Shown one piece after another: positions 1 to 44,808 of a stretch of 44,808 nt of DNA; positions within the stretch are counted from its first letter, which is position 1; each line of letters begins with the position of its first letter. The notes beneath the pieces are model-generated. The model was not told the origin of the DNA. It made no database searches and saw only the letters and a list, made by a program, of their open reading frames with translations. A program made the translations under genes and the position numbers. This stretch comes from Actinomycetota bacterium. GTDB lineage: Bacteria > Actinomycetota > Acidimicrobiia > Acidimicrobiales > JAJPHE01. The stretch spans positions 1 through 44,808 of the forward strand of contig JAJPHE010000009.1 of NCBI GenBank assembly GCA_021325435.1, in the 5' to 3' direction.

Positions 1-1
1 C

Positions 2-541
2 GCCCCCCGCCGCCGGCCCGCGCTACAGCTCCGCTCAGCTGGCTTCGGCCTTGATCACCTCCGCCGACCTTCCCGCCTGGTACCACCAGCTGCGGCTCGC
101 CGGCGCCGGCACCGCCCCACTCCTTGCGGCCTGCCCTCCGACCTCGCCTCCCTGCCCCACGCCGAGACCGAGTTCGCCTCCTACGGCGTGACCACGTCGG
201 TCTACGACGGCCTCATCGCCGAGCCTCCTGGGCAGGCCAAGGCCATCCTCGACCGGGTGACTGCCGCCCTGCCGTCGTGCCACTCCTACTCGAAGACGGC
301 GGGAGGGCGGACCTTCACCTACACCGTCTCACCCCTCTCCCTCCCCGCCTCCGCCGACCAGAGCCTCGCCGTCCGGCTCGTCACCCGGGTCCAGCGCCAG
401 ACCTTTCAGTTCGACGTGGTCGCCCTGCGCAGGGGCGATGTGATCGCCCTGCTCGGCAACGGCGGCCTGGTCCTCAACGAGGGGACCACCCAGTCGGTCG
501 CCTCCGCCCAGGCGGCGAAGCTGGGGAAGCTGGTGGGGTAG
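2..541 (+). CDS. 3' part of a secreted or sensor-domain protein, probable frameshift
   Basis: Only the downstream part of this gene is in the window. The frame ending at 541 is open from base 2, but its first 35 or so codons are an arginine-rich string unlike protein. In the same stretch the frame starting at base 3 reads as sensible protein (RYSSAQLASALITSADLPAW) and hits a stop near 189. The simplest reading is one indel between about 105 and 130 joining the two frames. The C-terminal part (VYDGL, LPSCHSYSKTAGGRTFTYTV, VVALRRGDVIALLGNG) has the alternating pattern of the extracellular sensor-like domains on actinobacterial lipoproteins and PknH-type kinases. That family link is tentative. 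The start lies outside the window. Confidence 0.5.
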   Translation, partial: APRRRPALQLRSAGFGLDHLRRPSRLVPPAAARRRRHRPTPCGLPSDLASLPHAETEFASYGVTTSVYDGLIAEPPGQAKAILDRVTAALPSCHSYSKTAGGRTFTYTVSPLSLPASADQSLAVRLVTRVQRQTFQFDVVALRRGDVIALLGNGGLVLNEGTTQSVASAQAAKLGKLVG

Positions 542-627
542 GGGGGGCGCTGGCGGAGGGGGCCAGCCGGTGCCCTTTCTGTCCGTTTCATGGGTGTCAC
601 AGGTCTTTCGTAGGGTATGACCCAAAG

Positions 628-643
628 GCGAACATACGTTCGA
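628..643. promoter_or_regulatory. LexA-type SOS box upstream of the DUF222/HNH gene
   Basis: The bases read GCGAACATACGTTCGA, a CGAAC-N4-GTTCG inverted repeat. It matches the actinobacterial LexA consensus TCGAAC-N4-GTTCGA at 11 of 12 specified positions. It lies 17 bp before the ATG at 660, with a GGGGAGG ribosome site between them. LexA control of some 13E12-family genes is described in mycobacteria, so DNA-damage induction is the expected behaviour here. Confidence 0.65.
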
Positions 644-659
644 TCTGCGGGGAGGTGCG

Positions 660-2057
660 ATGGTCGACACCCTGGACCCTCCGGACGCGACCGGCTGCCG
701 GCCGGGCGGACCCGACGAAGCCGGGGGTGGGCCCGGCGGGGCCCGGGTCCATGAGGGCCACGACGACTGGCCCATGTTCGGGCTGAAGGACTGGGTCGCC
801 GACCGCTTCCAGCTCATGGACCGCTCGATGGCGGTGTGGCTGGACGGCCTGGCTGAGCTCGACCGCCAGCAGCTCTGGGCCGAGGACGGGCAGCTGTCCT
901 GCGTGGACTGGCTCATGTGGAGGCTGCGGATCTCGCGGGGCACGGCATTCGAGAAGCTCCGGGTGGCCCGCGAGCTGCGGCGGCGGCCAGTAGTCGCCGA
1001 GGCGCTGGCGGCCGGCGAGATCTCCTACTCGGCGGCCCGCGCCATCACCCGGTTGGACATGCCGGGACGCCCGGTCGACGAGGCCCTCGTCCGGTTGGCC
1101 AGGGAGGGTCCGGTCGTGGCCCTGGAGCAAGCCATCCGCTACTACCAGATACTCGACAACCAGGAGAACCTGTCCGACTACTTCAACAAGTGGGATCGGC
1201 GCGGGATGCGCGTCGAGGAACCGTTCCGTGGCGGGTACGGCGCGGTGATCACCATCCTTGACGCCCTCGAGCTCGCCGAAGTGAAGGCAGCGGTGCAGGC
1301 GTTCATGAAGCCCGACCCTGTGGACGACTCACCAGCTGGTGACAACCCACGCGCTGACAGCGTCGACGCCACGTCGAACGGTCACCGTCCTGTGGACGAG
1401 TCACCAGCTGGTGACTCACTGGGACCGGACGACCCCGGCGCCCCTGTGGATGAGTCACCAGCTGAAGACTGGGAGCCGGACCTCGCCCCCTACGCACAGC
1501 GCCAGGCCGATGCCTTCATGGCGATGGTTCGCACCGCCCTGGCCCATGCGCACGAGGGGCACGCGGTGGGTGCGGATCGATACATGGTTCACGCCGTGGT
1601 TGACACCAAGCGACCGGCGGAGGCCGACGACAAGCGAATCGGCCAACTCCTCAACGGGACGTTGTTGGAGCCTGATCTGTTGTCTCGCATGGTTTGTGAC
1701 TCGTCGCTCGTCGTTCACATGGTCGACGGCGTCGAGCCGCTGAACCTCGGCCGCAAGACGAGGAGCTGGTCAACAGCCCAACGCCGCGCCATCACCGTGC
1801 GCGACGGGAAACAATGCCGTTTCCCGGGTTGCCGTCGGCGGATCGGCGACATCCACCATGTCGCCCACTGGGAGCACGGTGGGGCGACGGACATCGCCAA
1901 TGGTGCCTACGTGTGTACCCGCCACCACACCCTGCTCCATAAGGGCTACGACGCCGTCGGAGACACCAACGGTCAGCTGACGTTCAAGCGGCCCGATGGC
2001 ACTGTCGTGGGGAGCACCGCTCCGCCGAACCGGGCGGCGATGTTGACTCTCGTATAG
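660..2057 (+). CDS. DUF222 / 13E12-family HNH endonuclease
   Basis: The product is a 465-residue protein of the 13E12/DUF222 family, which is abundant in Actinomycetota. The N-terminal helical DUF222 region (about residues 20-230) includes the RISRGTAFEKLRVARELRRR-type segment seen in this family. A low-complexity acidic linker follows (about 220-275). The C-terminal HNH nuclease domain (about 385-445) shows CRFPGC, then DIHHVAHWEHGG, then CTRHHTLLH, giving the Cys and His metal ligands and the catalytic His. The ATG at 660 follows GGGGAGG at ideal distance. The linker is built from three in-frame repeats of DNA. A near-consensus SOS box sits just upstream. Nuclease activity is expected from the intact motif; the cellular target is unknown for this family. 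Confidence 0.88.
   Translation: MVDTLDPPDATGCRPGGPDEAGGGPGGARVHEGHDDWPMFGLKDWVADRFQLMDRSMAVWLDGLAELDRQQLWAEDGQLSCVDWLMWRLRISRGTAFEKLRVARELRRRPVVAEALAAGEISYSAARAITRLDMPGRPVDEALVRLAREGPVVALEQAIRYYQILDNQENLSDYFNKWDRRGMRVEEPFRGGYGAVITILDALELAEVKAAVQAFMKPDPVDDSPAGDNPRADSVDATSNGHRPVDESPAGDSLGPDDPGAPVDESPAEDWEPDLAPYAQRQADAFMAMVRTALAHAHEGHAVGADRYMVHAVVDTKRPAEADDKRIGQLLNGTLLEPDLLSRMVCDSSLVVHMVDGVEPLNLGRKTRSWSTAQRRAITVRDGKQCRFPGCRRRIGDIHHVAHWEHGGATDIANGAYVCTRHHTLLHKGYDAVGDTNGQLTFKRPDGTVVGSTAPPNRAAMLTLV
1317..1469. repeat. Three in-frame 27-bp direct repeats with a palindromic core
   Basis: Copies begin at 1317, 1389 and 1443 (27 bp each) and encode variants of PVDESPAGD. Spacings of 72 and 54 bp keep the reading frame. 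The middle copy contains a perfect 20-bp palindrome at 1398-1417 centred on CCAGCTGG; the first copy keeps most of it and the third has lost the right arm. Codon choice is nearly identical between copies, which suggests recent duplication rather than protein-level convergence. Confidence 0.8.
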
Positions 2058-2060
2058 GAG

Positions 2061-2660
2061 TCAGGTGACCTGGACGGTCCCCGTCATGGACGGATGCATG
2101 GAGCAGTGGTACGGGAAAGCGCCCGGGCTGTTGAAGGTGAAGGAGTAGGACTGGTTCTGGGCCAGCTCGCCTGAGTCGAACTGACCGCCGTCGGCCGTCC
2201 AGGTGTGGTCGACGCTGTCCTTGTTGATGACCGTCACCTTGGTACCAACCGCGATCGACAAGGTCGACGGGTTGAAGGCGAAGTTCTGGATGACGATCGT
2301 CGCCGTGTTCGGTGCGGTCGTGGTGGTCGTGGTAATCGCGCTGGTGGTCGTCGTGGTGCCCGCCCCGGGCGCGGTGGTCGTCGTGGTGGTCGGCTGACCG
2401 GTGACGGTGATCCCTGTCGGGCTGTTCGACTTCGGAGCCCCGGGGGCGGGGCTGGCGGCCGTCAGACCCGGGATGCTCGAGGTGGTTGTCGATGACCCAC
2501 CCGTGGCACCGGCCGTCGTCGGGGTGCTCGCCTGCAGGGTCGTCTCCGTTGTCGAGGTGGACCCGAGGGCGGACTGCTTGACCGCCGTTCCTCCACCTCC
2601 GCAGGCCGCGGCCATGAGGGCCAGCCCGGCGACCGCCAGGACCCCTCTCGTCCGCCTCAT
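2061..2660 (-). CDS. Secreted cupredoxin-domain lipoprotein
   Basis: The chosen ATG at 2660 gives a short basic N-terminus (MRRTRG), a hydrophobic stretch and a lipobox-like LMAAAC, so the mature protein is probably lipid-anchored. A long Thr/Ser/Pro-rich linker with runs of threonine follows. The last 80 or so residues form a plastocyanin/azurin-type cupredoxin domain: IQNFAFNPSTLSIAVGTKV, the first copper His in DHTWTADGG, and the C-terminal FPYHCSMHPSM supplying Cys, His and Met. All type-1 copper ligands are present, so an electron-transfer or copper-holding role outside the membrane is likely. In-frame ATGs at 2684 and 2726 are possible, but would put extra residues before the signal peptide. 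It diverges from the lipoprotein gene at 2792. Confidence 0.85.
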   Translation of the reverse strand: MRRTRGVLAVAGLALMAAACGGGGTAVKQSALGSTSTTETTLQASTPTTAGATGGSSTTTSSIPGLTAASPAPGAPKSNSPTGITVTGQPTTTTTTAPGAGTTTTTSAITTTTTTAPNTATIVIQNFAFNPSTLSIAVGTKVTVINKDSVDHTWTADGGQFDSGELAQNQSYSFTFNSPGAFPYHCSMHPSMTGTVQVT

Positions 2661-2779
2661 CGCCGTCATCCTCGCCCCGGTCATCCTCGGCACCCTGCCA
2701 TACGGCGGTTCCGGATCGGCGGTCATCAGGTGGGCGTGGTTCTCGTAGATTCCCTCTGGAATTCGCCGAAAGACATCGA

Positions 2780-2785
2780 TATGTT
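2780..2785 (+). promoter_or_regulatory. -10 element of an apparently leaderless promoter
   Basis: TATGTT lies 6 nt before the GTG at 2792 and no Shine-Dalgarno sequence is present. This spacing would start the transcript at or next to the start codon, as in common actinobacterial leaderless genes. Confidence 0.45.
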
Positions 2786-2791
2786 CTCATC

Positions 2792-3406
2792 GTGGTCCGA
2801 TCTGGGGACAGACCATGGGCTGGGTGGCTCGGCGCGGCCTGCGCCGGCCTAGGCCTGCTGCTGGCCGCCTGCGGCGGCGGGGTGCCGGCGGCTCAGCCGC
2901 AAGCCACCGTCCCGTCGGCGGCGACCCTCGACCCGTACGCCGTGCCGGCGAAGATCACGCCGGCGTACGTGCAGCGGGTGCTGAACGCGCTGGAGACAGT
3001 GAACGGTGAGTCTCTTAGGTTGATCCTGTCCCAGCACGCCTTCCCTGCCGGCGCGGCTGTCTTGTTGCGCGCCATCAATACACCTGATGAGTTCCAGCGC
3101 CAGACGGGTCTATGGGGCCAAGAGATTGCGCAGGGGCTCAAGAACTACAAGGCCAATCCGGGCGTTGTGCACGACCAACTGGCTCGTGAGCTCTCCGCCA
3201 ACCCCCAATGCATCTTCACACAGGTCAATCGGGATTTCAGCGCAGTTGCGGTGACATCGCCACCGCCCCACATCACCTTCATCGAGCTACGCAGCAAAGA
3301 TCCGAGTCAAGATCCTGAACACGTGAACCCAACCCCTTGGGTCTTTGCCTTCGTCGGGTTCAGTTCAACCGGTGGTCAGCCGGCGGATCCATGCGCAAGT
3401 ACGTAG
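2792..3406 (+). CDS. Lipoprotein of unknown function
   Basis: This 204-residue protein starts at a GTG with no ribosome site but a TATGTT -10 element 6 nt upstream. Residues 10-27 form a signal peptide ending in the lipobox LLAAC, followed by GGG and a short proline/alanine linker, so it should be an outer-face lipoprotein. The remainder (about 45-204) is a globular domain with no motif I recognise; it has a cluster of aromatic and charged residues (FQRQTGLWGQEI) and a C-terminal PWVFAFVGF. The last 16 bp overlap the next gene, so the two are probably translated together and may act as a pair at the cell surface. Confidence 0.7.
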   Translation: MVRSGDRPWAGWLGAACAGLGLLLAACGGGVPAAQPQATVPSAATLDPYAVPAKITPAYVQRVLNALETVNGESLRLILSQHAFPAGAAVLLRAINTPDEFQRQTGLWGQEIAQGLKNYKANPGVVHDQLARELSANPQCIFTQVNRDFSAVAVTSPPPHITFIELRSKDPSQDPEHVNPTPWVFAFVGFSSTGGQPADPCAST

Positions 3407-4206
3407 TCGCACTGTCGGTTCTGCTGGCCACCGGTAGCGCTTGGGCCTCGGCCACGGAGCCCCCGGCGAACGTAACGGAAGGGCTTGACGGGGGCACCAT
3501 CACGTATCAGGTCCAAGGAGGTTCTCCGGGGAGTTCCAGCTCGCTGCCTGGATCCAAGGGAGACGCCGGGTCTTCGATACCCCGGTACGAGATCGATGTT
3601 CCTCAACTCGTTTCTTTGAACGGGGGCTTCTACGTTGCGGTAGCGCGGACGTATGTGACGGACCCGGCGGCGGCGCAATCGGCGAACGACTCCAACGCCG
3701 GGCGGTGGCGGGTGTTCCTCGGCCAATGGGGGCCATGCCCGCAGACGGCGCTGCCGGCGGGTGGGGTGCCCCCGGCGGTGATCGCCGCGGCGTGGTGGGA
3801 GGCGCACGGGCAGGACCTGCTGGCCAAGCCGGCGCCCCGGATCGATCCGGGGTATGCGCTGGCGGGGAAGACGGCCTACCTGCAGACCGGCGGGATGACG
3901 GGACAGTCCTTCAGCAACCCGACCCCGCCGGGGGCGTTGGTGATCTCGGCCAAGGGCGAGTTCTACGTCGACTGGGGGGACGGCACCGGCCTGAGCGGCC
4001 CCTACGACACGACCGGGGGCCCGTGGCCGTCCGGGCAGATCACCCACGTGTGGGCCGACGCCGGCACCTACACGGTGACCGTCATCGAGCGCTGGACCGC
4101 CACCTGGGCTCTGGCCGGCCAGACCGGTCAGCTGACCGCCCTGCGCACCCAGGGGGAGATAGCGGCCTTCCCGGTCCGCCAGCTCGAGTCGGTGCGTAAC
4201 CGATGA
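3391..4206 (+). CDS. Secreted protein with PKD-like domain
   Basis: A start at ATG 3391 gives a clean signal peptide (MRKYVVALSVLLATGSAWAS) with an AxA-like cleavage site; an earlier in-frame GTG would spoil it. The mature protein is about 250 residues. The C-terminal half contains FYVDWGDGTG and ITHVWADAGTYTVTVIERW, the WGDG and YTVTV signatures of PKD or similar beta-sandwich domains used in surface adhesion. The gene overlaps the preceding lipoprotein gene by 16 bp, implying translational coupling. Other actinobacterial secretion loci carry similar WGDGT proteins beside small lipoproteins, but I see no pilus or secretion genes here, so the partner is unknown. Confidence 0.7.
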   Translation: MRKYVVALSVLLATGSAWASATEPPANVTEGLDGGTITYQVQGGSPGSSSSLPGSKGDAGSSIPRYEIDVPQLVSLNGGFYVAVARTYVTDPAAAQSANDSNAGRWRVFLGQWGPCPQTALPAGGVPPAVIAAAWWEAHGQDLLAKPAPRIDPGYALAGKTAYLQTGGMTGQSFSNPTPPGALVISAKGEFYVDWGDGTGLSGPYDTTGGPWPSGQITHVWADAGTYTVTVIERWTATWALAGQTGQLTALRTQGEIAAFPVRQLESVRNR

Positions 4207-4246
4207 GTTAACCCTCGGTGACACTTTCGCCCCTTTGCCGGGATCC

Positions 4247-6025
4247 ATGGAGGAGCGGGGCCGCCGGAGTAGAAATTCTCTACCTGAAATGTCGGAACGG
4301 GAGACGAGCCGCCCCTCGGTTTCGCTGGCCGAGGCGGCCAAGTACCTGAGCCTGCCCGAGGAGTCGGTGCGGAGCCTGGCCGCGGCCGGCTACGTGGAGG
4401 CCAGTACCGACTCGTCCGAGCCCGTCTTCAAGATGGTGGACCTCAAGGCGTTCCTCGCCCGTAATGCCGACAACGGGTCGGGCAACCTGCTCGAGCTGGC
4501 CGAGGACGATCCCGACCCCCAGGTGCTCCTCGACGATCTCGACGCCCGGTCGGAGGACATGGCCCGGCGGGCGTTCGACATCTTCGCCGCCGCCATCCCG
4601 GAGGCACGGGGCTGGTCGCTCAGCGAGCGGGCCCGCTTCATCGCCCAGTCCAAGAGCCGGTTCGAGGCGATCCTCGCCGTCACCGGCCAGGGGGCCGAGG
4701 TGGACGAGGCGCTGGTGGACGACCTCCAGGAGGTCGGTGCCGCCGCCGCCTGGGCCCAGTCGCCCCTGCCCCAGCTGCTGGTCACCCTGCGCATTTCCCG
4801 CGACCTGGTGGTGCAGACCTCGGTCGAGCTGGCCGAGGAGCGCGGCGGCCGGTGGGGGCTGGCCCTGTCGCTGCTGCTGACCCGGGTGCTGCCGGCGATG
4901 GACCGGCTGACCGACGCCCTGGCCCAGGGCTACTGGTCGGCGATGGTCGCCCGCGAGGAGGAGGCCAGCGCCCGTTACGCCTACGTGGTCGAGCACTCCT
5001 CCGACGGTGTCTGGGAGGTCGACCTCGACGGGTGCATCCAGTACGCCAACCCGGCCCTGGCCCTCCTGCTCGGCCGCGACGTGGAGGACCTCGAAGGGAC
5101 GCTGCTGACCGAGGCGCTCGTCGGCGACGAGACCGACCGCATCTCGCTCGACCGGCTGACGCCGTCGGCGGCGGTGCCGTCGGAGCCGTTCGAACTGGCC
5201 ATCCGCCGAGCCGACGGGGTCCGGCGGGTGCTGGCGGTGCGGGTGCAGGCCCGTCTCCAGGACGATCAGGTGGTGGGCTTCCAGGGGGTCGCCCGCGACA
5301 CCACCGCCCTCCATGACCTCGAGGCGGAGAAGAACGAGTTCCTGGCCCTGGTCACCCACGACCTGCGCACCCCGCTGTCGACCATCCTCGGTCTCGGGGC
5401 CAGCCTCGAGACCCTGGGCGACCAGGTGACGGGTCCGCGGATCCAGCGCATGGGAGAGGCGATCCGCCGGCAGGCCGAGCGCATCTCGCGCCTGGCCGAC
5501 GACCTCTACGACGTGAGCCGGCTCGAGGCCCACTCCCTGCTGCTGTCGCCCCGGCCGGTGGACCTCTCCCAGGTGGTCGAGGCTGCCCTCGACTCGGTGG
5601 ACCCGAACGCCGGCGACGTGTCGGCGCTGGTGGAGCGCAAGATCCCTGCCGGGGTGACCGTGCAGGCCGATCCCCGCCGGCTCGAGCAGGTGGTCGCCAA
5701 CCTGGTGGCCAACGCCCTCGAGCACGGGGCGGCGCCCGTGGTGGTGGAGACCCTCCCGGCCGGACCGGCCGAGGTGCGCTTCGCTGTGCGCGACCACGGG
5801 GGCGGGGTGGCCGACTCGGTGGTGCCCGTCATGTTCAGCCGGGTGCACACCCTCTCGCGCCACCAGAGCCGGGCCGGGCTCGGAACCGGGCTCGGGCTGT
5901 TCCTCGTCAAGGGCCTGGTCGAGGCCATGGGCGGGCGGGTGCAGTACACCGGATCGGACAAAGGGGCCGTATTCGAGGTGACCCTGGGGGTCCCCCGCCG
6001 GCCCGCCGACTCGATGGTGCTCTGA
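4247..6025 (+). CDS. HTH-PAS sensor histidine kinase
   Basis: The product is a soluble kinase of about 592 residues with no membrane segment. Order of parts: an excisionase/MerR-type helix-turn-helix near residues 20-55 (VSLAEAAKYLSLPEESVRSLAAAGYVEA); an uncharacterised helical region to about 235; a PAS domain about 240-355 (YVVEHSSDGVWEVDLDG); HisKA with the phospho-acceptor in VTHDLRTPLS near 371; and HATPase_c with N box (NLVANALEHG), DHGGG and GLGTGLGLF. The start is uncertain: a TTG at 4235 and an ATG at 4289 are in frame and none has a strong ribosome site. No response regulator is adjacent, so it is an orphan kinase. A DNA-binding fold at the N-terminus of a histidine kinase is unusual. 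Confidence 0.85.
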   Translation: MEERGRRSRNSLPEMSERETSRPSVSLAEAAKYLSLPEESVRSLAAAGYVEASTDSSEPVFKMVDLKAFLARNADNGSGNLLELAEDDPDPQVLLDDLDARSEDMARRAFDIFAAAIPEARGWSLSERARFIAQSKSRFEAILAVTGQGAEVDEALVDDLQEVGAAAAWAQSPLPQLLVTLRISRDLVVQTSVELAEERGGRWGLALSLLLTRVLPAMDRLTDALAQGYWSAMVAREEEASARYAYVVEHSSDGVWEVDLDGCIQYANPALALLLGRDVEDLEGTLLTEALVGDETDRISLDRLTPSAAVPSEPFELAIRRADGVRRVLAVRVQARLQDDQVVGFQGVARDTTALHDLEAEKNEFLALVTHDLRTPLSTILGLGASLETLGDQVTGPRIQRMGEAIRRQAERISRLADDLYDVSRLEAHSLLLSPRPVDLSQVVEAALDSVDPNAGDVSALVERKIPAGVTVQADPRRLEQVVANLVANALEHGAAPVVVETLPAGPAEVRFAVRDHGGGVADSVVPVMFSRVHTLSRHQSRAGLGTGLGLFLVKGLVEAMGGRVQYTGSDKGAVFEVTLGVPRRPADSMVL

Positions 6026-6088
6026 ACCCCTTTCAATCGGTCGGCCGGCTCCGTACCCTCTCTGTCGACGTCTACGGAGGGGGAAACG

Positions 6089-6691
6089 ATGCACGCACGG
6101 GCGGTCACGTTCAGGGGAGCCACTGACATCGACGCCGGGCTCGACCTGGTGCGCGAGCAGGTGATTCCGATGCTCAAGCAGCAGAAGGGGTACCGGGGCA
6201 TCAGCGTCAGCGCCGACCGGGCTGGTGGCGTAGTGGGCGTTCTGACTATGTGGGACACCGAGGCCGACCGCGACGCCAGCGAGAGCTCAGCGGAGAAGGC
6301 CCGCCAGGAGGCTGCGAGGGTCGTCGGCGGCGAGATCTCGGTCGAGACCTTCGAGCACATCGTCCAGGAGCTAGCCGGCGAGCCGCCCTCGGCTGGGTCC
6401 CCCTTGACCATCATGCCCATCTCGATGGACCCATCCAAGGTCGATGACAACATCGCCTTCTTCCAGTCCACCGTGGCGCCCGAGATCAAGGCCACCCCCG
6501 GATTCCGGGCCCTGCGCCTGCTCATCAACCGCCAGTCCGGGCGCGGCGTCGTCGGCACCGTGTGGGCTAACGAGGACAGCCGCCGTCAGGCTCTCGAGGC
6601 CGGCAAGGCCCGCCAGGCCCGGGCCCGCGAGCGCGGCGTCGAGTTCGGCGAGCCCAGCCTGCGCCAGATCCTGCTGGCCGAGTTCGTGTAG
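6089..6691 (+). CDS. Tandem dimeric alpha-beta-barrel (ABM-like) protein
   Basis: This 200-residue cytoplasmic protein contains two successive ferredoxin-like units resembling the antibiotic biosynthesis monooxygenase/stress-responsive barrel families. The first covers about residues 1-100 (QVIPMLKQQKGYRGISVSAD, VVGVLTMWDTEADRDAS) and the second about 105-200 (STVAPEIKATPGFRALRLLI, GVVGTVWANEDSRRQAL). The two halves align by eye, implying an internal duplication that forms a barrel within one chain. The ATG at 6089 follows GGAGGGGG at good spacing. A strong hairpin terminator follows directly, so it is probably monocistronic. The family includes heme- and quinone-active enzymes as well as uncharacterised members; no catalytic residue is decisive here. 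Confidence 0.7.
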   Translation: MHARAVTFRGATDIDAGLDLVREQVIPMLKQQKGYRGISVSADRAGGVVGVLTMWDTEADRDASESSAEKARQEAARVVGGEISVETFEHIVQELAGEPPSAGSPLTIMPISMDPSKVDDNIAFFQSTVAPEIKATPGFRALRLLINRQSGRGVVGTVWANEDSRRQALEAGKARQARARERGVEFGEPSLRQILLAEFV

Positions 6692-6703
6692 TCACCGGAT
6701 GCG

Positions 6704-6732
6704 AACGGTGCGGGCAGGGGGCCCGCACCGTT
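6704..6732 (+). terminator. 12-bp stem hairpin terminator
   Basis: AACGGTGCGGGC pairs perfectly with GCCCGCACCGTT across a 5-nt AGGGG loop, starting 12 nt after the stop of the barrel protein. There is no long T run after it, which is usual in high-GC actinobacteria. It also separates this gene from the convergent one at 6769 and could act in both directions. Confidence 0.8.
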
Positions 6733-6768
6733 GGTTGTAGAGCTACGACCCTCCCTGCATCATCTCGA

Positions 6769-7047
6769 TCAGGTCGAATTGCGGAAGCTCGGGGGCCCGT
6801 CGCAGAGGGACGCCATCTTCTTGGCCATCTCCTGGGTCTGCGGGGACTCGGAGTTCTTCATCGCCTCCTCGTAGCTGGGGAAGACCACGATGGTGACGTA
6901 GGTGTTGGCGCTGTCGCGGTCGCGACACACATAGGCCCGGCTGGAGGTCTGGGCTCCCCCCGCCGTCCGGAAGTCCTGGACCAACTTTTGGATCTCGTCG
7001 AACTTGGCCGTCTTGTACTCGATGATCTGCGCGAACTGATCGGACAA
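6769..7047 (-). CDS. Small alpha-beta-barrel protein, C-terminus apparently frameshifted
   Basis: The start is a TTG at 7047 with GAGGAGGA at proper spacing; upstream codons are low-quality sequence. The 92-residue product (SDQFAQIIEYKTAKFDEIQK, TYVTIVVFPSYEEAMKNS, MAKKMASLCDGPPSFRN) looks like a small dimeric alpha-beta-barrel protein common in actinobacteria. After SFRN the frame ends abruptly (ST, stop). A one-base insertion near 6780 would instead continue FDLIEMMQGGS and stop at 6743-6745, which is a far more natural family C-terminus. Either the sequence lost a base or the gene carries a recent frameshift. Function is unknown beyond the fold. Confidence 0.65.
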   Translation of the reverse strand: MSDQFAQIIEYKTAKFDEIQKLVQDFRTAGGAQTSSRAYVCRDRDSANTYVTIVVFPSYEEAMKNSESPQTQEMAKKMASLCDGPPSFRNST

Positions 7048-7203
7048 GGTTCCTCCTCGGCGCCGGATGGTCCCAGGCTGCCCGCCGCCGGTTCCCCGGT
7101 CAACGGCCCACGCCCTAACAATTTCCGAACATCCAGGTAAACGGGTACACACAGCCGGGGCCGATCATCAGGTGTGTCAGCAGTTCGACCGAAAGAGGAA
7201 CCG

Positions 7204-7860
7204 ATGAGCATCGTTCGCAGCCACCTCAAGAAGATCGTCACCGGCGGCCTGGCCGCCACCGTGGTGGGCGGTGGGGCGGCCGCCTACGCCCTCGGGCAGC
7301 CGGCCGGCCCCAGCCTCGGGGACACCACCGCCGCCCAGGCCGCCGCCCAGGTGCAGGCCCAGGGCGGGGCCCAGGGGCAGAGCCCCAGCGGGGCCGCCAA
7401 GCCGAACCACCGCCAGCGGCCCGCCACGGCCGGGCTGATGGTCGGCAAGGTCGTCAGCGTCACCACCTCCGGCGGTGCCTACGGCGACGGCCGGATCGAG
7501 GTCCAGGCCCCGGACGGCAAGACCGTCACCCTGCCGGTGTCGACTAGGACCCGGGTCGTCCTCTACCACGGGCCGGGCCAGCATCCGACCAAGGAGTCCC
7601 TGTCGGACCTCAAGACCGGCGAGATCGTGGTGCTGCGGGTGCAGCGCCGGCCCGGCGTGCGCAAGGGCCAGCTCGGCGCCAACCCGGCTGCCACTCCGAA
7701 CGGCGCGGCCAGCGGCGGCTCGGCTAGCGGCGGGTCGGCCAGCGGTGGTGCGGCCAACCCGGCCACGCCGACCACCCGTCCGGTCCTCACCCTGATCATC
7801 GACACCGGGTTCTCGGGGAGCGCCACGGCGGCGCCGACCGGGTCGAGCGCCAGCCTGTAA
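7204..7860 (+). CDS. Exported repeat-containing protein of unknown function
   Basis: The ATG at 7204 follows AGAGGAACC, a usable ribosome site, giving 218 residues. The N-terminus (MSIVRSHLKKIVTGGLAATVVGGGAAAYALG) is a signal peptide or single membrane anchor. An Ala/Gln/Gly-rich linker follows, then a compact beta-rich domain at about 80-150 (GLMVGKVVSVTTSGGAYGDGRIEVQAPDGKTVTLPVSTRTRVVLY, TGEIVVLRVQRRP) that resembles small OB-like extracellular domains. The tail has three SASGG-type repeats and a proline/threonine stretch. A free extracytoplasmic role is inferred; I do not recognise the family. Confidence 0.65.
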   Translation: MSIVRSHLKKIVTGGLAATVVGGGAAAYALGQPAGPSLGDTTAAQAAAQVQAQGGAQGQSPSGAAKPNHRQRPATAGLMVGKVVSVTTSGGAYGDGRIEVQAPDGKTVTLPVSTRTRVVLYHGPGQHPTKESLSDLKTGEIVVLRVQRRPGVRKGQLGANPAATPNGAASGGSASGGSASGGAANPATPTTRPVLTLIIDTGFSGSATAAPTGSSASL

Positions 7861-7870
7861 CCCCGGCGGG

Positions 7871-9019
7871 TCAGCCCTTGGGCGGGCCGAGCGCCTCCTC
7901 GATGTGGTCGAGCATGCGGGCGGTGCATCCCGACAGCTCGACCACCGGGACGGCCTCGCAGAACCGGTCGGCCAGAGCGGCGAAGGCCCGGGCCACGGGG
8001 GAGTCGGCCAGGTCCTCGGTCAGCACCACGGGCGAGCCGGTGTCGCCGCCGGCGGCGACGCTCGGGTCGAGCGGAATCGACCCGAGCAGCGGCACCCCGG
8101 TCTGCTCGGCCAGGCGCTGGCCGCCTCCCGAGCCGAACAGGGCGTAGGACTCGCCGTGGTCGCAGACGAAGGCGCTCATGTTCTCGATGACCCCGGCCAC
8201 CCGCAGGTAGCCGCGCCGGGCCATGTCGGCCGCTCTGGCCGCCACCTTCTGGGCGGCCAGGGCCGGGGTGGTGACGATGACCATCTCGGCCCGGGGGAGC
8301 ATGCGGGCCAGCCCCATCTGGATGTCACCGGTGCCGGGCGGCATGTCGATGAGCAGGTAGTCGAGGTCGCCCCAGGCCACGTCTTCGAGGAAGTGCTGCA
8401 GGGCCCGGTTGAGGATGAGGCCCCGCCACATGATCGCCTCCTCCTCTCCCGACAGGAACCCCATGGAGATCACCTTGAGGAGGCCGTCGCCGACCTTGCG
8501 CTCGAGGGGGACCATCTTGCGGTCGCGGGCAGGGATCTTCCCCTCGAGGCCGAGCATGCGGGGCACCGAGAAGCCCCAGATGTCGGCGTCGAGCAGGCCG
8601 ACGGTGAGGCCCCGGGCGGCCAGTGTCGCGGCCAGGTTCACCGTCACCGACGACTTGCCCACCCCGCCCTTGCCGGAGGACACCGCCACCACCCGGGTCG
8701 AGGGCGGGATGTCCGTCGCCGGGGCGTCGTCCCGCGCCTTCCACCGGGCCCGGGCCATGAGAGCCGAGCGCTCGTCGGCCGTCATCTCGCCCATCTCGAC
8801 CTGGACGGCGCCGACCCCGGGAAGCGACCCGACCCGGCCCTCGATGTCGGAGCGGAGCTGGGAGCGCAGCGGGCAGCCGGCCACGGTGAGGGCGACCGTC
8901 ACCCGGACGGTTCCGTCCTCCACGGCGATGTCGCGGACCATGCCGAGGTCGACGATGTTGTCGCCGAGCTCGGGGTCGATGACCCCGGTGAGCGCCCCCC
9001 GGACCGCTTCCGTGTCCAC
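7871..9019 (-). CDS. mrp: Mrp/ApbC-type iron-sulfur cluster carrier ATPase
   Basis: This is a full-length 382-residue P-loop protein. Residues 1-80 form the MIP18/DUF59 domain (GVIDPELGDNIVDLGMV; VAGCPLRSQL with the conserved Cys). Residues 108-360 are the ParA/MinD-like ATPase with the deviant Walker A SSGKGGVGKSS at about 114-124, LLDADIWG and LLIDMPPGTGD. The usual C-terminal cluster-ligand motif CxxC appears here as CDHG (C286, second Cys replaced by Gly), so cluster binding at the dimer interface may differ from the E. coli and archaeal model; some actinobacterial Mrp proteins also diverge here. It starts at GTG 9019, 7 nt from a TAGAAT -10 element, and shares a 40-bp promoter region with a SufR-like regulator. 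Confidence 0.92.
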   Translation of the reverse strand: MDTEAVRGALTGVIDPELGDNIVDLGMVRDIAVEDGTVRVTVALTVAGCPLRSQLRSDIEGRVGSLPGVGAVQVEMGEMTADERSALMARARWKARDDAPATDIPPSTRVVAVSSGKGGVGKSSVTVNLAATLAARGLTVGLLDADIWGFSVPRMLGLEGKIPARDRKMVPLERKVGDGLLKVISMGFLSGEEEAIMWRGLILNRALQHFLEDVAWGDLDYLLIDMPPGTGDIQMGLARMLPRAEMVIVTTPALAAQKVAARAADMARRGYLRVAGVIENMSAFVCDHGESYALFGSGGGQRLAEQTGVPLLGSIPLDPSVAAGGDTGSPVVLTEDLADSPVARAFAALADRFCEAVPVVELSGCTARMLDHIEEALGPPKG

Positions 9020-9025
9020 GATATG

Positions 9026-9053
9026 AATTCTACCGGCCGAGGCCGGTAGTATT
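9026..9053. promoter_or_regulatory. Palindromic operator overlapping two mirror-image leaderless promoters
   Basis: Arms 9026-9038 and 9041-9053 are inverted repeats matching at 12 of 13 positions around a GA centre; the inner core is CTACCGGCC-GA-GGCCGGTAG. The plus-strand -10 TAGTAT (9047-9052) is exactly 7 nt from the GTG at 9060. The minus-strand -10 TAGAAT (9032-9027) is exactly 7 nt from the GTG at 9019. Both hexamers lie in the palindrome arms, so a dimer bound here would block both transcripts. The SufR-like product next door is the obvious candidate ligand protein (inference). Confidence 0.75.
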
Positions 9054-9059
9054 GGGGGC

Positions 9060-9734
9060 GTGGATCGTCAGTCCGTTTACAAGGCGCTGGCGGACGACAC
9101 TCGCTTCGCCCTGTACGCCGAGCTGGTCGCCTCCGCGGAGCCGCTCAGCACCTCGGAGCTGGCCGGCCGGCTGAAGCTGCACGCCAACACCGTACGACCC
9201 CATCTGGAGCGGATGCGCGAGGTGGGCCTGCTCGAGGTCGAGTCGGACCACAACGGGTCGGTCGGCCGGCCCCAGCACCGCTACCGCCCCGCGCCGGGGG
9301 CGCCGGGGGTGGACATCGACCCTCCCGCCTACCTGGCCCTGTCCGGCCTTCTGGCCCAGGTGGCGGCGGCGGGGCGCCCCGACCCGGAGGCGGTGGCCAA
9401 CGAGGTGGGCCGGGGCGAGGGCCGGCGCATGGCGGCGGCCGACGCCAAGCGGGGGTCCGGGGCCCGCCCGAGGCAGAGGGGATGTGTCGAGGTGGTGCGG
9501 GCGGCCATGACCCGGCTCGGCTTCGACCCCGTCCTCGAGCCCACCGGCGAGGGGGCCACCATGACCTTCACCCACTGCCCGGTGCGCGAGGTGGCCGAGG
9601 CCCACCCCGAGCTGGCCTGCAACCTGCACCGGGGAATAGTCGAAGCGCTGGCCGAGTTGGCCGGAGGCGAGGTGGCCGCTTTCGCCACCCTGGCCGACCC
9701 CCGCCCGTGTAGGGCGGAACTGGCCGTCGGGTAG
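9060..9734 (+). CDS. sufR: SufR-like iron-sulfur-sensing winged-helix regulator
   Basis: The product has 224 residues. The N-terminal winged helix (ALADDTRFALYAELVASAEPLSTSELAGRLKLHANTVRPHLERM, wing at GSVGRPQHRY) is ArsR/SufR-like. The C-terminal half has cysteines at about 142, 173 (THCPVRE), 187 (LACNLH) and 217 (RPCRAEL); the last three resemble the spaced cluster ligands of SufR. The neighbours, mrp and an A-type carrier, are iron-sulfur genes, which supports the assignment. The start GTG sits 7 nt from a TAGTAT -10 element without a ribosome site, so the transcript is probably leaderless. Likely autoregulation through the palindrome at 9026-9053. It could also be a related DeoR/ArsR regulator sensing another ligand. 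Confidence 0.72.
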   Translation: MDRQSVYKALADDTRFALYAELVASAEPLSTSELAGRLKLHANTVRPHLERMREVGLLEVESDHNGSVGRPQHRYRPAPGAPGVDIDPPAYLALSGLLAQVAAAGRPDPEAVANEVGRGEGRRMAAADAKRGSGARPRQRGCVEVVRAAMTRLGFDPVLEPTGEGATMTFTHCPVREVAEAHPELACNLHRGIVEALAELAGGEVAAFATLADPRPCRAELAVG

Positions 9735-9767
9735 AATTACAATGAGCAACCTGGGAGGGCGACCCGC

Positions 9768-10130
9768 GTGACGAGCATCACCACCGTCAGCATCGGCAAG
9801 AAGAAGGCCCCGATCACGCTGACCGATGCCGCCACGGCGAAGGTCGGAGAGCTCATCGAGCGCGAGGGGAACGAGGCCCTGGCCCTGCGGGTGGCCGTGC
9901 GTCCCGGCGGTTGCTCCGGCTACAGCTACGAGATGTTCTTCGACACCGAGCTGGCCTCCGACGACATCACCTCCACCTTCGGTGAGGTGAAGGTCGTGGT
10001 GGACCCCATGTCCGCCGACCTGCTGAAGGGCGCCACCCTCGACTACAAGGACGGGCTGCAGGGGGCCGGGTTCCACATCACGAACCCGAACGCCACCCGC
10101 ACCTGCGGTTGCGGCAGCTCCTTCTCCTAG
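9768..10130 (+). CDS. A-type iron-sulfur carrier (IscA/ErpA/HesB family)
   Basis: This 120-residue protein has the family length and all three cluster ligands: C49 in RPGGCSGYSYEM and C113/C115 in TCGCGSSFS. It receives or donates [2Fe-2S]/[4Fe-4S] clusters during maturation of client enzymes. The GTG start has GGGAGGG upstream, and the gene lies 33 bp after the SufR-like gene on the same strand, so they form one operon. A TAGAAT element at 9732-9737 may provide an extra internal promoter. Its last 22 bp overlap the next gene, whose product is predicted to hold two [2Fe-2S] clusters. Confidence 0.9.
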   Translation: MTSITTVSIGKKKAPITLTDAATAKVGELIEREGNEALALRVAVRPGGCSGYSYEMFFDTELASDDITSTFGEVKVVVDPMSADLLKGATLDYKDGLQGAGFHITNPNATRTCGCGSSFS

Positions 10131-11680
10131 TCGACGGCCGGTCCTTCGAGGTCGCCGACGACGGCGCCTCCCTCCTCGAGGTCCTGCGCGACCGGCTCGG
10201 CTTCCGCACCCCCAAGGACGGCTGCTCCCCCCAGGGCCAGTGCGGCTGCTGCACGGTGTGGGTGGACGGCGCCCCCCGGGTGGCCTGCGTCACCCCCGCC
10301 CGGCGGGTGGCGGGCCGGTCCGTCACCACCGTCGACGGCCTCGACCCTGCCGTCCGTGACCGCTGGGCCGGGGCCTTCGCCGCCGCCGGCGCCAGCCAGT
10401 GCGGCTTCTGCACCCCCGGCATCGTCATGCGCCTGGCCGGACTCGAGGCCCGCCACGGGCGGACGCCCAGCTCCGAGGAGGCGGCCTCCGCCCTGATCGC
10501 CCACCTGTGCCGGTGCACCGGGTGGCGCACGATCCTCGACGCCTGCTCCCTGGCCGCCGGCGACCCCGACCCGTGGGCCGGGCGCGACCGGGTCGGCGCC
10601 GAGGCCCGGGCCGCCCTCGAGGGTGGCGTCCCCCAGTCGGTCGGCCCCGAGGTGGCGCTGGGCCGGGGCGGGTTCGCCGACGACTCCGCTCCCGACGGGG
10701 CGCTGGTGGCGGTGCCCGACGGCGCCGGCGGCTGGTCGGTGGGCGAGACCCTGTCGGCGGCCCGGGCCGCCGCCGGCAAGGTGCAGGGCCGGCGCACCAC
10801 CCTCGAGCCGACCTGGCCGGTGGAGGTGCCGCCCGGCGACTGGGACCTGACCCTGTCCACCACCTGGGTGGAGCCGGCCTACCTCGAGACCGACACCTCC
10901 TGGTGCGAGCCGGGCGGCGAGCCGGCGACCCCGCTCGGCAACGGCGGGGCCTTCGGGGGCAAGGCCGGATCGCCGCTCCCCGAGGCGGCCCGGCGCCTGT
11001 CCGCCCTCCACGGCCGGCCCGTCCGGGTGCTCTGGAGCCGCGAGGACGTCGTGCGCCACGGCCCCAAGCGGCCGCCCATCGGCGCCGGCGTCCGGGCCGA
11101 CGGGACCGGCGTCCTGCGGGTGGCCCGCACGCCCGGCGTCGCCGAGGCGGTGGCGGCGGTGGCGCCCAGCCTGGTGGTCGAGGAGGTGGACGTGGCCGGG
11201 CCGGCCACCTCGTGCGCCCTGCGGGCCGCCGGGTGGGCGGAGGCGGCGGTGCTGCTGGCCGCGGTCGGCGCCCGGGCCGCCGGCACGGCGGGGGGCCCGG
11301 CGACCGTGCGGTCACCGACCGGGGCCCAGGCCACCGCCGTCCTCGGACCGGAAGCCATCAGGATCCGGGTCTCCTGCGGGGACCCGCTCGACGAGGTGGT
11401 CCTTCGCTCCTACTGCGTCGGGGCCGCCCACATGGCCCTGGGCTGGGTCCGCTCCGAGGCGCTGGCGGTGGACGCCGAAGGGGCGCCCCACGACCTCACC
11501 GTCCGCTCGTTCGGCATACTGCGGGCACGCGAGATGCCACCGGTCGAGGTGGAGATCGTGGCGGGGGACGGTCCCCCGGTGAACGGGTCCGACGCGGTCT
11601 TCGCCGCGGTGGCGGCCGCGGCCTGGCTGGCCGACGGACTGCCGCCCCGCTGGCCCACTGACAAAGGGAGAGCCACGTGA
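10109..11680 (+). CDS. Compact xanthine-dehydrogenase-like fusion: CoxS-type [2Fe-2S] domain plus reduced CoxL-like region
   Basis: Residues 1-150 form a complete CoxS/XdhC-type small subunit: CSPQGQCGCC for the plant-ferredoxin cluster and QCGFCTPG with LCRCTGW for the second. Residues about 190-520 resemble separate fragments of the molybdopterin subunit: an a/b-hammerhead-like stretch (GRGGFADDSAPDGALVAVP), EPAYLETD, GNGGAFGGK (cf. GGGFGGK), and a C-terminal MALGWVRSEAL ... MPPVEVEIV stretch. The region expected to carry the catalytic GxGE reads NGSDAVFAAV, so the usual active-site Glu seems absent. At 523 residues it is far shorter than a three-domain enzyme and has no FAD domain. The TTG start overlaps the carrier gene by 22 bp. 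Role unknown; perhaps an electron-transfer protein or non-enzymatic paralogue. Confidence 0.7.
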   Translation: MRQLLLLVDGRSFEVADDGASLLEVLRDRLGFRTPKDGCSPQGQCGCCTVWVDGAPRVACVTPARRVAGRSVTTVDGLDPAVRDRWAGAFAAAGASQCGFCTPGIVMRLAGLEARHGRTPSSEEAASALIAHLCRCTGWRTILDACSLAAGDPDPWAGRDRVGAEARAALEGGVPQSVGPEVALGRGGFADDSAPDGALVAVPDGAGGWSVGETLSAARAAAGKVQGRRTTLEPTWPVEVPPGDWDLTLSTTWVEPAYLETDTSWCEPGGEPATPLGNGGAFGGKAGSPLPEAARRLSALHGRPVRVLWSREDVVRHGPKRPPIGAGVRADGTGVLRVARTPGVAEAVAAVAPSLVVEEVDVAGPATSCALRAAGWAEAAVLLAAVGARAAGTAGGPATVRSPTGAQATAVLGPEAIRIRVSCGDPLDEVVLRSYCVGAAHMALGWVRSEALAVDAEGAPHDLTVRSFGILRAREMPPVEVEIVAGDGPPVNGSDAVFAAVAAAAWLADGLPPRWPTDKGRAT

Positions 11681-12033
11681 CCACCCCCCAGCGGCCCTAC
11701 ACGCCGATCGTCAGGGTGGGTGACTGGCTGGTCTGCTCCGGGCAGATCGGCATGGCCGACGGCAAGCTCGCCGGCGAGCTCAAGGGGGAGTTGCGCCAGG
11801 CCGTGTCGAACCTGCAGGAACTACTGGCCACCGAAGGGGCGACCCTCGCCGACGTGGTCAAGACGACCGTCTTCCTCACCCACATGAGCGACTACGAACG
11901 GATGAACGAGGCCTACGTCGAGGTGTTCGGCGACCATCGGCCGGCCCGCTCGGCGGTGGGGGTGACCGCCCTGCCGCTTGGGGCCCTGGTAGAGGTGGAG
12001 GCGTGGGCGTACAAGCCACCGAGATCGCGCTAG
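11677..12033 (+). CDS. ridA: RidA family reactive-enamine deaminase
   Basis: The 118-residue product matches the YjgF/YER057c/UK114 family throughout: YTPIVRVGDWLVCSGQIGM, LQELLATEGATLADVVKTTVFLTHMSDYERMNEAYVEVFG, and the C-terminal PARSAVGVTALPLGALVEVEAWA. The substrate arginine of RidA proper is in the PARSAVGV segment. RidA hydrolyses 2-aminoacrylate and related imines that damage PLP enzymes. The GTG start overlaps the previous stop by 4 bp (GTGA), so it is translationally coupled within the iron-sulfur operon. Confidence 0.9.
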   Translation: MTTPQRPYTPIVRVGDWLVCSGQIGMADGKLAGELKGELRQAVSNLQELLATEGATLADVVKTTVFLTHMSDYERMNEAYVEVFGDHRPARSAVGVTALPLGALVEVEAWAYKPPRSR

Positions 12034-13202
12034 CGCCGCCGGGCGTCGCCGTCGGTCACCGCCGGCGGGTGGCTCGCCGTCGCCGGCTCCGGACGGCGGT
12101 GCTGGTCGTCGTGGTGGCCCTGGTCGCCCCTCTGGCCTGGTCGTACGGGTCGGCGCTGGCGGCCGGCGGCACCGACGGGCTGGGGGTGCGCTCGGTCGAG
12201 TGGCTCAAGGACCACGGCGGCGCCGGCCTGGTCCGCTGGGTCGAGAAGGAGTGGTACTCCCACCACGCCCCGCCCGTCGGCGGGCGTCCCGACCCCCGCC
12301 TCGTCAACAAGTTCGCCAAGGGCCACGTCGGCGCCTCGGTCGCCGCCGCCTGGCCCCCGCACCTGGCCGCCCCCACCCCCATCGCGCCACTGGCCGCCCC
12401 CCTGCCCGACGAGGGGGTGTGGCATCCCGTCGGCCGGCTGGTCGGGGGCCGGCCGGCGGTGTACGCCACGTGGGTGCGGCCCGACGCCGTGCACACCAGC
12501 CTGGTGACCGGCGTGGCCTGGATCGACACCCGCCTGGTGCGGGCCACCCTGTTCGCCGGCTACCAGGAGCCCGGCGGCGCCGGCTGGCGCTACACCGCCC
12601 CCATCCCGCCGGCCCTGGCCACCACCCTCGTCGCCGCCTTCAACTCCGGGTTCCGGCTGCGCGACGGCGCCGGCGGCTACTACTCGGAGGGCCGGACGGT
12701 TCGTCCCCTCCGCGACGGGCTCGCTTCGCTGGTCATCCGGTCCGACGGGACGGCGACGGTCGGGCAGTGGGGGCGCGACGTTTCGATGTCGCCCCAGGTG
12801 GACTCGGTGCGCCAGAACCTGTCGCTGATCGTGGACGGCGGCGCCCCGGTGCCCGGCCTCGACACCGAGTCCTACAGGCGATGGGGCTCGACGCTCGGCA
12901 ACAAGGTGCTGGTGTGGCGCTCGGGGGTCGGGGTCACCGCCAGCGGCGCCCTCGTCTACGCCGGCGGCCGGGGGCTGTCGGTCGGGTCGCTGGCCCAGGT
13001 GCTGGCCCGGGCGGGGGCGGTGCGGGCCATGGAGCTCGACATCAACACCGAGTGGGTGAGCTTCTACTACTTCAACCCGCCGGTGGGGCAGCCGGCGTCG
13101 CCGGCCAACGGCTCGAAGCTGGTGGCCGACATGTACCGGCCGACCACCCGTTACTTCCTGCCCTCCAGCCGCGACTTCTTCGCCTTCTTCGCCCGCTACT
13201 GA
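12003..13202 (+). CDS. Membrane-anchored phosphodiester glycosidase (NAGPA/DUF2233-like)
   Basis: The 399-residue product has an Arg-rich start and one hydrophobic segment at about 30-52 (LRTAVLVVVVALVAPLAW), so it is exported and anchored. The C-terminal domain (about 140-399) carries family signatures of NAGPA-type phosphodiester glycosidases: TLVAAFNSGFRL, GLASLVIRSDGTATVGQWGRDV, VRQNLSLIVDGG and RAMELDINTEWV. This family cleaves sugar-phosphodiester links in bacterial surface polymers and eukaryotic mannose-6-phosphate uncovering. The start used overlaps ridA by 31 bp; GTG 12069 would give a shorter basic N-terminus 35 bp after ridA and is equally likely. It converges with the 13208 gene with only 5 bp between stops. 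Confidence 0.72.
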   Translation: MGVQATEIALAPPGVAVGHRRRVARRRRLRTAVLVVVVALVAPLAWSYGSALAAGGTDGLGVRSVEWLKDHGGAGLVRWVEKEWYSHHAPPVGGRPDPRLVNKFAKGHVGASVAAAWPPHLAAPTPIAPLAAPLPDEGVWHPVGRLVGGRPAVYATWVRPDAVHTSLVTGVAWIDTRLVRATLFAGYQEPGGAGWRYTAPIPPALATTLVAAFNSGFRLRDGAGGYYSEGRTVRPLRDGLASLVIRSDGTATVGQWGRDVSMSPQVDSVRQNLSLIVDGGAPVPGLDTESYRRWGSTLGNKVLVWRSGVGVTASGALVYAGGRGLSVGSLAQVLARAGAVRAMELDINTEWVSFYYFNPPVGQPASPANGSKLVADMYRPTTRYFLPSSRDFFAFFARY

Positions 13203-13207
13203 GGCGG

Positions 13208-16200
13208 TCAGGCCCGCCAGCCGGCCGGCAGCAGCGACGCCACCAGCTCGGGAAGGCGGGCGACGGCGTCGACCTTGTCGAAGCAGCCGGACACGCCCCG
13301 GAGCTCCACCGTGGCCGTCGGGAAGGCGGAGACCAGCGCCACCCGCACTCCCGGGGCCCGGTCCTCCAGCTCGCCGAGGGTCGACAGGCCGTCGCGGTTG
13401 GGCATGAACAGGTCGAGCAGCACCACGTGGGGATGGTGCTCGGCGGCGATGGCCACGCACGCGTTGCCGTCAGCCGCTTCGAACACGGTCGCCCCGGCCG
13501 ACTCGAGGGCCACCCGGAACACCCGGCGGGCGACCGGGTCGTCGTCGCACACCAGGACCACGGCGCCGGCGAGGCGGTTCACGTTCGACAGGTCGACGAC
13601 GGGCTGGCCCAGGGCGGCCAGCCGGCTGGTGGCCAGGGCGGCGAAGTCCTCGGGCGGGCGGGGCTGGGCGAAGTAGTAGCCCTGGGCGTAGTCGCAGGCC
13701 ATCTCGCGCAGCGCCCCCACCTGGTCGTAGGTCTCGACGCCCTCGGCGGTGGCCGACAGGCCGAGCGAGTGGGCCATCTCGATGACCGCGCCCACGATGG
13801 CGCCGCTGCCCCCGGGCAGGTTCATGCCGGCCACGAATGACTTGTCGACCTTGAGCACGTCGACCGAGAAGCGCCGCAGGTAGCTGAGGGAGGAGAACCC
13901 GGTTCCGAAGTCGTCGACGGCCAGGCGCACGCCGAGATCGCGCAGGGCGGCGAGGGTGCTGTCGACGGTCTCGACGTCGTCCATGAGGACGTTCTCGGTG
14001 ATCTCCAGGCCTAGGTGGCGGGGCTCGATGCCGGCGGTGGACAGGCACCGCTCGACCAGCGACACCAGCCCCTTCTCGGAGAACTGCCGGGCCGACAGGT
14101 TCACCCAGGTGGTCAGGTCGGCCAGCTCCGGCACGTCGCGCCACGCCCGGCTCTGCTGGCAGGCCGCCTCGAGCACCCAGCTCCCCAGCGGGATGACCAG
14201 GCCGGTGTCCTCGGCCACGTCCAGGAACTCGATGGGGGCCAGCAGCCCCCGGGTGGGGTGCTGCCAGCGCACCAGGACCTCGGCGCCGACGATGCGCCCG
14301 TCGGACAACCGCACCTCGGGCTGGTAGCGCAACCGCAGCTCGCCCTCGTCGATGGCCCGGCGCAGCTCGTTCTCGGAGTCGAGGACCCCGGGCGAGCGCA
14401 GACTGGGGGCGTAGAACTCCTGCATGGCCCGGCCCCGCTTGCGGGCCTGCTGCAGGGCGGCGTTGGCGTCGCTCATCAGAGCCTCGGCCGTGGCCCGCCC
14501 GTCGGAGGTGGCCACCCCGAGGCTGGCCGTCACCGTCACCTGCCGGCCGCCCACCACGAAGGGGCGGGCGAAGACGTCACGCAACCGCTGGGCGAGGTGG
14601 GCGGCGTCGTCCTGGCCGGCGATGTCCTCGGCGACCACCACGAACTCGTCGTTGCCCTGGCGGCCGAGGGTGTCGGTCGGGCGCAGCACCCCCTCGAGGC
14701 GCGACGACACCTGCACCAGGAGGTCGTCGCCGCCCTCGTGGCCCAGCTCGTGGTTGACCAGGCCGAACCGGTCGATGTCGAGGGCGACCACGGCCACGGC
14801 GCGGTTGGACCGGCGCGACCGCTGCAACGCCTGCGACAGGCGGTCCGACACCAGCGCCCAGTTGGGCAGGCCGGTGAGCGGGTCGTGCAGGGCCCGGTGG
14901 GCCAGCAGCTCCTCGGCCCGGTGGCGGCGCAGGGTGGCGGCCAGCACGTTGGCCAGCGATGTCAGGAACTCGCGGTCATGCGGGGCGAACTGGCGCTCGG
15001 TGGCCGTCACGACCAGCAGGGCGCCGTAGCCCGACCCGTTGTGGCCGGTTATCTCGGCCGACAGCACCGACGCCGCGTCGCCCACCAGATCGGGAGGCCG
15101 GAAGCTGGTGGTCGGGTCCGGCGCCAGGACCCGACCGATGGTGCCGGCAGGCAGGCCGAAGCCGGCCTTAACCAGCAGCCCGCCGCCGGGGGTCGACTCC
15201 AGCACCGCCGCCATGACCGTGCCCAGGTTGTCGGCGGCCACCGCCGCCGCCTCGTCCATCAGCACGGTGAGGTCGGAGCCCTCGAGGGCGAGCTGGCCGA
15301 GCCAACTGATCGAGGTCTGCTGGCGGGCCCGGACCGACAGCTCGGATTCGGCCTCCTTCAGGTCGGAGACGTCCTGGCTGGTCCCTCTCATCTCGAGGGC
15401 GGTGCCGTCGTCGTCGAGCACGGTCTCGCCCCGCAGGTGGACCCAGCGCACCACGCCGTCGGGCAGCACGAGGCGGTGGAACAGGTCGAACGACTCGCCG
15501 GTGTCGAGGGCGGCGGTGGTGGTGGCCACGAACCACTGGCGGTCGTCGGGATGCACCCGTTCGAGGACCCGCTCGTGGGTGAGCTCGAAATCGGCCGGCT
15601 CGAGCTGGTAGAGGCGGTACATCTCGTCGGACATGTAGATCCGGTCCTCGGCCAGGTCCCAGATCCAGCTGCCCAGCCTGGCCAGGTGCTGGGCCTGGGC
15701 CAGATCGGCCCGGCTCTCGGCCAGGACCCGGCTGGTCTCGCGCTCAGCCTCGAGGAGGCGGGCCCGCTCGAGGGCGAGGTCGGCCGAGCGGCCCAGCGAC
15801 TCCAGCAGGCTCATCTCCTCCCCGCCGAAGAACGGGGTCTGGGCGTGGGTCTGCACCACCAGATAGCCGGACAGGAGGCCGACGGCGAGCACGCCGGGCA
15901 CCGGCTCGGCCGTGTAGCGGTCGGCGGGACGGGCCACCTGCACCAGGCCGGCCAGCTCTTCGGCCTCCTCGGCGCCGAGCCCGGTGCGGGCCACCACCTC
16001 GCCGTCCTCGGTGGCGACCAGCGCCCCCCGCCCCCCGACCAGCGTGACGGCGTGGGGCACCACGGCCACGGCCACGTCGACCACGGTGGTGGCGCCGATC
16101 AGGCCGGCCTGGGCCCGGTGGAAGGCCGCCAGGTCGTGCTGGCGCCACAGCATCCGCATCAGCCGGGGGGTGCTGAAGGCCAGGAAGAAGATGAGGACGC

Positions 16201-16819
16201 CGACGAGCGAGATGGTGTCGGCCACCACCACCGCCGCCGACACCGTGCGCCCATTGGTGGTGGCGGCCGACAGGAGAATGGCCCCGGTGAGGGTGGTGCC
16301 GCCGACGGCGAGCAGCCGCATGCGTCGGCGCGACACCGTGGGCTGGTGGCGACCGGCCGACCACAGCCGGGCGATGGCGACCACCGACAGCACCGTCCAG
16401 TCGAGGACGTAGACGACGGTGAGGAGGGCGGCCCAGCCCGAAGGTGTCTGCCCCGGCTTGGGCAGGTTGGGGACGGCGATGGAGCCGACGACCACCACGG
16501 CCGTGGACAGCTGGGCCAGCCGGTTGGACACGTTGCGCGACCGGCCGAACGACCACGCCGCCCGTAGGAAGGTGTAGGGCCACAGCGCCAGCAGGGCCAG
16601 GGCCGCCCGGGACAGGGGACCGGTCGGGTCGATGCCCGTGTGGCGGACCACCCCGCTCAGGGCGATGACGAGAACGCCTACGGAAAAGCCGCTGGCCAGC
16701 CAGCCGGCCGCCTTGCTGCGCCGTTGGTGCCACAGCTGGGTGGAGGACGCCGCGACCGCCAGGAGGACGAGCACCTCAGACCAGTTGAGGGCGTCAACCG
16801 CCCTCGCCAGGCTCTGCAT
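13208..16819 (-). CDS. Membrane GAF/PAS/GGDEF/EAL protein with C-terminal receiver domain
   Basis: This 1203-residue c-di-GMP signalling protein starts with about seven hydrophobic segments (1-225). A GAF-like region follows (about 235-360), then a PAS domain with PAC tail (about 375-490, GSWIWDLAEDRIYMSDEMYRLY), a second GAF (about 500-640), GGDEF (about 650-810), EAL (about 825-1070) and a receiver domain (about 1085-1203). The cyclase motif is GNDEF, so its activity is doubtful. The EAL motif is EVLVRW with ITENVL, DDFGTGFSS and KVDKSFV retained, so phosphodiesterase activity is plausible. The receiver has CDDDP, VVLLDLFMP with the acceptor Asp near 1134, and a conserved Lys. A receiver at the C-terminus means a separate kinase could control the output. 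Confidence 0.9.
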   Translation of the reverse strand: MQSLARAVDALNWSEVLVLLAVAASSTQLWHQRRSKAAGWLASGFSVGVLVIALSGVVRHTGIDPTGPLSRAALALLALWPYTFLRAAWSFGRSRNVSNRLAQLSTAVVVVGSIAVPNLPKPGQTPSGWAALLTVVYVLDWTVLSVVAIARLWSAGRHQPTVSRRRMRLLAVGGTTLTGAILLSAATTNGRTVSAAVVVADTISLVGVLIFFLAFSTPRLMRMLWRQHDLAAFHRAQAGLIGATTVVDVAVAVVPHAVTLVGGRGALVATEDGEVVARTGLGAEEAEELAGLVQVARPADRYTAEPVPGVLAVGLLSGYLVVQTHAQTPFFGGEEMSLLESLGRSADLALERARLLEAERETSRVLAESRADLAQAQHLARLGSWIWDLAEDRIYMSDEMYRLYQLEPADFELTHERVLERVHPDDRQWFVATTTAALDTGESFDLFHRLVLPDGVVRWVHLRGETVLDDDGTALEMRGTSQDVSDLKEAESELSVRARQQTSISWLGQLALEGSDLTVLMDEAAAVAADNLGTVMAAVLESTPGGGLLVKAGFGLPAGTIGRVLAPDPTTSFRPPDLVGDAASVLSAEITGHNGSGYGALLVVTATERQFAPHDREFLTSLANVLAATLRRHRAEELLAHRALHDPLTGLPNWALVSDRLSQALQRSRRSNRAVAVVALDIDRFGLVNHELGHEGGDDLLVQVSSRLEGVLRPTDTLGRQGNDEFVVVAEDIAGQDDAAHLAQRLRDVFARPFVVGGRQVTVTASLGVATSDGRATAEALMSDANAALQQARKRGRAMQEFYAPSLRSPGVLDSENELRRAIDEGELRLRYQPEVRLSDGRIVGAEVLVRWQHPTRGLLAPIEFLDVAEDTGLVIPLGSWVLEAACQQSRAWRDVPELADLTTWVNLSARQFSEKGLVSLVERCLSTAGIEPRHLGLEITENVLMDDVETVDSTLAALRDLGVRLAVDDFGTGFSSLSYLRRFSVDVLKVDKSFVAGMNLPGGSGAIVGAVIEMAHSLGLSATAEGVETYDQVGALREMACDYAQGYYFAQPRPPEDFAALATSRLAALGQPVVDLSNVNRLAGAVVLVCDDDPVARRVFRVALESAGATVFEAADGNACVAIAAEHHPHVVLLDLFMPNRDGLSTLGELEDRAPGVRVALVSAFPTATVELRGVSGCFDKVDAVARLPELVASLLPAGWRA

Positions 16820-16839
16820 CTAGGCCCTGCCTCCGGTCG

Positions 16840-16866
16840 CCGTACCGCTTTTGCCTCACGGTACGG
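16840..16866 (-). other. Perfect 8-bp hairpin in the leader of the GGDEF/EAL gene
   Basis: CCGTACCG (16840-16847) and CGGTACGG (16859-16866) are perfect inverted repeats with an 11-nt loop. On the minus strand the hairpin precedes a GGAGG ribosome site and the ATG at 16819. It could be an RNA control element, an operator or the terminator of the upstream glnR transcript; no T run supports the last. Confidence 0.4.
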
Positions 16867-16937
16867 GTCGTCCGGCGTGGGCGGTATCGCCCGGAGGGGC
16901 CATTTGTCGATGACCCATCCGGCTCGGCCCGGGCTGG

Positions 16938-17615
16938 TCAGGGCCAGCGGGCCTGGCCGAAGCGGTAGCCGACCGAACGGACGGTCTGGATGAGGTGGGC
17001 CTGCTCCTCGCCGAGCTTGGCCCGCAGCCGGCGGATGTGGACGTCGACGGTGCGGGCGCCGCCGTAGTACTCGTAGCCCCACACCCGCGACAAAAGGGTC
17101 TCGCGGGTGAACACCTTGCCGGGATGGGTGGCGAGGAACCGCAGCAGCTCGTACTCCATATAGGTGAGGTCGAGGGGCCGTCCCGCCAGCGATGCCTGGT
17201 AGGTCTCGAGGTTCAGCACCAGCGGCCCGTGCTCGATGAGGTCGGGGCGCAACCCCCGGCCCGTCCGCCAGAACAGGTGCTTCAGGCGGGCCTCGAGCTC
17301 GTCGGCCCGGACCGGCAGCAGGCAGAAGTCGTCGAACAGGTCCTCGCGCAGCTCGAGGTCGGTGAGCCCGCCCGCCTCGATGACCAGCAGCAGCGGCTCG
17401 AGGGGCAGGTCGCGCTTGCGCAGGGCCCGGCACAGGGCGAAGGCGTCCTCGCCCCGCCCGCCCGGGCAGACGATCGCCCCCGACCATCCCTCCTCGGGCT
17501 CGAGGCGCGACGCCTGGTCGACCACGCTCACCGCCTTCCACGGGTAGCCGGCCCGGTCGAGCACCAGGGCCAGCTCCGCAGGAGGCGGATCCGGGAAGAC
17601 GAGGATCGGCTCCAT
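16938..17615 (-). CDS. glnR: GlnR-type orphan response regulator
   Basis: The 225-residue protein has an atypical receiver domain (1-115) and an OmpR/PhoB winged helix (about 130-222). The DNA-binding half (PLDLTYMEYELLRFLATHPG, VFTRETLLSRVWGYEYYGGARTVDVHIRRLRAKLG, IQTVRSVGYRFG) closely follows actinobacterial GlnR. The receiver lacks a phospho-acceptor Asp: the expected position reads GAIVCPGG. GlnR proteins are likewise not conventionally phosphorylated and act as dimeric nitrogen regulators. It lies 9 bp after glnA2 on the same strand and facing another glnA, which supports the assignment. The nitrogen-control box at 19022-19059 is its likely target. Confidence 0.82.
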   Translation of the reverse strand: MEPILVFPDPPPAELALVLDRAGYPWKAVSVVDQASRLEPEEGWSGAIVCPGGRGEDAFALCRALRKRDLPLEPLLLVIEAGGLTDLELREDLFDDFCLLPVRADELEARLKHLFWRTGRGLRPDLIEHGPLVLNLETYQASLAGRPLDLTYMEYELLRFLATHPGKVFTRETLLSRVWGYEYYGGARTVDVHIRRLRAKLGEEQAHLIQTVRSVGYRFGQARWP

Positions 17616-17624
17616 GGCTCGGCC

Positions 17625-18962
17625 CTACAGGCGGGCCAGGTACCTCTCCAGCTCGAACCGGCTCACGTGGGTCGTGTAGTCGACCCACTCGGCCCGCTTG
17701 TTGCGGATGAACCACTCGAACACGTGCTCGCCGAGGGTCTCGGCCACCAGCTCGGAGGCCTCCATCTCCTCGACCGCCTCCACCAGGCTGCCGGGCAGGG
17801 ACCGGATGCCCTCGGCCGCCAGCTCGGTCGGGGTCATGGCGTACAGGTTGGTGGCCGCCTCCGGCGCCAGGTCGTAGCCCTCCTCGATGCCCCGCAGGCC
17901 GGCGGCCAGCACCACGGCGAAGGCCAGGTAGGGGTTGCAGGCCGGGTCGGGAGCCCGGTACTCGATGCGGGTCGACTCCGGCTTGCCCCGCCGCGGGTGA
18001 GGCACCCGGACCAGGGCCGAGCGGTTGTTGCGGGCCCACGACACGTAGACGGGCGCCTCGTACCCGGCGACCAGGCGCTTGTAGGAGTTCACCCATTGGT
18101 TGGTAACGGCCGTGATCTCGCGGGCGTGGGTGAGCAGGCCGGCGATGAAGCCCTTGCCGGTCTTGGACAGCCCGTAGGGGTCGCCCGGGTCGTGGAAGGC
18201 GTTGACGTCCCCCTCGAACAGGGAGAAGTGGGTGTGCATGCCCGAGCCCTGCACCCCCTGCACCGGCTTGGGCATGAACGTGGCGTGGACGCCGTTCTCC
18301 TGGGCGATCTCCTTCACCACCAGCCGGGCGGTCATCACCGTGTCGGCCATGGTCAGGGCGTCGGTGTAGCGCAGGTCGATCTCGTGCTGGCTGGGGGCGT
18401 CCTCGTGCTGGGCGTACTCCACGGGGATCCCCATCTCCTCGAGGGTCAGCACCGTCCGCTTGCGCAGGTCGGCGGCCAGGTCGGCCACCGTCAGCTCGAA
18501 GTAGGAGCCGGAGTCGAGCGGGCGGGGCTCGCCCCCGTCGAGCTGGCCGGAGGCGAAGTAGAAGTACTCGAGCTCGGGGGCGGCGTAGAAGGAGAACCCC
18601 TTCAGGCGGGCCGCCTCCAGGGCCCGGCGGAGAACGTTGCGCGGGCAACCCTCGAACGGGGTGCCGTCGAGGTTGACGATGTCGCAGAAGACCCGGGCCA
18701 CGGGCATGTCACCCTCCCGCCACGGGAGGATCTGGAACGTCTTGGGGTCAGGGCGGGCCAGCACGTCGGACTCCTGGACCCGGCTGAACCCGTCGATCGC
18801 CGACCCGTCGAAGGTCATCCCCTCCTCCAGGGCGCCCTCCAGCTCGGCCGGGGTGATGTTGAAGCTCTTGGGGACGCCGAGGACGTCGGTGAACCACAGC
18901 TGGATGAAGCGGATCCCCCGCTCCTCGACGGTCCGGAGCACGTACTCCTGCTGGCTCTGCAT
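17625..18962 (-). CDS. glnA2: Glutamine synthetase type I, GlnA2-like
   Basis: The product has 445 residues, full length for the GSI-alpha group. Motifs present: FDGSAIDGFSRVQESD, PELEYFYF, the HH/DEAPSQHEIDLRY-type Glu segment, MPKPVQGVQGSGMHTHFSLF, NQWVNSYKRLVAGYEAPVYVSW and NRSALVRVPHPRRGK. It condenses glutamate and ammonia with ATP hydrolysis, or possibly uses another amine, as some actinobacterial paralogues do. The usual adenylylation loop Tyr context of GSI-beta (DLYDLPPEE) is altered to NLYAMTPTE. The ATG at 18962 follows GAGGGAGGT. It is the first gene of a glnA2-glnR operon. Confidence 0.92.
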   Translation of the reverse strand: MQSQQEYVLRTVEERGIRFIQLWFTDVLGVPKSFNITPAELEGALEEGMTFDGSAIDGFSRVQESDVLARPDPKTFQILPWREGDMPVARVFCDIVNLDGTPFEGCPRNVLRRALEAARLKGFSFYAAPELEYFYFASGQLDGGEPRPLDSGSYFELTVADLAADLRKRTVLTLEEMGIPVEYAQHEDAPSQHEIDLRYTDALTMADTVMTARLVVKEIAQENGVHATFMPKPVQGVQGSGMHTHFSLFEGDVNAFHDPGDPYGLSKTGKGFIAGLLTHAREITAVTNQWVNSYKRLVAGYEAPVYVSWARNNRSALVRVPHPRRGKPESTRIEYRAPDPACNPYLAFAVVLAAGLRGIEEGYDLAPEAATNLYAMTPTELAAEGIRSLPGSLVEAVEEMEASELVAETLGEHVFEWFIRNKRAEWVDYTTHVSRFELERYLARL

Positions 18963-19021
18963 CCGACCTCCCTCTGGGCGCCCGACTAGTCTCCCAGCCC
19001 GGCGGGGCCCGAGCCCCCCGG

Positions 19022-19059
19022 TTCACCGTGTCTTCATATTTCGGTAATTCGCGGGAAAC
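19022..19059. promoter_or_regulatory. GlnR-like box: four pentamers at 11-bp intervals
   Basis: In the glnA2/glnA intergenic region TTCAC (19022), TTCAT (19033), GTAAT (19044) and GAAAC (19055) lie exactly 11 bp apart. The second pair, GTAAT-N6-GAAAC, matches 8 of the 9 specified bases of the GlnR half-site consensus gTnAc-N6-GaAAc, and the first pair is a degenerate copy 22 bp upstream. This periodicity, one DNA turn per pentamer, is the known GlnR arrangement. It is 48 bp before the glnA GTG and could act on both divergent genes. Confidence 0.65.
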
Positions 19060-19107
19060 GGGACCTGCCCAAGCTCGCCGAGCTACCACCCACAGGAGGA
19101 CTGTGCC

Positions 19108-20532
<1,425 letters not shown>

Positions 20533-20701
20533 TCGGAACAGGCCTCTGATCTGGGCGTCCTTGCTCAGCCGGTCGCCGAAGTCCGCGCCAAGTCAGCGGG
20601 ATATCCGAGGACGCGGCCCTGAACAACCTTGACGCTGGCCCCTGATCGGATCACTTGGTCGGCCGCAACCCAAGCAGCCGCGAGATCGTTGATCCGCGGG
20701 C

Positions 20702-21247
20702 TCACTCGGCAACGATCTGTTCGGGCCGCCGGGCGGCCGAAGAGGCGCATAGCGTTTCGACGTAGGTCTTCAGCTTGAGCAGGTCTTGTTCGAGGTCATT
20801 TCGACGGTCCCGGTGATCGGGGTTGAACCAGTAAAGGAAGATCTCGAGAGCGCGGGGCAGGTGAGTGATCCGGTAGGACTCCCTCACCGTTGTGCCCGTG
20901 CCCTCCGGTCGAACCTCGATACACCATTCGGTGGAGTCGGGGTACAGCTTGGAACTCAGGGTCCGCCACACCAGTGTTCTGCCAGGTTCGATCGCCATGA
21001 CCTCGTTGGTGCGGGTCCAACGCCTGAAGCCTCTGCGGTTATGACCCCGAAAGCAGGCGCCGACGGCCGCTCCCTCCGCCGGCTCGATCCAGTAACACTT
21101 CGTTGCCTCGCCGCTCCAACGGTCCTGGAGGGTGACGTCAACGACCACATCCCAGACCACGGCGGGAGCGGAGTTGATATGGACTCGCGCCTCGGCGGCA
21201 GGTGAGATCCGCATGCGGCTCTTGGCCGCCCTCAGCGGTTGCGACAT
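20702..21247 (-). CDS. SRPBCC-fold (START/polyketide-cyclase-like) protein
   Basis: The 181-residue protein shows the Bet v1/SRPBCC pattern: ARVHINSAPAVVWDVVVDVTLQDRWSGEATKCYW, an ExGAAVGACFRGHNR strand pair, TNEVMAIEPGRTLVWRT, TTVRESYRITHLP and a long C-terminal helix (RRNDLEQDLLKLKTYVETL). The hydrophobic cavity of this fold binds lipids or aromatic compounds; the ligand cannot be told from sequence. The ATG at 21247 has GGGGGG-type ribosome sequence. A TTGACA element and inverted repeats lie between it and the divergent TetR gene, suggesting TetR repression. Confidence 0.8.
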   Translation of the reverse strand: MSQPLRAAKSRMRISPAAEARVHINSAPAVVWDVVVDVTLQDRWSGEATKCYWIEPAEGAAVGACFRGHNRRGFRRWTRTNEVMAIEPGRTLVWRTLSSKLYPDSTEWCIEVRPEGTGTTVRESYRITHLPRALEIFLYWFNPDHRDRRNDLEQDLLKLKTYVETLCASSAARRPEQIVAE

Positions 21248-21263
21248 GCGCCCCCCTTACCAT

Positions 21264-21307
21264 CCACTGGAACGTTATTACACTATCACAATCCAGTAGG
21301 TTGTCAA
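21264..21307. promoter_or_regulatory. Divergent promoter/operator between SRPBCC and TetR genes
   Basis: CCACTGGA (21264-21271) and TCCAGTAG (21292-21299) are inverted repeats matching at 7 of 8 positions with a 20-bp AT-rich spacer. On the minus strand TTGACA (21307-21302) and TAGTGT (21285-21280) are separated by 16 bp and would drive the SRPBCC gene, with the repeats overlapping the promoter. Confidence 0.5.
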
Positions 21308-21311
21308 TGTC

Positions 21312-21953
21312 ATGACTGACGCCGGCCCCGAGGCCACCCCCCGCCGTCGTGCTTCGCGGCTGGCCCGCGTCCAAGCCACCCGGACACAGGTGCTCAACGC
21401 GGCCACGGACCTGTTCCTCAGTCAGGGCTATGTGGCTACCACCATGGGCGACATCGCTGCCGCAGCGGGCGTGGCCGTCCAGACCCTCTATCTGCGTTTT
21501 GGGAGCAAGGCACAACTGCTCAAGGAATGCTTCGACGTGGCGGTGGTGGGGGATGACCAGCCGATCCCCCTCGCCGAGCGCACATGGGTCGAGCAGCTCA
21601 AGCAGGAACCACGGTTGAACGAATCACTCAAGTTGCTGGTCCGCAACTCGCAGGCGATCCTGGAACGCGCTGTTCCTCTCTACACCAGCATCGAACAGGC
21701 AGCAGCCGATCCAGAGGTTGCCGAGCTGCTCATCGAAGTGAAGCGTCAAAAGCTTGAAATGGTAGGAGTGTTCGCATCCATGCTCCTGTCCAAGACCGGA
21801 TACAACCGGCGGGTGAGCCTTCCAGAGGCTACGGACCTCTTGTACGCGATCGGCAGCGAAGAGCTGTACCGGCTTCTATGCATCGAACGCGGATGGTCAG
21901 GAGACCGGTGGAAACAGTTCGTCCTGGGATCGTTGAGCGATCTGCTCTCATGA
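21312..21953 (+). CDS. TetR family transcriptional regulator
   Basis: The 213-residue product has a standard N-terminal TetR helix-turn-helix (VQATRTQVLNAATDLFLSQGYVATTMGDIAAAAGVAVQTLYLRFGSKAQLLKECFD, written here as family consensus order) at about 18-70, then an all-helical ligand domain. The start ATG has no clear ribosome site, and a TAGGTT hexamer lies 9 nt upstream. It is divergent from the SRPBCC gene and probably represses it and itself by way of the inverted repeat between them. Effector unknown; TetR-SRPBCC pairs often deal with hydrophobic or aromatic compounds. Confidence 0.88.
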   Translation: MTDAGPEATPRRRASRLARVQATRTQVLNAATDLFLSQGYVATTMGDIAAAAGVAVQTLYLRFGSKAQLLKECFDVAVVGDDQPIPLAERTWVEQLKQEPRLNESLKLLVRNSQAILERAVPLYTSIEQAAADPEVAELLIEVKRQKLEMVGVFASMLLSKTGYNRRVSLPEATDLLYAIGSEELYRLLCIERGWSGDRWKQFVLGSLSDLLS

Positions 21954-22480
21954 CGTGTACGGGGCCTCCGGCATCTAAGAAATTCCATATTGACCGCGAT
22001 CCTGAGCGGATTCGGCGGTGGCCAGGGGCGATCATTCCCCGGTGCGACGCGCCACCGGCCAGGCCCCGGTACCGGTGTCGTTATGGCTAAGGCTCCCGCC
22101 GGTCTGGCTACCTCGCCGGAGCTGGAAGAACCATCGCCAGCTAGGCGCCCGGAGAAGTACCGAGATCCCAACACCGCCGCCCTCGAAACGACGGACCCAG
22201 CGGCAAGTCAACCACCGTCGCCACAGCTCCTCGTCGTCGACGATCCCCGACAGTCGGCGCATCGACTCCATGCCGCCGAACTCGGCCAAGACGCCCCCGA
22301 GGTCGAAAACGACCGCCTCCACCGGTGCTCCAGCCATCAGCGCAAAGTAGACGTAGGCTTCGGTCAGTCCCGGGCCCCGACGTGCTAACGGCGGTCACCG
22401 ACGAATCCGAGGCCTGCTTGGGTGTCTATGCCGAGGTCGAGTCACCAGGTGCCGTGGTCGTTCCGCGACATCAACGACAA
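21954..22480. other. Intergenic stretch holding only a HAD remnant
   Basis: The 527 bases between the TetR and VOC genes contain no intact gene that I can support. The only protein-like signal is a short HAD-hydrolase N-terminus on the minus strand (22032-22337). Base composition here is slightly lower in GC than in the flanking core blocks, in keeping with decaying sequence. Confidence 0.6.
22032..22337 (-). pseudogene. Truncated HAD-superfamily hydrolase
   Basis: The first 50 residues are a recognisable HAD N-terminus: VEAVVFDLGGVLAEFGGMES with the nucleophile Asp of motif I, then RRLSGIVDDEELWRRWLTCRWVRRFE typical of HAD-IA phosphatase-like proteins. After that the sequence becomes low-quality and stops at 101 residues, against roughly 200 in the family. 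The neighbouring frame continues SRYFSGRLAGDGSSS, which could be the original next segment. Motifs II to IV are absent, so the product should be inactive. Confidence 0.65.
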
Positions 22481-22882
22481 TTATCCGTGGGGGCAATAGA
22501 GCTCTATCTGGATGTTGTCAGGATCCCTGATGGTGACGAGCAAGCCCAACGGGGTCGTCTTGACCGCGGAGGACTCGATACCGAGGGTGCCAAGCCGAGG
22601 TATCCAAGCCGAGAGATCGTCGGGGCTGGGTACGGTCAACGCGACGTGGTCGACACCGCAAAGGATTTCGGAGAATGGGGCGGCACCGTTGCGGGAGTGT
22701 TGGGTCAGGCCGATGAGGAGGCCGCTGTGGTGTTGAAGGATCACCTTTGACCATGCCCCGTCAGGGTCGGATAGACGAGCCAGCTCCTTCAGCCCGAATA
22801 GCTCGCTGTACCACGCCGCGCTGCGTTCGAGGTCGGACACGCTCAGGTTGACGTGGTGGACAGCTCCGGTGATCTCAGGCAT
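22481..22882 (-). CDS. VOC family (glyoxalase/dioxygenase-fold) protein
   Basis: The 133-residue protein has two beta-alpha-beta-beta-beta units: AVHHVNLSVSDLERSAAWYSELFGL and CGVDHVALTVPSPDDLSAWIPRLGTLGI, ending in LLVTIRDPDNIQIELYCP with the metal-ligand Glu of the family. The first His in the HHVNL strand and the Glu near the C-terminus could coordinate a divalent metal. The ATG has AAAGGGA upstream. It overlaps the end of the TetR gene at 22875 by 8 bp, so the two are one transcript. Confidence 0.87.
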   Translation of the reverse strand: MPEITGAVHHVNLSVSDLERSAAWYSELFGLKELARLSDPDGAWSKVILQHHSGLLIGLTQHSRNGAAPFSEILCGVDHVALTVPSPDDLSAWIPRLGTLGIESSAVKTTPLGLLVTIRDPDNIQIELYCPHG

Positions 22883-23465
22883 TTGTCGTTCCCTTTCGTG
22901 ACGCCCGTGACCTTGCCGGCGGGCCAGATCGACGTCGTCTCAGCACCTCCACCACGACGTCCACGAGATCATCGGTGTACTGGACCCACCGCTGCCCTCC
23001 GGGCTCGTTGGCGATCTGTTCCCCCGCCACGCCGAGCAGCATCGCCCGCATCAGATCCAAGCCGGCCGGGTCGGTCACCCCGGCCCTGACCAGCCAACCC
23101 TCGAGGATCGTCAAGGCCCGTCGGCTGATTTGCATGGATCGTTCGGAGGGTGAGAACTGCGGAATGCTGTGCTGGAACAGCAGCTGATACCGCACCGGAT
23201 CACGGGTGCAGAACTCTATGAAGTGCCGGCATCCCTGGCGCAGCGCTGCGGTCGGGTCTGGATCGAGAACCAGCCGCTCTCGCTCCTCGACGAGCTCCTG
23301 GAAACCCTGGGCGAACATGGCGTCATACAGCTCCGCCTTCGAAGGGAAGTAGCTGTACAGGGAGGGTTGGCGGAGATCGACGCGATCAGCCAGCTCACGG
23401 AGGGAGACGCCCCCGAGCCCGTCCCGGCGGGCGAGTTCCCATGCCGCGGCAAGGATCTGTTCCAT
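22875..23465 (-). CDS. TetR/AcrR family transcriptional regulator
   Basis: The product has 196 residues. The TetR helix-turn-helix begins almost at the first residue (MEQILAAAWELARRDGLGGV, then SLRELADRVDLRQPSLYSYF, PSKAELYDAMF), so the N-terminus is a little shorter than usual; an in-frame stop upstream rules out a longer ATG or GTG start. The C-terminal domain resembles the WHG-type TetR_C (CRHFIEFCTRDPVRYQLLFQHSIP). It is divergent from the small barrel gene at 23608, with a short palindrome in that promoter, and overlaps the VOC gene, so it probably controls both. Confidence 0.87.
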   Translation of the reverse strand: MEQILAAAWELARRDGLGGVSLRELADRVDLRQPSLYSYFPSKAELYDAMFAQGFQELVEERERLVLDPDPTAALRQGCRHFIEFCTRDPVRYQLLFQHSIPQFSPSERSMQISRRALTILEGWLVRAGVTDPAGLDLMRAMLLGVAGEQIANEPGGQRWVQYTDDLVDVVVEVLRRRRSGPPARSRASRKGTTNA

Positions 23466-23540
23466 CCGGGCCCGCCGTCGGCGTTCCCTCGGTGTGGCGC
23501 TCTCGTCCGTGCTCAGTGGCTCATCCTACTCGATAGGGCA

Positions 23541-23579
23541 TTGACTTTTGATCGATGGTCAGTAATCTATCGCTGATAG
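23541..23579 (+). promoter_or_regulatory. Promoter with adjoining palindrome for the gene at 23608
   Basis: TTGACT (23541-23546) and TAATCT (23563-23568) are separated by 16 bp, a good sigma-70-type promoter. The palindrome CTATC-GCT-GATAG (23567-23579) overlaps the -10 end and start region, a natural place for repression by the divergent TetR protein. Confidence 0.6.
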
Positions 23580-23607
23580 GCAACGCTGGCAACTAGGAGG
23601 AGAACCC

Positions 23608-23922
23608 ATGCATTACGTCGTCCTCGGCGCGCACTCGCCGGAAGTTTGCCCGACGAGCAACGCCAAGACCCGGTCCCTGCTACTGGAGATGGCGCCCTTG
23701 ATCCCCAAGATCGCCGAGCAGAACTCGGTGACAATCGTGGCGGGTCCCTTCGTCAACCGGGAGCACACGACCGTCGTGATCGTCGAGGCGGAGCGCGCCG
23801 AGAATCTGGATGAGTTCCTTAACCAGACCCGGTTGGCCCAGTGGAACCGCCTCCACATCATCCCGTCGCTGCACCTGTCGGAGGGCATCCGCGACGTGGA
23901 AGCCGAGAACTCTCTCTTCTGA
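23608..23922 (+). CDS. Small dimeric alpha-beta-barrel-like protein
   Basis: The 104-residue product begins after a strong AGGAGGAG ribosome site. Its strand-helix-strand order (MHYVVLGAHSPEVCP, LLEMAPLIPKIAEQNSVTIV, HTTVVIVEAERAENLDEFLN, WNRLHIIPSLHLSEGI) resembles YciI/ABM-like barrels that work as dimers. No catalytic set is clear. It stands alone on the plus strand, facing a TetR-VOC operon, so a shared response to a small organic compound is a reasonable guess. From its stop to about 24090 I see no gene. Confidence 0.65.
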   Translation: MHYVVLGAHSPEVCPTSNAKTRSLLLEMAPLIPKIAEQNSVTIVAGPFVNREHTTVVIVEAERAENLDEFLNQTRLAQWNRLHIIPSLHLSEGIRDVEAENSLF

Positions 23923-24092
23923 TCCCGTCCAGGGCCGGAACACCGGGGCCGTCCTCAGTCGCTGTCACTGAATGCGGTGGGGTGTTGGTCTCCTCTCGGC
24001 CAACGCTGACAGCGCCGTCTCGTGGCCGACAGGTGGCGGTGCGTCTTGGTTCATCGGGTCCGGCGGTGATCCGTCAACGTCAGTGAGAGCTA

Positions 24093-24121
24093 TTGCCTGG
24101 CCGACCACCCATGCCTATCGT
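24093..24121 (+). promoter_or_regulatory. Predicted sigma-70-type promoter
   Basis: TTGCCT (24093-24098) and TATCGT (24116-24121) with a 17-bp spacer lie 50 bp before the ATG at 24172. Confidence 0.4.
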
Positions 24122-24171
24122 CAAATTGGAACGGTGGAGGCAGGCGCGGTGCCCGCCCGATGGAGGGTGAA

Positions 24172-24465
24172 ATGGCGGCATACGGAACGGTGATGCTCGG
24201 AAAGCTGGCCGTGGGTGCCTCTATGGACGACTGGCGAAAGGGCCTGGAGGACTGGAAGCGGGAGCGTCGGGTGCCTGGGTTCCAGGGGGAGTACGCGCTG
24301 CTCGGCGACGACAAGCGAACCATCGTCAGCTGCGTGTCCTTCGAGTCCGAGCAGGCTTATCGGCGCCTCGCCGAAGACCCGGAGCAGGATCAGTGGTACC
24401 GGGAACGGATAGCTCCGCTGCTTGAGGGGGACCCGCAGTGGATCGACGGAAGCTGGGCCGACTGA
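24172..24465 (+). CDS. Small alpha-beta-barrel-like protein of unknown function
   Basis: The ATG at 24172 follows GGAGGGTGAA; another ATG 12 bp upstream overlaps that ribosome site and is less likely. The 97-residue product (GTVMLGKLAVGASMDDWRKG, VPGFQGEYALLGDDKRTIVS, CVSFESEQAYRRLAEDPEQD, RIAPLLEGDPQWIDGSW) has the pattern of ABM-like ferredoxin folds. It is the fourth protein of this general type in the window, though they are not close in sequence. It converges with the HxlR-type gene. Confidence 0.62.
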   Translation: MAAYGTVMLGKLAVGASMDDWRKGLEDWKRERRVPGFQGEYALLGDDKRTIVSCVSFESEQAYRRLAEDPEQDQWYRERIAPLLEGDPQWIDGSWAD

Positions 24466-24494
24466 CCTAGGCCGAGGCCTCCTGACCGCTTCCG

Positions 24495-25157
24495 CTACGG
24501 CGCCAGGCGCACGCTGGCGGGCGGTCGGTGCTCGGGGCGGAACCGTCGCAGCAATCCGATATCGCCGTGGCTGCGCAGGCCCCGCCGTCTGGCCTCGGCG
24601 GGGCTGAGCCGTCCGACCAGCAGGCCCAGGATCGTCTGCGGGTCCCCGGAGAGGACTAGGTCCGGGGACTGCGCCGGTCCGAGCCGAACGTCGAGCTGTC
24701 CCCCCGACGCTTCGATTACCGCGGCCTCCTCGCCAGTGTGCACGGCGATCGAGAGCGGACCGGCCTCGGGGTCGTTGTCCACCCAGTACTCCGCAACAGG
24801 AAAGGCCAGCCAGTGGACGCGGAAGGCGTCGCCTTCTGGGGACTCGCCCATGAAGCGGCTCCCCCAGCGTCCCAGCGCTCGCAGGACTGGCTCCAGCTCT
24901 CGCCCCGACTCGGTCAGTTCGAACAAGGTGGTGGCGACCGGCGGTGGTGCGGCCTGCCGGCTGACCACCCCGACCGCCTCGAGATCTCTCAGCCGCTCAG
25001 CGAGCAGGTTGGTGGCGATGCCGGGCAGGCCGTGCTGAAGGTCGGTGTAGCGGCAGGGGCCCCTCAGTAGGAGCTCGCGCACGATGAGCAGGTTCCAGCG
25101 GTCCCCGACGGCGTCCAGGGCCCGGGCCACCCCGCAGTACTGCCCGTAGGAGCGCAC
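24495..25157 (-). CDS. HxlR-type winged-helix regulator with C-terminal SCP2-like domain
   Basis: The GTG at 25157 gives 220 residues beginning RSYGQYCGVARALDAVGDRW, a normal HxlR N-terminus with its conserved Cys. The winged helix spans about 5-95 (NLLIVRELLLRGPCRYTDLQ, GIATNLLAERLRDLEAVGVV, FELTESGRELEPVLRALGRW). The C-terminal half (about 120-220) resembles an SCP2 sterol-carrier fold (GPLSIAVHTGEEAAVIEASG, DLVLSGDPQTILGLLVGRLS), a possible lipid or drug pocket. No ribosome site is seen; TACGAT lies 6 nt before the GTG, suggesting a leaderless transcript. It is divergent from a drug-efflux gene and probably represses it until a ligand binds. Confidence 0.85.
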   Translation of the reverse strand: MRSYGQYCGVARALDAVGDRWNLLIVRELLLRGPCRYTDLQHGLPGIATNLLAERLRDLEAVGVVSRQAAPPPVATTLFELTESGRELEPVLRALGRWGSRFMGESPEGDAFRVHWLAFPVAEYWVDNDPEAGPLSIAVHTGEEAAVIEASGGQLDVRLGPAQSPDLVLSGDPQTILGLLVGRLSPAEARRRGLRSHGDIGLLRRFRPEHRPPASVRLAP

Positions 25158-25163
25158 GTCGCC

Positions 25164-25232
25164 ATCGTATCGGGACCTGACTTTAGAAACAAAACTATCT
25201 ACTTGACTTTCTAAAGTCGACGGCGTTAGACC
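25164..25232. promoter_or_regulatory. Divergent promoters with paired operator sites, HxlR/MFS
   Basis: GACTTTAGAAA (25179-25189) is a perfect inverted repeat of TTTCTAAAGTC (25208-25218). The right copy is itself a palindrome, GACTTT-CT-AAAGTC (25205-25218). For the efflux gene TTGACT (25203-25208) and TAGACC (25227-25232) are 18 bp apart. For the regulator, on the minus strand, TTGTTT and TACGAT are 17 bp apart. Each operator copy sits inside one promoter. Confidence 0.65.
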
Positions 25233-25239
25233 TATGCCG

Positions 25240-26817
25240 ATGCGTAGCAAGCCCCTGGTCCTGGCCTCCCTGGTGGTGGCCGCCTTCACCATCAACCTCG
25301 ACACGACGATCGTGAACGTGGCCCTGCCGACCCTGGTTCGCCGGCTCAACGCCACCAACTCGCAGCTGCAGTGGGTAGTGGACGCCTACAACCTGGTGTT
25401 CGCCGCTCTCCTGTTGACCTCGGGCAGCCTGTCGGACCGGCTGGGACGCAAGGGGATGCTGCTCGGCGGGCTGGGTCTCTTCTCGGTGGCGTCGTTCATC
25501 GGCGGGCTGACCACGACACCGGTCCAGCTGATCGGTGCCCGGGTGGCCATGGGGCTCGGCGCCGCCATGATCTTCCCAGCGACCCTCTCTCTCATCGCCA
25601 ACGTCTTCACCGGCCGGGTGGAGCGCGCCCGGGCCATCGGAATCTGGGGTGCCTCCGCCGGTGTGGCGGTGGCCATGGGCCCTATCGCCGGCGGCTGGCT
25701 GCTGGAGCACTTCGGGTGGGCGTCGATCTTCTACGCCATGGCGCCGGTTGGACTGCTGGCCGCGGTAATGGTCGCCGCTTCGGTCCCGAGGTCGCGCGAT
25801 CGCACCGCGGGCCGGATTGACCCTCCCGGCTTCGGCCTCTCGACCCTGGTGATGGCCATCCTGGTGTTCAGTCTCATCGAAGCTCCGGTGCACGGTTGGG
25901 CGGCCGGCCGCACTGTGGCGGGCTTCCTGCTGGCGGCATCGACTCTCGCCGTGTTCGTCGTGTGGGAGCGTTCCACTCCTCATCCGATGCTCGATGTGAG
26001 CCTGTTCCGGGTGCCGCGCTTCACTGCGGCCAGCGCCTCGGTGACGGTGGCGTTCTTCGCTCTCTTCGGGTTCATCTTCTTGATGACCCAGTACTTCCAG
26101 TTCATCCAGGGCTACGGGGCATTGTCCACCGGTGTGCATCTGCTGCCCGTGGCAGTCTCGGTCGGGGCGGCCTCGGTAGTGGGCACCAAGTTGGCCATTC
26201 GCTTCGGAACCAAGCTGATAGTCACCGCGGGACTGCTAGCCACGACCCTTTTCTACGGCTGGGTGGCGGCGGTGATAGACAGCCACACCAGTTACGGGGT
26301 CATCGCCGTGCAAATGGTGCTCTACGGCATCGGCATGGGCTTCACCTCGGCGCCGGCGACGGAATCGATCATGGGGGCGGTTTCGCGCCAGAAGGCGGGG
26401 GTGGGTTCGGCCGTAAATGACGCCACCCGTTTGCTCGGAGGCACGCTCGGGGTGGCGGTGATCGGCAGCGTGTACGCCTCGCTGTATGGGTTTCGGCTGT
26501 CGCAGACTCTGCCGGCCCGACTGCCCGCCTACGCCGCGCAGGCCGCCCACCAATCGGTAGGCGCCGCCCTCGTCGTCGCCCAACGGGTCGCCGCCCTAGG
26601 TCACCCGCAGCTGGCCGGCGCCGTGCACCAGGCGGCCACCAATGCGTTCCTTCACGGGATCAGCGTCGGGTGCCTGGTCGCCGGCGCCGTCGCCGCTGGT
26701 GGCGCGCTGCTGGCTGGCGCCCTCCTGCCCGCCCAGCCTCCGACCGAGTCCGTCGTGGAACCGGCGGAGCCCGATTCGGCCCTGGTGCCGGTGCCCGTCC
26801 TCGCCCTCGACGAATAG
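25240..26817 (+). CDS. DHA2-family (EmrB/QacA-type) drug efflux MFS transporter
   Basis: The 525-residue product has about 14 membrane helices. Diagnostic segments are the helix-1 motif TINLDTTIVNVALPTL, LQWVVDAYNLVFAALLLTSG, motif A SDRLGRKGML and motif C-like GASAGVAVAMGPIAGGWL, all of the proton-driven drug:H+ antiporter-2 group. Substrate is unknown. An ATG at 25234 is in frame, but the TAGACC -10 lies 7 nt before the ATG at 25240, so a leaderless start there is preferred. Control by the divergent HxlR-SCP2 protein is likely. Confidence 0.93.
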   Translation: MRSKPLVLASLVVAAFTINLDTTIVNVALPTLVRRLNATNSQLQWVVDAYNLVFAALLLTSGSLSDRLGRKGMLLGGLGLFSVASFIGGLTTTPVQLIGARVAMGLGAAMIFPATLSLIANVFTGRVERARAIGIWGASAGVAVAMGPIAGGWLLEHFGWASIFYAMAPVGLLAAVMVAASVPRSRDRTAGRIDPPGFGLSTLVMAILVFSLIEAPVHGWAAGRTVAGFLLAASTLAVFVVWERSTPHPMLDVSLFRVPRFTAASASVTVAFFALFGFIFLMTQYFQFIQGYGALSTGVHLLPVAVSVGAASVVGTKLAIRFGTKLIVTAGLLATTLFYGWVAAVIDSHTSYGVIAVQMVLYGIGMGFTSAPATESIMGAVSRQKAGVGSAVNDATRLLGGTLGVAVIGSVYASLYGFRLSQTLPARLPAYAAQAAHQSVGAALVVAQRVAALGHPQLAGAVHQAATNAFLHGISVGCLVAGAVAAGGALLAGALLPAQPPTESVVEPAEPDSALVPVPVLALDE

Positions 26818-26893
26818 AGGAATGCGGAGCCTGAGATCTTTGGATCGAGTGGCCTGACTCTTCGGCCGATCGTCGGGCTGGTACAACGGCGGG

Positions 26894-27499
26894 GTGGAGG
26901 CGGTCGCTCTCGGAAGCTCAGATCGGGCTGGAGCGGTAGCCGCCCTCGTCGCAGCGTTCTGGGACTACTCCGAGACGCTTCACCTGCTGCCGAAGGAGTC
27001 CCGGCGACGACACGTGCTCCCTCGCTACCTGCGGGCAGATTGTGCCGACTCCCTCGCTTACAGGACCCTCCTCGGGGTCGTGTCCGAGGGACGGGTTATC
27101 GGCGCCGCAGCTTGGCTTCCACCTGAGGCGTACCCGCTCTCGCTGCAACGGCAGGTCGCCCAGGTTGGCTATCTGCTACCCGCCCTGCCTTGGGCGCTCG
27201 CCGTCGCCCAAGAAGCCCGCAGGGGTCAGCTCGCCAACCGCCATCAGCATCCCCAGAACCCGCACTTCTACCTCCGCTCCATCGGGGTCGTCCCCGACTG
27301 GCAAGGTCGAGGCATCGGCCGCGCCTTGATGACCCCGGTGCTCCAACAAGCTGATGACCGTGGCGTCGGCTGCTTCCTCACCACCGCGGAACACAAGAAC
27401 CTCGCCTTCTACGAGCGGTTCGGCTTCCGGATCTCTTCGAACTATTGCCCCACGCCGCCATGGCCCGAGGTGTGGGGCTTATGGCGCGACCCTCGGTGA
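26894..27499 (+). CDS. GNAT family N-acetyltransferase
   Basis: The 201-residue product has the acetyl-CoA-binding core near 120-180: FYLRSIGVVPDWQGRGIGRALMTPVLQQADDRGVGCFLTTAEH is the family's motif A region with the Q/R-x-x-G-x-G/A loop (QGRGIG), then NLAFYERFGFRI as motif B. The first 110 residues are the variable substrate side. The GTG start has no ribosome site; TACAAC lies 6 nt upstream, suggesting leaderless transcription. Substrate unknown. Confidence 0.88.
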   Translation: MEAVALGSSDRAGAVAALVAAFWDYSETLHLLPKESRRRHVLPRYLRADCADSLAYRTLLGVVSEGRVIGAAAWLPPEAYPLSLQRQVAQVGYLLPALPWALAVAQEARRGQLANRHQHPQNPHFYLRSIGVVPDWQGRGIGRALMTPVLQQADDRGVGCFLTTAEHKNLAFYERFGFRISSNYCPTPPWPEVWGLWRDPR

Positions 27500-27541
27500 T
27501 GCCGTGAACGAGGGGAGCCGGTCGCCTCCTTGAAGCCGAGG

Positions 27542-28219
27542 TCAGTCGGTCAGCTGTGCCGACGCCCATTGAAAGGGGTAGGGCAGGCCGGCTCTGAGGA
27601 ACGGACCCGGGTCACCTTCCCATTGCCAAGATCGCATCTGGTCCTCGGTGCGGCGTCCCGCCAGGGCGCGGAACACCTCGTAGGCCGGGGCCTCTACGGT
27701 GGTGGCCTGCGGGTCGTCGGGGACGCCGAGCCACCATTCCCTCAGCTCGGGCGCCCGCAGGAGCAGCGTGGGGGCGCTCGCCTCACCAAGGACCTGGCGC
27801 CATCGGCCGATGCTTCCCCTGAGGGCCAGGGCGACGGCGTCGGCTGGCACCCGATCCGCTTTGAGGGTGCCTCGGAGGTCTGCTTCGTGGATGACGGCGT
27901 CTCCGAATGCCCACCGGGCGGGTGGCCCCATCACCGGGTGGTCCTCGAGTGCAGCGAAGGGCTCCAGAGCCTCTTCCCAGCGCCCCAGCACCGCCTGGAC
28001 CGGCAGATCGGAGAAGCGCGCCACCTGGCTGGCGGTCCACGCCTCTGAGGCGTAGCCGTCGAGTCGGCCGGCTACCCAGTCTTCGCACAGGCCGGCCAGA
28101 TGGGCCACCAGGTCCCGGACCCGCCAGTCCGGACAGGACGGGATCACCGAGTCGGCGTTGGCGTCTGTGACCAACTTTGCGATGCGCTGCTGGACCAGCC
28201 GATAAGCGCCGGTGTCCAC
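27542..28219 (-). CDS. Mycothiol-type DinB-fold protein (maleylpyruvate isomerase N-terminal family)
   Basis: The 225-residue product matches the actinobacterial TIGR03083/MDMPI_N family: SCPDWRVRDLVAHLAGLCEDWV with the first His, and ARWAFGDAVIHEADLRGTL with the HxxD/E pair. These residues coordinate zinc or nickel in mycothiol-dependent isomerases and transferases. A C-terminal MDMPI_C-like domain is hinted at by LLRAPELREWWLGV. Substrate is not predictable. It starts at GTG 28219 and diverges from the ATP-grasp gene; I see no clear promoter elements between them. Confidence 0.82.
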   Translation of the reverse strand: MDTGAYRLVQQRIAKLVTDANADSVIPSCPDWRVRDLVAHLAGLCEDWVAGRLDGYASEAWTASQVARFSDLPVQAVLGRWEEALEPFAALEDHPVMGPPARWAFGDAVIHEADLRGTLKADRVPADAVALALRGSIGRWRQVLGEASAPTLLLRAPELREWWLGVPDDPQATTVEAPAYEVFRALAGRRTEDQMRSWQWEGDPGPFLRAGLPYPFQWASAQLTD

Positions 28220-28314
28220 GATGGCAAGTGTGGCATGGCCTCCCCTCCCACTCGTGGGTCAGTTAGGACCGGAATCCTGGGGCGCGGGGCGGGAAGCTTT
28301 GGGACACTCCGGCC

Positions 28315-29229
28315 GTGGATGACGGCCCCGAGATCGCCATTGCCGGCTGCCGTGCGGCGGCCAGCGCGGACCCGGAGGACCTCTACCCGGACCCCGACTC
28401 CGAGCTGCTGGTGGCTGCACTGAGGGCCAGGGGCCGCCGCGCCGCCATGGTCAGCTGGGACGACCCCGCTGTGACCTGGGAAGCCATCGGGGTCGTGGCC
28501 GTCCGCAGCACCTGGGACTCGGTCGACCGGCCGGCTGAGTATCTGCGCTGGGCCCGTCACGTCGGGGAGGTCTCGACGCTGGTCAACCCGGCCGACGTGC
28601 TGGCCTGGAACCTCGACAAGGTCTACCTCGCCGATCTGGCCGGCCTCGGCGTGCCGGTGGTGCCGACCCGATTCCTTCGCCCAGGTACGTCCTGGGCGCT
28701 CCCGCCGGGCGAGTTCGTCGTCAAACCAGCGATCTCTGCCGGCGGCCGGGACACCGCCCGGTACGGCCCACCTCACGCGGCCGACGCCCAGTCGCACATC
28801 CGCCGCCTGCTGGACCGAGGCCAGACGGTGATGGTCCAGCCCTACCTCCCAGCCGTGGAGGACCCCGGCGAGATGTCGGTCGTGTTCATCGACGGTCGCT
28901 TCAGTCATGCCGTGCGAAAGGGTCCGGTCCTACAGGCGGGGGCGGGCGTCGTCGAGCGCCCCTGGGAACGGATGACCTACCTCGGGGCGGCCACGCCTTC
29001 ATCCGCCGAGCGTGACGTCGCCCAGTGGGCCGCGGCGACGGTCGAACGCCGATTCGGGCCGCTGGTGTACTCCAGGGTTGACCTCATCAGGGACCGCACG
29101 GGGGAGCCCCTCGTCATCGAGGTCGAACTGATTGACCCCTATCTATCCCTGTCCCTCTCGCCCGGCGCCCCGGCGACACTCGCCTCCGCCCTGGACCGGT
29201 GCCTCGTCCGGACGAGATCAGCCAACTGA
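28315..29229 (+). CDS. ATP-grasp domain protein
   Basis: The 304-residue product has an N-terminal Rossmann-like part (ELLVAALRARGRRAAMVSWDDPAV) and a central ATP-grasp fold: NKxY-like NLDKVYLADLAGLGVPVVPT, the Lys strand GEFVVKPAISAGGRDT, MVQPYLPAVEDPGEMSVVFI, and EVELIDPYLSLS with the Mg-binding acidic residues. It is closest in style to RimK/cycloserine-type ligases that join a carboxylate to an amine. The substrate is unknown. The GTG start lacks a good ribosome site. Its end overlaps the convergent acetyltransferase by 12 bp. Confidence 0.8.
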   Translation: MDDGPEIAIAGCRAAASADPEDLYPDPDSELLVAALRARGRRAAMVSWDDPAVTWEAIGVVAVRSTWDSVDRPAEYLRWARHVGEVSTLVNPADVLAWNLDKVYLADLAGLGVPVVPTRFLRPGTSWALPPGEFVVKPAISAGGRDTARYGPPHAADAQSHIRRLLDRGQTVMVQPYLPAVEDPGEMSVVFIDGRFSHAVRKGPVLQAGAGVVERPWERMTYLGAATPSSAERDVAQWAAATVERRFGPLVYSRVDLIRDRTGEPLVIEVELIDPYLSLSLSPGAPATLASALDRCLVRTRSAN

Positions 29230-29805
29230 GGTGGGGCGAGTGTCGTCGGTCTCCAGGACGGCGTAGCAGAGAGAATCTCGCCATGCGCCCTTGGTGTACA
29301 TGTGGCCGCGGAGTCGTCCTTCTAAGGTCATTCCGGCCTTCTGGAGAACTCGGCCCGAGGCCGGATTGTCGGGGTGATGCGTCGCCCAGATCCGGTGCAG
29401 GCGCAGTTGGTCGAACCCGAAGCGGACTACAAGCCGGACCGCTTCGGTAGCGAGGCCTTTCCCCCACCATTGCCGGGCGAGGGCGTATCCGATCTCCCCG
29501 CTGCGATGCTCGGGCCTGTCGATCCCGAGTCGGAGTGTTCCCACCAAGGATTGTCCGGGGCGATGCTCGATGGACAGGTGGTACTGGGTTCGCGGTGTGA
29601 CGGTTGCGGCGGCGATGGTCTCGGCCAGCCAGACGGCTTCTGCCTCCGCCGTTACCGGGTCGAGTGCGATGTAGCGCACGACCAGCGGATCCGAGAAGAT
29701 GGCGACCAGGACGTCAAGGTCGGTCTCCGCCAACTCTCGCAAGACGATTGCAGCGCCCTCCACCCGAACCGGGTGGACGATCGGCGGCACAGACGAGTCG
29801 TTCAC
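29218..29805 (-). CDS. RimJ/RimL-type GNAT acetyltransferase
   Basis: The 195-residue product begins with VRVEGAAIVLRELAETDLDVLVAIFSDPLVVRYI and has the full core: LVGTLRLGIDRPEHRSGEIGYALARQWWGKGLATEAVRLVVRFGFDQLRLHRIWATHHPDNPASGRVLQKAGMTLEGRLRGHMY, in family order. The acetyl-CoA loop is QWWGKGLA. Members acetylate ribosomal-protein N-termini, aminoglycosides or small molecules; the target is not clear. The start is GTG 29805. Convergent overlap of 12 bp with the ATP-grasp gene. Confidence 0.9.
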   Translation of the reverse strand: MNDSSVPPIVHPVRVEGAAIVLRELAETDLDVLVAIFSDPLVVRYIALDPVTAEAEAVWLAETIAAATVTPRTQYHLSIEHRPGQSLVGTLRLGIDRPEHRSGEIGYALARQWWGKGLATEAVRLVVRFGFDQLRLHRIWATHHPDNPASGRVLQKAGMTLEGRLRGHMYTKGAWRDSLCYAVLETDDTRPTSVG

Positions 29806-29869
29806 CCAATCATGTTGGTCCCTTCTCGGCCGCGGCGCGCCGAGGTTTCCGTTGCGTCAGTATGACAGC

Positions 29870-30298
29870 ATGTCAGCGGCCTTCCCGACGTTGCGCTCGG
29901 TGGTTCTCGATACGACGGACGCCCGGGGCTTGGCAGAGTTCTACCGCCAGCTTCTCGGGTATGTCTACCGGCCGGGCGATGAGGAACCCCCACCCGGCGA
30001 ACCGGACCCGAAGGGCCGGGACTGGCTGGTTCTCACCGACCCGGAGGGCAGCCGGCGACTGGCGTTCCAGCAGGTGGATCGGCTGGCACCCTCCACCTGG
30101 CCAGCCGAGGAAGTTCCTCAGCAGCTGCATCTGGACCTGAGCCTCCCCGGCAAGGACCGGCTGGCCGCCGAACACGAAAGGGTGCTGGCTCTCGGCGGCA
30201 GACTCCTCGATGACCGCTTCGACGACGAGGTCGAACCTCTGCGGGTTTACGCCGATCCGGCAGGCCATCCGTTCTGCCTGTTCGTGGCGACGGACTGA
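29870..30298 (+). CDS. VOC family protein
   Basis: The ATG at 29870 gives 142 residues starting at the expected first strand (FPTLRSVVLDTTDARGLAEF, YRQLLGYVYRPGDEEPPP). The second unit (QQLHLDLSLPGKDRLAAEHERVLALGG) ends in RVYADPAGHPFCLFVATD, the DPAGHPFCL signature of glyoxalase-like actinobacterial VOC proteins. The usual metal His and Glu are incompletely conserved, so enzymatic activity is uncertain. It diverges from the acetyltransferase across 64 bp. Confidence 0.85.
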   Translation: MSAAFPTLRSVVLDTTDARGLAEFYRQLLGYVYRPGDEEPPPGEPDPKGRDWLVLTDPEGSRRLAFQQVDRLAPSTWPAEEVPQQLHLDLSLPGKDRLAAEHERVLALGGRLLDDRFDDEVEPLRVYADPAGHPFCLFVATD

Positions 30299-30344
30299 TA
30301 CAGCCGGCCCGAGGATCGAAGCACGCCCTCGGCACTGATCTCGC

Positions 30345-31113
30345 TCAACTGGCCGGGGGAGGCTTGGTGGCCTCGATCAGAAAGCGGCTGGCATAAGCCA
30401 CGAACGGTCCGGCCTCGACGATCCGCTGGTGCAGGGCCTCCAGGCGGTCCCGGTAGCGCTCCACCGTGAAGCCGGGGACGATCCACACGACAAGCCGGAG
30501 GAAGTACACCACGGCCCCGACGTCGTAAAACTCGGTCCGCAGACGCTCGAGGCGCAGATCGGTAACCGTGAGCCCGGCCGCCTCAGCGGCCGAGCGGGCC
30601 AGGCCGGGGTCCCGAGCGGGGGGGCCGGTTTGGGGACCCATCATGAACTCGGTCAGCTCGGCCACGCTGCGGGGTCCGACCTGTTGGGAGAGGAATCCCC
30701 CGCCGGGGCGAAGCACCCGGGCGATCTCGCCCCACCAGGTGATGACCGGGTGGCGGCTGGTGACCAGATCGAAGGAGGCGTCGGCGAAAGGGAGGGCCGG
30801 GCGGTCGTCGTCGGCGGCGACGACCCACGCCCCCCGGGGTCGCAGCCGGCGGGCGGCGACGGGGATGTTGGGCGGCCAGCCTTCGGCAGCCCACCAGCAC
30901 AGCGGGGAGTTGAGGGATCTTGGCGAGCAGCTCGCCGCCTCCTGATTGAACGTCGAGGACGGCGCTGGCCGTCCGGTAGCGCTCGGCGACCAAGCCCGAG
31001 TAGCCCCAGGAGGGACGCTGCTCGCTGGCTCGGCCCTCCAGCCAGGCAAAGTCCCAACCCTCGATCGGGGCCGCCTCCGCCTCGGCGACCAGCTCCTCGA
31101 AGGACCGCCCCAC
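30345..31113 (-). pseudogene. SAM-dependent methyltransferase split by a frameshift
   Basis: Two overlapping frames together make one class I methyltransferase. The N-terminal frame from GTG 31113 reads GRSFEELVAEAEAAPIEGW, SEQRPSWGYSGLVAERY and ASAVLDVQSGGGELLAKIPQ (the SAM glycine loop). The second frame continues EGWPPNIPVAARRLRPRGAW, VVAADDDRPALPFADASFDL, SRHPVITWWGEIARVLRPGG to the stop at 30345. The switch falls near 30895-30920, beside a GGGG run. Joined, they would make about 255 residues. Either an assembly indel or real inactivation; the remaining codons look well preserved, which favours an error or a recent event. Confidence 0.75.
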
Positions 31114-31224
31114 CGACCCGATTCCAGCACGAGCCCGAGGCGCACGCCGCGGTATGTGATTGTCGGGCCCACGACCTGCTGGTATTGCGTGGTTGACCTG
31201 GCAGGGATCAAGGAGGCCAAGCGG

Positions 31225-31626
31225 ATGCCGAAGGCGGTCAAGGGGAACGCAGGGCGGAGGCCGCCCGAGCCCACAGCCAGCCACTCCGAAGTCGAGGATT
31301 GGTGTAGACGCCAGATGCCCCACCTGCAGCCGATCCTCGAGCGGTTGGACGAGACGATCCGGTCGACCATCCCCGGTCTCCACTACGCCGTCAAGTGGAA
31401 GAGGCCGTTCTACGGGCTACCGGAGCTGGGTTGGATCATCGAGCTCGCCGCCTACGACGTCTCGGTGAACGTCCTCTTCCTCGGCGGCGCTGACTTCGAG
31501 TCCCCACCGCCGCTGGGGACCGCCGATCGGACCCGGTACGTCAAGGTGACCACCGAGGAGGAGGTGCAGCGACCCGAGCTACGCAAGTGGATCGAGGAGT
31601 CCTCCCGCACACCCGGTTGGGGTTAG
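31225..31626 (+). CDS. DUF1801 domain protein
   Basis: The ATG at 31225 follows AAGGAGG at ideal spacing, giving 133 residues. The C-terminal 90 residues match DUF1801: ILERLDETIRSTIPGLHYAV, KWKRPFYGLPELGWIIELAA, SVNVLFLGGADFE and RTRYVKVTTEEEVQRPELRKW. The family is small, cytoplasmic and of unknown function, sometimes linked to iron or frataxin-like folds. It converges on the CBS gene with 26 bp between stops. Confidence 0.85.
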   Translation: MPKAVKGNAGRRPPEPTASHSEVEDWCRRQMPHLQPILERLDETIRSTIPGLHYAVKWKRPFYGLPELGWIIELAAYDVSVNVLFLGGADFESPPPLGTADRTRYVKVTTEEEVQRPELRKWIEESSRTPGWG

Positions 31627-31652
31627 CGGCTCCCAGCGGGCGGCCGACCTCG

Positions 31653-32159
31653 CTAGCCGAGCCAGATCTCCGTCGGGGAGCCGATCTGCTGGCGGAGCCA
31701 GCCCAGCCAGATGCCGGGATCGACCGCCTGGAGGAGCACGGCGGTCACGTCTCGGAGCGACACCACACCCCGACCGATTTCCGGGTGCTCGACGACGAGG
31801 TGGCGGATCTCCTCGTTGAGCATCACTGCCGCCGCCTCGACCACCGTCATGTCCGCCGGGGCCGTGATGGGGTGGTGGGTGGCGATCCGGGCCACCGCGC
31901 ATTCAGGGTCGACCCCGCGTTCGACGGCGCGGGTGACGTCGCGTTCGGTGACGATGCCGGCCCCCCCGCCGACCAGCAGGCAGGACACCCCAGCCAGGTG
32001 CATGGCGGCGGCCGCCTCGGCGATGGTCGCGTCCCCGGAGATCACCAATGCGGGCCGGGCGACCAGGGCCGCCACGGGGGAGCGGGGCCCGGTCACCGGT
32101 GCCGAGCGGCGCGTTCCCGGGGCGGACTCCCATTCGATGCGGATCTGTGCTTCGCTCAT
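31653..32159 (-). CDS. CBS-domain pair protein
   Basis: The ATG at 32159 follows GGTGAGG and gives 168 residues. Two CBS motifs are present: ALVISGDATIAEAAAAMHLAGVSCLLVGGGAGIVTERDVTRAVERG, and HPITAPADMTVVEAAAVMLNEEIRHLVVEHPEIGRGVVSLRDVTAV, the order being standard for a Bateman pair that binds adenine nucleotides. There is no attached enzyme, as in mycobacterial Hrp1 (Rv2626c), a hypoxia-response protein. It lies 5 bp downstream of the flavin-type oxidase gene in one operon. Confidence 0.88.
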   Translation of the reverse strand: MSEAQIRIEWESAPGTRRSAPVTGPRSPVAALVARPALVISGDATIAEAAAAMHLAGVSCLLVGGGAGIVTERDVTRAVERGVDPECAVARIATHHPITAPADMTVVEAAAVMLNEEIRHLVVEHPEIGRGVVSLRDVTAVLLQAVDPGIWLGWLRQQIGSPTEIWLG

Positions 32160-32164
32160 CTGCC

Positions 32165-32587
32165 TCACCCCCTGACGTCGTGTACGGGCATGTCGTGGCG
32201 GATCCGACGGCCGGAGATCAACTCGATCGCGATGGCGACAAGATGGTGGCGGTCGCCGTCCGCCCACGGCCTGACCAGCGTCGGATCCAGGTCTTCCTCC
32301 GGCGGAACGATCGAGGCCCGGCCGACCACCAGGACGGACCACCCCTCATGTCCGAAGCTGTCGAACCAGTCGACCTCGAAACCCACCACCGCCCCGGCGA
32401 CCGCGGCATCGAACTTGGTGCCCACGGCCGTGCGGAACAGGATCCGGTCCCCGACCAGCCGGTAGTTCACCGGGAAGATGGCCGGCAGCGATTGCACCGA
32501 CACCCCGATCCGGCCGACAGACCGGACGCCCAACAGGCGGCGGCACTCATCCTCGTCCAGCAGCTCGAGCCCGGTGTCGACCAACAT
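32165..32587 (-). CDS. Pyridoxamine 5'-phosphate oxidase family flavin-binding protein
   Basis: With the ATG at 32587 the product has 140 residues of the split-barrel FMN/F420 fold: LDEDECRRLLGVRSVGRIGV, AIFPVNYRLVGDRILFRTAV, GTKFDAAVAGAVVGFEVDWF, GWSVLVVGRASIV. This subgroup is usually annotated as PNPOx-like but lacks PLP biosynthesis evidence; many actinobacterial members bind F420 or FMN. First gene of a two-gene operon with the CBS protein. A DosR-like palindrome lies 61 bp upstream. The pairing of CBS and PNPOx-like genes is typical of dormancy regulons in mycobacteria. Confidence 0.83.
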   Translation of the reverse strand: MLVDTGLELLDEDECRRLLGVRSVGRIGVSVQSLPAIFPVNYRLVGDRILFRTAVGTKFDAAVAGAVVGFEVDWFDSFGHEGWSVLVVGRASIVPPEEDLDPTLVRPWADGDRHHLVAIAIELISGRRIRHDMPVHDVRG

Positions 32588-32647
32588 GCTCTCGCCCCTG
32601 CGTCTCGTCCCTGCCGACCAGGTTGCGGCTCCCGCCAGCCAGTTGCC

Positions 32648-32663
32648 AGGGACCAAGGTCCCT
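32648..32663. promoter_or_regulatory. DosR/DevR-like palindromic box
   Basis: The perfect 7-2-7 palindrome AGGGACCAAGGTCCCT lies between the CBS/PNPOx operon and the divergent diiron gene. It keeps the GGGAC-N-WW-N-GTCCC skeleton of the mycobacterial DosR box (GGGACTWWAGTCCC) with symmetrical changes at the two N positions. The downstream genes are of types found in DosR regulons. A direct link to a DosR homologue cannot be shown, as none is in the window. Confidence 0.5.
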
Positions 32664-32772
32664 TGACCTCTCCAGGTGCATGGAGGTGAGACTGGTTCGA
32701 GTCTCGAACTGCCTTGGTAGCCTTACGCCTCACGGCAGCTGGGCTGGACCGGCGCGAATCGACCTGAGGACC

Positions 32773-33786
32773 ATGAGCACCTACCCCGTCGAGTCACAGA
32801 TCGTTACCGAGTTCACCTGGGACTACGCCGACCGCCGGCCCGCCCTGGCCAAGCTGTACGAGAAGGGCAAGACGTCGCAGTGGAACGCCACCACCGACAT
32901 CGACTGGTCGCCCGAAGTCAACTTCGGCGAAGCCCGCCCGCAGTCGAGCGACGGTCCCGGGCTCGAGGGGATCATCGGCTTCGCCGGTGGGGAATCCCCG
33001 ATTGGCCGACTGGACGATGCGGGGCGCACCCAGTTCCGGTGGGAGTTCCAATCCTGGATGGTCAGCCAGTTCATGCACGGCGAGCAGGGGGCGCTGGTCG
33101 CCACGGCCCGCCTGGTGGAGACCGTGCCTGACCTCGACGCCAAGTTCTACGCCGCCAACCAGGCGGCGGACGAGGCCCGCCACGTCGAGGCCTACGCCCG
33201 CTACCTCAACGAGAAGCTCCGCCACAGCTACCCGATCAGCGACCCGCTCAAGGCGCTGCTGACCGACATCATGAGCGAGTCGCGCTGGGACATCACCTAT
33301 CTGGGGATGCAGATAATGGTGGAGGGCCTGGCGCTGGCCGCCTTCGGGCTCGGCAACGTCATGTTCCAGGATCCGATCATCCGACAGATCACCGACTACG
33401 TCATGCGCGACGAGGCTCGCCACGTCGCCTTCGGGGTCCTCTCGCTCCAGGGTCTGTACGACGACATGGACTCCGCCGAGCTCGCCGACCGCGAGGAGTT
33501 CGTCATGGACGCGGCCCAGCTGATGCGCGACCGGTTCCTCCTCGACGACGTGTGGGAACGGGTGGGCATCGACGTCCAGGCCGGCAAGGAATTCGCCCTC
33601 CACAACCCGTTGATGGGCCTGTTCCGGCAGATGCTGTTCTCCAAGATCGTCCCCAACCTCAACAAGCTGGGGCTGCTCACCGACCGGGTGCGGCCGCATT
33701 TCGAGCAGCTCGGCATCCTCCAGCTGGCCGACCTGCCCGATTCGACCGCCGATGCTGACGAGGGCCTTTCGACGGGCACCGGCTGA
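32773..33786 (+). CDS. Ferritin-like diiron protein (RNR-R2/oxygenase-like)
   Basis: The ATG at 32773 follows TGAGG and gives 337 residues. A full set of carboxylate-bridged diiron ligands is visible: E104 (FMHGEQGALV), E134xxH137 (ADEARHVEAY), E184 (IMVEGLALAA) and E214xxH217 (RDEARHVAFG). The double EARHV motif, 80 residues apart, is characteristic of four-helix-bundle oxygenases. It could oxidise or desaturate an organic substrate; no partner reductase is adjacent. It is followed 65 bp later by another metalloprotein gene, suggesting a shared pathway. Confidence 0.83.
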   Translation: MSTYPVESQIVTEFTWDYADRRPALAKLYEKGKTSQWNATTDIDWSPEVNFGEARPQSSDGPGLEGIIGFAGGESPIGRLDDAGRTQFRWEFQSWMVSQFMHGEQGALVATARLVETVPDLDAKFYAANQAADEARHVEAYARYLNEKLRHSYPISDPLKALLTDIMSESRWDITYLGMQIMVEGLALAAFGLGNVMFQDPIIRQITDYVMRDEARHVAFGVLSLQGLYDDMDSAELADREEFVMDAAQLMRDRFLLDDVWERVGIDVQAGKEFALHNPLMGLFRQMLFSKIVPNLNKLGLLTDRVRPHFEQLGILQLADLPDSTADADEGLSTGTG

Positions 33787-33851
33787 CGGGAAGGGGGCCC
33801 TCCCGGCCTTGGGGCCGTTTTGGCCCGGTACCCAGCGGGAACCCCCAACGT

Positions 33852-34715
33852 ATGGTCTCTCTCGAAACGCAGAGCGCGGCGGTCCCCACGCGCCCGGTGG
33901 AGTTCGACTCCTGGCTCAGCGACCTGCCGAAGCACTTTGCCGCCGGCGGCGACATCGTCATGAGCCACGTCCTGGCCGTCCTGTCGTCGGTTTTCCCCGA
34001 CGGCGAGGACTACTTCGTCCGCTCGGTCGAGGCAGGACGCCCGCAGGTGACCGACCCGCAGCTGCGGGCGGACGTGGACGGCTTCGTCGGCCAGGAGTCG
34101 ATGCACGGCCGCGAGCACCGGGTCCTGAACGAGAGGCTGGCCGAGCTCGGCTATCCCACCAACGCCATCGGCGCCTACGTGCGCTGGCTGTTCCGAACCC
34201 GTGAGCGGATCAAGAACAAGCGTCTCCACCTGGCGTTCACCGCCGCTCTCGAGCACTACACCGCCACCCTGGCCGAAACTCTCCTGAACGACCCCGACGC
34301 CCGGGGCGAGATCGGCCACCCCGGTGCCCGGTATCTGCTCATGTGGCACGCCCTTGAGGAGGCGGAGCACAAGGCGGTGGCCTTCGATGTCTACCGCGCC
34401 CTCGGGGGCACCGAGCGCATGCGGATCGCCGCCATGTGGGTGACCCACGTCCTGTTCGTGCTCGAGACCGGGTTGTGGTCCGCCATCTCGCTGGCCATGG
34501 ACCCAGCCGCCTGGCGCCACCCCTTGCGGGTGGCCCGCAGCGTCTGGAGGCTGCGCCGGTCTCCCTTCACCCGGCCCGCCGCCATCCGCCAGCTGTTCCA
34601 GTACAACCGGCGCGGCTTTCACCCCAACGACCGCGACACCACCGAGCTCATCACCGAGTGGAGGGCCAAGCTGTTCGGCTCCGACGGGGAGCTGACCGAG
34701 CTGCTCGCCAGCTGA
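33852..34715 (+). CDS. PF10118-type metal-dependent hydrolase-like protein
   Basis: The 287-residue helical protein carries the family's repeated His/Glu motifs: FVGQESMHGREHRVLNERL, FTAALEHYTATLAETLL and YLLMWHALEEAEHKAVAFDVY. Together these can hold a di-metal centre. The annotation hydrolase is a family label; members are often found beside fatty-acid, steroid or terpene genes and the chemistry is not settled. A hydrophobic C-terminal segment (WVTHVLFVLETGLWSAISLAM) suggests membrane association. Start ATG 33852 has only a weak ribosome site. A long hairpin follows the stop. Confidence 0.82.
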   Translation: MVSLETQSAAVPTRPVEFDSWLSDLPKHFAAGGDIVMSHVLAVLSSVFPDGEDYFVRSVEAGRPQVTDPQLRADVDGFVGQESMHGREHRVLNERLAELGYPTNAIGAYVRWLFRTRERIKNKRLHLAFTAALEHYTATLAETLLNDPDARGEIGHPGARYLLMWHALEEAEHKAVAFDVYRALGGTERMRIAAMWVTHVLFVLETGLWSAISLAMDPAAWRHPLRVARSVWRLRRSPFTRPAAIRQLFQYNRRGFHPNDRDTTELITEWRAKLFGSDGELTELLAS

Positions 34716-34723
34716 CCGCCCGG

Positions 34724-34761
34724 CCGTCAGGCCCGACTGGAGAACCAGTCAGGCGTGACGG
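34724..34761 (+). terminator. Long imperfect hairpin with AGAA tetraloop
   Basis: Arms of 17 nt pair as 6+3+6 base pairs (CCGTCA/TGACGG, GCC/GGC, GACTGG/CCAGTC) with two internal mismatches around an AGAA loop. It starts 9 nt after the stop of the PF10118 gene, as expected of an intrinsic terminator in a high-GC genome without a T run. From here to the GTG at 34883 I see no other element. Confidence 0.7.
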
Positions 34762-34882
34762 TATGTTCCCCCCGTCCTCGTCGCAGGCGGAAGCGGGGGG
34801 TGAGGGCCTTGGCAGCTGGGGGATTCGCCGCCACACCGGTTGGCGGCCAGGGAAGTCGTCTTGACGCGCCGGGGGTGACGCC

Positions 34883-36742
34883 GTGACGGCGCCCCAGGTG
34901 CCCGACGATCCCTTCGTGCGCACGGTCGTCCGTATCGCGGTCCACCTGCGTCGCCATCTGCCCCTCTACGCCATCGCCGCGGGTGTCCTGCTGGTGGCGG
35001 CGATCGTCCCGACCGTCGTGACCCAGTCCGGCGGCACCTCGGCGGGGGGCGGCACGGGAACGGTGGGCGCGGGCCAGAGCCCGGCCGCCAACGGGCAGGG
35101 GGCGGCCGGCTCGGGCGCTCTGGGAGCCAACGCTTCGGGCTCGGCCGGCGCCGGCGGTGTCGGCGGCTCGGCGGGCGGAGGGGTCGGCGGGGCCGGCTCG
35201 GCGGCATCCGTGGCCCAGGCCCTCGCCACCCAGCCCCTCGGCAAGCTCAACGTGGGCACCGGCACGACGCGGGGCGGGTTCGCCTGCGCGCCGGGGGTTC
35301 ACCAGATTCCGTGGTCCGAGTACGCCCCGCCCTGCCAGGGCGTGTACTCCGGCGGAAACGGCGGCGCCACGTCACGGGGCGTCACCGCCACCCAGATCGT
35401 CCTGGCCGACCGCGAGTACCAGTGCAACGCCAACTGCCAGGCCGTGCAGCAGTTCGCCGCTCAGGCGGGGGCGGCCCCGGCCTCGGTCGAGGATCCCATC
35501 GACAAGGTCTTCATCGACTACTTCAACAAGACCTTCGAGCTGTACGGCCGCCAGGTGGTGATCAAGCCCTACCAGACGAACGCCGACAGCACCCAGGAGG
35601 CCCTCGGCCAGGGCAAGGCCCAGGCCTGCGCCGACGCCGACGCCATCGCCAACCAGATGCACGCCTACGGCGAGGACGGCTGGGGCTTCGGCGGCGGCGG
35701 CGCACCCGGAAGCGGCCCCTTCTCCGAATGCGCCGCCCAGTACGGGCTGGTCGAGTTCGCCGGCGGCGCCTACTACGACGAGCAGTGGTACCGCAGCCTC
35801 GACCCCTTCGTGTGGAACACGACCATGGAGTGCCAGCGGATCTCCCACATGGTCGCCGAGGTCGGGGCCAAGCAGCTGATGAACAAGACGGCCAAGTGGG
35901 CGGGCGACCCGGTCACCCGCGCCAAGACCCGGCTGTTCGGCACCTACGTCCCCAACAACCCGCCCTACCAGCGGTGCGTGAAGATCGCTCAGGACGACCT
36001 CAAGAACAAGTACCACGACAATCCCGGCTACACCTTCAACTACGTCCTGGACGTGTCGCGCTTCGCCGACCAGGCCTCCCAGGCCATCGTGCAGTTCCAC
36101 TCCGAAGGCGTCACCAGCGTGGTCCTGGCCTGCGACCCGATCTCGCCGGTGTTCCTGACCCAGTCGGCCAAGAGTCAGGGCTACTTCCCGGAGTGGATCA
36201 TCATCGGCACCGCCCTCAACGACGTCGACACCGTCCCCCGCCTGTGGGACGCGACCGAGGTGACCGGGCACCTGTTCGGCCTGTCGCAGCTAGGACCGAC
36301 CAGCAACCTGGCCGGTCCCAACTCCGAGGCGGGCATCACCTACAAGAAGATCACCGGCAAGGACCTGCCCCAGGGGGCGGGCCTGCGCTATCTGCCCATC
36401 CTGCAGGTGTTCTCGTTCCTCCAGGCGGCCGGCCCGATCCTGACGCCGCGGAACATGGCCAACGGGGTCGAGCACCTGCCGCCGGGAGGTGCGGCCGTGC
36501 CCGGCGGCACCCGGGCCTACGCCGCCGGCTACGCCTGCTTCTGCACCAACCCGGACGGCACCCCCGGCATAACCCACACGGCCGTGGAGGACTCGCGCCT
36601 CGTGTACTGGGACGGGGACGGAACGTCCCCCTACGACGGCAAGCGGGGCACCTACGTGGAGATGTACGGCGGAAGTCGCTTCCGCCTCGGCCAGTTCCCA
36701 ACCGGTGACCCGCCCGTCTACCCCCCGAACGATCCTCAGTAG
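34883..36742 (+). CDS. Branched-chain amino acid-type ABC substrate-binding protein, N-terminally anchored
   Basis: The 619-residue protein begins with a basic stretch and a single membrane helix at about 32-50 (LPLYAIAAGVLLVAAIVPTVV) rather than a lipobox. A long Gly/Ala/Ser-rich linker (about 55-115) follows. The rest is a type I periplasmic-binding fold of the Leu/Ile/Val receptor group: ATQIVLADREYQCNANCQAV, KVFIDYFNKTFELYGRQVVI, QAIVQFHSEGVTSVVLACDP and WIIIGTALNDVDTVPRLWDA. The extra cysteines (CNANC, ACAD, EC) suggest disulfides. The GTG start opens an operon with fused permease and ATPase genes. The ligand cannot be told; members of this large group bind amino acids, amides, urea or aromatics. 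Confidence 0.85.
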   Translation: MTAPQVPDDPFVRTVVRIAVHLRRHLPLYAIAAGVLLVAAIVPTVVTQSGGTSAGGGTGTVGAGQSPAANGQGAAGSGALGANASGSAGAGGVGGSAGGGVGGAGSAASVAQALATQPLGKLNVGTGTTRGGFACAPGVHQIPWSEYAPPCQGVYSGGNGGATSRGVTATQIVLADREYQCNANCQAVQQFAAQAGAAPASVEDPIDKVFIDYFNKTFELYGRQVVIKPYQTNADSTQEALGQGKAQACADADAIANQMHAYGEDGWGFGGGGAPGSGPFSECAAQYGLVEFAGGAYYDEQWYRSLDPFVWNTTMECQRISHMVAEVGAKQLMNKTAKWAGDPVTRAKTRLFGTYVPNNPPYQRCVKIAQDDLKNKYHDNPGYTFNYVLDVSRFADQASQAIVQFHSEGVTSVVLACDPISPVFLTQSAKSQGYFPEWIIIGTALNDVDTVPRLWDATEVTGHLFGLSQLGPTSNLAGPNSEAGITYKKITGKDLPQGAGLRYLPILQVFSFLQAAGPILTPRNMANGVEHLPPGGAAVPGGTRAYAAGYACFCTNPDGTPGITHTAVEDSRLVYWDGDGTSPYDGKRGTYVEMYGGSRFRLGQFPTGDPPVYPPNDPQ

Positions 36743-36752
36743 GGGTGGCCCG

Positions 36753-38960
36753 ATGAGTCCCTGGTCCGCCGTGCGGCTTCCGCCGACCCTGGCCCGCCTG
36801 GTCGAGGGCCGCCCCGTCTGGCCGTTCACGTGGGTGGCCGGGTTCCTGCTGGCGTGGGGGGTCCTGGCCCGCCTCCTGCCCCGCGGGCTGCCGGCCGGCA
36901 TTGTCGTGATGGGCCTGGTGTTCGGGGCGTTCTACGCCCTGGTCGCCGCCGGCCTGGTGCTCATCTACCGGGCCAACCGCATCGTCAACTTCGCCCAGGC
37001 TGAGGTCGGGGTGGTCGCCGCCGTCGTGGCCATCGAGCTGGTCGTGCAGTGGGGGGTGAACTACTTCCTCGCTGTCGCCGTCGGCCTGATCCTCGCCCTG
37101 GCCATGGGGGCGGCCATCAACGTGCTGGTGGTCCGGCGCTTCCGCAACAGCCCCCGGCTGATCCTGACGGTGGCCACCATCGGGCTGGCCCAGATCCTCT
37201 CCGGGCTGGCCCTGATCATCCCGGCCTACCTGACCCTCAAGGCCAACAACCACCGCACGTTCAGCACCCCGTTCTCGGCCCACTTCAGCGTCTATCCGGT
37301 CGTGTTCACCGCCAACCACGTGGTGGCGATCGTGGCCGTGGTGGCGGTAGCCGCCGGGCTGAGCGCCTTTCTGCGCCTGACGTCCTACGGGGTGGCCATC
37401 CGCGCCGCCGCCGAGAACAACGAGCGGGCCACCCTGCTCGGGGTGCCGGTGAACCGCCTCGACATGATCGTGTGGGGACTGGCCGGGCTGTTCTCCGCCC
37501 TGGCCGTCATCCTGCGAGTGCCGGTGCTGGGCTTCAACTCCTTCGGCAGCGTCTCCGGTGGGGGCAACGCCCTGCTCCTGCGGACCCTCGCCGCCGCCGT
37601 CATCGGCCGGATGGAGAACCTGCCCCGAACGGTGATGGCCGCCCTCGGCATCGGCGTGTTCGACACCCTCGCCACTTGGACCTCGTCGAACACGACCCTC
37701 GTCGACGCCAGCCTGGTGGCGGTGGTGGTCGTCGCCCTGCTGGCCCAGAAAGGGGCCATCTCGCGGGTGGTGGGGGCCAGCCTGTCGAGTTGGAAGGCGA
37801 TCCGCGAGGTCCGCCCGATACCCAACGAGCTGCGCCGCCTTCCCGAGGTGCGGGCGGGCATCCGGCTGTTCCAGCTGATCGTGGCGGCGGTGGCCGTGGC
37901 CGTGCCGGTGATCCTCAGCACCAGCCAGACCTACCTGGCCGCCCTCGTCCTCATCTACGCCATCGTCGGGCTGTCCCTCCTCGTGCTCACCGGGTGGGCC
38001 GGTCAGATCTCGCTCGGCCAGTTCGCCCTGGCCGGCTTCGGTGGAGCCACCACCGCCCTGCTGTACGGTCGCCACGGGTGGGACTTCTTCCTGGCCCTGG
38101 CGGCGGGCATGGCCACCGCCGCCCTGGTGGCCCTGCTGATCGGGCTGCCCGCCCTGAGGATCCAGGGGCCGTTCCTGGCCGTCACCACCTTGGCTTTCGG
38201 GGTGAGCGCCTCTGAGTACTTCCTCAACGGCGTCTACCTCCCCTGGTTCGTCCAGTCCGACGTCTCGCGGCCGAACCTGTTCGGCCGACTGCCCCTCGAT
38301 CAGGACTGGCAGATGTACTACGCCACCCTGGTCGCTCTGGTCCTCGCCGTCGGGGCGGTCCGCTCCCTACGGCACAGCCGGGTGGGACGGGCCCTCATCG
38401 CCACCCGCGACAACGAGCCGGCCGCCAGGGCGGCCAAGGTCGACACGACCAGGCTGAAGCTGACCGCCTTCATGGTGTCCGGTGCTCTCGCCGGGCTGGC
38501 CGGAGCCCTGTTCGTCGTGCACCAGCACGGGGTGTACCCGAACTCGTTCTCGGCCGACACCAGCATCGCTCTGTTCTCGATGGTCGTCATCGGTGGCCTG
38601 GGCTCGATTCCCGGCGTCATTCTCGGGGCCGTCTACGTGTTCGGCGCCCAGTACTTCCTGTCCGGCGGCTTCTCCTTCCTCGCCAGCGGTGCCGGCATCC
38701 TGGTGCTGTTGCTGTTCTTCCCCGAGGGCCTCGGGGGTCTCGTCTACCGGGCCCGCGACGGGCTGCTCCGCCGGGTCGCCCTTCGCCGCAACATCATCGT
38801 GCCCAGCCTCGTGGCCGACCTACGCGTCGAGGAGAGGGTCGGCGTCGGCGACATATTGGCCGGGGCCGCCTCGACGAACGGATCGGCCAACGGGCACGAG
38901 CCCGAGCCCGTCGGGGCCGCCGCCGGTGGCACCCCGCGCCGCAGAAGGGGGGCGGAATGA
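36753..38960 (+). CDS. Fused LivH-LivM ABC transporter permease
   Basis: The 735-residue product joins both inner-membrane permeases. The LivH-like half (about 45-345) has VFGAFYALVAAGLVLIYRAN, RIVNFAQAEVGVVAAVVAIE and GVAIRAAAENNERATLLGVP, the last being its cytoplasmic coupling loop. The LivM-like half (about 380-670) has LIYAIVGLSLLVLTGWAGQI, SLGQFALAGFGGATTALLYG and RVGRALIATRDNEPAARAAK. The C-terminal tail is cytoplasmic and ends in a Gly/Ala/Arg linker. Start ATG 36753 is 10 bp after the binding-protein stop; its end overlaps the next gene by 4 bp (ATGA). Fusion fixes a one-to-one permease ratio. Confidence 0.9.
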   Translation: MSPWSAVRLPPTLARLVEGRPVWPFTWVAGFLLAWGVLARLLPRGLPAGIVVMGLVFGAFYALVAAGLVLIYRANRIVNFAQAEVGVVAAVVAIELVVQWGVNYFLAVAVGLILALAMGAAINVLVVRRFRNSPRLILTVATIGLAQILSGLALIIPAYLTLKANNHRTFSTPFSAHFSVYPVVFTANHVVAIVAVVAVAAGLSAFLRLTSYGVAIRAAAENNERATLLGVPVNRLDMIVWGLAGLFSALAVILRVPVLGFNSFGSVSGGGNALLLRTLAAAVIGRMENLPRTVMAALGIGVFDTLATWTSSNTTLVDASLVAVVVVALLAQKGAISRVVGASLSSWKAIREVRPIPNELRRLPEVRAGIRLFQLIVAAVAVAVPVILSTSQTYLAALVLIYAIVGLSLLVLTGWAGQISLGQFALAGFGGATTALLYGRHGWDFFLALAAGMATAALVALLIGLPALRIQGPFLAVTTLAFGVSASEYFLNGVYLPWFVQSDVSRPNLFGRLPLDQDWQMYYATLVALVLAVGAVRSLRHSRVGRALIATRDNEPAARAAKVDTTRLKLTAFMVSGALAGLAGALFVVHQHGVYPNSFSADTSIALFSMVVIGGLGSIPGVILGAVYVFGAQYFLSGGFSFLASGAGILVLLLFFPEGLGGLVYRARDGLLRRVALRRNIIVPSLVADLRVEERVGVGDILAGAASTNGSANGHEPEPVGAAAGGTPRRRRGAE

Positions 38961-41900
38961 CCGACGTCGCCGCCGAGACCCTTCCGGCCGATGTGCCGCG
39001 CGTGGAGTCGGGCCTGGGGGCCGACCCCGCATTCAAGAGGTGGGACCCCCGGCGCATAACCCACCCGGCGCCTCTCGCACCGCTGGTGGTGCTGATCGGT
39101 CTGGCCGGCATGGTGCAGTTCGAGCTGTCGGCGTTCAACGTGCTGGGCCCCGAGATCAAGAGCTCCCTGCACCTCAGCTACACCGCCTTCACCGCCGTCG
39201 TCGCCGTGGCCGCCCCCTTCTTCCTGCTCCTCGACATACCGGTCGGCTACTACGGGGACCGGGTGCGTCGCATGCGGATCGCCTCGCTGGGGCTGCTCAT
39301 CTTCGCCGCCTTCTCCGCCCTCACCGGCGTCGCCGGCCTGGCCGGCAGCGTGGCCCTGCTGGTGGTGGCGCGCATTGGGGTGGGAACCGGCGGTGCCTTC
39401 ACGTCCACCCAGAACAGCCTGATCGCCGACTACTACCCCCTCGAGGTGCGGGCTCGCGTCTACTACGCCCACCGCGCCGGGGTCGTCGCCCTCATGGCGC
39501 TGGGTCCTGCCCTGGTAGGCGTGCTGGTGCTCTTCCTGCCGTGGCAGATCCCGTTCCTGGTGATCGCCGTGCCGTCGCTGTTCTTCGTGGCGGGCGGCTT
39601 GCGGCTCTGGGAGCCGGTCAGGGGGTTGCACGAGCGCCGGGCCATGGGAGCCGACGACGTCACCGCGGCCATCGAGGAGGAGCCGGTCTCGTTCAGCCAG
39701 ACCTTCCGCACCCTGTGGAACACACGGGCGGCCAAGCGGATCTACCTCTCGCTGCCCTTCCTGGCCGGCGGGTTCATCGGCATCACCTCCCTCACCAGCC
39801 TCCTCTACCAGCGCCAGTTCCACGTCAGCGCGGCCGGCCGGGGGTTCCTGCAGGCGCTGGTCCAGCCGGGGGAGCTGGCCGGGCTGGTCGTCGCCTTCTT
39901 CCTCGTCCAGCGGGTCGTGGCCCGCGACCCCGGACGCTCGATGGTCTACATCGGGCTCAGCGGAGCGGGGGCCGCGGTGTGCCTGGCCGGCTTTGCCCTG
40001 GCCCCGACGCTGTGGGTCGCCTTCGCCTTCCAGTTCCTCTACGCCGCCGTGCTGTCATCGTTGATCCCGGGGATCTTCTCCGTCATCTCCCTGGCCGTCC
40101 CGCCCCACATGCGCACGCTCGGCTTCGCCAGCGGCTCGCTGTGGATCCTGCTCGGCGTGCCGGTGCTGCCGATCGCCGGGGCGGTCGCCGACAAGGCGGG
40201 GATCCGCATGGGGCTGCTGGTCTTCGTGCCGGTGTTCATGATCGGCGCCCTCATCCTCGCCTCGGCCGGTCCCCACCTCAACCGCGAGATCGAACGGCTC
40301 AGGGCCTACACCCTGACCCGGGCCGAGGCCCTGCGGGCCCGAGCCGAAGGGCGGGCCAAGCTCCTCATGGTGAGAGGGGTGGACGCCGGATACGACGGGG
40401 TCCAGGTCCTCTTCGGCGTTGACCTCGACGTGGCCGACGGCGAGCTGGTGGCCCTGCTGGGCACCAACGGGTCGGGGAAGTCCACCTTGCTGAAGGCGAT
40501 CTCGGGTCTGCTCACTCCGACTGCCGGGGCGATCCTGTTCGACGGGCGCGACATCACCACCCCCGAGCCCCGCCAGGTGGTGGCCCTGGGCCTGTCGCAC
40601 ATGCCCGGCGGCCGGGGAGTGTTCCCCACCCTGACGGTGGCCGAGAACCTCAAGGTGGCGGCGTGGATGTACCGGCGCGACACCGCCTACCTGAAGGAAG
40701 CCACCGACAAGGTCCTCGGCTACTTCCCCGTTCTCCGGCAGCGGTGGAACACGGCGGCCGGCAGCCTGTCGGGCGGCGAGCAGCAGATGCTGAGCCTGGC
40801 CCAGGCCTTCCTGTCCCGGCCCCGACTCCTAATGATCGACGAGCTCTCCCTCGGCCTGGCCCCGACCGTGGTGGAGCGACTTCTCGAGATCGTCCGGGCC
40901 ATTCACGCCAACGGCACCACGGTGATCCTCGTCGAGCAGTCGGTCAACATCGCCCTGCAGCTGGCCGAGCGGGCGGTGTTCCTCGAGAAGGGCGAGGTCC
41001 GCTTCACCGGCCCCACCGCCGAGCTGCTGGCCCGCGACGAGATCCTGCGGGCGGTGTACCTCCACGGCACCGCCGCCGGGCTGGGCGATGGTGAGACCAA
41101 CGGGTCCAAGCCGGCTGGCCGCCGGGCGCGCCGGGCCCGTCCGTCGGGTCCGGTGGTGCTCTCCACCCGGGGCTTGACCAAGCGCTACGGCGGCGTGACC
41201 GCGGTGCGCGACGTCGCCCTCGAGCTGCGAGAGGGGGAGATCCTCGGGCTCATCGGCCCCAACGGGGCGGGGAAGACGACCCTGTTCGAGATGATCTCCG
41301 GTCATGTGGCCAATGACGGCGGTCGGGTCGAGCTGCTGGGTCACGACGTCACCGACCGACCGGCGCACCTCCGGGCGAGAGCGGGCCTGGGCCGATCCTT
41401 CCAGGATGCCCGCCTGTGGCCCGGCCTCACCGTGGCCGAGACGGTGTCTGTCGCCATCGGGGAACGGGTGAACGCGCCGGGCGCACTGCACGCCGTGTTC
41501 GGACTGGCCGACGTGAAGGACGCCGAGGCGGATATGGGCTCGGAGGTCGCAGACATCATCAGCCTGCTGAACCTCGGGGCGTTCCGCGACAAGTTCACGG
41601 CCGAGCTGTCGACCGGGTCTCGCCGGCTCGTCGAGCTCGCCGTCATGGTGGCGGCCCGTCCCAAGGTTCTCCTGCTGGACGAGCCCTCGGCCGGCATCGC
41701 CCAGCGCGAGGCGGAGGCGCTCGGACCCGTCCTGCGCCGGGTGCAGGAGCACCTGTCGTGCTCCATCCTGATCATCGAGCACGACATGCCGCTCATGCGC
41801 TCGCTCGCCGACCGGCTGGTGGCGATGGACACCGGCTCGGTCATCGCCGAGGGACCCCCGGACGCGGTCCTGGCGGACCCTCAGGTGGTGGCGTCGTATC

Positions 41901-42028
41901 TGGGCAGCAACGTGGCCGCCATCGAGCGCTCCGGCAACGGCGCAGCCAAAGCCCGGCGGCCGACCACCCGGCGCCCCGCCACCAAGCGGGCCGCCGCCAC
42001 CCGGTCGGGCCGAACCTCCACTCGGTGA
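38957..42028 (+). CDS. MFS transporter fused to LivF-type and LivG-type ABC ATPases
   Basis: One uninterrupted 1023-residue frame joins three modules. Residues about 35-440 are a 12-helix MFS carrier, with motif [12 protein letters not shown] and a central loop rich in Glu. Residues about 470-700 are a LivF-like ATPase (Walker [10 protein letters not shown] near 500, LSGGEQQ, Walker B LLMIDE). Residues about 730-985 are a LivG-like ATPase (Walker [10 protein letters not shown] near 767, signature LSTGSRRL, Walker B VLLLDEPS), followed by a Lys/Arg/Thr-rich tail. ATPases should pair with each other and energise the LivH-LivM fusion upstream. What the MFS part contributes is unknown: a second substrate path, an anchor for the ATPases, or a sensor. 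Starts by 4-bp overlap with the permease. Confidence 0.9.
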
Positions 42029-43113
42029 GCCCTCCGGCCCCGACCCGGCCCGTCAAACGGCGGAGCCGGTGGCGGCGACGGACCTGGCTTGTGCCGGCTG
42101 GCGTCGTCTTGGTGGGAGCGGTGGTAGCGGCCGTGGTGCTTCTCCGAACCAGCGGGGGAGTGCCCCTCGGGGGAAGCCTGCCCCCGCCGTTGCCGCTGTC
42201 GTCCTACCGGATCCAGTACGCCGTCGAGGTCCTGGGCCGTCCGAGCGGCGCCGAGACCCGCACCGAGTCGCGCCCGTTCCTCGGCCGATACGAGTCCCGC
42301 GACGGAAACGGGCGCCTCGTCAGCGGCCTGGTCAGCAACGCCTCGGGCTCCTACGCCTATGTGACCTCGCCCACCGGGCACTGGGTGCCGATCGCCGCCG
42401 GCGCCCACCGGGCCGCCGGAGACCAGCAGGCCGGGTGGGCGCTGCGCGCCGCCTTGCAACGACGGCTCGCCGGCGTGGCGGGGACTGATGTGGTGACGGG
42501 CAGACGATGCACGATCGTCCGCACCGGCAAGCCCCTCGGCTCCCCACTCACCCGACCGACCGATCAGGACCACGCCGACCTCTGCGTCGAGGCCCATGGC
42601 CTCGTGTTGCGCGAGGAGTGGACCTCCGGCGGCCGGCTGGTCCGCACCCGCACGGCGACCGCCTTGACCATCGACCCCCACCTGCCGCCGACGGCGTTCC
42701 TGCCCTCGCCGGTGAGCGGCGCCCTGGCGCCGGGCACCGACGGCACGACCACGGTGCTGCCGGTCACGCCCCAGGAGATGCCGAGCCTCCGGCTGTACCT
42801 GCCCCCACCCCCCGGCTACACCTCGGTCGGCGCTCAGGCGGAGACGACCTTCGGACCGGACGGGCCCACCACCGTGGTGGTCAGCCACTTCGTGGACGGT
42901 CCCGACCTACTCGACCTCGAGCAGGGCGAACTCAGCCAGCCGCCTCCAACCGCCGTTGCCGTCGAGCTCGGCGCCGGCCGTGCGGGTCTCCTGGTGCTCG
43001 ACCCCACCGCCTCCTACGTCGACGTCGACCTCCCCGGCGGCCTCACCGCTCGGGTGGAGGGCACCGACGTCGACCGTCTCATCACCGCCGCCGCCGCCGT
43101 GGAGGAGCGTTGA
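42025..43113 (+). CDS. Membrane-anchored extracytoplasmic protein of unknown function
   Basis: GTG 42025 overlaps the previous stop by 4 bp (GTGA), fixing both start and operon membership. The 362-residue product has a cluster of Arg/Lys then one membrane helix at about 22-44 (TWLVPAGVVLVGAVVAAVVLL). The exported part is beta-rich: SYRIQYAVEVLGRPSGAETR, SNASGSYAYVTSPTGHWVPI, VVTGRRCTIVRTGKPLGSPL, LRLYLPPPPGYTSVGAQAET. It faintly recalls LolA/RseB-type outer-face sensors, but I cannot assign a family. Being coupled to the transporter, it may help the binding protein or signal its load. Confidence 0.7.
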   Translation: MSPPAPTRPVKRRSRWRRRTWLVPAGVVLVGAVVAAVVLLRTSGGVPLGGSLPPPLPLSSYRIQYAVEVLGRPSGAETRTESRPFLGRYESRDGNGRLVSGLVSNASGSYAYVTSPTGHWVPIAAGAHRAAGDQQAGWALRAALQRRLAGVAGTDVVTGRRCTIVRTGKPLGSPLTRPTDQDHADLCVEAHGLVLREEWTSGGRLVRTRTATALTIDPHLPPTAFLPSPVSGALAPGTDGTTTVLPVTPQEMPSLRLYLPPPPGYTSVGAQAETTFGPDGPTTVVVSHFVDGPDLLDLEQGELSQPPPTAVAVELGAGRAGLLVLDPTASYVDVDLPGGLTARVEGTDVDRLITAAAAVEER

Positions 43114-43117
43114 CACG

Positions 43118-43135
43118 CCCCGGCGTTTGCCGGCG
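43118..43135. terminator. Possible bidirectional hairpin between convergent genes
   Basis: CCGGC-GTTT-GCCGG with outer partial pairing fills the 25-bp gap between the stop at 43113 and the convergent stop at 43139. Short stem and no T run, so support is modest. Confidence 0.4.
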
Positions 43136-43138
43136 CCG

Positions 43139-43687
43139 CTACCCCTCCGCTGTCTCCCAGCAGTAGCGGACGACGCCCCGGGGCGCGTGGGGAAACGAGG
43201 ACAGGCGGCGGACCTGGAAGTAGGGGCTGTCCGGCCCGACGGGTTCGTACACCAGCCCGAGCGGCCCCGCCGGCTCGAACCCGAAGCGCCGGTAGTAGGC
43301 CGGGCTTCCCAGCAGCACCGCCGCCGGCCACCCCTGCCTGTCGGCCCGGCTGAGCAGCTCGGTCATGAGGGCGGAGCCCACGCCTTGGTGCTGGTGGGCG
43401 GGGGCGACGGCCAAAGGGGCGATGGCCAGGACGGCGTCGCCACCGACGTCACCTCTCGCCCCGAGGACGTGGCCCACGATCGAGCCATTGCCTTCCGCGA
43501 CCAGCTCGAGATCCTCGATCGCCTTCCCCAGCGACCAGGTCTCGGCCACGATAGCCACCTCGTCGGCAGCATCGTGGTCCGGCCCGGTGAACGCCGCCTC
43601 GACCAGCCGGAGGATGGAGTCGCGGTCGACCGCGGTTGCCGAGCGAACGGCCCACGCCGCCCGGCCCTCTGCGGCCGGTTCTGTCAC
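43139..43687 (-). CDS. GNAT family N-acetyltransferase
   Basis: The start is the GTG at 43687, overlapping the stop of the LLM gene by 4 bp (GTGA). The 182-residue product begins VRSATAVDRDSILRLVEAAF and contains LAIAPLAVAPAHQHQGVGSALMTELLSRADRQGWPAAVLLGSPAYYRRFGFEPA, the YhbS-like GNAT core with the acetyl-CoA loop HQHQGVGSA. The YYRRFGFEPA end matches the predicted small-molecule acetyltransferase subgroup. Translationally coupled to the oxidoreductase gene. Confidence 0.9.
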   Translation of the reverse strand: MTEPAAEGRAAWAVRSATAVDRDSILRLVEAAFTGPDHDAADEVAIVAETWSLGKAIEDLELVAEGNGSIVGHVLGARGDVGGDAVLAIAPLAVAPAHQHQGVGSALMTELLSRADRQGWPAAVLLGSPAYYRRFGFEPAGPLGLVYEPVGPDSPYFQVRRLSSFPHAPRGVVRYCWETAEG

Positions 43688-44511
43688 CTGGTGAACTCGG
43701 GCATGATCTCGCGGGCGAACCGCTCCACCTGGGAGCGTCCCGCCTCGGGCCACCCGCACACGAGGTACCCGTATCCGGCGTCGCGCCACTTGGCGGCGTG
43801 GCGGCGGGCGGTGTCCATGTCGTCCAGGGACAGCGAGCTGGCTCTCATGATCGCCGCCGGATCGCGCCCGGCCTCGGAGGCCAGCTTGTCGAGCCGCTCG
43901 TTGGCCTCCTGCAGGGCGTTCGGCGTTCCCCACGCATGCCACACGTCGGCGAAGCGGGCCACCAGTGGCAGGGTCCGTCGGGGCCCGTTGCCCCCGACCC
44001 AGATCGGCGGGTGAGGCTGCTGTACGGGCAGCGGCCGGAGTCGGGCGTCCTTGAGCGAGACCACCCTTCCCTCGTAGGAGACGGCCTCACCGGTGAACAG
44101 GCGGGTGATGATCTCGAGGGCGTCCTCCAGAAGGTCGAAGCGCACCGACGTCGGCGGGAAGGAGATACCGAGCTCCTGGTGCTCCTTGTCGAACCAGGCC
44201 GCTCCGAGGCTCAGCTCGAGGCGACCGTGCGACGCATGGTCGACGGTCAGGGCCTGGGCCGCCAGCACCGAGGGGTGACGGTAGGTCACCCCGGTGACCA
44301 GGAGCCCGAGCCGGATGCGGGTGGTGGCCCCGGCCAGGGCAGCCAGTGTCGTCATCCCCTCGAACGTCTCACCGGGCCCATCGCCATACATGGGCTGGAG
44401 GTGGTCGAATCCCCAGGCGCCGTCGAAGCCCAGCTCCTCGGCGAACCTCACCCGGCTGACCACCTCGTCCCACGGCATCCGTTGCTGGGCCACATCCAGT
44501 CCGAAGCGCAT
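43684..44511 (-). CDS. Luciferase-like (LLM class) F420-dependent oxidoreductase
   Basis: The 275-residue TIM-barrel protein has the family order: RFGLDVAQQRMPWDEVVSRV, AEELGFDGAWGFDHLQPMYG, RIRLGLLVTGVTYRHPSVLA, LTVDHASHGRLELSLGAAWF and PIWVGGNGPRRTLPLVARFA. The D-H-L region and the GxGW/AAW strand are typical of F420-type rather than FMN-type members, and actinobacteria make F420. It transfers hydride to or from an unknown organic substrate. The ATG at 44511 opens a two-gene operon with the acetyltransferase. Confidence 0.9.
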   Translation of the reverse strand: MRFGLDVAQQRMPWDEVVSRVRFAEELGFDGAWGFDHLQPMYGDGPGETFEGMTTLAALAGATTRIRLGLLVTGVTYRHPSVLAAQALTVDHASHGRLELSLGAAWFDKEHQELGISFPPTSVRFDLLEDALEIITRLFTGEAVSYEGRVVSLKDARLRPLPVQQPHPPIWVGGNGPRRTLPLVARFADVWHAWGTPNALQEANERLDKLASEAGRDPAAIMRASSLSLDDMDTARRHAAKWRDAGYGYLVCGWPEAGRSQVERFAREIMPEFTR

Positions 44512-44630
44512 GGCCGGAATCTAGGTGGCTCGCCCGGGTTCCCAGCCCAGAAACGGTCCGACCGACCCCTGGGCGCGGGCGACGGGCCAGGGCGGTGGCC
44601 CCACCCGACCGGAGGCTCCAACATGGCGGT

Positions 44631-44808
44631 GTGAGCGGCTCGTTCCTGATGGTGACCTGGGCGGGGGGAGGGAACGTCAATCCACTCCTGTGCCTGGCCG
44701 ACCATCTATCGGCTCGGGGCCACCGGGTTGGAGCGCTGGCCGGGGAGGCGCTGACCGAGCGGCTGCAGCGGGCGGGGCTCGACGTGCTGGGACCGGTGTC
44801 GGGCTGGC
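44631..44808 (+). CDS. 5' end of a glycosyltransferase-like gene, cut by the window
   Basis: From GTG 44631 the frame is open to the end and reads SGSFLMVTWAGGGNVNPLLC, LADHLSARGHRVGALAGEAL, TERLQRAGLDVLGPVSGW. The GGGNVNPLLCLADHLSARGHRV segment is the typical N-terminus of UDP-glycosyltransferase/MGT-like (GT1) proteins. An in-frame ATG at 44649 is an alternative start. A GGAGG at 44611-44615 fits a three-codon frame (ATG 44623 to TGA) whose end overlaps this GTG. Confidence 0.7.
   Translation, partial: MSGSFLMVTWAGGGNVNPLLCLADHLSARGHRVGALAGEALTERLQRAGLDVLGPVSGW

Follow-up and report, generated by a model that had tools for sequence, protein, structure and literature searches.

The operon described here lies on the forward strand of a window of 44,808 nucleotides (contig JAJPHE010000009.1 of assembly GCA_021325435.1, from a bacterium of the Acidimicrobiales) and consists of three genes in a row. 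The first (34883..36742) encodes a substrate-binding protein of 619 residues with one N-terminal membrane helix, residues 28-46 forming its only hydropathy peak, and family alignment suggests a remote type I periplasmic binding protein. That alignment included 35 of the 37 listed binding proteins; eight of its 35 rows reach Peripla_BP_6, the row of the window not among them, and no PDB sequence matched the family at 0.01. The second gene (36705..38960), whose true start may lie slightly downstream, encodes a fused LivH-LivM permease of 751 residues with two BPD_transp_2 stretches (Pfam, 209.5 bits). Its stop codon is overlapped by the ATG of the third gene (38957..42028), which encodes an MFS-LivF-LivG fusion protein of 1023 residues. 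The fusion is thus part of a complete Liv-type operon, with binding protein and fused permease directly upstream, as an earlier note on this DNA had stated. Farther upstream, two genes at 32623-34715 give a weak match to AurF/ferritin-like proteins and a match to PF10118 (metal-dependent hydrolase), and a 1203-residue PAS-GGDEF-EAL protein with a C-terminal receiver domain is encoded on the reverse strand at 13208-16819.

The same note had proposed that an MFS carrier and both Liv-type ATPases form a single polypeptide, and this is borne out by the translation of 38957-42028 as one frame of 1023 codons with no internal stop. Pfam identifies MFS_1 (PF07690; 100.7 bits against a cut-off of 33.4), two ABC_tran stretches (209.7 bits in total) and, at the end of the second, BCA_ABC_TP_C above its cut-off; G+C by codon position is coding-like throughout the MFS/LivF joint (40157-40666). 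The Spinster-like MFS domain (residues 36-445, 39062..40291), delimited by Pfam, profiles and hydropathy, has 12 transmembrane helices, and the hydropathy scan gives 12 peaks there and two weaker ones in LivF, a soluble domain. The even-numbered loops, on the inside, contain 32 lysines and arginines, against 5 in the odd-numbered loops. With 12 peaks and this charge bias, both termini of the MFS domain should be cytosolic, where the ATPases must sit.

A linker of 20 residues (40292..40351) leads to the LivF-type ATPase domain (residues 466-705, 40352..41071), which is followed by the LivG-type domain (residues 731-988, 41147..41920) carrying BCA_ABC_TP_C; both ATPases were assigned by Pfam and profiles. 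The nearest solved chain to LivF is 1ji0, and LptB and 1g6h are among those nearest to LivG. The LivG signature reads LSTGSRR, and most of the family has STGxRR, versus the usual LSGGQ. Among NCBIfam models, the LivF equivalog, the LivG equivalog and UrtD all fall below cut-off; UrtE and LptB exceed it, but their scores sum over two ATPases. In the AlphaFold2 model, residues 413-463 are predicted as a single helix comprising TM12 and the linker, the latter being a straight extension of the former, with block confidence of 72-85 from residue 421 onward. The MFS bundle itself is modelled at low confidence (blocks at or below 60) because the alignment had no MFS rows.

Architecture and distribution of the joint

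The MFS-LivF joint occurs in 98 distinct open frames, that of the window included, and one of these, from Embleya sp. NBC_00888, stands in a record described as complete. The possibility that the fusion arose by an assembly error or a frame shift, for which we found no support, is therefore ruled out for practical purposes, its probability being close to nil. In 96 of the 98 frames LivHM is part of the same chain or is encoded on the same strand no more than 200 bp away, and in another it is 216 bp away; the last is truncated by a contig end. LivG is present on the chain in 82 frames and absent from it in 15, and one frame is of type E, as defined below. Among the 65 MFS-LivF loci whose stretch exceeds 9 kb, 45 have a binding-protein match, and more distant binding proteins occur at some other loci, such as those with Peripla_BP_6 beside L274 and L213.

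Five architectures can be distinguished. Type A is that of the window (binding protein; LivHM; MFS-LivF-LivG), and type B is the same without the MFS domain (binding protein; LivHM; LivF-LivG). Type C combines MFS-LivF with LivHM-LivG, type D joins LivHM, LivF and LivG in one chain, and type E is a single natural chain of 1728 residues, LivHM-MFS-LivF-LivG (L197:5374-10557). Upstream of this one-chain transporter are a binding protein, a gene that resembles an alpha/beta-hydrolase by eye and an AMP-binding enzyme of the acyl-CoA synthetase type. The suggestion that fixing the two ATPases as a pair in cis is the point of the fusion does not fit this variety, for type C carries LivG on the permease chain, and the linker between LivF and LivG can be as short as 11 residues or as long as 80. 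The MFS-LivF linker is nearly fixed by comparison: as drawn by profiles, the gap at 84 joints is 20 residues in 54, 21-22 in 19, 16-17 in two and 11 in nine, an overall range of 11-22. In all loci scanned, moreover, the fused MFS sits on LivF and never on LivG alone.

This near-constant linker, the predicted continuous TM12 helix and the invariable choice of LivF are what one would expect if the MFS domain were a non-transporting membrane platform that anchors LivF (and with it LivG) beside the permease, setting stoichiometry and assembly. We regard such a platform as rather unlikely, although not far-fetched, for reasons that concern the residues of the carrier and the independent survival of its parts, both considered below.

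Three further full-length matches lie in the genome of the window, one of them where a contig begins. The same genome has another two copies of MFS-LivF with LivG as a separate open frame, two copies of LivF-LivG that lack the MFS domain, and free MFS genes. The architecture is also found in other genomes, which the earlier note had made a test of its reality. Across 119 genomes of the class, that of the window included, 37 match at 1e-100, and 32 of the 119 have a match that spans the MFS domain to the end of LivF (query start at or before 60 and reach of at least 690, counted from the match listing), the other five matching over LivF-LivG or part of it. At 1e-85, 16 of the 246 genomes sampled from the phylum match, 13 of them spanning MFS-LivF and six of those 13 lying outside the class. 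These proportions, like those for loci, are valid for the present samples only, because genomes were sampled either by kinship or evenly, and most loci were chosen by score. No match at 1e-75 was found among 200 genomes of the phylum of Stella (the genome of L016), and one of 151 genomes from the phylum of a Dehalococcoidia record (the genome of L064) matches at 1e-70, with several architectures. Of nine genomes reached through other loci, five match at 1e-40, over LivF and/or LivG only. Among plasmid records 513 match, none covering 80% of the query; the best plasmid match listed is that of Embleya sp. NBC_00888, with MFS-LivF followed by LivHM-LivG.

The importer half resembles HAAT/LIV importers (LivFGHM-K, UrtABCDE) in its binding protein, two BPD_transp_2 halves and LivF/LivG ATPases with BCA_ABC_TP_C. 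It differs from them in that the permease halves are fused, the ATPases share a chain and an extra 12-helix MFS domain is attached to LivF. Secondary-type carriers that are joined to, or work with, another activity are exemplified by the LplT-Aas fused transporter and the ArsA-ArsB pump, but neither is known to have a second, complete ABC transporter attached. When a whole-length profile was compared with PDB sequences, no chain with both MFS and ABC parts appeared among the best 60 of 134 matches; some ABC exporters align from profile position 359, inside the MFS end, with no stretch passing on its own. A literature search, mostly outside subscription journals, yielded no paper on an MFS joined to ABC ATPases as judged by title and start of abstract, and the excerpt of PMC1853089 that bears on "ABC domain fused" concerns ordinary ABC systems. 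The domains are of known kinds, and their combination in an MFS-ABC importer is, to our knowledge, undescribed.

A Spinster-like carrier domain

By itself the MFS domain of the window gave no match to PDB sequences at 0.01. A family profile built from 29 of 30 aligned rows (L125 was dropped) matches HnSpns (6e8j) best, at 2.4e-40, followed by SPNS1 (2.4e-28), a D-galactonate carrier (2.9e-22) and SPNS2 (from 3.2e-22), a kinship judged among solved proteins only, so that closer unsolved families are possible. In HnSpns, according to passages of PMC9440201, Asp41 pairs with Arg122, Arg42 is a substrate residue, Glu129 is the intracellular proton master switch, and Asp87, Arg91 and Asp142 form the charge relay of motif A. 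A mycobacterial Spns is the subject of a preprint (PMC13192786).

Most of these charges are retained. The earlier note had called for a check of the charged residues of the MFS domain, and among 83 fused rows their conservation is high. Glu56 in TM1 (39122..39124) occupies the place of Asp41, which is acidic in 73 rows; Asp101 and Arg105 of motif A, between TM2 and TM3 (39257..39271), correspond to Asp87 and Arg91 and are Asp in 79 rows and Arg in all 83; Arg139 in TM4 (39371..39373), at the place of Arg122, is Arg in 73; and Asp158 (39428..39430), the counterpart of Asp142 in the charge relay, is Asp in 82. An EPxRG-like stretch after TM6 is also common to Spns carriers and the MFS part. The proton switch of HnSpns, however, is absent: the place of Glu129 is Gly146 in the window and is acidic in only 6 of the 83 rows. 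The place of Arg42 is Leu57 in the window and Arg in 32 of 83. Because neither Glu129 nor Arg42 is a general feature of these proteins, we term the domain Spinster-like only; it also differs from Spns carriers in its attached ABC ATPases and binding-protein-dependent importer.

This pattern bears on the platform in two ways. Against it, each of the gating charges is retained by between 73 and 83 of the 83 rows. In its favour, the Asp of motif A and the Arg of TM4 are missing from L139 and L140, members of the window's own clade, and L140 lacks the TM1 acid as well, which is why a scaffold role stays among the rivals.

The missing switch also invites the idea of an MFS driven by ATP, in which LivF would deliver a power stroke through the TM12 rod in place of an ion gradient. 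There is precedent for a primary-active reading in the ArsB-ArsA pair, and both the short rod of near-fixed length and a switch position without an acid in 77 of 83 rows are compatible with it. We nonetheless give this idea only a slim chance. Most free MFS relatives lack Glu129 as well (only 3 of 19 have Glu), which means that its absence does not go with fusion, and on this ground we dropped the idea that in fused proteins ATP had taken over from the proton switch. In addition, the same ATPases already serve a full permease, free MFS copies exist, and in the 9 of 84 joints whose linker is 9 residues shorter the phase of a helix would be lost. An aspartate of the linker (place 444; Asp in 81 of 83 rows, Glu in the window) was likewise considered as a coupling residue and rejected, because it is also present in 15 of 19 free MFS genes, with gaps in 3.

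Co-divergence, separate persistence and neighbouring genes

In 41 operons that have all parts, mean distances are 1.31 for the MFS domain, 1.60 for the binding protein, 1.04 for the permease, 0.51 for LivF and 0.64 for LivG. MFS distances correlate best with those of the binding protein (r 0.52), then with those of LivF, to which the domain is covalently joined (0.45), the permease (0.41) and LivG (0.31); for binding protein and permease r is 0.68, or 0.61 as a partial correlation given LivF and LivG. The partial correlation between MFS and binding protein is 0.41 given LivF and LivG, and 0.35 when the permease is added as a control, values reached by none of 999 permutations in either case. 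The fused ATPases thus account for only part of the parallel between the divergence of the MFS domain and that of the binding protein. When the operons are split by position of the binding-protein gene, the value for MFS against binding protein is 0.385 in 19 operons and 0.402 in 22; with the permease controlled as well, the link is gone in the 19 (0.033, p 0.35) and persists in the 22 (0.33, p 0.011). Such tracking would be unexpected of an inert anchor, although partial Mantel tests set a low bar and shared inheritance can imitate co-specialisation.

Each half can also be found by itself. On a tree of 112 LivF domains, built by a quick method with SH-aLRT support, the presence of the MFS domain requires at least five changes of state, and one starred clade unites nine type A rows with nine of the 13 rows of type B. 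A second tree, of 101 of 102 MFS domains (the fragment L262 was left out), places five free MFS genes (L248-L252) at five points within the fused clade, some of the forks being weakly supported. L248 ends 136 bases short of a contig end, and a stop was counted in the match of L251; L263 follows LivHM, is truncated at a contig end and was not counted as free. These free genes keep the same key residues as their fused relatives; L252 belongs to the genome of the window, and L250 adjoins a LivHM-LivF-LivG operon on the opposite strand. Since free MFS genes are nested among fused ones, and operons without an MFS domain among those that have it, neither half needs the other to persist. Both observations speak against the platform, since free carriers with the same residues survive without ATPases and MFS-less importers of the same clade do without an anchor.

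Other relatives show further arrangements. At L254, L256, L257 and L259, a free Spinster-like MFS gene recurs beside genes that resemble, by eye, an FtsH-like protease and a large membrane protein. In L127:3731-7411 and L159:5169-8228, LivF groups with the clade of the window and the MFS domain with another clade, as if MFS domains had been exchanged between paralogues.

Neighbouring genes were compared through alignments covering 93 of the 116 nearest neighbours of MFS-bearing operons and 26 of the 31 of MFS-less ones (a further alignment, A4, held 36 of 58 listed rows). The commonest families among the 93 are TetR (7) and Peripla_BP_6 (5). Among the 26, aldehyde dehydrogenase is commonest (5), adjoining the MFS-less operons L123, L198, L201, L204 and L209. 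Genes of acyl-CoA metabolism stand near a minority of loci, MFS-bearing and MFS-less alike; all but the AMP-binding enzyme of L197 and a thiolase of L248 were named by eye. We looked for a single substrate in these neighbourhoods, and no one answer emerged.

A cluster of large membrane proteins adjoins MFS-LivF-LivG operons at 13 loci (L134, L136, L137, L162, L167, L172, L173, L174, L176, L177, L178, L194 and L195) and none of the MFS-less loci, which are fewer; the member at L167 is a TgpA-type transglutaminase. Genes for DUF58 proteins or unnamed lipoproteins occur at several of the 13 as well, MoxR is found at L178, and 11 are without a binding-protein match. Might these 13 loci represent a cell-envelope version of the system? 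At four other loci (L125, L126, L184 and L189) an additional protein of one cluster is encoded near the operon, with Peripla_BP_6 in L126; that of L184, which by eye seems to have no signal peptide, could perhaps be a cytosolic sensor.

How the two transporters may work together

The reading that we favour, and to which we give about an even chance on the basis of sequence comparisons, is that the locus encodes a complete LIV-type importer together with an autonomous, co-specialised Spinster-like MFS carrier, tethered to it one-to-one through LivF. The importer of the LIV (HAAT) type would comprise the binding protein, the fused LivH-LivM permease, LivF and LivG, with the carrier covalently attached to LivF. 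From what is known of the family, the LivF/LivG pair would hydrolyse ATP to take up the solute delivered by the binding protein. The carrier would be held next to the permease, its last helix predicted to continue into the ATPase as a short, near-fixed rod, and would transport, by an alternating-access cycle of its own, a solute related to that of the importer. The fusion, its constant neighbours, the conserved gating charges, the survival of each half by itself and the co-divergence are observed; transport, ion coupling, direction and substrate are all inferred here. Most likely it would move a related or derived amphiphilic compound, by exchange or efflux, or provide a second route for the same compound. 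Several findings weigh against this reading: the HnSpns proton switch is missing and the place of Arg42 is Leu in the window, so that proton coupling need not follow the HnSpns scheme; key MFS residues are eroded in L139 and L140; the link between MFS and binding protein disappears in one sub-set of operons once the permease is controlled, while the binding protein is tied more closely to the permease; and the neighbouring genes favour no one substrate. The suggestion of the earlier note that the MFS part works with the importer gains support, by inference, from the co-divergence of MFS domain and binding protein.

Alternatively, the two transporters might act in series on one molecule, the MFS domain bringing an amphiphile to LivHM, or taking one from it, within the membrane or across it. 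Spinster proteins are lysolipid carriers (PMC9440201), and this kinship, the co-divergence of MFS domain and binding protein, and the acyl-CoA metabolism genes near some loci would all suit such handling of lipids. Those genes, however, are a minority feature shared with MFS-less operons, and sister operons manage without the MFS domain, so that we judge action in series to be distinctly improbable. With no better than an outside chance, the whole could also be a hybrid machine, in which ATP hydrolysed by LivF and LivG would drive both LivHM and, through the rod, the MFS domain, so that transporters from two unrelated superfamilies would exchange one solute for a related one at the expense of ATP.

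The usual teaching keeps ABC and MFS transporters apart, as superfamilies that each have their own source of energy. In the operons described here they form one inherited unit, found in many genera, repeatedly lost and split, and in one case drawn together into a single chain of 1728 residues. If the halves are functionally coupled, these proteins would offer a natural test bed for an ATPase that drives or gates an MFS carrier, and would represent a new way for bacteria to link the uptake of one compound to the movement of another.
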